Assembly (NCBI RefSeq): GCF_000765235.1
Contig: NZ_JPJG01000049.1
Span: forward strand, 1-40,888
Direction of reading: 5' to 3'
DNA length: 40,888 nucleotides
DNA from: Oscillibacter sp. ER4
GTDB taxonomy: Bacteria; Bacillota; Clostridia; Oscillospirales; Oscillospiraceae
The notes under the pieces are model-generated. The model was not told where the DNA came from. It ran no database searches and saw only the letters and a program-made list of their open reading frames with translations. Each line of letters opens with the position of its first letter. Position 1 is the first letter of the stretch. A program made the position numbers and the translations under genes. Positions 1 through 40,888 of the stretch are shown piece after piece.

Positions 1-41
1 ATTTTTTGCAGAGAAAGGAACGCAAAAATTAAGCGTGACTT

Positions 42-68
42 TTGACGCGAGATCTGATAAAATAAAAT
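42..68 (+). promoter_or_regulatory. Possible promoter of the traX-like gene
   Basis: A TTGACG hexamer at 42-47 and TAAAAT at 63-68 are separated by only 15 bases, shorter than the preferred 17, in an AT-rich stretch 50 bases before the start codon. The assignment is weak. The window begins only 116 bases upstream of the gene, so a more distant promoter cannot be excluded. Confidence 0.3.
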
Positions 69-116
69 AAATTTGCGCAACAGCAGGGGAAAGAGAGAAA
101 TCAACAGGAGAGATCA

Positions 117-854
117 ATGAAAAAACAGTTTGACCTCAGCGCCGCGGCGCTGCACATTTTAGCGATGGCCTTCATGCTGCTCGACCACCTGTGGGCGACG
201 CTTTTTCTTTCGCAGGAGTGGATGACCTGCGTGGGACGTCTCGCGTTCCCCATTTTTGCCTTCATGGCGGTGGAGGGCTACTTCCACACGCACAGTTTCA
301 AAAAATACGCGCAGCGGATGCTGATTTTTGCGTTGCTGTCGGAAATTCCCTTTGACCTGATGTACGGCGGCACGTGGTTCTACCCTGTGCACCAGAATGT
401 TATCTGGACGCTGCTCATCGGACTTCTCGGCATTCGGGCGATGGAGGCCGTGCGGGAAAAGGGGAAGACATGGCTCTATCTTCTGACTTGCGTTGCGGTC
501 ACGGTGCTGGGCTTTGCGCTCGGCACGCTCGGCATGGTAGATTATTACGGCATGGGCGTTTTGACGGTGTTTGTGTTCTATTTCCTCCGCGGCAGAGAGT
601 GGTGGAAGCTGCTCGGGCAGATCGCGGCGCTCTATTGGATCAATGTGTCGCTCATTGGAGGACAGATTTTCCCGATCGAGCTTTTCGGACTGGAGTTTGA
701 GGTCTGCGAGCAGGGGCTTGCACTGCTCTCGCTCGTGCCCATCTGGCTCTACCGCGGGCGGCAGGGACACCACAGCAAGGCGTTTCAGTATGCCTGCTAC
801 GCGTTTTATCCGGTACATATGCTCATCCTCGGCCTTATCCAGCTGTCTCTGTAA
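117..854 (+). CDS. TraX family membrane protein
   Basis: This 245-residue protein is hydrophobic almost throughout, with about seven probable membrane segments. It carries the family hallmarks of TraX-like proteins: an N-terminal helix ending in LLDH (about residues 21-24), the motif G-R-L-A-F-P-I-F-A-F followed by VEGYFHT (about 40-58), and FALLSEIPFD (71-80). TraX was named for acetylating F-pilin, but chromosomal members in Bacillota have no settled role and may be membrane acyltransferases; no acetylation target is visible here. The start at 117 is supported by AGGAGA seven bases upstream. The gene stands alone: an AT-rich insert begins just after its stop. Family assignment is good; the biochemical function is unknown. 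Confidence 0.85.
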   Translation: MKKQFDLSAAALHILAMAFMLLDHLWATLFLSQEWMTCVGRLAFPIFAFMAVEGYFHTHSFKKYAQRMLIFALLSEIPFDLMYGGTWFYPVHQNVIWTLLIGLLGIRAMEAVREKGKTWLYLLTCVAVTVLGFALGTLGMVDYYGMGVLTVFVFYFLRGREWWKLLGQIAALYWINVSLIGGQIFPIELFGLEFEVCEQGLALLSLVPIWLYRGRQGHHSKAFQYACYAFYPVHMLILGLIQLSL

Positions 855-959
855 CAGAATACGAAAAAAGCGCTGCCGAATGCTGGGTGCCCATAAAACA
901 GGATACAACATATTATCTATGATTATGGCATCTGGCAGTCGAGGTTAGCAAAAAAACAG

Positions 960-1000
960 AATGAGCGATACTTGGTTTGAATGACCAGGTATCGCTCATT
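960..1000. terminator. Long perfect hairpin, probable bidirectional terminator
   Basis: Positions 960-976 pair with 984-1000 (17 base pairs including one G-T wobble; the outer arm is AATGAGCGATAC), leaving a 7-base loop. An A-run at about 950-956 lies before the stem and TTTT overlaps and follows its right side, so it could stop transcription from traX on the plus strand and from the fragment on the minus strand. It sits close to the left edge of the AT-rich insert, so it could also be an end structure of the element. Confidence 0.6.
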
Positions 1001-1046
1001 TTACATCTGCGACAAAGTTCACATTTTGAGGTATATCCATTACAAT

Positions 1047-1208
1047 CTAAGTGAAAACAAATGCTTTCGGGCAGTACTTTTTCAGGAATTTTTCAGCATG
1101 AGCATCAAGGTCCTTTGAGTACACATATGGGATCAAATACTGAGACAGAGCGTCTTCTTTACTGAAGCGTTCCTTGCTGTATTCACCCACAGATGTGATA
1201 GTAACCAT
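1047..1208 (-). pseudogene. Small ORF, possible truncated gene of the integrated element
   Basis: The frame encodes 53 residues from ATG at 1208 (an upstream ATG at 1265 would give 72). No good ribosome-binding site precedes either start. The C-terminal part reads as a plausible folded sequence (YVYSKDLDAHAEKFLKKYCP) and then ends after a few residues. This stretch is faintly reminiscent of the N-terminal region of ImmA/IrrE-type metallopeptidases found on mobile elements, but no HExxH motif is present and the similarity is only an impression. It is best treated as a fragment left by deletion. It faces the recombinase in the opposite orientation and overlaps the opposite-strand fragment only if the longer start is used. 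Confidence 0.3.
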
Positions 1209-1213
1209 GTTGA

Positions 1214-1525
1214 GGCCACAGCGGAGGATTCTCTTTTTGGACGGAAATGATCGTTGTACCAGCATTTTCTCTCCTTGTGCTCTTGCAAAACTACGATAGA
1301 AACAATCCGAAATATCAGTCGCTTCATAAAGTTATGGATGGTATTTCTGTAGTTGTTGGTTTTGCATTGCTGTGGTTTACGGTTGATGTGGCAATTGATG
1401 TCATATCGACAGAAGGTATCGCAGATGTTTTGATTTCTTTCTGCATACCTGTCGTTTTCTCTATAGCTTATTTACCGGTTATTTTGTTGCAGTCAAAGCG
1501 TTGTACCATGATTTATTTGTTTTGA
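1214..1525 (+). pseudogene. Fragment of a membrane protein gene
   Basis: An open frame follows an in-frame TGA at 1211. From ATG 1247 it encodes 92 residues with two clear hydrophobic helices, one around residues 30-52 and one around 60-80. A plausible protein sequence (FSFWTE) already precedes the ATG, and the only GGAGG (about 1223-1227) is some 20 bases from the ATG, which suggests that the 5' end of a longer gene has been lost. I do not recognise the family. It lies directly upstream of the recombinase and shares its AT-rich composition, so it probably belonged to the same element. Confidence 0.35.
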
Positions 1526-3259
<1,734 letters not shown>

Positions 3260-3265
3260 ACTCTC

Positions 3266-3342
3266 CCCGAAAATCGGGACTTTTAATTTTTGCTGTTTTA
3301 CGGGCACCGCCCGAAAGGCGGCGCTTTTTCGCGCCCTTTTTT
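3266..3342 (+). terminator. Tandem intrinsic terminators after the recombinase
   Basis: Three short stems follow one another: CCCGA/TCGGG (3266-3278) followed by a T-rich stretch; CCGCC/GGCGG (3307-3321) followed by T5; and GGCGC/GCGCC (3320-3335) followed by C and T6. Together they should insulate the marR promoter from recombinase transcription. Confidence 0.55.
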
Positions 3343-3364
3343 CGGAACGTTCACAATTTATTTA

Positions 3365-3392
3365 TTGACTTTGCAAAGGAAACAACTATAAT
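3365..3392 (+). promoter_or_regulatory. Strong promoter of the marR-ABC exporter operon
   Basis: TTGACT at 3365-3370 and a consensus TATAAT at 3387-3392 are separated by 16 bases. Transcription would start near 3399-3400, about 76 bases before the marR start codon. Confidence 0.75.
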
Positions 3393-3399
3393 GATGACG

Positions 3400-3413
3400 T
3401 TCTAAAATTAGAA
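3400..3413 (+). promoter_or_regulatory. Inverted repeat at the marR transcription start, probable MarR operator
   Basis: TTCTAAAATTAGAA has perfect 6-base arms (TTCTAA/TTAGAA) around AA and lies at the predicted +1 to +14. MarR-family repressors commonly bind such palindromes in their own promoter, so autorepression released by an exporter substrate is the natural inference. Confidence 0.55.
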
Positions 3414-3475
3414 TATTATCATTCGATGACGAGCAAGCGCGGCGCGTGACCGAATGAGGTCGGAAAGGAACCGAT

Positions 3476-3934
3476 ATGATGCCGAAGGAACCGATGCGCG
3501 GGGCAACGCTTTTCAGCCACGCCAACAAGATGACAAAGGCTTATCACGTTATGTTAACTCCACTGTGCAAGGAGGCAGGCCTGCCGCCGCTGGCGCTGGA
3601 CATTCTGCTCTTTCTCGCCAACAATCCCGAGCACAACACGGCGAAAGATATCTGCCGCCTGCGCGGACACAAACCGGGTATCGTCTCCGTGCACGTGGAA
3701 AGACTGGTGAATGACGGCCTTCTCGAGCGGCGGGAGATGCCGGGCGACCGGCGGCAGACGCGGCTCGTCTGCACGGAAAAGGCACAGGATATCATCACAC
3801 GCGGACGGGATATCCAGTGGCAGTTCGGACTTCGCCTGATGGAGGGTATTTCAAAGGAAGACCATGAGACGATGCACCGCTGCTTTGAAAGGATCGACGT
3901 CAACCTGGATGAGATATGCAAGGGCGGACGCTGA
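3476..3934 (+). CDS. MarR family transcriptional regulator
   Basis: The 152-residue protein has the MarR layout: N-terminal helix, winged helix-turn-helix around residues 35-100 with the recognition segment GIVSVHVERLVNDGLLERR, and a wing ending in DRRQTRLVCTEKA. A C-terminal helix would complete the dimer interface. GGAAAGG about seven bases upstream supports ATG 3476; the adjacent ATG at 3479 is equally usable. It is the first gene of an operon with two ABC exporter half-subunits 30 bases downstream, an arrangement typical of a regulator that senses the exported compound. The palindrome at its transcription start probably makes it autoregulatory. The ligand cannot be deduced. Confidence 0.9.
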   Translation: MMPKEPMRGATLFSHANKMTKAYHVMLTPLCKEAGLPPLALDILLFLANNPEHNTAKDICRLRGHKPGIVSVHVERLVNDGLLERREMPGDRRQTRLVCTEKAQDIITRGRDIQWQFGLRLMEGISKEDHETMHRCFERIDVNLDEICKGGR

Positions 3935-3964
3935 AAGCGCTTAGAAGGATCAGGAGAAACAACA

Positions 3965-5719
3965 ATGATCAAACTACTCAAAAACATGCGCCGCAAAGAG
4001 GTGCTCATGGTGCTGTTGTGCACCGTGCTTGTGGCGGTGCAGGTCTACTTTGACCTGCGGCTGCCGGATTACATGACCGATCTGACGACGCTCATCAAAA
4101 CGTCGGGGGCGACGGCGGATATCCTGTCCGTCGGCGTGAAAATGCTTGGCTGCACGCTCGCAAGCGCCGTGCTGGCCGTGGGCTGCGGGTATCTCGCGGC
4201 CAAGGCGGCGTCGGGCTTCAGCTTCACGGTGCGCGAAAAGCTCTTCCGCCACGTGATGGACATCGGCAGCGAGGAGATGCAGGACTTTTCCGTCGCCAGC
4301 CTCATCACGAGAACGACGAACGACATCACGCAAATTCAGATGATCGTGGCGATGGGCCTGCAGATGATGATCAAATCGCCGATCATGGCCGTGTGGGCCA
4401 TCATCAAAATTCTCGGCAAGAGCTGGGAGCTCTCCGCCGTGACAGCGGCATTCGTCGTGGTCATCTGCGTGACGGTGATAACGGTGATGAGCATCTGCAT
4501 CCCGCGTTTCCGCATCGTGCAGAAGCTGACCGACCAGATCAACCGTGTGGCGCGCGAAAACCTGACGGGCATCAACGTGGTGCACGCGTTCAACGCCGAG
4601 CAGTACCAGAACGACAAGTTCAACAAGCCGAGCCTTGACATGATGAATGTGCAGGTAAAGAACCAGAAGCTCTTCGCCCTCGTCCAGCCGACGATGATGC
4701 TCGGCATGAACGGCCTGGCGCTCACGATCTACTGGCTGGGTGCGGCGCTCGTCAACAACATCGCGCTGACCGATTCCGCAGCGCGCCTCACGATGTTCAG
4801 CGACGTGCTGGTGTTCAGCACGTATGCAACCTACGTGGTGATGTCTTTTATGATGCTCGTGATGATCTTCATGCTGCTGCCGCAGGCGCAGGTCTCGGCC
4901 GAGCGTATCAGCGAGGTGCTCGAGCGCAAGGCGAATATCCGTGAGGGCAGCGTGAGCGAATGCAAAGAGCACGGCACAGTGGAGTTCAAAAACGTTTCGT
5001 TCTGCTATCCGCACACTTCGGAGGATGAGCTTTCGAACATCAGCTTCCGTGTGAACAGGGGCGAGACGCTTGCCGTCATCGGCGCGACGGGCAGCGGCAA
5101 GACGACACTTGTGAGCCTGATCCCGCGCTTTTACGACGCGACGGAGGGCGAGGTGCTTGTCGACGGCGTGAACGTCAGGGATTACACGTTCGACACACTC
5201 TACAACAAGCTCGGCTACGTGACGCAGAAGGCGGTGCTCTTCGCCGGCAGCATCCGCGACAATGTCTACTTTGGCGAGAGCGAAGCGCCGGCGGACGATG
5301 AGGGCCTTGCGCAGGCCGTCGAGCTTTCGCAGGCGAAGGAGTTTGTCGACAAGCTCCCCGACGGCACGCAGCACCATGTGGCGCAGATGGGCCGCAACAT
5401 GTCCGGCGGCCAGAAGCAGCGCCTTTCCATCGCCCGCGCGCTGGCGAGAGAACCGGAGATCCTCGTCTTCGACGATTCGTTCTCCGCTCTGGACTACCGC
5501 ACGGATGCGAAGCTGCGCGAGGGGCTATCCAAGCAGCTGCACGACACGACGAAGATCATCGTCGCGCAGCGCATCAGCACCATCCGCCACGCAGACAAGA
5601 TCGTCGTGCTTGACCGCGGCGAGACCGTGGGCATCGGCACGCACGAAGAGCTGATGCGGAATTGTGACGTTTACCGCGAGATCGCGACCTCCCAGCTCAG
5701 CGCCGCGGAGCTCGCGTAA
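3965..5719 (+). CDS. ABC exporter half-transporter, degenerate-site subunit
   Basis: This 584-residue protein has an N-terminal six-helix membrane domain (about 1-310) and a C-terminal ATPase domain. Walker A is GATGSGKTT (373-381) and the signature is a good MSGGQ (479-483). The residue after the Walker B aspartate is Asp, not the catalytic Glu (ILVFDD, about 499-504), and the switch His is replaced by Gln (IIVAQR, near 535). In heterodimeric exporters of the BmrCD, LmrCD and TM287/288 type, one site is degenerate in just this way, with the partner supplying the weak signature. AGGAG lies about 10 bases before ATG 3965. It is co-transcribed with marR and the partner gene. The substrate is unknown; multidrug or lipid export is the usual role. 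Confidence 0.9.
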   Translation: MIKLLKNMRRKEVLMVLLCTVLVAVQVYFDLRLPDYMTDLTTLIKTSGATADILSVGVKMLGCTLASAVLAVGCGYLAAKAASGFSFTVREKLFRHVMDIGSEEMQDFSVASLITRTTNDITQIQMIVAMGLQMMIKSPIMAVWAIIKILGKSWELSAVTAAFVVVICVTVITVMSICIPRFRIVQKLTDQINRVARENLTGINVVHAFNAEQYQNDKFNKPSLDMMNVQVKNQKLFALVQPTMMLGMNGLALTIYWLGAALVNNIALTDSAARLTMFSDVLVFSTYATYVVMSFMMLVMIFMLLPQAQVSAERISEVLERKANIREGSVSECKEHGTVEFKNVSFCYPHTSEDELSNISFRVNRGETLAVIGATGSGKTTLVSLIPRFYDATEGEVLVDGVNVRDYTFDTLYNKLGYVTQKAVLFAGSIRDNVYFGESEAPADDEGLAQAVELSQAKEFVDKLPDGTQHHVAQMGRNMSGGQKQRLSIARALAREPEILVFDDSFSALDYRTDAKLREGLSKQLHDTTKIIVAQRISTIRHADKIVVLDRGETVGIGTHEELMRNCDVYREIATSQLSAAELA

Positions 5720-5734
5720 AGGAGGTGAGAGAAG

Positions 5735-7501
5735 ATGAAAAAGAAAAACAGCAATCCCGTCGGCGCACTCAAGCGCACGGGCGCGTATATGAGCTCGAGC
5801 ATGGGCATTATCATTTTTGCGCTCGTGCTGGCGGCGCTGAGCGCCGTGATGACGATCATCGGCCCCGACAAGATCGGCAAAATGGCGACCATCATGTCCG
5901 ACGGCCTGTTCACCGGCATCGACCTCGCCGCCATTGCGAAGATCGGCGTGTTCCTTGCCATTATTTACTGCCTGAGCGCGCTGTTTGGCTTCATCCAACA
6001 CTATATCATGGCGGTCGTGACGCTGAAAATGTCCTACCGCATGAGAGGTGAGCTCTCGGAAAAGATCAACCGCGTGCCGCAGAAGTATTTCAACACCACC
6101 TCGCAGGGCGACATTTTGAGCCGCATCACAAACGATGTGTCAACGCTCCAGCAGGGACTTACCAACAGCCTGCCGACCATCATCAGCGCCGCGACACAGT
6201 TTGTCGGCTGCCTTATTATGATGTTCGTGACCGAATGGCGCATGGCGCTCGTCGCACTGTGCATCACGCTCCTTGGCATGGTGCTGATCGTCGCCATCAT
6301 GTCGAAGTCGCAGCGCTACTTCACCGCGCGGCAGAAGAGCCTCGGCGAGCTCAACGGCTATGTCGAGGAGATGTATTCCGGCCATGAGGTCGTGCGCATC
6401 AGCCGCGCAGTCGATAAGGTCCTCGACCACTTCGACGGCCTGAACGCGGCGGTCTATGACGCAAACTGGCGCTCGCAGTTCCTCTCCGGTGTGATGCAGC
6501 CGCTCATGAACGTGATCGGCAACCTCTCGTATGTTGCCGTGTGCGTGTTCGGCTCGGTGCTGGCCATCAATGGCACGATCGAATTCGGCGTCATCGTCTC
6601 GTTCATCCTGTATGTGCGCCTCTTCACCACGCCGCTGACGCAGATCGCACAGGGCATGACGAATTTGCAGATGGCCTCCGCCTCCGCGCATCGTATTTTC
6701 GACTTCCTCGAAAGTGAAGAGCTCGGCGACGAGAGCGACAAGACCGAGAAGCTCGACGCCGTGCGCGGCGCGGTAACGTTCGACCACGTGCGCTTCAGCT
6801 ACCCCGATTCGCCCGACAAGATCATCATCAAGGATTTCTCCGCTGAGGTCCATCCGGGCCAGAAGGTTGCCATCGTCGGCCCCACCGGCGCGGGCAAGAC
6901 CACGATGGTGAACCTCCTGATGCGATTTTTCGAGGTCAACAGCGGCCGCATTACGCTCGACGGCGTGGCGACGACCGACCTGCGCCGCGAGGATGTGCAC
7001 GAGCTCTTTGGTATGGTCCTGCAGGACACGTGGCTCTTTGAGGGCACGATCCGCGAGAACCTGGTCTATAACATGGAGGGTATCACGGACGAGCAGCTCG
7101 AAACGGTCTGCAAGGCCTGCGGCCTCGACAAATTTGTCCACTCGCTGCCACAGGGCTTTGACACCGTGCTCAGCGAGAGCACGACCATCTCGGCGGGACA
7201 GAAGCAGCTTTTGACCATCGCCCGCGCGATGCTCCAGAATGCGCCGATGCTGATCCTCGACGAGGCAACGTCCTCGGTCGATACGCGCACGGAACTTCTC
7301 ATTCAGCGCGCGATGGACGAGCTGACGAAGGGCCGGACGAGCTTTGTCATCGCCCACCGCCTGTCGACCATCAAGAACGCCGACCTCATCCTCGTGATGC
7401 GCGACGGCGACGTCATCGAGAGCGGCACGCACGAGCAGCTGATGGAGCAAAACGGCTTCTACGCCGAGCTCTACAACAGCCAGTTCGCACAGGCGTCGTA
7501 A
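5735..7501 (+). CDS. ABC exporter half-transporter, catalytic subunit
   Basis: The 588-residue partner has a membrane domain (about 1-320) and an ATPase domain with Walker A GPTGAGKTT (382-390), intact Walker B with catalytic Glu (LILDEA, about 506-511) and switch His541. Its signature is the degenerate ISAGQ (485-489). This exactly complements the upstream subunit: the functional ATP site would use this protein's Walker motifs with the partner's MSGGQ, and the silent site the reverse. The pair therefore forms an asymmetric heterodimer. AAGGAGG about 10 bases before ATG 5735 gives a strong translation start, and the gap from the upstream stop is only 15 bases. A terminator follows directly. 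Confidence 0.9.
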   Translation: MKKKNSNPVGALKRTGAYMSSSMGIIIFALVLAALSAVMTIIGPDKIGKMATIMSDGLFTGIDLAAIAKIGVFLAIIYCLSALFGFIQHYIMAVVTLKMSYRMRGELSEKINRVPQKYFNTTSQGDILSRITNDVSTLQQGLTNSLPTIISAATQFVGCLIMMFVTEWRMALVALCITLLGMVLIVAIMSKSQRYFTARQKSLGELNGYVEEMYSGHEVVRISRAVDKVLDHFDGLNAAVYDANWRSQFLSGVMQPLMNVIGNLSYVAVCVFGSVLAINGTIEFGVIVSFILYVRLFTTPLTQIAQGMTNLQMASASAHRIFDFLESEELGDESDKTEKLDAVRGAVTFDHVRFSYPDSPDKIIIKDFSAEVHPGQKVAIVGPTGAGKTTMVNLLMRFFEVNSGRITLDGVATTDLRREDVHELFGMVLQDTWLFEGTIRENLVYNMEGITDEQLETVCKACGLDKFVHSLPQGFDTVLSESTTISAGQKQLLTIARAMLQNAPMLILDEATSSVDTRTELLIQRAMDELTKGRTSFVIAHRLSTIKNADLILVMRDGDVIESGTHEQLMEQNGFYAELYNSQFAQAS

Positions 7502-7505
7502 AGAA

Positions 7506-7541
7506 AAACCAGCGCAGGTGAGCCTGCGCTGGTTTATATTT
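7506..7541 (+). terminator. Terminator of the marR-ABC exporter operon
   Basis: AAACCAGCGCAGG (7506-7518) pairs perfectly with 7523-7535 around a TGAG loop, followed by TTTATATTTT. It begins five bases after the exporter stop codon. Confidence 0.85.
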
Positions 7542-7569
7542 TCTGCGGAAGAAGTTAAAAGAAAGTTTA

Positions 7570-7597
7570 TTGCCGAACTGGAAAACGGTGGTATAAT
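7570..7597 (+). promoter_or_regulatory. Promoter of the YuiD-like/oxidoreductase operon
   Basis: TTGCCG (7570-7575) and consensus TATAAT (7592-7597) are 16 bases apart, and the -10 is preceded by TG in the extended position (TGGTATAAT). It lies 54 bases before the start codon. Confidence 0.7.
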
Positions 7598-7650
7598 AAG
7601 GAACATTCAAGGGCTGACAAAGCCCGCACCGCGAAAGGAAGCGGAAACAT

Positions 7651-8112
7651 ATGAATTGGTTTCAGGAATTGCTGTCGAATCCCTTTTTGCTCATCGGTCT
7701 CTCGTCGTGGTTCTGGGCGCAGCTCATCAAGACGATCATCCATGCCATTGTGACGAAGAGCATCGACTTTACACGCCTGATCGGCGACGGCGGGATGCCG
7801 AGCGGCCATTCGGCCACGGTCTCGTCGCTCGCGACCGCGGCGGCGCTCGTCTACGGGCTCGGTTCGTTTGAATTCGCGATGGCGTTCATCTTTGCCATCG
7901 TCGTCTGCAAGGACGCGATGGGCGTCCGGCTCGAAACGGGGCGGCAGGCCGTTATCATTAACGACATCGTCGAGGCGTTCAACTCGCTCGCGTCGGAAAA
8001 GCTTCCGGAGGCGAAGCTCAAGGAGTTTGTCGGTCATACGCCGCTGCAGGTCATCGCCGGTATTCTGCTCGGCGTGGCGAACACATTTATCATGTACTAC
8101 TGCGTACTGTGA
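7651..8112 (+). CDS. Divergent PAP2 family membrane protein (YuiD-like)
   Basis: The 153-residue protein matches the divergent PAP2 (DUF212, YuiD) family in full length. Diagnostic motifs are GDGGMPSGHS at 45-54, which resembles the PSGH core of PAP2 phosphatases, and CKDAMGVR at 86-93. Hydrophobic helices lie at about 12-35, 55-72, 74-86 and near the C-terminus. PAP2 enzymes dephosphorylate lipid phosphates; the divergent family has not been clearly assigned a substrate, so phosphatase activity is inference. ATG 7651 follows an AAAGGAAG ribosome-binding site. The oxidoreductase gene starts nine bases downstream and should be on the same transcript. Confidence 0.88.
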   Translation: MNWFQELLSNPFLLIGLSSWFWAQLIKTIIHAIVTKSIDFTRLIGDGGMPSGHSATVSSLATAAALVYGLGSFEFAMAFIFAIVVCKDAMGVRLETGRQAVIINDIVEAFNSLASEKLPEAKLKEFVGHTPLQVIAGILLGVANTFIMYYCVL

Positions 8113-8121
8113 GGGAAGGAC

Positions 8122-8673
8122 ATGACGCTTTTTATTAACTGCTGCCCGCGCGGAGAATCGCGCACGGAAAAACTGGCCCGCGCGCTGCTTAAAGCGCTCG
8201 GCGAATACGAGGAGCTGCGCCTTTATGACGAGCCGCTGCACTCGCTGGGGCGCGCGGACATCGCAAAGCGCGACGCGCTGCTCGCGGAAAAGAAGTATGA
8301 CGATGAAATGTTCCGTTACGCCCGTCAGTTCGCCGCAGCGGACAGAATTGTCATCGCTGCGCCGCTGTGGGACCTGTCGTTTCCCGCGCAGCTCAAGGTG
8401 TATTTGGAGAATATCTATGTCACGGGCATCGTGACGAAGTACAGCGAGGCGGGCAAGCCCGTCGGCTTGTGCCGCGCAAGCGAGCTCTACTATGTCACGA
8501 CCAGCGGCGGGCCGTTTGACGGCCGCTTTGGCTACGACTACTGGAAGACCATCGCGCAGGACTGCTTCGGCATTCCGACTGTCAAGCTCCTGGAAGCCGA
8601 AAACCTCGACATCGTGGGCGCAGACGCGGAAAAGATCGTCGACGATGCCATCAAGGCCTACGGCCCTGCGTAA
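8122..8673 (+). CDS. Flavodoxin-fold NAD(P)H-dependent oxidoreductase (azoreductase/quinone reductase-like)
   Basis: The 183-residue protein has the flavodoxin-like fold of FMN-dependent NADH azoreductases and quinone reductases. It opens with a beta strand and a phosphate-binding loop (FINCCPRGESRTEKLA, residues 4-19). It then has the FMN-contact segment AAPLWDLSFPAQLKVYLENI (about 79-98) and the loop YVTTSGGPFDG (about 128-138). It would use NAD(P)H to reduce quinones, azo compounds or similar electrophiles in the cytoplasm; the physiological substrate is unknown. GGAAGGA lies just upstream of ATG 8122. It is the second gene of a two-gene unit closed by a strong terminator. Confidence 0.85.
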   Translation: MTLFINCCPRGESRTEKLARALLKALGEYEELRLYDEPLHSLGRADIAKRDALLAEKKYDDEMFRYARQFAAADRIVIAAPLWDLSFPAQLKVYLENIYVTGIVTKYSEAGKPVGLCRASELYYVTTSGGPFDGRFGYDYWKTIAQDCFGIPTVKLLEAENLDIVGADAEKIVDDAIKAYGPA

Positions 8674-8690
8674 AATCAAACTTGTATAGC

Positions 8691-8724
8691 AAAAAAGCTC
8701 CGTGCCAAGGCACGGAGCTTTTTT
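8691..8724. terminator. Bidirectional terminator between converging units
   Basis: A6GCTCCGTGC (8691-8705) pairs with GCACGGAGCT6 (8710-8724) around CAAG. A-runs and T-runs on both flanks let it terminate the plus-strand oxidoreductase transcript and the minus-strand P-type ATPase transcript. Confidence 0.9.
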
Positions 8725-8735
8725 ATCGGGAAAAA

Positions 8736-10721
8736 TCAGTTGGCGCTGCTCTGCTCGCTTTCGGGCAGGAGGTTCGCCATGCTCTTGAGGCTGATGGCGA
8801 GCGTGGACATGTTGTGCAGCAGCGCCGAGGTCGTCGGCAGCAGGATACCAAGCACGCCGAGCACGATGAGCGAGAAGTTGAAGCTCACGATGAAACGGTA
8901 GTTGCGGTGGATGCGGGCCATGAGCTCCTGGCTGAGAGAGCGCAGTGTGACGAGCGCGGACAGATCCTCGGACGAGATGGTGATGTCCGCGATCTCGCGC
9001 GCGATGGCGGCACCGGTCGAAATGGCAATGCCGGCATCGGCCTCGGACAGGGCGGGGGAGTCGTTCACGCCGTCGCCGATCATGATGACCTTGCGGCCCG
9101 CGGCCTTTTCGCTGCGGACGAACGCGGCCTTGTCCTCGGGCAGCACTTCGGCGTAGACGTCGTCGACGCCGACCTCAGCGGCGACGGCTTCGGCAGTCTT
9201 GCGGCTGTCGCCGGTCATCATCACGACCTTGTCGATACCGAGCTCGTGCAGCGCGCGCACGGCGGCTTTCGCCTCCTTGCGCAGGGGGTCATGAATGCAG
9301 ATGACCGCGGCGAGCTCGCCCGCGATGCAGAGGTACAGGTGCGAATACTCGGGCGGGAGCGATTCAAACTTGTCCTCTTCGCCCTCCGGCACGCGGCAGC
9401 CCTCGTCCTCGAAGACAAAGTGTGCGCTGCCGATGAGCACTGTTTTCTCGTCCACCATGCTCGAAATGCCGTGCGCCACGACGCACTGCACCTGGGAGTG
9501 ATATTCCTCGTGCGTCAATCCGCGGTCCCTGGCCTCGGCCACGACGGCGTTGGCGATGGAATGGGGATAGTGCTCTTCGAGGCACGCGGCGAGGCGGAGC
9601 ATCTCACTTTCCTCATTGCCGCCGAAGGTGACGATTCTCGCGACCTTGGGCGTGGCGTAGGTGAGCGTGCCGGTCTTGTCGAAAACGATGGTGTTCGCCT
9701 GGGCGACGGCTTCGAGGAAGCGCCCGCCCTTGACGGAGATGTGATGGCTGCTGCTCTCGCGCATGGCAGAGAGCACCGCGATAGGCATGGAGAGCTTGAG
9801 CGCGCAGGAGAAGTCGACCATCAGCACGGCCAGCATCTTTGTGACGTTGCGCGTGATGAGATAGGTCAGGATCGTGCCGCCGAGCGCCTTTTCCACGCGC
9901 ACGACACACTCGCCTTCTTCGGCGACCGTGCCTGCGTAGACATAGCTGCCCTCGCGCTTGGGGACGGGCATGGACTCGCCCGTCATGGACGCCTGATTGA
10001 CCATCGCCTCGCCGGAGACGACCTTGCCGTCGAGCGGGATGAGGCTGCCGGTGCGGACAACGACGCAGTCGCCCGCCTGAATATCGCCGATGGGAACGAG
10101 CGTTTCCGTCTCGCCCGTCTTGAGCCAGACGTGGTCAACGTTGAGCGACATGGCGCCCGCGAGGTCCGCAACGGACTTTTTGTGCGTCCAGTCCTCAAGA
10201 ATTTCGCCGAGGCGGAGCATGAACATCACGGAGCTCGCCGTTGAGAAGTCGCCGCGCACCATCGACACGGTGACGGCGGTGGCGTCGAGCACGGCGACGG
10301 AGAGCTTGCTGTGCAGCAGTGCGGAAAGACCCTCGCGGATGTACTTGATCGAGTGATAGATGGCGAGCGCCGTGGTGACGGGGAGCGGGAAGAAGAGCTT
10401 CGAGATCACGCGGCGGATCACCGTCCACGAGAGTTTGTCTTCAAATTCACAGTTGAGTTTGCGCGTCGTATGGTCTGGGACAAGGTCCATTGTTTCAGCC
10501 TTGTCGAACGAGAACGCTGCGAGCGCGTGCACGAGCGCGGCGCGGTCCGCGCGGTAAACGATCACGGCATCCTGCGTGCGGTCAAAGACCGAGACCTCTT
10601 GCACGCCGTCCACACTGCGCAGATAATATTCCAGAACGTCCGCCTGATGCAGCGTCATGCGGCGGCAATTCAGATGCACGCGCATGCGCCCGGCGGATTC
10701 GTGCAGAATTTTGCATTTCAT
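8736..10721 (-). CDS. P1B-type (heavy-metal) ATPase lacking the CPC motif, apparently shortened
   Basis: This 661-residue ATPase is a transition-metal transporter type. It has an N-terminal HMA-like domain (about 1-75, no CxxC), actuator loop TGES (247-250), phosphorylation motif DKTGT with Asp348, TGD (503-505) and GDGVND (549-554). The metal-binding membrane helix reads DFSCALKLSMP: S305-C306-A307 replaces the usual CPC, a variant seen in a Clostridia/Bacilli subgroup of unknown metal. After the actuator domain the sequence runs VEKALGGTILTY (276-287). From memory of relatives, about 45 residues (end of the actuator domain and start of the third core helix) are missing between two Gly-Gly-Thr repeats. 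The protein may therefore be impaired. CGGAGG precedes ATG 10721. It follows a DUF6110-like gene on the same strand. Confidence 0.85.
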   Translation of the reverse strand: MKCKILHESAGRMRVHLNCRRMTLHQADVLEYYLRSVDGVQEVSVFDRTQDAVIVYRADRAALVHALAAFSFDKAETMDLVPDHTTRKLNCEFEDKLSWTVIRRVISKLFFPLPVTTALAIYHSIKYIREGLSALLHSKLSVAVLDATAVTVSMVRGDFSTASSVMFMLRLGEILEDWTHKKSVADLAGAMSLNVDHVWLKTGETETLVPIGDIQAGDCVVVRTGSLIPLDGKVVSGEAMVNQASMTGESMPVPKREGSYVYAGTVAEEGECVVRVEKALGGTILTYLITRNVTKMLAVLMVDFSCALKLSMPIAVLSAMRESSSHHISVKGGRFLEAVAQANTIVFDKTGTLTYATPKVARIVTFGGNEESEMLRLAACLEEHYPHSIANAVVAEARDRGLTHEEYHSQVQCVVAHGISSMVDEKTVLIGSAHFVFEDEGCRVPEGEEDKFESLPPEYSHLYLCIAGELAAVICIHDPLRKEAKAAVRALHELGIDKVVMMTGDSRKTAEAVAAEVGVDDVYAEVLPEDKAAFVRSEKAAGRKVIMIGDGVNDSPALSEADAGIAISTGAAIAREIADITISSEDLSALVTLRSLSQELMARIHRNYRFIVSFNFSLIVLGVLGILLPTTSALLHNMSTLAISLKSMANLLPESEQSSAN

Positions 10722-10748
10722 AGTGTATCAATTCCTCCGAAAGTGAAA

Positions 10749-10771
10749 GAGAGCCGCGCGTCGCGGCTCTC
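10749..10771 (-). terminator. Intercistronic hairpin, possible attenuator before the P-type ATPase gene
   Basis: GAGAGCCGCG (10749-10758) pairs perfectly with 10762-10771 around a 3-base loop. On the minus strand the stem is followed by TTTCACTTTC, a poor U-tract, so partial termination or mRNA processing between the DUF6110-like gene and the ATPase gene is more likely than full termination. Confidence 0.45.
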
Positions 10772-10778
10772 CTGCGAT

Positions 10779-11048
10779 TTATTCCTCGTTCGCTTTTTCC
10801 TCGGACGCGTCCTCAATGACCTCGGCGTCCTCTTCCGCTGCGCGGCGCTCGTTGATGTCCTTGGCGTCGGCGTAGACGTCCTCAGCATCCTCACAGACGT
10901 TCGTGACGGCCTGCATCACGCAGTCCTTGGCACGCAGCACCGCGGCGGTGGTGTGAGAGTAGACCTTTTTGGCATCCTTGCTGGAAAGGATCTTGAGGCC
11001 GGCGATGCCGAACAGCACGCCTGCTGCAAATAAACCGAGATGTTTCAT
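10779..11048 (-). CDS. DUF6110-like small membrane-anchored protein
   Basis: The 89-residue protein has an N-terminal hydrophobic segment (about 4-21, FAAGVLFGIAGLKIL). It continues with KDAKKVYSHTTAAVLRAKDCVM and an acidic C-terminal tail rich in Glu, Asp and Ala. The first half matches my recollection of DUF6110, a small family often located immediately upstream of heavy-metal ATPases of the SCA type in Clostridia. The role is unknown; an accessory or metal-handling partner of the ATPase is an inference from context. AGGAGG eight bases before ATG 11048 fixes the start. The ATPase gene begins 57 bases downstream, with a hairpin in between. Confidence 0.65.
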   Translation of the reverse strand: MKHLGLFAAGVLFGIAGLKILSSKDAKKVYSHTTAAVLRAKDCVMQAVTNVCEDAEDVYADAKDINERRAAEEDAEVIEDASEEKANEE

Positions 11049-11096
11049 TGAAAAAACCTCCTGTTAGTATGAATTAGAGCTCTTTAACATAGCGGG

Positions 11097-11125
11097 AATA
11101 TAATATAACGCCTTTTCAAATGCAA
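11097..11125 (-). promoter_or_regulatory. Promoter of the DUF6110-like/P-type ATPase operon
   Basis: Reading the minus strand, TTGCAT (11125-11120) and TATATT (11102-11097) are separated by 17 bases, about 50 bases before the start codon at 11048. Confidence 0.55.
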
Positions 11126-11182
11126 GTAGCGAAATGTTAAAATTTGACGGAGAATGGAAACCGCGGATTTGTTATGTTTTTC

Positions 11183-11716
11183 TCAGATGTTCGCGCGCTC
11201 GTCCCAGAGCGTCAGCACGCCTGATTGCAGCGTTTTCGGAACGTCGATGATGCGCTGGTTCGACGAGCCGCGAAAGCGCAGCGAGATATCGTGCAGCTCG
11301 TCCACATACCGTCCGTCGACGAGCACGTCGAGCAGTGACAGCAGTTCGTCCGTCACCTCGCAGCGCGGGTATGCGGCGGGGTCGTGCAGCTCCTCCCACG
11401 TAAAGCCCGTGAACGACCAGATCGTCTTTTGCGGCAGCTCACGCCTCACGCGGCGGAGAAACGGCAGCAGTGCGCGCTGATTTTTAGGCTCGAACGGCTC
11501 GCCGCCGAGCAGCGTGAGACCGTTGATATAGTCGGGGGAGAGCAGGCGGATGAGCTCATCCTCCGTCTCGCCCGTAAAGGGCTTGCCGTAGCAGAAGTCC
11601 CACGTCTGGGGCTGAAAGCAGTTTTCGCAGTGGTTCGTACAGCCGGAGACGAACAGCGTCACGCGCACGCCAAGGCCGTTGGCGATGTCGCAGTTTTTGA
11701 TCTCGCCATAGTGCAT
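11183..11716 (-). CDS. nrdG: Anaerobic ribonucleoside-triphosphate reductase activating protein
   Basis: This 177-residue radical SAM enzyme installs the glycyl radical on NrdD using S-adenosylmethionine and a 4Fe-4S cluster. The cluster motif is C26-x3-C30-x2-C33 (CTNHCENC), and GGEP at 71-74 is the SAM-binding motif of the activase family. Length is in the normal NrdG range. An in-frame ATG at 11770 would add 18 residues, but AAGGAGG nine bases before ATG 11716 and the conserved N-terminus (MHYGEIKNCD) select 11716. It lies downstream of its substrate gene nrdD on the same strand. A strong terminator occupies the space between them, so its expression probably depends on read-through. Confidence 0.93.
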   Translation of the reverse strand: MHYGEIKNCDIANGLGVRVTLFVSGCTNHCENCFQPQTWDFCYGKPFTGETEDELIRLLSPDYINGLTLLGGEPFEPKNQRALLPFLRRVRRELPQKTIWSFTGFTWEELHDPAAYPRCEVTDELLSLLDVLVDGRYVDELHDISLRFRGSSNQRIIDVPKTLQSGVLTLWDERANI

Positions 11717-11735
11717 GGGAAATGACCTCCTTATC

Positions 11736-11767
11736 AAAAAAAGGTGGGAGCGCGGTGCGCTCCCACC
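11736..11767 (-). terminator. Strong intrinsic terminator between nrdD and nrdG
   Basis: On the minus strand, GGTGGGAGCGC (11767-11757) pairs perfectly with its complement at 11753-11743 around a 3-base loop, followed directly by seven Us (11742-11736). Four bases later comes the nrdG ribosome-binding site AAGGAGG. This has every feature of an efficient terminator, yet leaves no room for a promoter before nrdG. Confidence 0.85.
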
Positions 11768-11792
11768 CAAACAGCAATTTTATGGCGCAGCC

Positions 11793-13991
11793 TTACAGAT
11801 GCAACACGCGCTCTTTGATCTCCTGCGTGCGGCCCTGGTTCCAGAACTGGGTGCCGATGTAGCCGCAGGTACGGCGGGCGACATTCATCTTGTCCTGATC
11901 GGTGTTGCCGCACTTCGGGCAGCGCCAGATGAGCTTGCCGCCCTCCTCGACGATGTCGATCTCACCGTCCCAGCCGCAGACCTGGCAGTAGTCGGACTTC
12001 GTGTTGAGCTCGGCGTAGATGATGTTGTCGTAGATGAACTTCATCACCTGCAAAACCGCTTCAAGGTTCTGCTGCATGTTGGGCACTTCGACATAGCTGA
12101 TCGCGCCGCCGGGGGAGAGGTGCTGGAACTGCGCCTCGAACTTGAGCTTGGTGAACGCGTCGATCTTTTCCGTCACGTGGACGTGGTAGGAGTTCGTGAT
12201 ATAGCCCTTGTCCGTCACGCCCTCGATCACGCCGAAGCGCTTTTGCAGGCACTTGGCGAACTTGTAAGTCGTGGACTCGAGCGGCGTGCCGTAGAGGGAG
12301 TAGTCGATGTTTTCGGCGGTTTTCCACTCCTTGCACTTGTCATTCATCTTCTGCATGATCGACAGGGCGAACGGCGTTGCGCTGGGGTCGGTGTGGCTCT
12401 TGCCGGTCATGTACTTCACGCACTCGTAAAGTCCCGCGTAGCCGAGCGAGATCGTGGAATAGCCGTCGTAGAGGAGCTTGTCGATGGGCTCACCCTTTTT
12501 GAGTCTTGCGCACGCGCCGTACTGCCAGAGAATGGGCGCCGCGTCGGAGAGCGTGCCCTTCAGGCGGTCGTGACGGCAGCGCAGCGCGCGGTGGCAGAGC
12601 TCAAGGCGATCTTCAAAAATCGTCCAGAACTTTTCAATGTTGCCGCCGGAGGAGAGTGCCACGTCGGGCAGGTTGATCGTGACGACGCCCTGATTGAAGC
12701 GGCCGTAGTACTTGTGCTTGCCGGGAACATAGTTGCCGGCATTCGCGATGTTGCCGACGCCCGCGTCGGTGAAGCGGTCAGGCGTCAGGAAGCTGCGGCA
12801 GCCCATGCAGGGATACACATCGCCCTTGAGCTCGAGCATCTTCTTTTCGCTGATGTAATCGGGCACCATGCGGCGCGCCGTGCACTTGGCGGCGAGCTGT
12901 GTGAGGTAATAATACGGCGAGTCGTCGTGAATGTTGTCCTCTTCGAGCACGTAGATGAGCTTGGGGAAGGCGGGCGTGACCCACACGCCCTGCTCGTTTT
13001 TGACGCCCTGATAGCGCTGCTGGAGCATTTCCTCGATGATGACGGCAAGGTCGCGCTTTTCCTGCTCGCTTCTCGCCTCGTTGAGGTACATGAAAACGGT
13101 GATGAACGGTGCCTGACCGTTCGTGGTCAGAAGCGTCACGACCTGATACTGGATGGTCTGCACGCCGCGGCGAATCTCCTCGCGCAGGCGCTTTTCGACG
13201 ATTTCGGTGATCTTGTCCTCCGTGGGGTCGACGCCGAGGGCCTCGACCTCGGCGAGCACCTGCTTTCTGATCTTCTGGCGCGATACGTCGACAAAGGGGG
13301 CAAGGTGCGTCAGCGAGATGGACTGGCCGCCGTACTGGTTCGAGGCGACCTGCGCGACGATCTGCGTCGCGATGTTGCACGCGGTCGCGAACGAATGTGG
13401 GCGCTCGATGAGGGTTCCCGTGATGACAGTGCCGTTTTGCAGCATGTCCTCCAGGTTCACAAGGTCGCAGTTGTGCATGTGCTGGGCGTAGTAGTCCGTG
13501 TCGTGGAAGTGGATGATGCCCTCTTCATGCGCCTTGACGATATCCTCGGGCAAGAGCAGACGGTTCGTCAGATCGCGGCTCACCTCGCCGGCCATATAGT
13601 CGCGCTGGGTGGAGTTGACGACGGGGTTCTTGTTGGAATTCTCCTGCTTGGCCTCTTCGTTGTTGCACTCGATGAGGGAGAGAATTTTGTCGTCCGTCGT
13701 GTTGCTCTTGCGCACGAGCGAGCGGTTGTAACGATAAGTGATGTAGCGCTTAGCGACCTCGAACGCGCCGTGCGCCATGATCTGGTGCTCGACAAAGTCC
13801 TGGATCTCCTCGACCGTGGGTGCGCGGCCCAGACTCTGGCAGGAGAACTCCACGCTCTCGGCGATGCGCTGGATCTGGACGGGCGTCATGCGAGCCTCCT
13901 CGTCCACAACGTCGTTAGCCTTAGTCACTGCGGCGATGATCTTGACGATATCAAATTCTACTTCTGCGCCGTTGCGCTTGATAACTCTCAT
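11793..13991 (-). CDS. nrdD: Anaerobic (class III) ribonucleoside-triphosphate reductase
   Basis: The 732-residue enzyme reduces ribonucleoside triphosphates to deoxyribonucleotides under anaerobic conditions using a glycyl radical. An ATP-cone regulatory domain occupies about residues 1-95 (MRVIKRNGAEVEFD at its start). The C-terminus has the zinc site Cys669, Cys672, Cys691 and Cys694 and the radical motif RRTCGY with Gly710. Length is normal for the family. GAGGAGA lies about nine bases before ATG 13991. The promoter region carries tandem NrdR boxes, so repression by NrdR is expected. The cognate activase gene nrdG follows after a terminator. Confidence 0.96.
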   Translation of the reverse strand: MRVIKRNGAEVEFDIVKIIAAVTKANDVVDEEARMTPVQIQRIAESVEFSCQSLGRAPTVEEIQDFVEHQIMAHGAFEVAKRYITYRYNRSLVRKSNTTDDKILSLIECNNEEAKQENSNKNPVVNSTQRDYMAGEVSRDLTNRLLLPEDIVKAHEEGIIHFHDTDYYAQHMHNCDLVNLEDMLQNGTVITGTLIERPHSFATACNIATQIVAQVASNQYGGQSISLTHLAPFVDVSRQKIRKQVLAEVEALGVDPTEDKITEIVEKRLREEIRRGVQTIQYQVVTLLTTNGQAPFITVFMYLNEARSEQEKRDLAVIIEEMLQQRYQGVKNEQGVWVTPAFPKLIYVLEEDNIHDDSPYYYLTQLAAKCTARRMVPDYISEKKMLELKGDVYPCMGCRSFLTPDRFTDAGVGNIANAGNYVPGKHKYYGRFNQGVVTINLPDVALSSGGNIEKFWTIFEDRLELCHRALRCRHDRLKGTLSDAAPILWQYGACARLKKGEPIDKLLYDGYSTISLGYAGLYECVKYMTGKSHTDPSATPFALSIMQKMNDKCKEWKTAENIDYSLYGTPLESTTYKFAKCLQKRFGVIEGVTDKGYITNSYHVHVTEKIDAFTKLKFEAQFQHLSPGGAISYVEVPNMQQNLEAVLQVMKFIYDNIIYAELNTKSDYCQVCGWDGEIDIVEEGGKLIWRCPKCGNTDQDKMNVARRTCGYIGTQFWNQGRTQEIKERVLHL

Positions 13992-14031
13992 GTATTCCCG
14001 TCTCCTCTTCTTTTGGTGTGCCCTTTACATA

Positions 14032-14079
14032 ACACTATATCTTGTGGTGACCTTCATAACAGCAAACTAATTATTGCAC
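14032..14079 (-). promoter_or_regulatory. Tandem NrdR boxes in the nrdD promoter
   Basis: ACACTATATCTTGTGG at 14032-14047 is a close match to the known NrdR box (ACACTATATATAGTGT-like). A second, weaker copy, AAACTAATTATTGCAC, lies at 14064-14079. Their starts are 32 bases apart, the three-helical-turn spacing typical of NrdR operators. One box covers the predicted -10 and the other lies just downstream of the start point, as expected for a repressor. Confidence 0.75.
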
Positions 14080-14098
14080 ATGAGACTCAACATTGCAA
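14070..14098 (-). promoter_or_regulatory. Predicted nrdD promoter
   Basis: On the minus strand, TTGCAA (14098-14093) and AATAAT (14075-14070) are separated by 17 bases. The -10 lies inside the second NrdR box. The intergenic stretch 13992-14350 otherwise holds the purA promoter and leader; in 14100-14250 I see nothing beyond AT-rich sequence. Confidence 0.5.
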
Positions 14099-14255
14099 GT
14101 CCTAAGTGCTGAAAAAAGGAAACAATATCAGAGCCTCAACTTTGGACACTATTGACGAAACACCTTGAATGAAGCGGAATAGCGCATTATTTCAATTTGA
14201 CGCAAAAATCAACAAGACATAAGTAATGCTAATAATAGCTATGTAAAATTAACTC

Positions 14256-14284
14256 TTTTCATGGGCGGAAAATGTGACTATAAT
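14256..14284 (+). promoter_or_regulatory. Predicted purA promoter
   Basis: TTTTCA (14256-14261) and consensus TATAAT (14279-14284) are 17 bases apart, giving a leader of about 60 bases before ATG 14351. A second, weaker possibility is TTGACG at 14197-14202 with TAAGTA at 14220-14225. Confidence 0.55.
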
Positions 14285-14316
14285 AACTCGGTTGAAAAAT
14301 TTGAGCAGGACTCGCA

Positions 14317-14330
14317 GAGCGGGCCCGCTC
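14317..14330 (+). repeat. Perfect 14-base palindrome in the purA leader
   Basis: GAGCGGGCCCGCTC is a perfect palindrome seven bases before the GGAGG of purA. It could be an operator half-buried in the leader or a small RNA stem near the ribosome-binding site; nothing else identifies a regulator. Confidence 0.4.
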
Positions 14331-14350
14331 CGGATCGGAGGATCAATACA

Positions 14351-15625
14351 ATGGCAAATTGCGCGATCGTAGGCATCAACTGGGGCGATGAAGGCAAGGG
14401 CCGCATGGTCGACTACCTCACGGACCATTATGACGTGGTCGTCCGCTATCAGGGCGGCGGCAACGCGGGCCACACTGTGGTGAATGAAAAGGGCAAGTTT
14501 GCCCTGCACCTGCTGCCGAGCGGCATTTTCCGCGACGGCGTTGTCAACATTCTGGGCAACGGCGTGGCGCTGGACTGCGAAAACCTGCTCAAGGAGATGG
14601 AGACGCTGCGCGCCGCGGGCGTTATCATCACGCCGGAGAATCTGAAGGTCAGCGACCGCGCGTCGCTGCTGCTGCCCTGGCACCGCGAGCTCGACGCGCT
14701 CGAGGAAGCGCGCCTTGCCGACAAGAAGTACGGCTCGACCAAGCAAGGCATCGCGCCGTTCTATGGCGACAAGTACCAGAAAAAGACCGTACAGGCGGGC
14801 GAGCTCCTGCACCCCGAGCACTTAAAGGAGCACCTTGCCGACCTTCTTGAGTGGAAGAACCTGATGCTCCAGAAGATCTACGGCGCAAAGGGCTACACGA
14901 TGGACGAGCTCATGGCGTGGGTCAACACCTACTGCAGCGCCATCAAGCCCTACATCACCGACACCGGCCGTTTCCTGAGAAACGCGCAGAAGGAGGGCAA
15001 GTCCATCCTCTTTGAAGCCCAGCTCGGCGCGCTGCGCGACCTGGACTACGGCATCTATCCCTACACCACCTCTTCGAACGCCGTTGCGGCGTATGCGCCC
15101 GTCGGCTCGGGCCTTCCCACGGCGAAGCTCGACGAGGTCGTGGGCGTGGTGAAGGCGTACTCTTCCTGCGTGGGCGAGGGCCCGTTCGTCTGCGAGTGGT
15201 TCGGCGAAGGAGCGCAGCGGTTGCGCGACGCGGGCGCGGAGTACGGCGCGAAGACCGGCAGACCCCGCCGCGTCGGCCCCATCGATCTGGTCGCGACGCG
15301 CTACGGCGTGGAGACGCAGGGCGCGACGAACATCGCCCTGACGAAGCTCGATGTCCTGAGCTACATGGACAAGATCCCCGTCTGCGCACACTATGAATTA
15401 AACGGCGAGCAGACCGACGACTTCCCGTTCCCCGTGCTGCTGCAGGACGCCAAGCCCGTCGTCGAGTATCTGCCCGGCTGGCAGTGCGACATCTCCGGCG
15501 CGCGTAATTGGGAGGACCTTCCCGAAGCCGCCCGCAGCTACGTCGAATACGTTGAAAAGGCCATCGGCTGCCACATCGGCTTCGTCTCCGTCGGTGCGGA
15601 GCGCGAGAGCCTCATCATCCGCTGA
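14351..15625 (+). CDS. purA: Adenylosuccinate synthetase
   Basis: This 424-residue GTP-dependent enzyme joins IMP and aspartate to form adenylosuccinate, the first committed step to AMP. The N-terminal active-site loop is W11-GDEGKG-17 with catalytic Asp13, and GGGNAGHTVV places His41 at the expected catalytic position. Length is normal. The start at 14351 is set by GGAGG at 14337-14341 and by the family N-terminus; an upstream in-frame ATG at 14261 would add 30 residues that do not belong and overlap the promoter. purB, which completes AMP synthesis, follows but has its own promoter after the purA terminator. Confidence 0.96.
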   Translation: MANCAIVGINWGDEGKGRMVDYLTDHYDVVVRYQGGGNAGHTVVNEKGKFALHLLPSGIFRDGVVNILGNGVALDCENLLKEMETLRAAGVIITPENLKVSDRASLLLPWHRELDALEEARLADKKYGSTKQGIAPFYGDKYQKKTVQAGELLHPEHLKEHLADLLEWKNLMLQKIYGAKGYTMDELMAWVNTYCSAIKPYITDTGRFLRNAQKEGKSILFEAQLGALRDLDYGIYPYTTSSNAVAAYAPVGSGLPTAKLDEVVGVVKAYSSCVGEGPFVCEWFGEGAQRLRDAGAEYGAKTGRPRRVGPIDLVATRYGVETQGATNIALTKLDVLSYMDKIPVCAHYELNGEQTDDFPFPVLLQDAKPVVEYLPGWQCDISGARNWEDLPEAARSYVEYVEKAIGCHIGFVSVGAERESLIIR

Positions 15626-15631
15626 CACACC

Positions 15632-15668
15632 AAAGTAAAGAGGGGACGAAGGCCCCCTCTTTACTTTT
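15632..15668 (+). terminator. Terminator of purA
   Basis: AAAGTAAAGAGGGG (15632-15645) pairs perfectly with CCCCTCTTTACTTT (15654-15667), with an 8-base loop and a terminal T-run. It starts seven bases after the stop codon. Confidence 0.85.
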
Positions 15669-15679
15669 CTATTGCAACT

Positions 15680-15707
15680 TTGCTTCATTCTATATAAACT
15701 ATATAAA
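15680..15707 (+). promoter_or_regulatory. Predicted purB promoter
   Basis: TTGCTT (15680-15685) and TATAAA (15702-15707) are 16 bases apart. An overlapping pair, TTGCAA (15672-15677) with TATAAA (15693-15698), is spaced 15. Either would give a short leader before ATG 15747. Confidence 0.5.
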
Positions 15708-15746
15708 ATACGAACAGCGACCGCTGAGAAAGAAAAGGAGAACCCT

Positions 15747-17165
15747 ATGCGCAAGGATATTTACGAGTCCCCGCTTTCGTCCCGCTATGCGTCCGAATAC
15801 ATGCTGCACCTCTTTTCCCCCGACATGCGCTTCCAGACGTGGCGCAGACTGTGGGTGGCGCTTGCCCGCGCCGAGCACGAGCTGGGCCTGCCCATCACGC
15901 AGGAGCAGGTCGACGAGCTCGCCGCGCACATCACCGACATCGACTACGAGGTCGCCGAAAAGCGCGAGCACGAGGTGCGCCACGACGTGATGGCGCATGT
16001 GTACGCATACGGCAAGGCGGCGCCTTCCGCCGCCGGCATCATCCACCTCGGCGCGACGAGCTGCTATGTGACGGACAACGCCGATTTGGTGCTCTATCGC
16101 GACGGCCTCAAATACCTGAGAGGGCAGCTTCTCAGCGTGATGGTGAATCTTGCGGCATTTGCCCGCGAATACGCCGCCACGCCGACGCTCGGCTATACGC
16201 ACTATCAGCCCGCGCAGCCCGTGACGATCGGCAAGCGCGCGACGCTGTGGATGCAGGACTTCCGCTCGGACCTTGAAGAGCTTGATTTTGTCATCGGCTC
16301 GATGCGCTTCCTCGGCTGCCGCGGCACGACGGGCACGGAGGCGAGCTTTGTCGACCTCTTCGAGGGCGACGGTGACAAGGTCGACGAGATGAACCGCCGC
16401 ATCGCCGCGGAGTTCGGCTTTGAAAAGTGCTTCTCTGTCAGCGGCCAGACCTATCCGAGAAAGGCCGACAGCCGCATTCTGAATGTGCTCTCTTCCATCG
16501 CACAGAGCGCCTACCGCATGGCGAACGACATTCGCCTGCTCCAGCACGACCGCCAGGTCGAAGAGCCGTTTGAAAAGAACCAGATCGGCTCATCCGCGAT
16601 GCCCTATAAGCGAAACCCCATGCGCTCCGAGCGCATCTGCTCGCTCAGCCGCTACCTGATGGCCGATGCGGCCAACGCGCCGATGACGGCCTCGACCCAG
16701 TGGCTCGAGCGCACGCTCGACGACTCGGCCAACCGCCGCATCTCGCTGCCGGAGGGCTTCCTCTGCGCCGACGCGGTGCTGCGCCTGTGCCAGAGCGTGA
16801 CGAACGGCCTGCATGTGAACGAAAAGATCGTCGAGCGCACGCTGCGCGAGTATCTGCCGTTCCTTGCGACCGAGAACATCATGATGGAGGCCGTCAAGCG
16901 CGGCGGCGACCGTCAGGAACTGCACGAGAAGATCCGCCAGCACTCCATGGCCGCGACCGCCCGCATGAAAGAGGGCGAGCCGTGCGACCTCTTAGACCGC
17001 CTCGCGGGCGACCCCGCGTTCGGCATGACGCGCGAGGAGCTCGATCAGGTCATGGAGCCCAAGCTCTACATCGGCCGCTGCGAGCAGCAAGTGCTGCGCT
17101 TCCTCGACGAGTGCGCGCCGCTTTTGCGCGACGCCGCTGCGGAGGACGGCGCGATCGACCTGTAA
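15747..17165 (+). CDS. purB: Adenylosuccinate lyase
   Basis: The 472-residue enzyme of the fumarase/aspartase superfamily cleaves adenylosuccinate to AMP and also SAICAR to AICAR in purine synthesis. The superfamily signature GSSAMPYKRNP is at 281-291 with its catalytic Ser in the flexible loop; TPTLGYTHYQPAQP (near residue 150) is the other conserved active-site region. AAAGGAGA six bases before ATG 15747 and the conserved N-terminus set the start, rather than the in-frame ATG at 15672, which lies in the promoter. It sits beside purA but is separated from it by a terminator and its own promoter. Confidence 0.95.
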   Translation: MRKDIYESPLSSRYASEYMLHLFSPDMRFQTWRRLWVALARAEHELGLPITQEQVDELAAHITDIDYEVAEKREHEVRHDVMAHVYAYGKAAPSAAGIIHLGATSCYVTDNADLVLYRDGLKYLRGQLLSVMVNLAAFAREYAATPTLGYTHYQPAQPVTIGKRATLWMQDFRSDLEELDFVIGSMRFLGCRGTTGTEASFVDLFEGDGDKVDEMNRRIAAEFGFEKCFSVSGQTYPRKADSRILNVLSSIAQSAYRMANDIRLLQHDRQVEEPFEKNQIGSSAMPYKRNPMRSERICSLSRYLMADAANAPMTASTQWLERTLDDSANRRISLPEGFLCADAVLRLCQSVTNGLHVNEKIVERTLREYLPFLATENIMMEAVKRGGDRQELHEKIRQHSMAATARMKEGEPCDLLDRLAGDPAFGMTREELDQVMEPKLYIGRCEQQVLRFLDECAPLLRDAAAEDGAIDL

Positions 17166-17193
17166 GCGGGCAGTAATTGAGAATGATCCCTGA

Positions 17194-17232
17194 GCGGGAG
17201 AGATGGACGAGCCATCTCTCTCGCTTCTTTTT
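17194..17232 (+). terminator. Terminator of purB
   Basis: GCGGGAGAGATGG (17194-17206) pairs with CCATCTCTCTCGC (17212-17224), with one wobble pair, followed by TTCTTTTTTTTT. Confidence 0.85.
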
Positions 17233-17441
17233 TTCACCTGAAAAAATGTGCGGCGGCGCGCGTTGCCTTGGCAAAAGCGGGCAGAATACCAGTAAGTGAA
17301 CAAATTGTAAAGGGTGTACGTTCCTATACAAAAGGTAGCGAGTGTCCATGGATTCTGGTATCGAAGTGTGCTATAAAGAAGCTGTAAAGAAAAATGCACA
17401 AAACGATCACTAAATCGCATAACATATTTGAAGAATAAATA
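17233..17441. other. Gene-free spacer before the V-type ATPase operon
   Basis: About 210 bases with no convincing gene on either strand. The second half is AT-rich. A short inverted pair, ATACCAG near 17287 and CTGGTAT near 17357, is visible but too far apart and too short to interpret. Including the purB terminator and the ATPase leader, the gene-free interval is 17166-17530. Confidence 0.5.
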
Positions 17442-17470
17442 TTGATTTATTTATTGAAACAATCTATAAT
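17442..17470 (+). promoter_or_regulatory. Promoter of the V-type ATPase operon
   Basis: TTGATT (17442-17447) and consensus TATAAT (17465-17470) are exactly 17 bases apart in an AT-rich stretch. Transcription would begin near 17477 and give a leader of about 55 bases. The ATG at 17471, immediately after the -10, therefore cannot be the start of the first gene. Confidence 0.8.
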
Positions 17471-17530
17471 ATGGAAAAGCTGAGCGGGAAACATTTTCCC
17501 GCCGCAGTGCTAAAAGAGGTGAACGACAAC

Positions 17531-17857
17531 ATGGCAATGGAAGAATTACAGCAGGTGCAGGAGCTCGAAAAAGAGCTTGCAGCGCAGTATGCCGCCGCGC
17601 AGGCGGACGCCAAGCGCCGCATCGCCGTTGAGCAGCGCGCCGCTGCCCGAGAGATCGAGGACAGCCGCCGCAACGCCGACGTGGAGGCGCGACAGCTGAT
17701 GGCGGAGGCCGAGCAGCGCGCCGGTGAGGAGACGGAAAAGATCCTCGCCAAGGCGCGCACGGAATGCGAAAAGATGCAGAGCGCGGCGCGCGCAAACCTT
17801 GAGCGTGCGGCGCAGTGGATCGCGGAAGAGGTTGTGAACGACAAATGGCAATCGTAG
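17531..17857 (+). CDS. V-type ATPase peripheral stalk subunit (G/H-like)
   Basis: A 108-residue, charged, almost entirely helical protein, rich in Ala, Glu, Arg and Gln with coiled-coil spacing throughout. This is the character of the small stalk subunit (archaeal AhaH, eukaryotic G) that pairs with subunit E to hold the catalytic head of the V-type ATPase. Sequence similarity between such coiled coils is weak, so the call relies mainly on its place as first gene of the operon. AAAGAGGTGA about nine bases before ATG 17531 selects this start. Its stop overlaps the start of the next gene by 13 bases, which suggests translational coupling. Confidence 0.8.
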   Translation: MAMEELQQVQELEKELAAQYAAAQADAKRRIAVEQRAAAREIEDSRRNADVEARQLMAEAEQRAGEETEKILAKARTECEKMQSAARANLERAAQWIAEEVVNDKWQS

Positions 17858-19767
17858 CAATGAAGCATCTCCGCCTCCTCGGCATGGAGAGCGAGCGCGA
17901 GGCGCTGCTCAAGGCCATGCAGGACATGGAGTGCGTGGAGATCTCAAGTATCGACGGAAGCGAAGAGGCACTGAAATCAGGCTTTGCCAAGCCCGACGAC
18001 AAGGCGCTGATGAGCGCGCAGGAAGCGTCGCGTGCGTACCGCACGGCGCTTGCCTCGCTCGACCGCTTTGCGCCGGAGAAAAAAGGCATGTTCCGCAAGC
18101 GGCAGGGCGTTTCCCGCGCGGCGTTTTTCAGCGCCGAGAGCGAGGAAAATGCCCGCACCGCGGCGGAGACGATCAACAAGGACACACGCCGCCTCGGCGA
18201 AATCGAGAGCGAGCGCACGAAAAATGAGGCGCTGCGAGCGACTCTTGCCCCGTGGCTGACGGTCGATGCGCCGCTCGGCGGCGCGGACGGCGCGCTTGCG
18301 GTGTTCTTTGGCACGGCGGGCCTGAATGTGACGGACGATGCGCTCAAAGCGCTGGCCGATTCGCTGGACGGGCTTCTCACCTGGCAGCAGGCCTCGAGCG
18401 ACAGGTCGCTGCGATATCTTCTCGTGATGTGTCACGGGAGCGTGAAGGAGCGGGCGCTGAGCGCGCTGCGCGACCTCGGGTTTTCGACCGTGAGCTTTCG
18501 CGGCATGACCGGCACGGCGAAGGAAAACGACAAAACGCTCACGGAGAACCTCGTCGCGCTCGAAAAAGAGCGGCAGGAGATTGAGCAGCGCATCGCGGGC
18601 CTTGGCGGCAAGCGGGAGACGCTCTTGGAAGCGAGCGACCGCGCGGCCATCGCGCTGCGGCGCGAGGAGGCGAAAAGCCGCCTTGTCGGCACTGACAAGG
18701 TCTTTTTATTGGAGGGCTGGCTGCCCGCCGACCGCTGCGCGGAGATTGAGAAAACGCTCAAGCCGTTTACCTGCGCGATCGAAACGCGCGAGCCGACAGA
18801 GGACGAGTACCCGCAGGTGCCGGTGCAGCTCAAAAACAACAAGCTGACGCGGCCGCTCAATATGGTCACGGAGATGTATTCGCTCCCCGCCTACGGCACG
18901 CTTGACCCGAACCCGCTGATGGCGCCGTTTTTCATTTTGTTCTACGGCATTATGATGGCGGATATGGGCTACGGCTTACTCATGATGATCGCCTCGGTCA
19001 TCATCAGCAAAAAATACCGGCCCAAGGGCACGAGCGGCGAGCTGTTCAGCCTGCTCGGCCTCTGCGGCATCAGCACGTTCATCATGGGCGCGCTGACAGG
19101 CGGATTTTTCGGCGATTTCCTCACGCAGCTCGTCGCCATCGTCAGCCCCGGCACGGTCTTCGCGCTGCCGAAGCTCTTCGACCCGCTCGACGATCTGACG
19201 ATGATCCTGATCGGCTCGATGGCGCTCGGCATGGTGCAGATCGTCACCGGCATGGCCATCAGTTTGATCGAAAAGTGCAAGCGGAAAAAGTTCCTCGACG
19301 CCTTTTTCGAGGAGATCACGTGGTGGATCGTGTTTATCGGCATCGCGCTTTTGGCGCTCGGCAAGGGTGTGGCGGTGCTGTATGTCGGATGCGCGCTGGT
19401 GCTGCTCGGTCCCATCGTGCAGGGCAAGGGCTGGGGCAGGCTCACGGGCGTGTTCGGCTCACTCTATAACCACGTGACGGGCTACTTCGGCGACATTTTG
19501 TCCTACACGCGACTGATGGCGCTGATGCTCGCGGGCAGCGTGATTGCGCAGGTGTTCAACATGCTCGCGGCGATGCCGGGGAACGTGATCGCGTTCATCA
19601 TCATCTCGATGCTCGGCAACGCGATGAACTTCGGGCTCAATCTCCTTGGCTGCTACGTGCACGATCTGAGATTGCAGTGCTTGGAATTTTTCAACAAGTT
19701 CTACGTCGACGGCGGAAAGCCCTTCCGCCCCATGACGCTGGACACGGAATATGTCGATTTACAGTAA
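17845..19767 (+). CDS. ntpI: V-type ATPase subunit I (a-subunit)
   Basis: The 640-residue stator subunit carries the ion half-channels. The N-terminal half (about 1-340) is hydrophilic, with long helices forming the cytoplasmic arm. The C-terminal half begins near residue 349 with YGTLDPNPLMAPFF and contains seven to eight membrane helices. The essential arginine is in LSYTRLMALML: Arg556 faces the rotor ring glutamate during ion transfer. The start at 17845 gives the conserved N-terminus MAIVAMKHLRLLG and overlaps the previous gene; the in-frame ATG at 17815 lies deeper in that gene and is rejected. The K subunit follows 39 bases downstream. Confidence 0.93.
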   Translation: MAIVAMKHLRLLGMESEREALLKAMQDMECVEISSIDGSEEALKSGFAKPDDKALMSAQEASRAYRTALASLDRFAPEKKGMFRKRQGVSRAAFFSAESEENARTAAETINKDTRRLGEIESERTKNEALRATLAPWLTVDAPLGGADGALAVFFGTAGLNVTDDALKALADSLDGLLTWQQASSDRSLRYLLVMCHGSVKERALSALRDLGFSTVSFRGMTGTAKENDKTLTENLVALEKERQEIEQRIAGLGGKRETLLEASDRAAIALRREEAKSRLVGTDKVFLLEGWLPADRCAEIEKTLKPFTCAIETREPTEDEYPQVPVQLKNNKLTRPLNMVTEMYSLPAYGTLDPNPLMAPFFILFYGIMMADMGYGLLMMIASVIISKKYRPKGTSGELFSLLGLCGISTFIMGALTGGFFGDFLTQLVAIVSPGTVFALPKLFDPLDDLTMILIGSMALGMVQIVTGMAISLIEKCKRKKFLDAFFEEITWWIVFIGIALLALGKGVAVLYVGCALVLLGPIVQGKGWGRLTGVFGSLYNHVTGYFGDILSYTRLMALMLAGSVIAQVFNMLAAMPGNVIAFIIISMLGNAMNFGLNLLGCYVHDLRLQCLEFFNKFYVDGGKPFRPMTLDTEYVDLQ

Positions 19768-19803
19768 ATTGCAGAAAAAACGGAAAAACCGTAAGGAGGA
19801 TAA

Positions 19804-20292
<489 letters not shown>

Positions 20293-20318
20293 CGCGCCCA
20301 CGGAAAGGCGGAAACGCA

Positions 20319-20906
20319 ATGAACGGAATGGAAAAGATCACCGCGCGCATGAAAGAGGATGCGGCGCGCTCGCTGAGCGAGCTGAATGCGCAGACCGAGC
20401 AGGAGCTCCGGCGCATCCGCGAGGAGAGTGCCGCACGCGCGGAAAAAGAGCGCGAGACGGCGGGCGGGCGCGCGCATCTCGCCGCGCAGGAGCGCTATGA
20501 GCGCCTCTGCTCCGCGGCGGAGATGGAGACACGCAAGCTGACGCTCAGCGCCAAGCAGAAAGTGCTCGCCGAGACCTACGACCGCGCGCTGGAGATTCTC
20601 TGCTCCATGCCGCGCGAGCAGTATCTTTCGCTGTTGGTTCGCCTGCTGAAAGCGGCGGACGGCAAGGGCGACGAGAAAATCGCTCTGAGCGCAAAGGACC
20701 GCGATGAGATCGGCGAAACGCTCGTCGAGCAAGCGAACAAGGAGCAGAACGCGCACTATACGCTTGCGGGCGAAGCGGCAGATATCCGCGCGGGCCTCGT
20801 GCTTATAAGTAAAGAATGCGACGTGAACTGCTCGTTTGAAACGCTTCTCGCCCTTTCGCGCGAGAAGACCGAGCGCGGCGCGGCAAAGCTCCTCTTCGCG
20901 GAATAA
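20319..20906 (+). CDS. ntpE: V-type ATPase subunit E (peripheral stalk)
   Basis: The 195-residue stalk subunit has an N-terminal coiled coil (about 1-95, rich in Glu, Arg and Ala) and a C-terminal globular part (about 100-195), including the family-like segment LVLISKECDVNCSFETLL near residues 167-184. It pairs with the G/H-like subunit to form the outer stalk. ATG 20319 is chosen because GGAAAGG lies upstream and because the longer frame from 20220 would run back through the end of the K gene; the ATG at 20328 is a minor alternative. The gap from the K gene is 26 bases and to subunit C 12 bases. Confidence 0.9.
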   Translation: MNGMEKITARMKEDAARSLSELNAQTEQELRRIREESAARAEKERETAGGRAHLAAQERYERLCSAAEMETRKLTLSAKQKVLAETYDRALEILCSMPREQYLSLLVRLLKAADGKGDEKIALSAKDRDEIGETLVEQANKEQNAHYTLAGEAADIRAGLVLISKECDVNCSFETLLALSREKTERGAAKLLFAE

Positions 20907-20918
20907 GGAGGGGATCGG

Positions 20919-21902
20919 ATGCAGCAGTATCGGGATACGGACTACGCAGCGGTCTCCGCGGCGCTGCATGCGCGCGAGGCGAAGCTCCTGACGCAGGCGA
21001 TGGCCGAGCGGATGATCGACGCCGCCACGCCGGAAGAGAGCTACAAGACGCTTTTGGAATGCGGCTACGCGCCGCTTGAGCGATGCACGCTCGAAAATGT
21101 GGAACACGCGCTCTCGCAGGCGCGCAGGGAGCTCTACCGCGAGGTGAGCGTACTGGCGCCGGACAAGCGCATCATCGAGCTGTTTCAGGTCAAGTACGAC
21201 TATCACAACGCAAAGCTCGCGCTCAAGAGCAAGCGCGGCGGCGAGGACGTCTCGCACCTTGCGATGGACTGCGGCCGCTTCGACGCGCAGAAGGTGCTCC
21301 GCGGCGAAACGAGCGCCGTTTCCGCGGCGATGAGCCGCGCGATGGCGCAGGCGGAGAGCGAAGTGGGCCACAGCGGCGATCTCCGCATGGCGGAGCTGCT
21401 GCTCGATCGCGCCTGCTATGAAGAGATGAGCGCGCTCGCAAGCGAGACGGGCTGCGCATTTTTGAAGGACTATGTCGCCTTGCAGATCGACGCGGTCAAC
21501 CTGCGTACGCTCGTGCGCGCACGGCGCATGGGCTGCGAGGACGATGTGCTTGCTGCGGCGATGCTGCCGGGCGGGCACATTCCGACAGGGCAACTCAAAG
21601 GCGCGCGCGGCGATCATTTATCGTCGCTCACACACGGCACGCCGCTTGACAGCGCGGGCGAGCTCGCGGCCAAACTGCTTGGCAGCGGCGGGGGCCTGAC
21701 GGAATTTGAGCGCGCGTGCGACGATGCGCTCATGTCCTATTTGCAGCGGGCGCGGCGCACGCCGTTCGGCCCAGAGGTCGTGGCGGGCTATCTTGGCGCG
21801 AAAGAGGCGGAGTTCACCGCCGTGCGCACCATTTTATCCGGCAAGATCGCGGGCATCGCGGCGGAGGACATCCGCGCGCGGCTGCGCATGAGTTATCTCT
21901 AA
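20919..21902 (+). CDS. ntpC: V-type ATPase subunit C (d-type, central rotor socket)
   Basis: The 327-residue protein matches the archaeal/bacterial V-type subunit C (eukaryotic d) in length and in its helical, Ala/Leu/Arg-rich character, with three repeated helical bundles. It sits on the membrane rotor ring and receives the central shaft. An early conserved-looking stretch is YKTLLECGYAPLE (about 47-59), and DYHNAKLALKSKR (about 93-105) matches the usual YDYHNxK region of the family. AAGGAGG before ATG 20919 sets the start. Its position between E and F is the standard order in clostridial ntp operons. Confidence 0.9.
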   Translation: MQQYRDTDYAAVSAALHAREAKLLTQAMAERMIDAATPEESYKTLLECGYAPLERCTLENVEHALSQARRELYREVSVLAPDKRIIELFQVKYDYHNAKLALKSKRGGEDVSHLAMDCGRFDAQKVLRGETSAVSAAMSRAMAQAESEVGHSGDLRMAELLLDRACYEEMSALASETGCAFLKDYVALQIDAVNLRTLVRARRMGCEDDVLAAAMLPGGHIPTGQLKGARGDHLSSLTHGTPLDSAGELAAKLLGSGGGLTEFERACDDALMSYLQRARRTPFGPEVVAGYLGAKEAEFTAVRTILSGKIAGIAAEDIRARLRMSYL

Positions 21903-21915
21903 GGGAGGCGGCAGC

Positions 21916-22224
21916 ATGAATAAGATCGGAGTTATCGGCGGGCGCGACAGCGTTCTGGGCTTCCGCGCCCTCGGGCTCGACACCTGCATCGCGGAAAACG
22001 GCGAGCAGGCGAAAGCCGCCCTCCACCGCATGGCGAAGGAGAACTACGCCATCATCTATATCACCGAACACCTCGCCGCGCAGATCCCCGCGGAGATCGA
22101 GCGCCGGCGCGAGGATGTTTCGCCCGCCGTCATCCTCATCCCGGGCAGGGAGGGGAGCCTCGGCATCGGCACAGCGGGCGTGCACGCGGCTGCGGAAAAG
22201 GCCGTCGGCGCGGACATTTTGTAA
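21916..22224 (+). CDS. ntpG: V-type ATPase subunit F (central shaft)
   Basis: This 102-residue protein has the small alternating beta-alpha fold of V-type subunit F, starting MNKIGVIGGRDSVLGFRALG (1-20), typical for the family, and containing NYAIIYITEHLA (about 46-57). Subunit F binds subunit D and forms the rotating shaft. GGGAGG lies a few bases before ATG 21916, 13 bases after subunit C ends. In Enterococcus nomenclature this subunit is NtpG; in archaeal nomenclature it is AtpF, hence naming varies. Confidence 0.9.
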   Translation: MNKIGVIGGRDSVLGFRALGLDTCIAENGEQAKAALHRMAKENYAIIYITEHLAAQIPAEIERRREDVSPAVILIPGREGSLGIGTAGVHAAAEKAVGADIL

Positions 22225-22242
22225 AAAAGGAGCAAAAGCCTT

Positions 22243-24015
22243 ATGGGAAAGATCGTTAAGGTCTCCGGCCCGCTGGTCGTGGCGTCGGGACTTTCGGAAG
22301 CGAATATGGCGGATGTCGTCCGCGTGGGCGAGCAGCACCTCATCGGCGAAATTCTGACGATGAGCGGCGATTCCGCCGCCATTCAGGTGTATGAAGAGAC
22401 CTCGGGCCTCGGCCCGGGGGCAGAGGTCGTGACGACCGGCGCGCCGCTGTCTGTTGAGCTCGGCCCCGGTTTGATCGAGAATATTTACGACGGCATCCAG
22501 CGCCCGCTGGAGGTCATCCGCCAGAAGACGGGCGGCAACTTCCTGCCGCGCGGCGAGGAGGTCCCCGCGCTCGACCGCGAGAAGAAGTGGGACTTCACCG
22601 CTGTCGCCAAGGCGGGAGACCACCTGATCGGCGGCGACGTGCTCGGCACGGTGCAGGAGACGCCGTCGATCCTGCACAAGATCATGATGCCGCCCAAGAT
22701 GAGCGGCACTGTGAAGGAGATCAAGTCCGGCAGCTTCACTGTGGAGGACGTCGTCGCTGTTATTGAGACCGACAAGGGCGAGACGAAGGAGCTCACGATG
22801 ATCCAGAAGTGGCCTGTTCGTGTGGGCCGTCCCTACACGAAGAAGTACCCGCCCGTCACGCCGCTCCAGTCCGGCCAGCGCATTGTGGATACGTTCTTTC
22901 CCGTAGCCAAGGGCGGCACGGCGGCGATCCCGGGGCCGTTCGGCAGCGGCAAGACCGTCATGCAGCATGCGCTTGCCAAGTGGGCGGACGTGGATCTCGT
23001 CGTTTACATCGGCTGCGGCGAGCGCGGCAACGAGATGACCGACGTTCTGCGCGAATTCCCCGAGCTCATCGACCCGCGCACGGGCGAGAGTCTGATGAAG
23101 CGCACGGTGCTGATCGCCAACACCTCGGATATGCCGGTCGCGGCGCGCGAAGCGAGCATCTACACCGGTATCACCATCGCCGAATACTTCCGCGACATGG
23201 GCTACGCCGTCGCAGTCATCGCGGATTCGACCTCCCGCTGGGCGGAGGCCCTGCGCGAAATGTCGGGCCGTCTCGAGGAGATGCCCGGTGAAGAGGGCTA
23301 TCCTGCGTACCTGTCCTCGCGCCTCGCGCAGTTCTATGAGCGCGCGGGCGTGGTCGAATGCCTCGGCAGCGACGAGCGGCAGGGCAGCCTGACCGCCGTC
23401 GGCGCGGTCTCGCCTCCGGGCGGCGACCTCTCCGAGCCTGTCTCGCAGGCGACGATGCGCATCGTCAAGGTCTTCTGGGCACTGGATTCGTCACTTGCCT
23501 ACCGACGCCACTTCCCGGCCATCAACTGGCTGAATTCCTATTCGCTCTATCTCGATTCCCTGCGCCCGTGGTACAGCGAGCACCTGGGACACGAATTCCT
23601 CGAAAACCGCGAGTGGGCCATGGCGATGCTGCAGGAGGAATCGAACCTCAACGAGATCGTGCAGCTCGTCGGCAAGGATTCGCTCAGCGCGAAGGACCAG
23701 ATCACGCTTGAGGTCGCGCGTATGATCCGCGAGGACTTTTTGCAGCAGAACTCGTTTGCCGACAACGACGCCTATTCCGAGTACGACCGTCAGGCGCGCA
23801 TGCTGGCGATGATCCGCCAGTACGACACGCAATGCCTGAGCGCCGCCGAGCGCGGCGGGAATTTAAGCGAGCTCTTCGCCATCCCCGCGCGCGAGAAGAT
23901 CGGACGCGCCAAGGGCGTGCCCGCCGACCAGTATAAGGACGCCTATGCGAACCTGCTCGTCGAGATGGAAGAGCAGATCGCCGCGATCGCTGAGAAAGGA
24001 GAGAAAGAAGAATGA
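22243..24015 (+). CDS. ntpA: V-type ATPase catalytic subunit A
   Basis: The 590-residue catalytic subunit hydrolyses or synthesises ATP. It starts with the beta-barrel domain (about 1-75), followed by the long non-homologous insertion specific to V-type A subunits (about 110-190). The P-loop is GPFGSGKT (231-238) and the catalytic glutamate follows in GCGERGNE (Glu260). [23 protein letters not shown] (about 328-350) is the standard nucleotide-site region. AAGGAGC precedes ATG 22243. Its last codons overlap the start of subunit B by four bases (ATGA), the usual coupling for a 3:3 head. Confidence 0.97.
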
Positions 24016-25388
24016 TCCGTGAATATAAGACGATCCGCGAAATTTCCGGTCCTCTGATGGTCGTGGACCATGTGCAGGGCGTCACGTATGACGAGCTGGC
24101 AGAGATCGTCCTCTCCGACGGCAGCACGCGCCGCTGCAAGGTGCTCGAGGTCAACGGCGACCGCGCGGTCGTGCAGCTGTTTGAAGCGTCGGCGGGCATC
24201 AACCTCGCCGATTCGCGCATCCGCTTTTTGGGCCATCCGCTCCAGCTCGCCGTGTCGCGCGACATGCTGGGCCGCGTCTTCAACGGCATGGGTCAGCCCA
24301 TCGACGGCGGCCCCGAGATCATCGCCGACGAGCACCGCGACATCAACGGCCTTGCGATGAACCCCGCGGCGCGCAACTACCCCAACGAGTTCATCCAGAC
24401 CGGCATTTCAAGCATCGACGGCCTCAATACCCTTGTCCGCGGACAAAAGCTGCCGATCTTCTCCGGCTCGGGCCTGCCGCACGCGCAGCTGGCCGCGCAG
24501 ATCGCGCGACAGGCGAAGGTGCTGGACGGCGAGAGCAACTTTGCCGTTGTCTTTGCCGCCATCGGCATCACATTTGAAGAATCTGAGTTCTTCGTCAACG
24601 AATTCAAGCGCACCGGCGCCATCGACCGCACGGTGCTGTTCACGAACCTTGCCAACGACCCCGCGGTCGAGCGTATCGCGACGCCGCGCATGGCGCTGAC
24701 CGCCGCGGAATATCTCGCCTTCGACTGCGGTATGCACGTGCTCGTCATTCTGACGGATATCACGAACTACGCAGAAGCCCTGCGCGAGATCAGCGCGGCG
24801 AAAAAGGAGGTCCCCGGCCGCCGCGGCTATCCCGGCTACCTCTACACCGACCTTGCGACGATGTACGAGCGCGCGGGCCGTCAGGTGGGCAAGGACGGCT
24901 CGATCACGATGATCCCCATCCTGACGATGCCCGAAGACGACAAGACCCACCCCATCCCCGACCTGACGGGCTATATCACCGAGGGGCAGATCATCCTTTC
25001 GCGCGAGCTGTACCGCCGCGGTATCAATCCGCCGGTCGACGTGCTGCCGAGCCTTTCCCGACTCAAGGACAAGGGCATCGGCGCGGGCAAGACGCGCGAG
25101 GACCATTCCGGCACGATGAACCAACTCTTCGCGGCCTATGCCACCGGTAAAGAGAACAAGGAGCTCATGTCGATCCTCGGCGAGGCGGCGCTGAGCCCGA
25201 CTGATTTACTCTACGCCAAGTTTGCCGACGAGTTTGAAAAACGCTATGTCGCGCAGGGCACGGACGAGAACCGCTCCATTGAGCAGACGCTCGACCTCGG
25301 ATGGGAGCTTTTATCCCTTCTGCCGCGCAGCGAGCTCAAGCGCATCAAACCGGAGTATATCGACAAGTACCTCAAAAAGGAAGAGTAA
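24012..25388 (+). CDS. ntpB: V-type ATPase regulatory subunit B
   Basis: The 458-residue non-catalytic nucleotide-binding subunit alternates with A in the head. It has the family N-terminus ([19 protein letters not shown]) and a degenerate P-loop region [18 protein letters not shown] (about 156-173) without the GKT catalytic set. The nucleotide-site region [15 protein letters not shown] lies further on. Length matches bacterial NtpB. The start codon overlaps the subunit A stop (ATGA at 24012-24015), and GAGAAAGGAG lies just upstream. Subunit D follows 12 bases after the stop. Confidence 0.97.
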
Positions 25389-25400
25389 GGGGGGAGAAAA

Positions 25401-26084
25401 GTGCCTACGACCACTGTTAATCCCACCCGCATGGAGCTCACGCGCCTCAAGGGGCGGCTGCGCACTGCCCAGCGTGGGCACAAACTTCTCAAGGACAAGC
25501 GCGACGAGTTGATGAAGCAGTTCATGGAGGTCGTGCGCGAGGACTTAGCGCTGCGGCAGAAGGTGGAGCAGTCGCTTGCGCGCGCCTACGGCTCGTTCAC
25601 CGTGGCGAGCGCGCTGATGTCGCCGGAAATGCTTGAGCAGGCGCTATTGTGCCCCAAGCAGAGCGTTTCGCTCGAAACGGGCACGGAGAACGTGATGAGC
25701 GTCGAGGTGCCGCGCTATGAGTTCAAGCTCGCGAGCGAGGACGGCGGGAATATTTATCCGTACGGCTTCGCCCAGACGAGCGGCGAGCTCGACGACGCGG
25801 TGCGCGAGCTCGGCGACATTCTGCCCGACCTGCTCCGCCTTGCCGAGGTCGAGAAGGCCACGCAGCTGCTCGCCGCCGAGATCGAGCGCACGAGACGGCG
25901 CGTCAACGCGCTCGAATACGTCAAAATTCCGCAGATGCAGCAAAACATCAAGTATATCACGATGAAGCTCGATGAAAACGAGCGTGCCAACACGATCCGA
26001 CTGATGAAGGTCAAGGACATCATCCTGAAAGAGGCCATCGAAGAGCGCCGCGAGACCGACAAGGCCGAGGGCGCAGACGTGTGA
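25401..26084 (+). CDS. ntpD: V-type ATPase subunit D (central shaft)
   Basis: The 227-residue subunit forms the long coiled-coil axle. It has the characteristic N-terminal motif [20 protein letters not shown] (about 7-26) and [14 protein letters not shown] (about 28-41), and the C-terminal motif [15 protein letters not shown] (about 170-184) typical of the family. The start is GTG at 25401 behind a GGGGGGAG ribosome-binding site; the next in-frame ATG would remove conserved residues. It is the last gene of the operon. No clear terminator follows; the aromatic operon promoter begins about 70 bases downstream, so some read-through into the attenuator is possible. Confidence 0.94.
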
Positions 26085-26152
26085 ATGGCGAAAGCTGTCA
26101 AAACACTTGAGCGGAGTAAAGCGAAACCCATCCGTTTTGTATAATTTGTCGG

Positions 26153-26181
26153 TTGACATTTTCGGTTAAGGATCCTATACT
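26153..26181 (+). promoter_or_regulatory. Near-consensus promoter of the aromatic amino acid operon
   Basis: Perfect TTGACA (26153-26158) and TATACT (26176-26181) are spaced by exactly 17 bases. Transcription would start near 26188, about 33 bases before the leader peptide start codon. A strong constitutive promoter followed by a regulatory leader is the usual design for attenuation control. Confidence 0.88.
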
Positions 26182-26220
26182 GAGACCAACAAAGTTCCAC
26201 GAACGGAGAAACAACACAAG

Positions 26221-26274
26221 ATGAAGAGCATTTTCGTTTTTGCATACTATTATTACTTTACTATGGATTCGTAG
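26221..26274 (+). CDS. Tyr/Phe-rich leader peptide of the aromatic operon
   Basis: The frame ATG 26221 to TAG 26272-26274 encodes MKSIFVFAYYYYFTMDS, 17 residues with four consecutive Tyr (9-12) and three Phe (5, 7, 13). GGAG at 26205-26208 lies 12 bases upstream, a somewhat long but usable spacing. No Trp codon is present. The composition parallels the enterobacterial pheA leader peptide. The peptide itself probably has no function; its translation is a sensor for charged tRNA-Tyr and tRNA-Phe. Stalling within the Phe/Tyr codons would cover RNA segment 1 (26235-26245), free segment 2 and allow the antiterminator to form. It is too short for standard gene callers. Confidence 0.85.
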   Translation: MKSIFVFAYYYYFTMDS

Positions 26275-26356
26275 TAAGGCTAATTTGTGATGCAAAGATG
26301 CAAAAAGGCTCTGAAAAGAGATTGCTTGATGCGGCACAGGTTAGACCTGTGCCGCA
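26235..26356 (+). promoter_or_regulatory. Ribosome-mediated transcription attenuator (segments 1-4)
   Basis: Four segments can be paired by hand. Segment 1 (26235-26245, inside the leader codons) pairs with 26290-26300 over 11 positions including two G-U. Segment 2 (CTAATTTGTGATGCA, 26280-26294) pairs with segment 3 (TGCGGCACAGGTTAG, 26330-26344) at 14 of 15 positions, three of them G-U. Segment 3 also pairs with segment 4 (26345-26356) as the terminator stem. Structures 1:2 and 2:3 exclude each other, as do 2:3 and 3:4. Segment 2 starts six bases after the leader stop codon, so a ribosome finishing the peptide would mask its beginning and favour termination. A GAAA-tetraloop hairpin (CTCT/AGAG, 26309-26320) lies between segments 2 and 3. 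Confidence 0.8.
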
Positions 26357-26362
26357 TTTTTT
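26329..26362 (+). terminator. Attenuator terminator before aroF
   Basis: ATGCGGCACAGGT (26329-26341) pairs perfectly with 26345-26357 around a TAG loop and is followed by a run of six T (26357-26362). It lies 42 bases before the aroF start codon, so it controls the whole operon. Confidence 0.9.
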
Positions 26363-26403
26363 CGTTGTGGCGATATTTCACGGTCAATAAGGAGGAAATT
26401 ATT

Positions 26404-27408
26404 ATGATCGTCGTACTCAAGCGTGGCGCAGAACAGGACAAGCGCGAGCAGCTTATCAACTGGCTCAAAAATCAGGGCCTTGGCGTGCACATCTCCGAGG
26501 GCGAGTACCAGACCGTGCTGGGCCTGATCGGCGACACGGCGCGCGTCGACATGGACCTGATCGAGAGTTTGAGCATCGTCGACTCCGTCAAGCGCGTGAC
26601 AGAGCCCTTCAAGTGCTGCAACCGCAAGTTCCATCCCGACGACATGATCGTGCAGGTGGGCGACGTCAAGGTCGGCGGCGGAAACTTCTGCATGATCGCG
26701 GGCCCGTGCTCGGTCGAATCCGAAGAGCAGATCGTCGCGGTCGCCAAGGCCGTGAAGGCCTCGGGCGCGAACATGCTGCGCGGCGGCGCATTCAAGCCCC
26801 GCACTTCTCCTTATGATTTCCAGGGCCTCAAGGCCGAGGGCATCGAGCTGCTGAAGATCGCCCGTCAGGAGACCGGCCTTCCCATCGTCACCGAGATCAT
26901 GGGCACGAATTACCTGCCGCTCTTTGAGGATGTGGACGTCATTCAGGTCGGCGCGCGCAATATGCAGAACTTCGACCTGCTGCGCGAGCTCGGCAAGCTG
27001 AGAAAGCCCATCCTCTTAAAGCGCGGCCTCGCCAGCACGCTCAAGGAGCTTTTAATGAGCGCGGAGTACATCATGGCCGGCGGCAACGAGCAGGTCATCC
27101 TCTGCGAGCGCGGCATTCGCACCTACGACGACTACACGAGAAACACACTCGACCTTGCGGCTGTGCCGATGCTCAAGGAGCTCACGCACCTGCCGGTCAT
27201 CGTCGACCCCAGCCACGCGACCGGCATTGCGCGCCTCGTGCGCCCGATGGCACTGGCTGCTGCCGCCTGCGGCTCTGACGGCCTCATCATCGAGGTGCAC
27301 AACGACCCCATTCATGCGCTGTGCGACGGCGCGCAATCCCTGCGCCCCGAGCAGTACGATGACCTCGCCAAGGCTGTGCGCCGCGTGAGAAAGGCGGTGG
27401 CAGAATGA
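26404..27408 (+). CDS. aroF: 3-deoxy-7-phosphoheptulonate (DAHP) synthase, AroF/type I-beta with regulatory domain
   Basis: The 334-residue enzyme condenses phosphoenolpyruvate and erythrose 4-phosphate, the first shikimate pathway step. An N-terminal ferredoxin-like regulatory domain (about 1-75, [12 protein letters not shown]) precedes the barrel, as in the Thermotoga-type feedback-controlled enzymes. The barrel contains GPCSVES and the PEP/metal-site motif K131-PRTS-135. In Thermotoga this domain mediates Tyr inhibition, so Tyr feedback is an inference. AAGGAGG (26389-26395) selects ATG 26404; the longer frame from 26287 runs back through the attenuator and is rejected. Its stop overlaps tyrA by four bases. 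Expression is governed by the Tyr/Phe attenuator. Confidence 0.95.
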
Positions 27409-28235
27409 CCGCCGGCATCGTCGGTCTCGGCCTGATTGGCGGCTCGCTCGCCAAGGCATACCACGAGGCGGGCGAGCGTGTGCTCGCCCACGACATCGAC
27501 CGCGATGTCTTGTCGTTCGCCGTCATCAGCGGCGCGGTGGACGAGGCGCTGACGGACGAGACGATGGCAGAGTGCGATGTCATCCTGCTGGCCGTCCGAC
27601 CCGCGGCGGCGGTCGAATGGCTCAAAAATCACGCGGCAAAGATCGACAAGCACACGGTCGTCATCGACTGCTGCGGCACCAAGCGCAAGGTATGCGCGGC
27701 GTGCTTCCCAATCGCCGAGCAGTACGGCATTACGTACCTTGGCGGTCACCCGATGGCGGGCACGCAGTTCTCGGGCTTCAAGTACGCCAAGGCGAACCTC
27801 TTCGTGGGCGCGCCGATGGTGCTCGTGCCGCCGCGCTTTGACGACATTGAATTACTCAGCCATGTGAAAGACCTGCTCTCGCCCGCGGGCTTTGGGAGCT
27901 ACTCCGTCACAACCGCCGAGCAGCACGACGAGATGATCGCCTTCACCTCGCAGCTGGCGCATGTGGCGTCCAACGCCTACATCAAGAGCCCCACGGCGAA
28001 AAAGCACAAGGGCTTTTCCGCCGGCAGCTACAAGGATATGACGCGCGTTGCATGGCTCGCGCCGCACATGTGGGCGGAGCTCTTCATGGAAAACAAGGAA
28101 TTCCTGCTCAAGGAGATCGACTGCTACATCGAGCACCTGAGCGAATACAAGACCGCCATGGAAAATGACGACGAAGAGACCCTTATCCGACTTCTGGACG
28201 AGGGCAAGAAGAGAAAGGAAGAGGTGGACGGCTGA
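27405..28235 (+). CDS. tyrA: Prephenate dehydrogenase
   Basis: The 276-residue NAD(P)-dependent enzyme oxidatively decarboxylates prephenate to 4-hydroxyphenylpyruvate on the tyrosine branch. The N-terminal Rossmann motif is G4-IVGLGLIGG-13. DCCGTKR (near residue 90) and GGHPMAGTQFSGF (near 108-120) contain the catalytic His and prephenate contacts. No C-terminal ACT domain is present; the protein ends near the normal end of the catalytic part, so direct feedback by Tyr would have to use another site. ATG overlaps the aroF stop (ATGA, 27405-27408), and its stop overlaps the aroB start (TGATG), indicating coupled translation. Confidence 0.94.
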   Translation: MTAGIVGLGLIGGSLAKAYHEAGERVLAHDIDRDVLSFAVISGAVDEALTDETMAECDVILLAVRPAAAVEWLKNHAAKIDKHTVVIDCCGTKRKVCAACFPIAEQYGITYLGGHPMAGTQFSGFKYAKANLFVGAPMVLVPPRFDDIELLSHVKDLLSPAGFGSYSVTTAEQHDEMIAFTSQLAHVASNAYIKSPTAKKHKGFSAGSYKDMTRVAWLAPHMWAELFMENKEFLLKEIDCYIEHLSEYKTAMENDDEETLIRLLDEGKKRKEEVDG

Positions 28236-29293
28236 TGCGAAGCATCCATATCAAGGCCTCGCGCGAATACGACGTGCTGGTCGAGCGCGGCTTACTCGAC
28301 CGCGCGGGCGAGCTTCTCCGGGAGGTCAGCGCCCCCGGCATGGCCGCCATCGTGTCGGACGACACGGTCTACGCGCTCTACGGCGAGCGCACGGTCAAGG
28401 CGCTTGAAAAGGCGGGCTACCGCGTGCACTCCTTTGTCTTCCCCGCGGGCGAGGGGAGCAAGAACCTCTCGACCTACGCCGATGTGCTGCACTTCCTCGG
28501 TGAGCACCGCTTCAGCCGCAGCGACGTGGTCGTTGCGCTCGGCGGCGGCGTGGTGGGCGACCTCGCGGGCTTTGCCGCGGCGACGTATCAGCGCGGCATG
28601 GGCTTTGCCCAGATCCCGACGACGCTGCTGGCCGCGGTCGATTCGTCCGTCGGCGGCAAGACCGCCGTCGACCTGCCCACGGGCAAGAATCAGGCGGGCA
28701 GCTTCTATCAGCCCTGCATCGTGATCTGCGATCCCAACACGCTCGAAACGCTGCCCGAGGAGCAGTACCGCTGCGGCTGCGCCGAGATCATCAAGTATTC
28801 GATGCTCGGCAATGCAGCGTTCTTTGAAGAACTCTGCAAAACGCCCGTGCGTGAGCAGTACGAGCACGTCATCGAGGTCTGCGTGCAGATGAAGCGCGAC
28901 ATCGTCGGCGCGGACGAGTACGACCTCGGCCGCCGCCGCACGCTGAACTTGGGCCACACGTTTGGTCACGCGGTGGAGCAGTGCAGCGATTTTTCTCTTC
29001 TGCACGGCGAGGCGGTCGCCATCGGCATGGCGACGGTCACGCGCGCGGCAGTCAAGCGCGGCATTTGCGGCGAAGAGACGCTGGCGCGCCTGTTCGACAT
29101 TCTGCACCGCTATGGTCTGCCGACTGAGACGGGCTACGAACTCGACAAGCTCTATGAGGCCGAGCTCGTCGACAAGAAGATTTCCGGCGGCAAGATGCAC
29201 CTCATCGTGCCGGAAAAGATCGGTCAGGTGCGCATGGAGACGATCCCCGTCGAAGCCCTGCGCGACTGGATGCAGGACGGTGGCATCCGATGA
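28235..29293 (+). CDS. aroB: 3-dehydroquinate synthase
   Basis: The 352-residue NAD- and Zn-dependent enzyme converts DAHP to 3-dehydroquinate, the second pathway step. The NAD-binding motif GGGVVGDLAGF begins at residue 103. Zn ligands are visible as the Glu in CGCAEIIKYSML, the His in LGHTFGHAVE and the His in LLHGEAVAIGM. The loop SSVGGKTAVDLPTGKNQAG is the standard substrate-binding stretch. Length is normal. It starts one base inside the tyrA stop and ends in an ATGA overlap with aroA. Confidence 0.96.
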   Translation: MRSIHIKASREYDVLVERGLLDRAGELLREVSAPGMAAIVSDDTVYALYGERTVKALEKAGYRVHSFVFPAGEGSKNLSTYADVLHFLGEHRFSRSDVVVALGGGVVGDLAGFAAATYQRGMGFAQIPTTLLAAVDSSVGGKTAVDLPTGKNQAGSFYQPCIVICDPNTLETLPEEQYRCGCAEIIKYSMLGNAAFFEELCKTPVREQYEHVIEVCVQMKRDIVGADEYDLGRRRTLNLGHTFGHAVEQCSDFSLLHGEAVAIGMATVTRAAVKRGICGEETLARLFDILHRYGLPTETGYELDKLYEAELVDKKISGGKMHLIVPEKIGQVRMETIPVEALRDWMQDGGIR

Positions 29294-30546
29294 AAAGAAC
29301 CATCATACCCGGCGCGCGCACGGGACGTGTGCGCATCCCGGCATCCAAATCGCAGGCGCACCGGCTGCTGATCTGCGCGGCGCTCGGCGAGGAGAAGACC
29401 GAGGTCGTCTGCGACGGCATTTCCGCCGATATCGCGGCCACGGCGAAGTGCCTGAGCGCGCTCGGCGCGAAAATTGAAGAAATGGAGACGGGCTTTCTCG
29501 TCTCTCCAATCAAAAAAGTGCCCGAGGGGCGCTGCGACCTCTACTGCGGCGAGAGCGGGTCGACGCTGCGCTTCCTGCTGCCCATCGTCGGCGCGCTCGG
29601 CGCGCAGGCGGTATTCCACCGCGAGGGGCGGCTGCCCCAGCGCCCGCTCGCCCCGCTGGATAGCGTTTTAAAAGAGCATGGCATGACGCTCCGCGAGGAC
29701 GGCGACCTGCTGTATTGCAGTGGACAGCTGATCGGGGGAAACTATACGATCGCAGGCAATGTGTCCTCTCAATATATTTCGGGCCTTCTCATGGCGCTGC
29801 CGCTGCTGATCAGAGACAGTCTTCTTATGGTGTCCGGCCCGCTGGAATCCGCGGCTTACGTCGCCATGACGGAGGATGCACTTCAGCTTTCCAAGCTGAC
29901 CATCCCCAAAATGGGGGCGATGTGGGCGATTCCCGGTCAGCAGAGATGTCATCTGCCGAAGCGCACGGTCGTCGAGGGCGACTGGTCGAACACGGCGTTC
30001 TTCCTCTGCATGGGTGCGCTGTCGAAAGAGGGCGTGACCGTCGAGGGGCTGAATTTGCAGTCCTCGCAGGGCGACCGCGGCGTGCTGGACGTTTTGCGCC
30101 GGTTCGGCGCGGAAGTCACGGAGCACGGCGACGCCGTGACGGTCAGGCGCGGCGCGCTGCATGGCGTGATGATCGACGCCGCGCCCATCCCCGACCTCAT
30201 CCCCGTGCTGAGTGTCGTTGCGTCGGTCGCAGAGGGGGAGACGCGAGTCGAAAACGCCTACCGGCTGCGGCTCAAGGAGTCCGACCGCCTCAAGAGCACG
30301 GCGAATCTCCTGCGCGCGCTCGGCGGACAAGTCGAAGAGAAAGAAGACGGCCTTGTCATCACGGGTGTTCCCGCGCTGCACGGCGGCGCGGTCGAAACGC
30401 AGAACGACCATCGCCTCGCGATGTCTGCCGCCACGGCGGCCTGCGCCGCGACGGGCGAGATCACAGTCGACAACGACGGCTGCGTGGCAAAGTCCTATCC
30501 CCGCTTTTGGGAGGATTTTAGCAGCTTGAAAGGAGAAGGTTTATGA
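29290..30546 (+). CDS. aroA: 5-enolpyruvylshikimate-3-phosphate (EPSP) synthase
   Basis: The 418-residue enzyme transfers the enolpyruvyl group of PEP to shikimate 3-phosphate. Recognisable regions are KSQAHRLLICAAL (about 15-27), the PEP-binding loop GESGSTLRFLLP (about 86-97), RLKESDRLKSTANLLRALGG (about 324-343) and NDHRLAMSAATAA (about 374-386). Length is slightly under the usual 427 but all sites are present. Both ends overlap neighbours (aroB by 4 bases and aroC by 4 bases), so it is translationally coupled within the operon. AAGGAGAAGG near its end serves as ribosome-binding site for aroC. Confidence 0.96.
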   Translation: MKRTIIPGARTGRVRIPASKSQAHRLLICAALGEEKTEVVCDGISADIAATAKCLSALGAKIEEMETGFLVSPIKKVPEGRCDLYCGESGSTLRFLLPIVGALGAQAVFHREGRLPQRPLAPLDSVLKEHGMTLREDGDLLYCSGQLIGGNYTIAGNVSSQYISGLLMALPLLIRDSLLMVSGPLESAAYVAMTEDALQLSKLTIPKMGAMWAIPGQQRCHLPKRTVVEGDWSNTAFFLCMGALSKEGVTVEGLNLQSSQGDRGVLDVLRRFGAEVTEHGDAVTVRRGALHGVMIDAAPIPDLIPVLSVVASVAEGETRVENAYRLRLKESDRLKSTANLLRALGGQVEEKEDGLVITGVPALHGGAVETQNDHRLAMSAATAACAATGEITVDNDGCVAKSYPRFWEDFSSLKGEGL

Positions 30547-31613
30547 GCAGCACCTACGGCGAAAATCTGCATTTGACCATCTTCGGCCAGTCGCATTCCC
30601 CTGCCATCGGCGTGACGGTCGAGGGCATCCCCGCGGGCGAGAAAGTTGATCTGGACGAGCTCCAGCGCTTTCTGAATCGCCGTGCGCCGGGCAAAAACGT
30701 CTGGTCGACGCCGCGCAAGGAGGCCGACGCGCCGGAGATCCTCTCCGGCCTTGTGAACGGCTATACCTGCGGCGCGCCGCTCACGGCCATCATCCGCAAT
30801 ACGAACACCCGCTCGCAGGATTACGCGAATCTTGCTGTCACGCCGCGCCCCGGTCACGCGGACTACACCGCCGAGGTCAAATACGGCGGCTATCAGGACC
30901 GCGCGGGCGGCGGACACTTTTCAGGCCGCTTGACCGCGCCGTTGTGCATCGCGGGCGGTATCTGCCTGCAAATTCTCGCGCGCGAAGGAATCACGCTTGT
31001 GAGCCGCATCGCCTCCATTGCGGGCATTACTGACGAAGGAGAGCTGACAGGCTCGCTTGCAGGCAAGGAGTTCCCCGTCGTCAGCGATGCGCGCGGCGAG
31101 GAGATGCGCGAAGCCATCGCGGCGGCGCGCGAGGCTGGTGACAGCGTCGGCGGCGTCATCGAATGCGCAATTTTCGGCGCGCCCGCGGGCCTTGGCGATC
31201 CGATGTTCGGCGGTATGGAAAATCGCATCGCCTCGGCGGTTTTCGGCATTCCGGCGGTCAAGGGCGTTGAGTTCGGCGCGGGCTTTGGCGTGGCGAGCCT
31301 TCGCGGCAGCGAGGATAACGACGCCTTTACGGTCGAAAACGGCAAGATCATCACTGAGACGAACCATTGCGGCGGCATTCTTGGCGGTATCTCGAACGGC
31401 ATGCCCATCGTGTTCCGCGCGGCGTTCAAGCCGACGCCATCCATTGCGCGCGAGCAGCAGAGCGTCAATTTGCAGACGATGGTGCCGGAGAAGATGGCCG
31501 TCACGGGCCGCCACGACCCGTGCATCGTGCCGCGCGCCGTGCCCTGTGTGGAGGCGGCGGCCGCCATCGCGGTCTATGATGCGTATCTATCGCGCAAAAA
31601 GGAAATGAGGTAA
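30543..31613 (+). CDS. aroC: Chorismate synthase
   Basis: The 356-residue FMN-dependent enzyme produces chorismate by phosphate elimination from EPSP. The N-terminal signature is GQSHSPAIGVTVEGIPAGE, followed by RRAPGKNVWSTPRKEAD. Further signatures are YQDRAGGGHFSGRLTA and, near the C-terminus, RHDPCIVPRAVPCVEA with the conserved His and Arg residues. Full length. It shares ATGA with aroA at 30543-30546 and ends six bases before pheA. It supplies chorismate directly to the fused chorismate mutase encoded next. Confidence 0.97.
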   Translation: MSSTYGENLHLTIFGQSHSPAIGVTVEGIPAGEKVDLDELQRFLNRRAPGKNVWSTPRKEADAPEILSGLVNGYTCGAPLTAIIRNTNTRSQDYANLAVTPRPGHADYTAEVKYGGYQDRAGGGHFSGRLTAPLCIAGGICLQILAREGITLVSRIASIAGITDEGELTGSLAGKEFPVVSDARGEEMREAIAAAREAGDSVGGVIECAIFGAPAGLGDPMFGGMENRIASAVFGIPAVKGVEFGAGFGVASLRGSEDNDAFTVENGKIITETNHCGGILGGISNGMPIVFRAAFKPTPSIAREQQSVNLQTMVPEKMAVTGRHDPCIVPRAVPCVEAAAAIAVYDAYLSRKKEMR

Positions 31614-31619
31614 GGGAAC

Positions 31620-32762
31620 ATGGACTTAAACGACTATCGAAAAGAGATCGACAGCATCGACGATCAGCTCATCGCGCTCTTTGCCCAGCGCATGGAGACC
31701 GCTGAAAAGATCGCGGAATATAAAAAGGCCAACGGCCTGCGCGTGCTCGATGCGCGCCGCGAGAAGGAGAAAATGCGCGAGATTCTGGACAAAACGCCGG
31801 ACGACCTGCGCGAATACGTCTCCTCGCTCTACTCCCTCATTTTCGAGCTGAGCCGCAGCCGCCAGAGCTGTCTTCTCGGCACGAAGGGTGATCTGCCCGC
31901 GAAAATTGCCGAGGCCATCGAAAAGACGCCGCAGCTCTTTCCCGAGGACGCCGCCGTCGCCTGTCAGGGCGTGGAGGGCGCGTATTCCGAGCAGGCGTGC
32001 GAGCGGCTGTTCAAGCGCCCGAGCACGTTCTTTTTCAGTTCCTTCGAGGCGGTGTTCTCCGCCATTGAAAAGGGCCTCTGCCGCTACGGCGTGCTGCCGC
32101 TGGAAAACAGCACGGCGGGCAGCGTGAACGCGGTCTACGACTTGATGACGCAGCACAACTTCCGCATCGTGCGCTCGGTGCGCATCAAGGTTGACCATAA
32201 TCTTCTCGCCAATCCCGGTGCGAAGCTCGAAAACATCCGTGAGATCTACTCACATGAACAGGCCATCAGCCAGTGCGCACACTTTTTACAGGGGCTTCCC
32301 AATGTGAAGGTCATCCGCTGCGAAAATACCGCGGTGGCGGCGCGCATGGTGGCTGAGTCCGGCCGCGACGATGTGGCGGCGCTGTCGTCCCGCGCATGCA
32401 GAGAGCTCTACGGCCTTGACTGCCTCGCCGCCTCTGTGCAGGATCAGGGCAATAACTTCACGCGCTTCATCTGCATTGCGAAAAACCTCGAAATTTACCC
32501 CGGTGCAGACCGCACGAGCCTGATGATGGTGCTGCCGCACCACCCCGGTTCGCTCTACAAGGTGCTCTCGCGTTTCAACGCGCTCGGCGTCAACATGAAC
32601 AAGCTCGAGAGCCGCCCGATGCCGGACCGCAACTTCGAGTTCATGTTTTACTTCGACCTTGAAACCTCGGTCTATGCCCCGCAGTTCACCCAGCTCATGG
32701 GCGAGCTGCCCGAGCTGTGCGAGGAGTTCACGTATCTTGGCTCTTACAGTGAGGTGGTTTGA
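31620..32762 (+). CDS. pheA: Bifunctional chorismate mutase/prephenate dehydratase with ACT domain (P-protein)
   Basis: The 380-residue protein carries three parts. An AroQ-type chorismate mutase (about 1-80: DYRKEIDSIDDQLIALFAQR and RREKEKMREIL) makes prephenate. A prephenate dehydratase (about 113-290), opening QGVEGAYSEQAC and ending NNFTRF (278-283), makes phenylpyruvate. A C-terminal ACT domain (about 299-375) has the ESRP motif at 330-333 that binds Phe in feedback-inhibited relatives. The mutase also serves tyrA, which lacks its own. Start ATG 31620 follows a weak AAGGGAA. The next gene begins directly after its stop. Confidence 0.95.
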   Translation: MDLNDYRKEIDSIDDQLIALFAQRMETAEKIAEYKKANGLRVLDARREKEKMREILDKTPDDLREYVSSLYSLIFELSRSRQSCLLGTKGDLPAKIAEAIEKTPQLFPEDAAVACQGVEGAYSEQACERLFKRPSTFFFSSFEAVFSAIEKGLCRYGVLPLENSTAGSVNAVYDLMTQHNFRIVRSVRIKVDHNLLANPGAKLENIREIYSHEQAISQCAHFLQGLPNVKVIRCENTAVAARMVAESGRDDVAALSSRACRELYGLDCLAASVQDQGNNFTRFICIAKNLEIYPGADRTSLMMVLPHHPGSLYKVLSRFNALGVNMNKLESRPMPDRNFEFMFYFDLETSVYAPQFTQLMGELPELCEEFTYLGSYSEVV

Positions 32763-33983
32763 ATGAAGCGCTGCGGATTACTCGGTGAAAAGCTCGGCCA
32801 CAGCTATTCGCCCGCTATCCACGCGGAGCTGGCGGACTATGAATACCGGCTCTATGAGGTCGCGCCCGAAAAGCTCGGCGAATTTCTGACGGGCGGCGGC
32901 TTTGACGGCATGAACGTCACCATTCCCTATAAAAAGGCCGTCATCCCGTACTGCGCAGAGCTTTCACCCATTGCGCAAAAACTCCAGAGTGTGAACGTGC
33001 TGGTCAGGCGCGAGGACGGCACGCTGTACGGCGACAACGCCGATGCCTACGGCTTTGCCGGTATGGTCAGGGCGAGCGGCATTCAGATCGATGGCAAAAA
33101 GACGCTCGTGCTCGGCTCCGGCGGCGCCTCCTCGACGGTCTGTGCCGTGCTCGAGGAGATGGGCGCGCGCAGCGTGACCATCATCTCCCGCAAGGGGGAG
33201 GACAACTACAACAATCTGGATCGTCACGCGGACGCGGAGGTCATCGTGAACACCACGCCCGTCGGCATGTACCCGAACTGCGGCGTGTCGCCCGTCGACC
33301 TGTCGCTCTTCCCGAAGCTCGAGGGTGTGCTCGATATCGTCTACAACCCCGCGCGTACAGCGTTTGTCTTGCAGGCGGAAAGGCTCGGCATTCCTTATAT
33401 GAGCGGGCTCTACATGCTCGTCGCGCAGGCTAAGCGCACGGCGGAGGTCTTTGAAAACCGCGACATCCCCGACAGCGAGACCGAGCGCATCTGGAAAAAG
33501 CTGAGCCTTGAGATGCAGAACATCGTGCTCGTCGGCATGCCCGGCAGCGGCAAGAGCACCGTTGCCGCGCGCCTTGCTGAGAAGCTTGACCGCATCGCGC
33601 TTGACAGCGACGCCGAGATCGAAGAGAAAAACGGTATGAGCTGTGCCCAGCTCATCGAAAAGCACGGCGAGGCGGAATTCCGAAAGCTCGAGAGCGAGGC
33701 CATTGCCGAACTCGGCAAGCGCTCGGGCGCAGTCATCGCCACAGGCGGCGGCTGTGTGACGCGGGAGGAGAACTATGACCTTCTGCACCAGAACGGCATT
33801 ATCTTCTGGCTGGAGCGCGATGTCAGTAAGCTGCCGCGCGAGGGGAGACCTCTTTCCGCGGGCGACCTTGCGGCGATGTACGACAGGCGCAAGGCCTGCT
33901 ACGAAAGATTTGCCGACCACATCGTCGACAACAACGGCACAGTGGAAGATACCGTGCAGGCAATTTTGGATTGCCTGAAATAA
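32763..33983 (+). CDS. aroE-aroK: Shikimate dehydrogenase-shikimate kinase fusion
   Basis: This 406-residue protein fuses two pathway enzymes. The N-terminal domain (about 1-245) is shikimate dehydrogenase: GHSYSPAIHAEL, NVTIPYK with catalytic Lys57, GDNADAYG with Asp94 (usually GxNTD), and NADP-binding GSGGASST. The C-terminal domain (about 252-406) is shikimate kinase: P-loop GMPGSGKST (258-266), substrate-binding DSD near 282-284, ATGGGC near 327, and the lid REGRPL (359-364). Fusing the reductase to the next enzyme but one in the chain lets shikimate pass directly to phosphorylation. ATG follows the pheA TGA with no gap, so translation is probably by re-initiation. It is the last gene of the operon; a terminator follows. 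Confidence 0.95.
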   Translation: MKRCGLLGEKLGHSYSPAIHAELADYEYRLYEVAPEKLGEFLTGGGFDGMNVTIPYKKAVIPYCAELSPIAQKLQSVNVLVRREDGTLYGDNADAYGFAGMVRASGIQIDGKKTLVLGSGGASSTVCAVLEEMGARSVTIISRKGEDNYNNLDRHADAEVIVNTTPVGMYPNCGVSPVDLSLFPKLEGVLDIVYNPARTAFVLQAERLGIPYMSGLYMLVAQAKRTAEVFENRDIPDSETERIWKKLSLEMQNIVLVGMPGSGKSTVAARLAEKLDRIALDSDAEIEEKNGMSCAQLIEKHGEAEFRKLESEAIAELGKRSGAVIATGGGCVTREENYDLLHQNGIIFWLERDVSKLPREGRPLSAGDLAAMYDRRKACYERFADHIVDNNGTVEDTVQAILDCLK

Positions 33984-33987
33984 AGGA

Positions 33988-34025
33988 CAAAACTGCCCGC
34001 CGCAATTTTGCGGCGGGCAGTTTTT
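33988..34025. terminator. Bidirectional terminator after the aromatic operon
   Basis: AAACTGCCCGCCGCA (33990-34004) pairs perfectly with 34009-34023 around a 4-base loop. A-run and T-run on the two sides allow it to stop the plus-strand aromatic operon and the small minus-strand gene ending at 34041. Confidence 0.9.
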
Positions 34026-34040
34026 GCGCGATGGCGGCAG

Positions 34041-34355
34041 CTACGGCAGGGGATGGCGAGATCGCTGTGCGAGCGCTTCATCATAGCATCTCGCGCAGCT
34101 CCGCCAGTCGATCACCTGCACACGCAGGGCGAGGGACTCCTCGCTGCACGGCACCACCGGCGCGGTCAGGTCGAGCAGCACTGCGCCGAACGAGATGTCG
34201 GGGTCCTTCGTGCCGGTGAGCCGGAGTGAGCCGTCCGCCATCAGCGAGAGCAGGACGCGACCGCCGCAGCCGCGGCGCAGCGCATGTGTGAGCACGCGCT
34301 CAAAGTCCTCCCGCTCGCCGAAATCGCGCAAAATCGCGGCCTCAAATGTATTCAA
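34041..34355 (-). CDS. Hypothetical protein of 104 residues, TTG start
   Basis: I do not recognise this protein. From TTG 34355 it would be 104 residues, beginning with N-T-F-E-A-A-I-L after the initiator. GAGGTGG (34368-34362 on the minus strand) lies six bases upstream of the TTG and supports it over the in-frame ATG at 34403, which falls at the edge of the murI terminator. The sequence looks like a real compact cytoplasmic protein: mixed helix and strand (RVLLSLMADGSLRLTG), three Cys, no membrane helix, no repeats. It sits alone between the murI terminator and the aromatic operon terminator, so it is probably its own unit or reads through from murI. Confidence 0.5.
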   Translation of the reverse strand: MNTFEAAILRDFGEREDFERVLTHALRRGCGGRVLLSLMADGSLRLTGTKDPDISFGAVLLDLTAPVVPCSEESLALRVQVIDWRSCARCYDEALAQRSRHPLP

Positions 34356-34405
34356 AACAGACCACCTCGCCACAAGGTATGCAAAAAGTCCATCAGACAG
34401 CACAA

Positions 34406-34437
34406 AAAAGCGGAAAGTCCTGTGACTTTCCGCTTTT
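34406..34437 (-). terminator. Terminator of murI
   Basis: AAAAGCGGAAAGTC (34406-34419) pairs perfectly with 34424-34437 around CTGT; on the minus strand a T-run follows the stem. It begins about 20 bases after the murI stop codon. Confidence 0.85.
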
Positions 34438-34456
34438 CATTTCAATTTGGACTAAC

Positions 34457-35251
34457 TTAGATGTGGACGACCTTCAGCTCGCTCGCCTCGAAGAGACCGA
34501 GGCGCTTGCCGACGTTGACATATACCTGCGGGTCGCCGCTCGTGCAGATGACGAATTTGCCCTTTTTCTGCGGGTTGAGCGCGTTCTGCTCGGTGAGGTA
34601 TGCCTTGACGGCGTTTGCCTGCTCGAGCGCGGGGTTGATGAGGTGCATTTCGGGATAGCACTCGTGGAAGTTCTCTTCCACGATGGGATAGTGCGTGCAG
34701 CCGAGGATCAGGTTTTCGACCTTTTCGCGCGCGAGAATGTTGTCGACCTGCGTACGGATCTCGGTGTTAATGTCGTGCTGGTTGAAGTCGCCGCGGTCAA
34801 CGAGTGCCGCGAGCAGGGGAGAGCCCTTGCCGACGACCTTGCACTCGGGATCACCCTCATGGATGAGCTCGGCGTACTTGCCGGAGGCAACAGTGAACTC
34901 CGTCGCGATGAGGCCGACGCTCTTGAGATGCTCGCGCAGGACGTATTTGGCAGCTTCTTCCACGATGCTGACGATCTTGTAGTCGAAGCAGGGGCGCAGG
35001 CGGTCGGCCATGGTGGAGATGGTGTTGCAGGCGATGGCAGTGCACTTGACACCGTTGTCGCCGAGGAACTGGAGCATGTGGCTGCTCAACTCGAAAATCT
35101 GGTCAGAGGTCTTGTTGCCGTAGGGGCAGTTGGCACTGTCGCCAAAATAGATGATATCTTCGCCGGGGAGAATGCGCTGTAATTCGCGCACGACGGTGAG
35201 ACCGCCGATGCCGCTGTCCATCACGCCGATGGGGTTGCCTGCGTTTAACAT
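34457..35251 (-). CDS. murI: Glutamate racemase
   Basis: The 264-residue cofactor-independent racemase makes D-glutamate for peptidoglycan. It opens with the family motif GVMDSGIGGLTVVREL (9-24, catalytic-site Asp12 and Ser13). The two catalytic cysteines are in IACNTIS (about residue 74) and LGCTHYP (about residue 186), and IYFGDSANCPYGNK (about 39-52) is the third conserved region. ATG 35251 is chosen because AAAGGAGG lies nine bases upstream; the in-frame ATG at 35302 lies inside the promoter. It is transcribed alone on the minus strand and is closed by a clear terminator. Confidence 0.96.
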   Translation of the reverse strand: MLNAGNPIGVMDSGIGGLTVVRELQRILPGEDIIYFGDSANCPYGNKTSDQIFELSSHMLQFLGDNGVKCTAIACNTISTMADRLRPCFDYKIVSIVEEAAKYVLREHLKSVGLIATEFTVASGKYAELIHEGDPECKVVGKGSPLLAALVDRGDFNQHDINTEIRTQVDNILAREKVENLILGCTHYPIVEENFHECYPEMHLINPALEQANAVKAYLTEQNALNPQKKGKFVICTSGDPQVYVNVGKRLGLFEASELKVVHI

Positions 35252-35282
35252 GGTTGAAAGCCTCCTTTTTTTGTCTATAAAT

Positions 35283-35310
35283 ATTGTACCACGCGCACAC
35301 AAAAATGCAA
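35283..35310 (-). promoter_or_regulatory. Promoter of murI
   Basis: On the minus strand TTGCAT (35310-35305) and TACAAT (35288-35283) are 16 bases apart, about 32 bases before the start codon. Confidence 0.65.
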
Positions 35311-35355
35311 GGGATAAATCATTTTTGCTGTTTGTAACAAATCTTGGGAAAAGGA

Positions 35356-35383
35356 TTGCAATTTTGCCCTCACCTGATAAAAT
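35356..35383 (+). promoter_or_regulatory. Promoter of the Na/Pi cotransporter gene
   Basis: TTGCAA (35356-35361) and TAAAAT (35378-35383) are 16 bases apart, with TG in the extended -10 position (TGATAAAAT). It lies 85 bases before ATG 35469. Confidence 0.65.
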
Positions 35384-35396
35384 AGTATCTGGTGAG
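35369..35396 (+). promoter_or_regulatory. Inverted repeat over the -10, candidate operator
   Basis: CTCACCTGATA (35369-35379) and TATCTGGTGAG (35386-35396) are inverted copies matching at 10 of 11 positions, separated by six bases. The repeat covers the -10 element and the predicted start site, the position where a repressor would block transcription. The regulator is not identifiable from the window, and the sequence does not resemble a Pho box that I know. Confidence 0.5.
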
Positions 35397-35468
35397 AGTT
35401 AGGTATTTTACAGCCCGAAACCTGCGCCGCGCGGCGGCATAATACAGAAGAAGAGGCTTGAAACGCTT

Positions 35469-37274
35469 ATGACGATTTTCAACTTGATCACCCTCTTTGG
35501 CGGTCTGGCGCTGTTCCTGTACGGCATGCGCCTGATGGGCGACGGACTGAAAAAAGGTTCGTCCGATGCCTTCAAGCGCGCGATGGAAAAGGTGACGAAC
35601 AATCCGCTCGTCGGCTTTCTGCTGGGCCTTGTGGTCACGGCGGTCATCCAGAGCTCTACGGCGACGATCGTGCTGACGTCGGGCCTTGTCGGCGCGGGCG
35701 TGATGTCGCTGCACCAGTCGATCGGCGTTATTCTGGGCGCGAATGTCGGTACGACGATCACGGGCCAGATTATCCGCCTTCTCGACGTGAACGCATCGGA
35801 GACATCGCTGCTCAATTTCTTCAAGCCCTCGACGCTCGCGCCCCTTGCGGCGATTATCGGCATTCTGTTTCTAATGGCGGTCAAGACCCGCCAGTCCGAT
35901 ACCATCGGCTCGACCGCGATGGGCTTCGGCATCCTCTTCACCGGCCTTCTCAGCATGACCGCGGCGGTGAGCCCGCTGTCGGAATCTGAGACGTTTGCCA
36001 ACATGTTCTACCAGCTCTCGGGAAAGCCGGTGTTCGGATTCCTGCTCGGCGCGGGCGTTGCGTTCCTGCTGCAGAGTTCGTCGGCGACCATCGGTATATT
36101 ACAGGCCATTGCTACGACCGGCGCGCTGACGTTCTCGTCGGTTTACGCCATCATCATCGGCGTCAACATCGGCGACTGTGTGACGACGGCCATCGTCTGC
36201 TCCATCGGCTCGAAGGCCGATGCCAAGCGCACGGGCGTGATCCATATCCTCTTCAACATCGCCGGTTCGATCCTCGTGATCGTGGGGCTGATGCTGCTAC
36301 ACTCGTTCGGTGTGCTCGATGCCCTGTGGGACGAGGCGCTTTCCTCCGGCGGCATCGCGAATGTGCACACGGTGTTCCGTCTTGTTTCGGCCATCGTGCT
36401 GCTGCCGGTGTGCGGCCAGTTTGAAAAGCTCTCGCGCAAGCTCGTCAAGGACGATGTGCGCCTTGGCGAAAATGTCGACCACGAGCTTTCGCTGCTCGAT
36501 GAAAAGTTCTTCACCTCTCCCGCCATCGCGCTCTTGGGCGCGGGTGAGGCCATCACCACCATGGCGCGCCTTGCGCGCACAGGCGTGATGAGCGCGATGG
36601 GCGTGCTCGAGCAGTACGACGCCCACACGATCGAGGTCATCAACGAGAACGAGGAGCACATCGACAAGCTCGCTGACCATGTGGACAACTACCTCATCCG
36701 CCTGTCGCCGCACATGCCGAGCGGACACGGAAGCGACATGCTCAACTACTATATCCAGTGCTTCGGCGAGTTTGAGCGTATCGGCGACCACGCCGTGAAC
36801 CTGACGGAAAATGCGCAGGAGTTCCTTGACCGCAGCGCGAGCCTGTCGCCCACGGCACATCAGGAGCTCATGGTGCTACGCGAGGTGCTCGGCGAGATTT
36901 TAGATTACACCTACAAGGCCTTTGCCGCCACGGACTACGAGGCCGCGCGCCACATCGAGCCGGTCGAGGAGGTCGTGGACGACCTCGTCGCCACGCTGCG
37001 CGCCAATCACATCCGCCGCGTGCGCGACGGGCAGTGCACGGTGTACGCGGGCCTCACGTTCCTTGATATTCTCGTCAATGTGGAGCGCATCGCCGACCAG
37101 TGCTCAAATGTCGGCGTCTTTACGCTCTCGATGTTCGATGAGCACATCATGAACAACCACCACGACTATATTCAGGCGCTGCACCAGGGCAAAGACCCGG
37201 TCTTCAACCGCGCCTATCAGGAGGCGCACGACAAGTATTTCGGCGAGCTCAAGCGCATCGAGCGCAGCAAGTGA
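35469..37274 (+). CDS. Na+/phosphate cotransporter family protein with PhoU domain
   Basis: The 601-residue protein combines an N-terminal membrane domain (about 1-320) with a C-terminal PhoU-like helical domain (about 345-570). The paired inverted QSS motifs of the Na/Pi-II family are visible: QSSTAT at 61-66 and QSSSAT at 202-207. NPLVGFLLGL and GANVGTTITG are further family landmarks, and the PhoU part contains ECFGEFERIGDHAVN-like sequence (CFGEFERIGDHAVNL) twice in degenerate form. Bacterial members with a fused PhoU domain (YjbB/NptA-like) move phosphate with sodium, sometimes outward. It is monocistronic. The ribosome-binding site is a modest AGAAGAGG about 10 bases upstream. Confidence 0.92.
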   Translation: MTIFNLITLFGGLALFLYGMRLMGDGLKKGSSDAFKRAMEKVTNNPLVGFLLGLVVTAVIQSSTATIVLTSGLVGAGVMSLHQSIGVILGANVGTTITGQIIRLLDVNASETSLLNFFKPSTLAPLAAIIGILFLMAVKTRQSDTIGSTAMGFGILFTGLLSMTAAVSPLSESETFANMFYQLSGKPVFGFLLGAGVAFLLQSSSATIGILQAIATTGALTFSSVYAIIIGVNIGDCVTTAIVCSIGSKADAKRTGVIHILFNIAGSILVIVGLMLLHSFGVLDALWDEALSSGGIANVHTVFRLVSAIVLLPVCGQFEKLSRKLVKDDVRLGENVDHELSLLDEKFFTSPAIALLGAGEAITTMARLARTGVMSAMGVLEQYDAHTIEVINENEEHIDKLADHVDNYLIRLSPHMPSGHGSDMLNYYIQCFGEFERIGDHAVNLTENAQEFLDRSASLSPTAHQELMVLREVLGEILDYTYKAFAATDYEAARHIEPVEEVVDDLVATLRANHIRRVRDGQCTVYAGLTFLDILVNVERIADQCSNVGVFTLSMFDEHIMNNHHDYIQALHQGKDPVFNRAYQEAHDKYFGELKRIERSK

Positions 37275-37334
37275 GCCGCGCCGGATATGCGCGCCCCTGA
37301 TTTAATGGGAAATAACGATCAATGCGACTTTTGT

Positions 37335-37373
37335 GCGCCGCGGCTTGCGTTTGCCGCGGCGCTTTGCTATAAT
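37335..37373 (+). promoter_or_regulatory. Promoter of the xdhC-yqeC-yqeB operon with an overlapping inverted repeat
   Basis: TTGCGT (37345-37350) and consensus TATAAT (37368-37373) are 17 bases apart with an extended TGC before the -10. GCGCCGCGGC (37335-37344) and its exact inverse (37353-37362) flank the -35 hexamer. The repeat could be an operator; alternatively, since TTT follows, it may be a weak terminator of the upstream transporter gene. Confidence 0.6.
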
Positions 37374-37419
37374 GCAGTGCATAATAGCAGCGTGATTCTC
37401 TGCAAAGGAGCATGAAAAT

Positions 37420-38418
37420 ATGAAAGCGATTCTTGATGAAATGCTCGCGGCCCTTTCGCGCGGCGAGCGTGTGGTGCTGAGCAGCATTCTGGCATCCTCG
37501 GGCTCTGTGCCGCGCGGCGCGGGGGCGAAGATGGCCGTCTTTGAAGATGGCCGCGTGCTCGGCACGATCGGTGGCGGCGCGGTGGAGCGGCTGAGCATCC
37601 AGCGCGCGCAGGACGCGCTCAAAAACGGCGGCAGCAACGAGCTCAAGTCCTACAACCTGCACCCGAGTGAAGTGGCCAGCACGGGCATGATCTGCGGCGG
37701 CGCGGTGACGGTCTACTTCCAGTTTTTCGCGCCCGAGCAGGCGGCGGATATCGCGGTGCTCAAGCGCTGGCGCGAAATGCTCGACAAAGATGTCGACCTA
37801 TGGCTGCTGCTGTCTCTTGACGGCGACGGCGTGAACGAATTCCACGTCGTCACGCGCGAGGAGATTCCGCAGGACAAGGCGGACTATTTTTCTGCCAAGG
37901 CCGTGTGGAAGAACGGCATTTATGTCGAGCCGCTGTGCCACGCGGGCAGCGTGTATATCTTCGGCGGCGGCCATGTGGGCCGCGCGCTTGTGCCGGTGCT
38001 GGCGACGGTGGGCTTCCGCGTGGTGATGTACGACAACCGCGAGGAGCTTGCGAAGAAAGAGCACTATCCCATGGCGAGCGAGGTCATCTGCGGCAGCTTT
38101 TCCGACATTTCCGGCAAGGTGGCGCTCACGGCGAACGACTATGCCGTCGTGATGACGCCGGGCCATCAGGCAGACTATGAGATCCTCTCCCAGGTGCTTA
38201 AGAGCAGCGCGACCTATATCGGCTGCATCGGCAGCCGCACGAAGGTCGCCAAGACGCGCGAGCGCCTCAAGGGTGACGGCTATACCGAAGAGGACATCGC
38301 GCGCGTCCACGCGCCCATCGGCCTTCCGATCCTGGCCGAGACGCCGGAGGAGATCGCCATCAGCATCGCGGCGGAGATGATCGAGCACCGCGCGCGCCTC
38401 GCCGGACAGCGGCACTGA
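37420..38418 (+). CDS. xdhC: XdhC/CoxI family molybdenum hydroxylase maturation protein
   Basis: The 332-residue protein has the XdhC layout. The N-terminal XdhC/CoxI domain (about 1-85) contains LASSGSVPRGAGAKMAV and GTIGGGAVE. The C-terminal Rossmann domain has YIFGGGHVGRALVPVL starting at residue 179 and ends with YIGCIGSRTK and GLPILAETPEEIAISIAAEMI. XdhC proteins bind molybdenum cofactor and insert its sulfurated form, or in this system probably help insert the selenium-containing form, into xanthine dehydrogenase-type enzymes. AAAGGAG about 10 bases before ATG 37420 sets the start. yqeC follows after 10 bases. Confidence 0.93.
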   Translation: MKAILDEMLAALSRGERVVLSSILASSGSVPRGAGAKMAVFEDGRVLGTIGGGAVERLSIQRAQDALKNGGSNELKSYNLHPSEVASTGMICGGAVTVYFQFFAPEQAADIAVLKRWREMLDKDVDLWLLLSLDGDGVNEFHVVTREEIPQDKADYFSAKAVWKNGIYVEPLCHAGSVYIFGGGHVGRALVPVLATVGFRVVMYDNREELAKKEHYPMASEVICGSFSDISGKVALTANDYAVVMTPGHQADYEILSQVLKSSATYIGCIGSRTKVAKTRERLKGDGYTEEDIARVHAPIGLPILAETPEEIAISIAAEMIEHRARLAGQRH

Positions 38419-38428
38419 GGGCGCTCAC

Positions 38429-39100
38429 ATGCAGATCGCACCGCTTTTGCACGTCGGCCGCGGCGTGACGGCCATCATCGGCGGCGGCGGAAAGACGACG
38501 CTGATGGAAACGCTCGCCGGGGAGCTTTCGAAAAAGGGTAAGGTCATTATCACGACCACAACGCACATCTGCCGTCCGAAGCAGTATGAAACGCTGCTGG
38601 ATGCGGACGAGGCCGCCGTTTCGGCGGCATTGGAGCGGTCGGGCATCGTCTGTGTTGCCTCGCAGGCGGAGAGCGGCAAGCTCTGCGCGCCGCGGCTCTC
38701 AATGGGCACGCTGGTGCAGCTTGCGGATTTTGTGCTTGTCGAGGCGGACGGTGCCAAGCACCTGCCGCTCAAGGCGCACGCTTCCCATGAGCCGGTGATC
38801 CCGGAGGAGGCGCAGCGTGTCATCATGGTCATCGGCATCGACGGCGTCGGCAAAACCATCCGCGAGACCTGCCACCGCAGCGCGCTCTACGCGCAGCTCG
38901 CGGGCGTGGATGAGGAGACGGTCGTCACGCCGCAGCTTGCCGCGCGCGTCGTCAACGCCGAGGGTTACGGCGACCGCGTTTATATCAACAAGGTGGAGTC
39001 TGCCGCCGATTATGAAGCGGCGCAGGCCATGGCAAATGAATTTTCCTGCCCGGTCATCGCGGGCAGTCTGCATCAGGGGGTATATGTATGCTTGCATTGA
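38429..39100 (+). CDS. yqeC: Selenium cofactor biosynthesis protein YqeC
   Basis: The 223-residue protein is of the YqeC type, linked by comparative genomics to selenium-dependent molybdenum hydroxylases. A P-loop-like GGGGKTT occurs at 18-24, followed by ITTTTHICRP, FVLVEADGAKHLPLKAHASHEPVIP and INKVES, the usual order for this NTPase-like family. The exact reaction has not been established; a role in making or inserting the labile selenium ligand is inferred from genomic association. The start at ATG 38429 has only a weak GAGG upstream, consistent with coupling to xdhC. Its end overlaps yqeB by 13 bases. Confidence 0.92.
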   Translation: MQIAPLLHVGRGVTAIIGGGGKTTLMETLAGELSKKGKVIITTTTHICRPKQYETLLDADEAAVSAALERSGIVCVASQAESGKLCAPRLSMGTLVQLADFVLVEADGAKHLPLKAHASHEPVIPEEAQRVIMVIGIDGVGKTIRETCHRSALYAQLAGVDEETVVTPQLAARVVNAEGYGDRVYINKVESAADYEAAQAMANEFSCPVIAGSLHQGVYVCLH

Positions 39101-39888
39101 TTCGCGGCGCGGGAGACATCGCGAGCGGCGCGGCCATGAGATTGTGGCGCTGCGGGATCGACGTGGTGATGACCGACCTCGCCCGCCCGACGGCCATCCG
39201 CCGCACGGTGGCGTTTTCCGATGCCATCGTCCACGGGGAAACGACGGTCGAGGGTCTGCGCGCCGTGCGCGCGGAGAACGCCGCGGAGGCGAAGAAGCTG
39301 CTGCGCGAGGGTGTGCTGCCTGTTTTAGCTGACCCTGAGTGCGCCTGCCGCGAGGAGCTCGCGCCCGACGCGCTCGTGGACGCGATTCTTGCCAAGCGCA
39401 ATCTCGGCACGAAGATCGACGACGCGCCGATCGTCGTGGGCGTCGGCCCCGGCTTCACGGCGGGGGAGAACTGCCACGCGGTCGTCGAGACGATGCGCGG
39501 CCACACGCTCGGGCGCGTCATCTACTCCGGCAGCGCGCTGCCGAATACGAACATTCCGGGCTTCATCGGCGGCTTTGCGGGCGAGCGCGTGCTGCGCGCG
39601 CCGTGCGACGGCATTTTCACTGCCGTTCACCGCATCGGCGACACGGTCGAGGAGGGCGAGACCATCGGTTTTGTCGAGGGTCAGCCGATGAAGTGCACCA
39701 TCAGCGGTGTGCTGCGCGGCGTGCTGGACGATGGCGTGTCCGTTAAGAAGGGGATGAAGTCCGGCGATGTCGACCCGCGCTGCAAGCCGGAATACTGCAC
39801 GACGATCTCGGACAAGGCCCTCGCCGTCGGCGGGGGAGTGGTCGAAGCGGTGCTGTATTTGAGCGCGAAACAACAGGGCAGACGTTGA
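39088..39888 (+). CDS. yqeB: Selenium-dependent molybdenum hydroxylase system protein YqeB (EF2563 family)
   Basis: The 266-residue protein belongs to the YqeB/EF2563 family. It begins LIRGAGDIASGAAMRLWRCG (4-23), a dinucleotide-binding-like loop, and contains VGVGPGFTAGENCHAVVETMRGH and later IGFVEGQPMKCTISGVLRG, a biotinyl-domain-like stretch. The family marks genomes using selenium-dependent molybdenum hydroxylases, such as purine-degrading xanthine dehydrogenases; its biochemical role is unknown. It overlaps yqeC by 13 bases and ends the operon. None of the hydroxylase subunits or selD is in the window. Confidence 0.92.
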   Translation: MLALIRGAGDIASGAAMRLWRCGIDVVMTDLARPTAIRRTVAFSDAIVHGETTVEGLRAVRAENAAEAKKLLREGVLPVLADPECACREELAPDALVDAILAKRNLGTKIDDAPIVVGVGPGFTAGENCHAVVETMRGHTLGRVIYSGSALPNTNIPGFIGGFAGERVLRAPCDGIFTAVHRIGDTVEEGETIGFVEGQPMKCTISGVLRGVLDDGVSVKKGMKSGDVDPRCKPEYCTTISDKALAVGGGVVEAVLYLSAKQQGRR

Positions 39889-39939
39889 TATGCCCTGCAC
39901 TGCGCGGGAGATGTCCCATTGGCATGGGACTGCGCGGGG

Positions 39940-39979
39940 CAAAGGGGGCCTTCTCTCACGTGAGAGAAGGCCCCCTTTG
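39940..39979. repeat. Perfect 40-base palindrome
   Basis: Positions 39940-39959 are the exact reverse complement of 39960-39979, with no loop, centred on CACGTG and flanked by CCTTCTCT/AGAGAAGG and G5/C5 runs. The right half is also the outer end of the left repeat arm of the cassette that follows. A loop-free palindrome of this length is not a normal terminator and points to a repeat-end or replication/transposition product. Confidence 0.85.
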
Positions 39980-40119
39980 AATCCCCCAAGAGAACGGCAG
40001 GGGCGTTTCGATCTCGCCCCTGCACCCCTAACGACCAAAAGAGAGGGGCCTTGCCCCTCCTTTTTGGATTATCCACCCCGCTGTTGCTTCTGACGGCGCG
40101 GCATTGCTGCGCTCGCCGC
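39960..40119. repeat. Left arm of a long inverted repeat (cassette boundary)
   Basis: About 115 bases (39963-40078) reappear in inverted orientation at 40767-40888 with only a few mismatches. A second block of 22 bases (40098-40119) reappears inverted at 40682-40703 with one mismatch. Within the arm are self-complementary stems such as GCAGGGGCG/CGCCCCTGC and GAGGGGC/GCCCCTC followed by T5, so its transcript folds into several hairpins and could terminate. The gene-free stretch 39889-40136 consists of this arm, the palindrome and a 7-base hairpin (39913-39930). Confidence 0.85.
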
Positions 40120-40136
40120 TTAGGGGTACTGCTTTT

Positions 40137-40343
40137 TTAGCCTTTTGCTGGGTCGGCACTGCTGTAGTCATTGCTGATGGGCTCATCGGAAATGATGTCG
40201 TGTGAAAGGACTTGGTCTTCTGCGTCCAACAGGGCTTTTTTCAGGACTTCACGGGCAAGAATGCCTTTACCTTCGTCGTAAAGGTCGATGGCTTCGCTCA
40301 TACTGCGTACCATCAAGTGGTATAGCGTTTTATAAGTCGTCAT
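40137..40343 (-). CDS. Small hypothetical protein of 68 residues
   Basis: I do not recognise this protein. From ATG 40343 it is 68 residues, beginning MTTYKTLYHLMVRSMSEAID and continuing as a predominantly helical, acidic protein (REVLKKALLDAEDQVL) with a polar tail. An upstream ATG at 40361 would lie inside the -10 of its promoter, so 40343 is preferred, although no strong ribosome-binding site is visible. It is divergent from an XRE-type regulator gene 82 bases away, within the inverted-repeat-bounded cassette, and is AT-richer than the repeats. A repressor-partner, antitoxin-like or anti-repressor role is possible but unsupported. Confidence 0.6.
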   Translation of the reverse strand: MTTYKTLYHLMVRSMSEAIDLYDEGKGILAREVLKKALLDAEDQVLSHDIISDEPISNDYSSADPAKG

Positions 40344-40360
40344 CTTATCAGCTCTACACA

Positions 40361-40393
40361 ATTATAGGTCAATATCACCCTATTATCAATAGG
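40361..40393 (-). promoter_or_regulatory. Divergent promoter region with repeated ATAGG/CCTAT half-sites
   Basis: On the minus strand TTGATA (40389-40384) and consensus TATAAT (40366-40361) are 17 bases apart, a strong promoter for the small gene. Half-sites ATAGG (40364-40368), CCTAT (40379-40383) and ATAGG (40389-40393) form inverted pairs, including CCTATT/AATAGG around ATC, overlapping the -10 and -35. These are good candidates for binding by the XRE protein. For that gene, a TGCCATAAT extended -10 lies near 40401-40409. Confidence 0.6.
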
Positions 40394-40425
40394 CCAATTT
40401 GCCATAATTTTGTTGGGGTGATTAG

Positions 40426-40644
40426 ATGACTCGTATGAAAGAACTGCGCAAAAAGAAAGGCTTCTCACAGGTTAGAATGCAGATGCTGACGGGAATTGAC
40501 CAGAGCGATTATTCAAAAATCGAGACCGGCAAACGAAATATGAGCTTTGAACAGTGCCGCCGCATCGCCCTTGCCTTGGAAACCAGCATGGACTATCTCG
40601 CCGGCTTGACCGACCAGGACACCCCCTATCCCAGAACAAAGTAA
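40426..40644 (+). CDS. XRE-family helix-turn-helix transcriptional regulator
   Basis: The 72-residue protein is essentially a single Cro/cI-type helix-turn-helix domain (about 4-60): MKELRKKKGFSQVRMQMLTG, then the recognition helix region DQSDYSKIETGKRNMSFEQC, then RRIALALETSMDYLAGL. The short C-terminal tail has no sensor domain. GGGGTG about seven bases before ATG 40426 supports the start. It is divergent from the 68-residue gene, with repeated half-sites between them, so autoregulation and repression of the neighbour are expected. Such small regulators are typical of mobile or toxin-antitoxin-like cassettes. A terminator overlaps its stop codon. Confidence 0.9.
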   Translation: MTRMKELRKKKGFSQVRMQMLTGIDQSDYSKIETGKRNMSFEQCRRIALALETSMDYLAGLTDQDTPYPRTK

Positions 40645-40670
40645 AACGACCGCTGACGCGGTCGTTTTTT
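40643..40670 (+). terminator. Terminator of the XRE regulator gene
   Basis: AAAACGACCGC (40643-40653) pairs perfectly with 40658-40668 around TGAC and ends in a T-run. It begins at the stop codon. Confidence 0.9.
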
Positions 40671-40681
40671 CTATTAGAAGC

Positions 40682-40888
40682 GCGGCGAGCGAAGCAATGC
40701 CGCCTCGGTACGCACTGCTGAAACGGAATTATCCAAAGTAGACGTAGTTCTTACCGGAAGTGCCATGGGGAGGATAATCCAAAAAGGAGGGGCGAGGCCC
40801 CTCCCTTTTGGTCGTTAGGGGGTGCAGGGGGCGAAATCGAAACGCCCCCTGCCTTTCTCTTGGGGGATTCAAAGGGGGAGGTTCTCTT
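40682..40888. repeat. Right arm of the long inverted repeat, cut by the window end
   Basis: The segment 40767-40888 is the inverted copy of 39963-40078, and 40682-40703 is the inverted copy of 40098-40119. Between these two blocks the right side has about 60 extra bases not found on the left. The similarity runs to the last bases of the window, so the true outer end lies beyond it. Confidence 0.85.

Follow-up and report, generated by a model that had tools for sequence, protein, structure and literature searches.

The window, that is, the whole stretch of DNA analyzed, is a complete contig of 40,888 nt (C87) from Oscillibacter sp. ER4, and it terminates inside the right arm of a cassette in which inverted repeats enclose a small gene, S, and a divergent regulator gene. 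The features of the cassette are given below; L009 is another copy in the same genome.

39906..40119 (+): left arm, type B, from the outermost base common with L009 to the inner box; 39906-40078 is 95% identical to L009 1732-1904, while the flanking gene differs
39913..39930: outer hairpin GTCCCATTGGCATGGGAC, common to L009
39940..39979: terminal hairpin, a perfect 20+20 palindrome with the core CTCTCACGTGAGAG, found by repeat search; compensatory changes across copies
39971..40079 (+): left inverted-repeat arm, 93% identical to 40767-40878 reversed
40098..40119 (+): left copy of the 22-bp box, at the edge of the cargo; the box matches 46 times in the genome
40137..40343 (-): gene S in its best reading, 68 aa; modeled as a two-helix hairpin
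40344..40425: divergent promoter/operator region, 35% G+C, half-sites TAGGYCAAT; by eye, the spacer is different in every cargo copy
40361..40389 (-): promoter-like site for S, TTGATA-17-TATAAT, 11/12, a consensus match only
40426..40644 (+): regulator of the XRE family, 72 aa; HTH_3, E 7e-12
40643..40668 (+): terminator-like hairpin 3' of the regulator; homology of the window with L009, L010, and L011 resumes about here
40682..40703 (-): 22-bp box, right inverted copy, from the repeat search and the genome box count
40767..40878 (-): right inverted-repeat arm, from the repeat search and BLAST
40870..40888 (-): beginning of the right terminal hairpin, which the contig end truncates; in contigs C57 and C40, which open with the last 81 bp of the window, a hairpin is completed

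The repeat search split the arms into two inverted blocks, 40025-40079/40767-40821 (55 nt, 95% identical) and 39971-40003/40846-40878 (33 nt, 97% identical), which BLAST joined into a single match at 93% identity. The 22-nt block, 40098-40119/40682-40703, is also inverted and 95% identical. Exact inverted matches between distant positions reach 24 nt, compared with a maximum of 16 nt in 300 dinucleotide shuffles. The inverted arms of about 115 bp and the 22-bp block described in an earlier note on this sequence are thus real and far above chance. Its account of the interior also agrees with our results, as the arms enclose an XRE regulator, a divergent gene, and a divergent promoter with half-sites in an AT-richer unit: the G+C content of 40120-40681 is 46.6%, as against 62.6% and 57.0% for the two arms and 59.3% for the contig. 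No transposase-like gene was seen among the ORFs inspected in the enclosed unit.

The note had placed the element at 39960-40888. The arms within this interval are confirmed, but the left border lies further out: homology with L009, which is located beside a different gene, begins at 39906, and therefore the element includes the outer hairpin and the 40-bp palindrome at 39940-39979. Beyond both terminal hairpins of the 22 complete copies, inspection shows an additional outer hairpin whose sequence varies and which is imperfect in some cases. Folded as single-stranded DNA, 39940-40080 has a z-score of -9.3. The right end is lost where the contig stops; the last 81 bp of the window (40808-40888) also open contigs C57 and C40 (L035 and L036). 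The assembly breaks at these repeats, and the right neighbor of the window is ambiguous, being either C57 or C40. On the left, three genes at 37420-39888 precede the cassette, which we take to be the XdhC-like, YqeC-like, and YqeB-like set for selenium-dependent molybdenum hydroxylases. In relatives, yqeB runs on into other genes, and the element is absent.

The half-sites in 40344-40425 are TAGGTCAAT, TAGGCCAAT, and CCTATT...AATAGG, and they overlap the -35/-10 match for S, although 0.5 such promoter sites are expected in the region by chance. S has no match in Pfam or NCBIfam. Its AlphaFold2 model, built with no alignment, consists of helices 4-23 and 27-46 with a mean pLDDT of 79.7; a fold search yielded 36 matches at E <= 10, none of them at E <= 0.001, a two-helix hairpin being too simple. 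In PADLOC, S has no match, and the XRE protein matches 17 models, the best being capH (E 5e-11). We rejected a defence reading of the latter result, as generic XRE proteins would match such models. The XRE protein also matches the RstR family model with E 1e-13, yet below the cut-off of that model.

The cassette belongs to a repeat family. BLAST yielded at least 113 matches in the genome to the cassette region, at least 89 to the left arm, and at least 96 to a ~500-bp member, scored from 40 of 93, 91, and 104 first-look candidates, respectively; these are not copy numbers, because palindromes match both strands. The 22-bp box occurs 46 times, allowing for up to one mismatch, and its reversed control does not occur. 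Among the loci around the matches, we found 22 complete elements with both ends, 18 of them cargo-free and four with cargo, while the window copy and the L010 copy are truncated by contig ends. The cargo-free copies measure 469-542 bp between the hairpin cores, and their left and right ends are mostly distinct. Fourteen of them have one box, two (L024 and L026) have two inverted boxes, and in two more (L023 and L030) none was recognized, so the box rule is looser here than in copies with cargo. In L024 (2255, 2383) and L026 (2191, 2319), the inverted boxes are ~106 bp apart, possibly representing a docking or leftover state of the cargo.

The ends are of two kinds, with the hairpin core TTCTCTCACGTGAGAGAA or cores like TTCTCTTTCGTGAAAGAGAA. 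Inward of both, there is CCCCAAGAGAA or a variant, and an inner CAAGAGAA-like motif is inverted between the two hairpin ends. A script's count of 81 ends bearing the inner motif includes three or more false ones, and we therefore quote no total. The hairpin ends are strong, with C-runs followed by T-runs, and often lie past gene ends. In a covariation test that used 27 of 40 distinct left ends, 97.5% of cells in the terminal hairpin were paired and both partners had changed in 8 of 18 pairs, a level that none of 500 shuffles reached. The terminal hairpins are thus kept by compensatory change, whose origin may be selection or template switching. An Rfam scan of the window region yielded sub-threshold matches only.

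The family is narrowly distributed. Arm matches were found in 3 of 18 genomes of the genus, namely this genome, G010 (six places), and G011 (one place), that is, in 2 of the 17 others. The exact end signature is present 36 times here and five times in G010, where at least one of the five looks like chance; among 300 genomes searched, 12 others have it once or twice each, again chance-like. In viral contigs, we found no relative of S and no match to two arm patterns.

Cargo of one design was found in six copies: the 22-bp box, S transcribed leftwards, an operator, a regulator transcribed rightwards, and the inverted box; the right box of L159, as read from the sequence, has three mismatches. 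The copies are listed below, with arm types A and B according to our own assignment.

Window copy: S1 and XRE; arm type B
L009 copy: S1 and a different XRE, separated by an IS1182-type insertion; arm type B
L011 copy: S1 and an Arc-like protein; arm type A
L012 copy: S1 and a Cro-type HTH_26 protein; arm type A
L010 copy: S2 and an HTH_26-type protein; arm type B
L159 copy: S2 and a ribbon-helix-helix-type repressor; arm type A

As cargo is found in both arm types, cargo and arms have recombined. The IS1182-type transposase (L009 2446-3677), comprised of two ORFs (DDE_Tnp_1 and DUF772), is located between S and the regulator in this one of the six cargo copies.

The S1 proteins are 75-81% identical to S of the window, and S2 is distant, at about 20%. 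The HTH regulators of this genome are 19-26% identical to the window XRE, and the two ribbon-helix-helix-type regulators have no BLAST match to each other. The DNA homology between copies has defined breakpoints. Between the window and L011, it breaks off at 40348, 5 nt upstream of the start of S (40343), and returns at 40643, at the stop codon of the regulator; for L009, the break is at 40363, 20 nt upstream of the start of S, with homology returning at that stop codon as well (40643). With L010, which carries S2 and has no BLAST match to the window over S, homology resumes at 40638. With L012, it ends on the S side at 40312, inside S, and begins on the other side only at 40678, by the box. 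By eye, the palindromic half-sites also differ from copy to copy, e.g., TAGAACA/TGTTCTA, TTAACTC/GAGTTAA, ATAGTAAC/GTTACTAT, and GTATGCTAA/TTAGCATAC. A table of spacer identities from global alignment was uninformative, with 75% for the shuffled control, and we preferred the BLAST breakpoints. These breakpoints show that the operator-regulator stretch has been replaced between copies while S and the terminator/box were retained, most clearly in the window, L009, and L011.

Between copies, dN/dS of S is 0.06-0.15, with one pair saturated, which shows purifying selection on S. At synonymous sites, the divergence between S copies is 44-76%. Hence, the cargo copies are not recent duplicates, and either concerted evolution or separate captures are needed. 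Moreover, the arms are 93-95% alike (95% for the window and L009), which means that the arms have been homogenized or the cargo exchanged.

A search of the genome contigs with S confirmed no relative. A profile of nine S proteins found S in 53 of 150 genomes of the family, with seven copies in this genome and 20 in G138, a genome from another genus. The seventh copy in this genome (contig C2, L210 1176-1668) is a free-standing pair of S and XRE ~110 bp beyond a cargo-free element, and it is a possible source of cargo. By our own classification of 29 other S loci in the family, 20 have a divergent DNA-binding-type gene, three a leader RNA, and four no recognized partner; one is cut by a contig start, and one is a G138 repeat. 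Of the 25 partners scanned against Pfam, HTH_3 was found in 11 and HTH_26 in nine, the sets overlapping, while several ribbon-helix-helix partners, lacking a significant Pfam match, were assigned by eye. A flanking inverted repeat of at least 20 nt is absent at 18 of the 20 S/regulator pairs and at L210, whereas all six enclosed controls have such repeats (25-147 nt). The two exceptions are L178, with 25 nt, and L179, with a 37-nt hairpin on both sides. In the latter (~1474-1997), from another genus, the hairpin is G+C-rich and flanks S and XRE, and the locus may be an independent element built on this plan.

The varied partners, the leader RNA, and the repeat-free pairs show that S accepts many kinds of control and that the pair is older than the repeat. 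The S/regulator pair is therefore passenger DNA of an older kind, not repeat-derived by origin. The earlier note had listed two observations as speaking against its own idea, namely arms that are always single and fixed, and the pair conserved away from the repeats. The former is not the case, as the copies are dispersed and absent at comparable sites of relatives; the latter is, given the pairs at 20 of 29 family loci, 18 of them repeat-free, and the one on C2. Its main idea was largely right, except that the pair also occurs away from the repeats.

In G138, S is found in a repeated unit of ~670 bp (L196 2555-3222, L197 2614-3439, L199 2185-2998). No regulator gene was seen in the copies that we read, and several of the 20 S matches lie within 300 bp of a contig start. 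The unit has a divergent TTGAAA-17-TATAAT promoter ahead of a hairpin-rich stretch; a 24-bp inverted repeat is present at the ends in L197, and L196 and L199 lack it.

A leader RNA of ~210 nt, with an intrinsic terminator at its end, was found in other genomes (L045 1640-1851, minus strand; L237 1501-1713, plus strand; L238; L239-L249; L256). In some of them, it is located upstream of S; elsewhere, it precedes other genes, assigned by eye as secreted, lipoprotein, SLH, and ligase genes. At E <= 0.001, the leader RNA model R1 has matches in 19 of the 120 genomes of the family that were searched and none in this genome. Compensatory changes were seen at 39 of 56 pairs among 16 distinct sequences, a level that none of 500 shuffles reached, in an alignment fitted to the model, and no overlapping Rfam match was found in the loci scanned. 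We consider it a candidate for a new attenuator or riboswitch-like class.

A search with the 18-bp hairpin core returned 18 stretches in other genomes, of which 17 have an CAAAGAGAACGC-type end or a variant; one core match, L078, proved unrelated. In three other assemblies, the repeats end in GTTACTTTCTCTCACGTGAGAGAAAGTAAC followed by CAAAGAGAACGC. Two of the 18 loci, from different assemblies, are complete elements, L083 (1.27 kb) and L093 (1.07 kb), with flanking inverted repeats of 147 and 76 nt, respectively. In both, the enclosed genes encode a DUF6809-like protein and, divergently, an XRE protein; the DUF6809 match in L083 (E 4e-4) is below its cut-off, and L093 was judged by its similarity to L083. 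In L050 of G010, rnhA and an XRE gene lie between two related hairpins separated by 1.2 kb.

Several lines of evidence bear on mobility. Copies of the family lie next to unrelated genes, and their homology stops at defined ends; the arm is dispersed both alone and paired. None of 13 yqeB loci of relatives, one of them a gene fragment only, has an element within 350 nt after yqeB. When 34 element intervals were compared with ~0.4 Mb of G010, both flanks were found on one stretch in six cases. At L011 and L145, the flanks are rearranged in G010. The nadE-rpsT locus of G010 is rearranged and was rejected as an empty site. At the four colinear sites, all of cargo-free copies (L026, L141, L019, and L144), the element is absent from G010 in each case, albeit at the distance of a species. 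On the other hand, the target duplications that the earlier note proposed to look for were not found in the 22 complete copies, where the suffix/prefix match averaged 0.27 nt against 0.53 nt for mismatched flanks. The comparison was placed at the terminal hairpin, and the precise position of the outer border is uncertain. The Y1 family (PF01797), the only one covered by our search for a mobilizing enzyme, is absent from this genome, which is 98% complete, and the control matched in 5 of 14. No parent transposon with the same ends was seen among the loci examined; the IS1182-type transposase of L009 lies inside one cargo copy. Of the features of MITEs or other non-autonomous transposons, dispersed transposase-free copies, inverted ends, and empty sites in relatives are present, and the target-site duplication is absent. 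The earlier reading of a non-autonomous, MITE-like cassette, the first of two alternatives in the note, fits the dispersed family, the five other loci with S cargo, and the relatives lacking the element, and is in this sense partly supported.

Judging from sequence comparison, the element family has been dispersed and multiplied in the species, with the cargo design repeated in six copies. We regard as probable that the cassette is a cargo copy of a transposase-less, hairpin-ended, MITE-like element that is moved in trans and carries an autoregulated effector with an exchangeable repressor-operator module. The hairpin ends would be recognized by an enzyme encoded elsewhere, and copies would insert in intergenic spacers. 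S may be the functional product, a small helical protein. The regulator would be an autorepressor acting on its own half-sites and holding down both its own promoter and that of S; since the half-sites overlap the -35 of S, it probably represses both divergent promoters. Recombination between the S start and the terminator/box would exchange the operator-regulator module, and copies in one cell may thereby answer to different repressors. Only the exchange is shown; its consequence, the release of a copy from repression by sister copies, is our hypothesis. A further suggestion, tentative and with a small chance of being right, is that this is a minimal mobile element with a constant effector and an exchangeable repressor, in which each copy would form its own immunity group and escape cross-repression, so that many could coexist, the same plan having been built again with DUF6809-like proteins in other genomes.

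Some of the same data could be read differently. The repeats could be fixed structures, either bidirectional terminators or chromosome-organizing, REP-like hairpins grown in place through recombination and template switching, with gene pairs lying by chance between inverted copies. The strong ends with C-runs and T-runs, often after gene ends, would fit this, as would the lack of target duplications and of a mobilizing enzyme within the Y1 family; template switching, like selection, can yield palindromic variants, and the species distance permits old loss in relatives. Still, fixed repeats do not easily account for the near-constant length of the 18 cargo-free copies, their mostly distinct left and right ends, the absence of the element at comparable sites of relatives, and the defined ends of homology beside unrelated genes, and we find this explanation unlikely. 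We are more doubtful of a toxin-antitoxin-like addiction module, with S as the toxin and the regulator as the antitoxin, stabilizing the element. A small pair with an autoregulator-type protein on a repeated element, and purifying selection on S, would be expected of it, but unrelated regulator folds are paired with S proteins that are 75-81% identical, making a shared S-binding surface unlikely. Moreover, the genes are divergent rather than co-transcribed, as type II systems with a toxin-binding antitoxin would be, no regulator was recognized in 9 of 29 family loci (one cut by a contig start), three of which have the leader RNA instead, and PADLOC did not recognize S. Finally, a divergent promoter flanked by inverted repeats might suggest an invertible switch, with the arms or boxes flipping the central promoter region. 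This is very improbable: both genes lie wholly within the repeats and a terminator-like hairpin follows the regulator, so flipping would alter little downstream. Nor did we see a recombinase-like ORF in the unit, and 14 of 18 cargo-free copies have a single box.

Transposase-less repeats are usually regarded as inert. Here, several repeats of one genome carry a selected gene and a replaceable switch at defined breakpoints, and repeats elsewhere carry other genes. Whether tiny elements coexist through repressor exchange can be tested now, and the copies may yield a set of orthogonal repressor-operator pairs. In addition, the repeats explain the contig breaks of such genomes. Among the titles listed in our literature search, which covered mostly open papers, none describes such an element.

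Among known systems, REP/REPIN-RAYT repeats are palindromic, intergenic, and of high copy number, their hairpins being likely recognition sites (PMC8266576). The present family is also comprised of intergenic, palindromic, high-copy repeats, but its members are 500-2500 bp long rather than tens of bp, some carry genes, and the genome has no Y1 (TnpA-REP) gene. MITEs are similar in having dispersed copies of ~500 bp with inverted ends and no internal transposase; our family differs by the lack of duplications and of a visible parent transposon, by the hairpin at each end, and by the conserved genes in some copies. Mobile insertion cassettes, such as MIC231 of Bacillus cereus, are transposase-less, carry passenger genes between mobile ends, and are thought to be moved in trans; these ends are those of a known insertion sequence, IS231. 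Published accounts describe such cassettes as dependent on an active transposase (PMC6542083; a further source is PMC2266710). The transposase-less body with passenger genes is common to MIC231 and the present cassette, while the composite hairpin ends, the absence of a visible IS partner and of a target duplication, and the regulator exchanged between copies set the latter apart. In CTX phages, exchange of the RstR type leaves the element conserved while the repressor and its operator vary between types. The cassette is alike in that the repressor and operator vary on a constant element, and its XRE protein matches the RstR model, albeit below the cut-off; it differs in having no phage genes and in employing regulators of several folds. 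Thus, non-autonomous elements carrying passengers are already known, and what is unusual here is the exchange of the switch.
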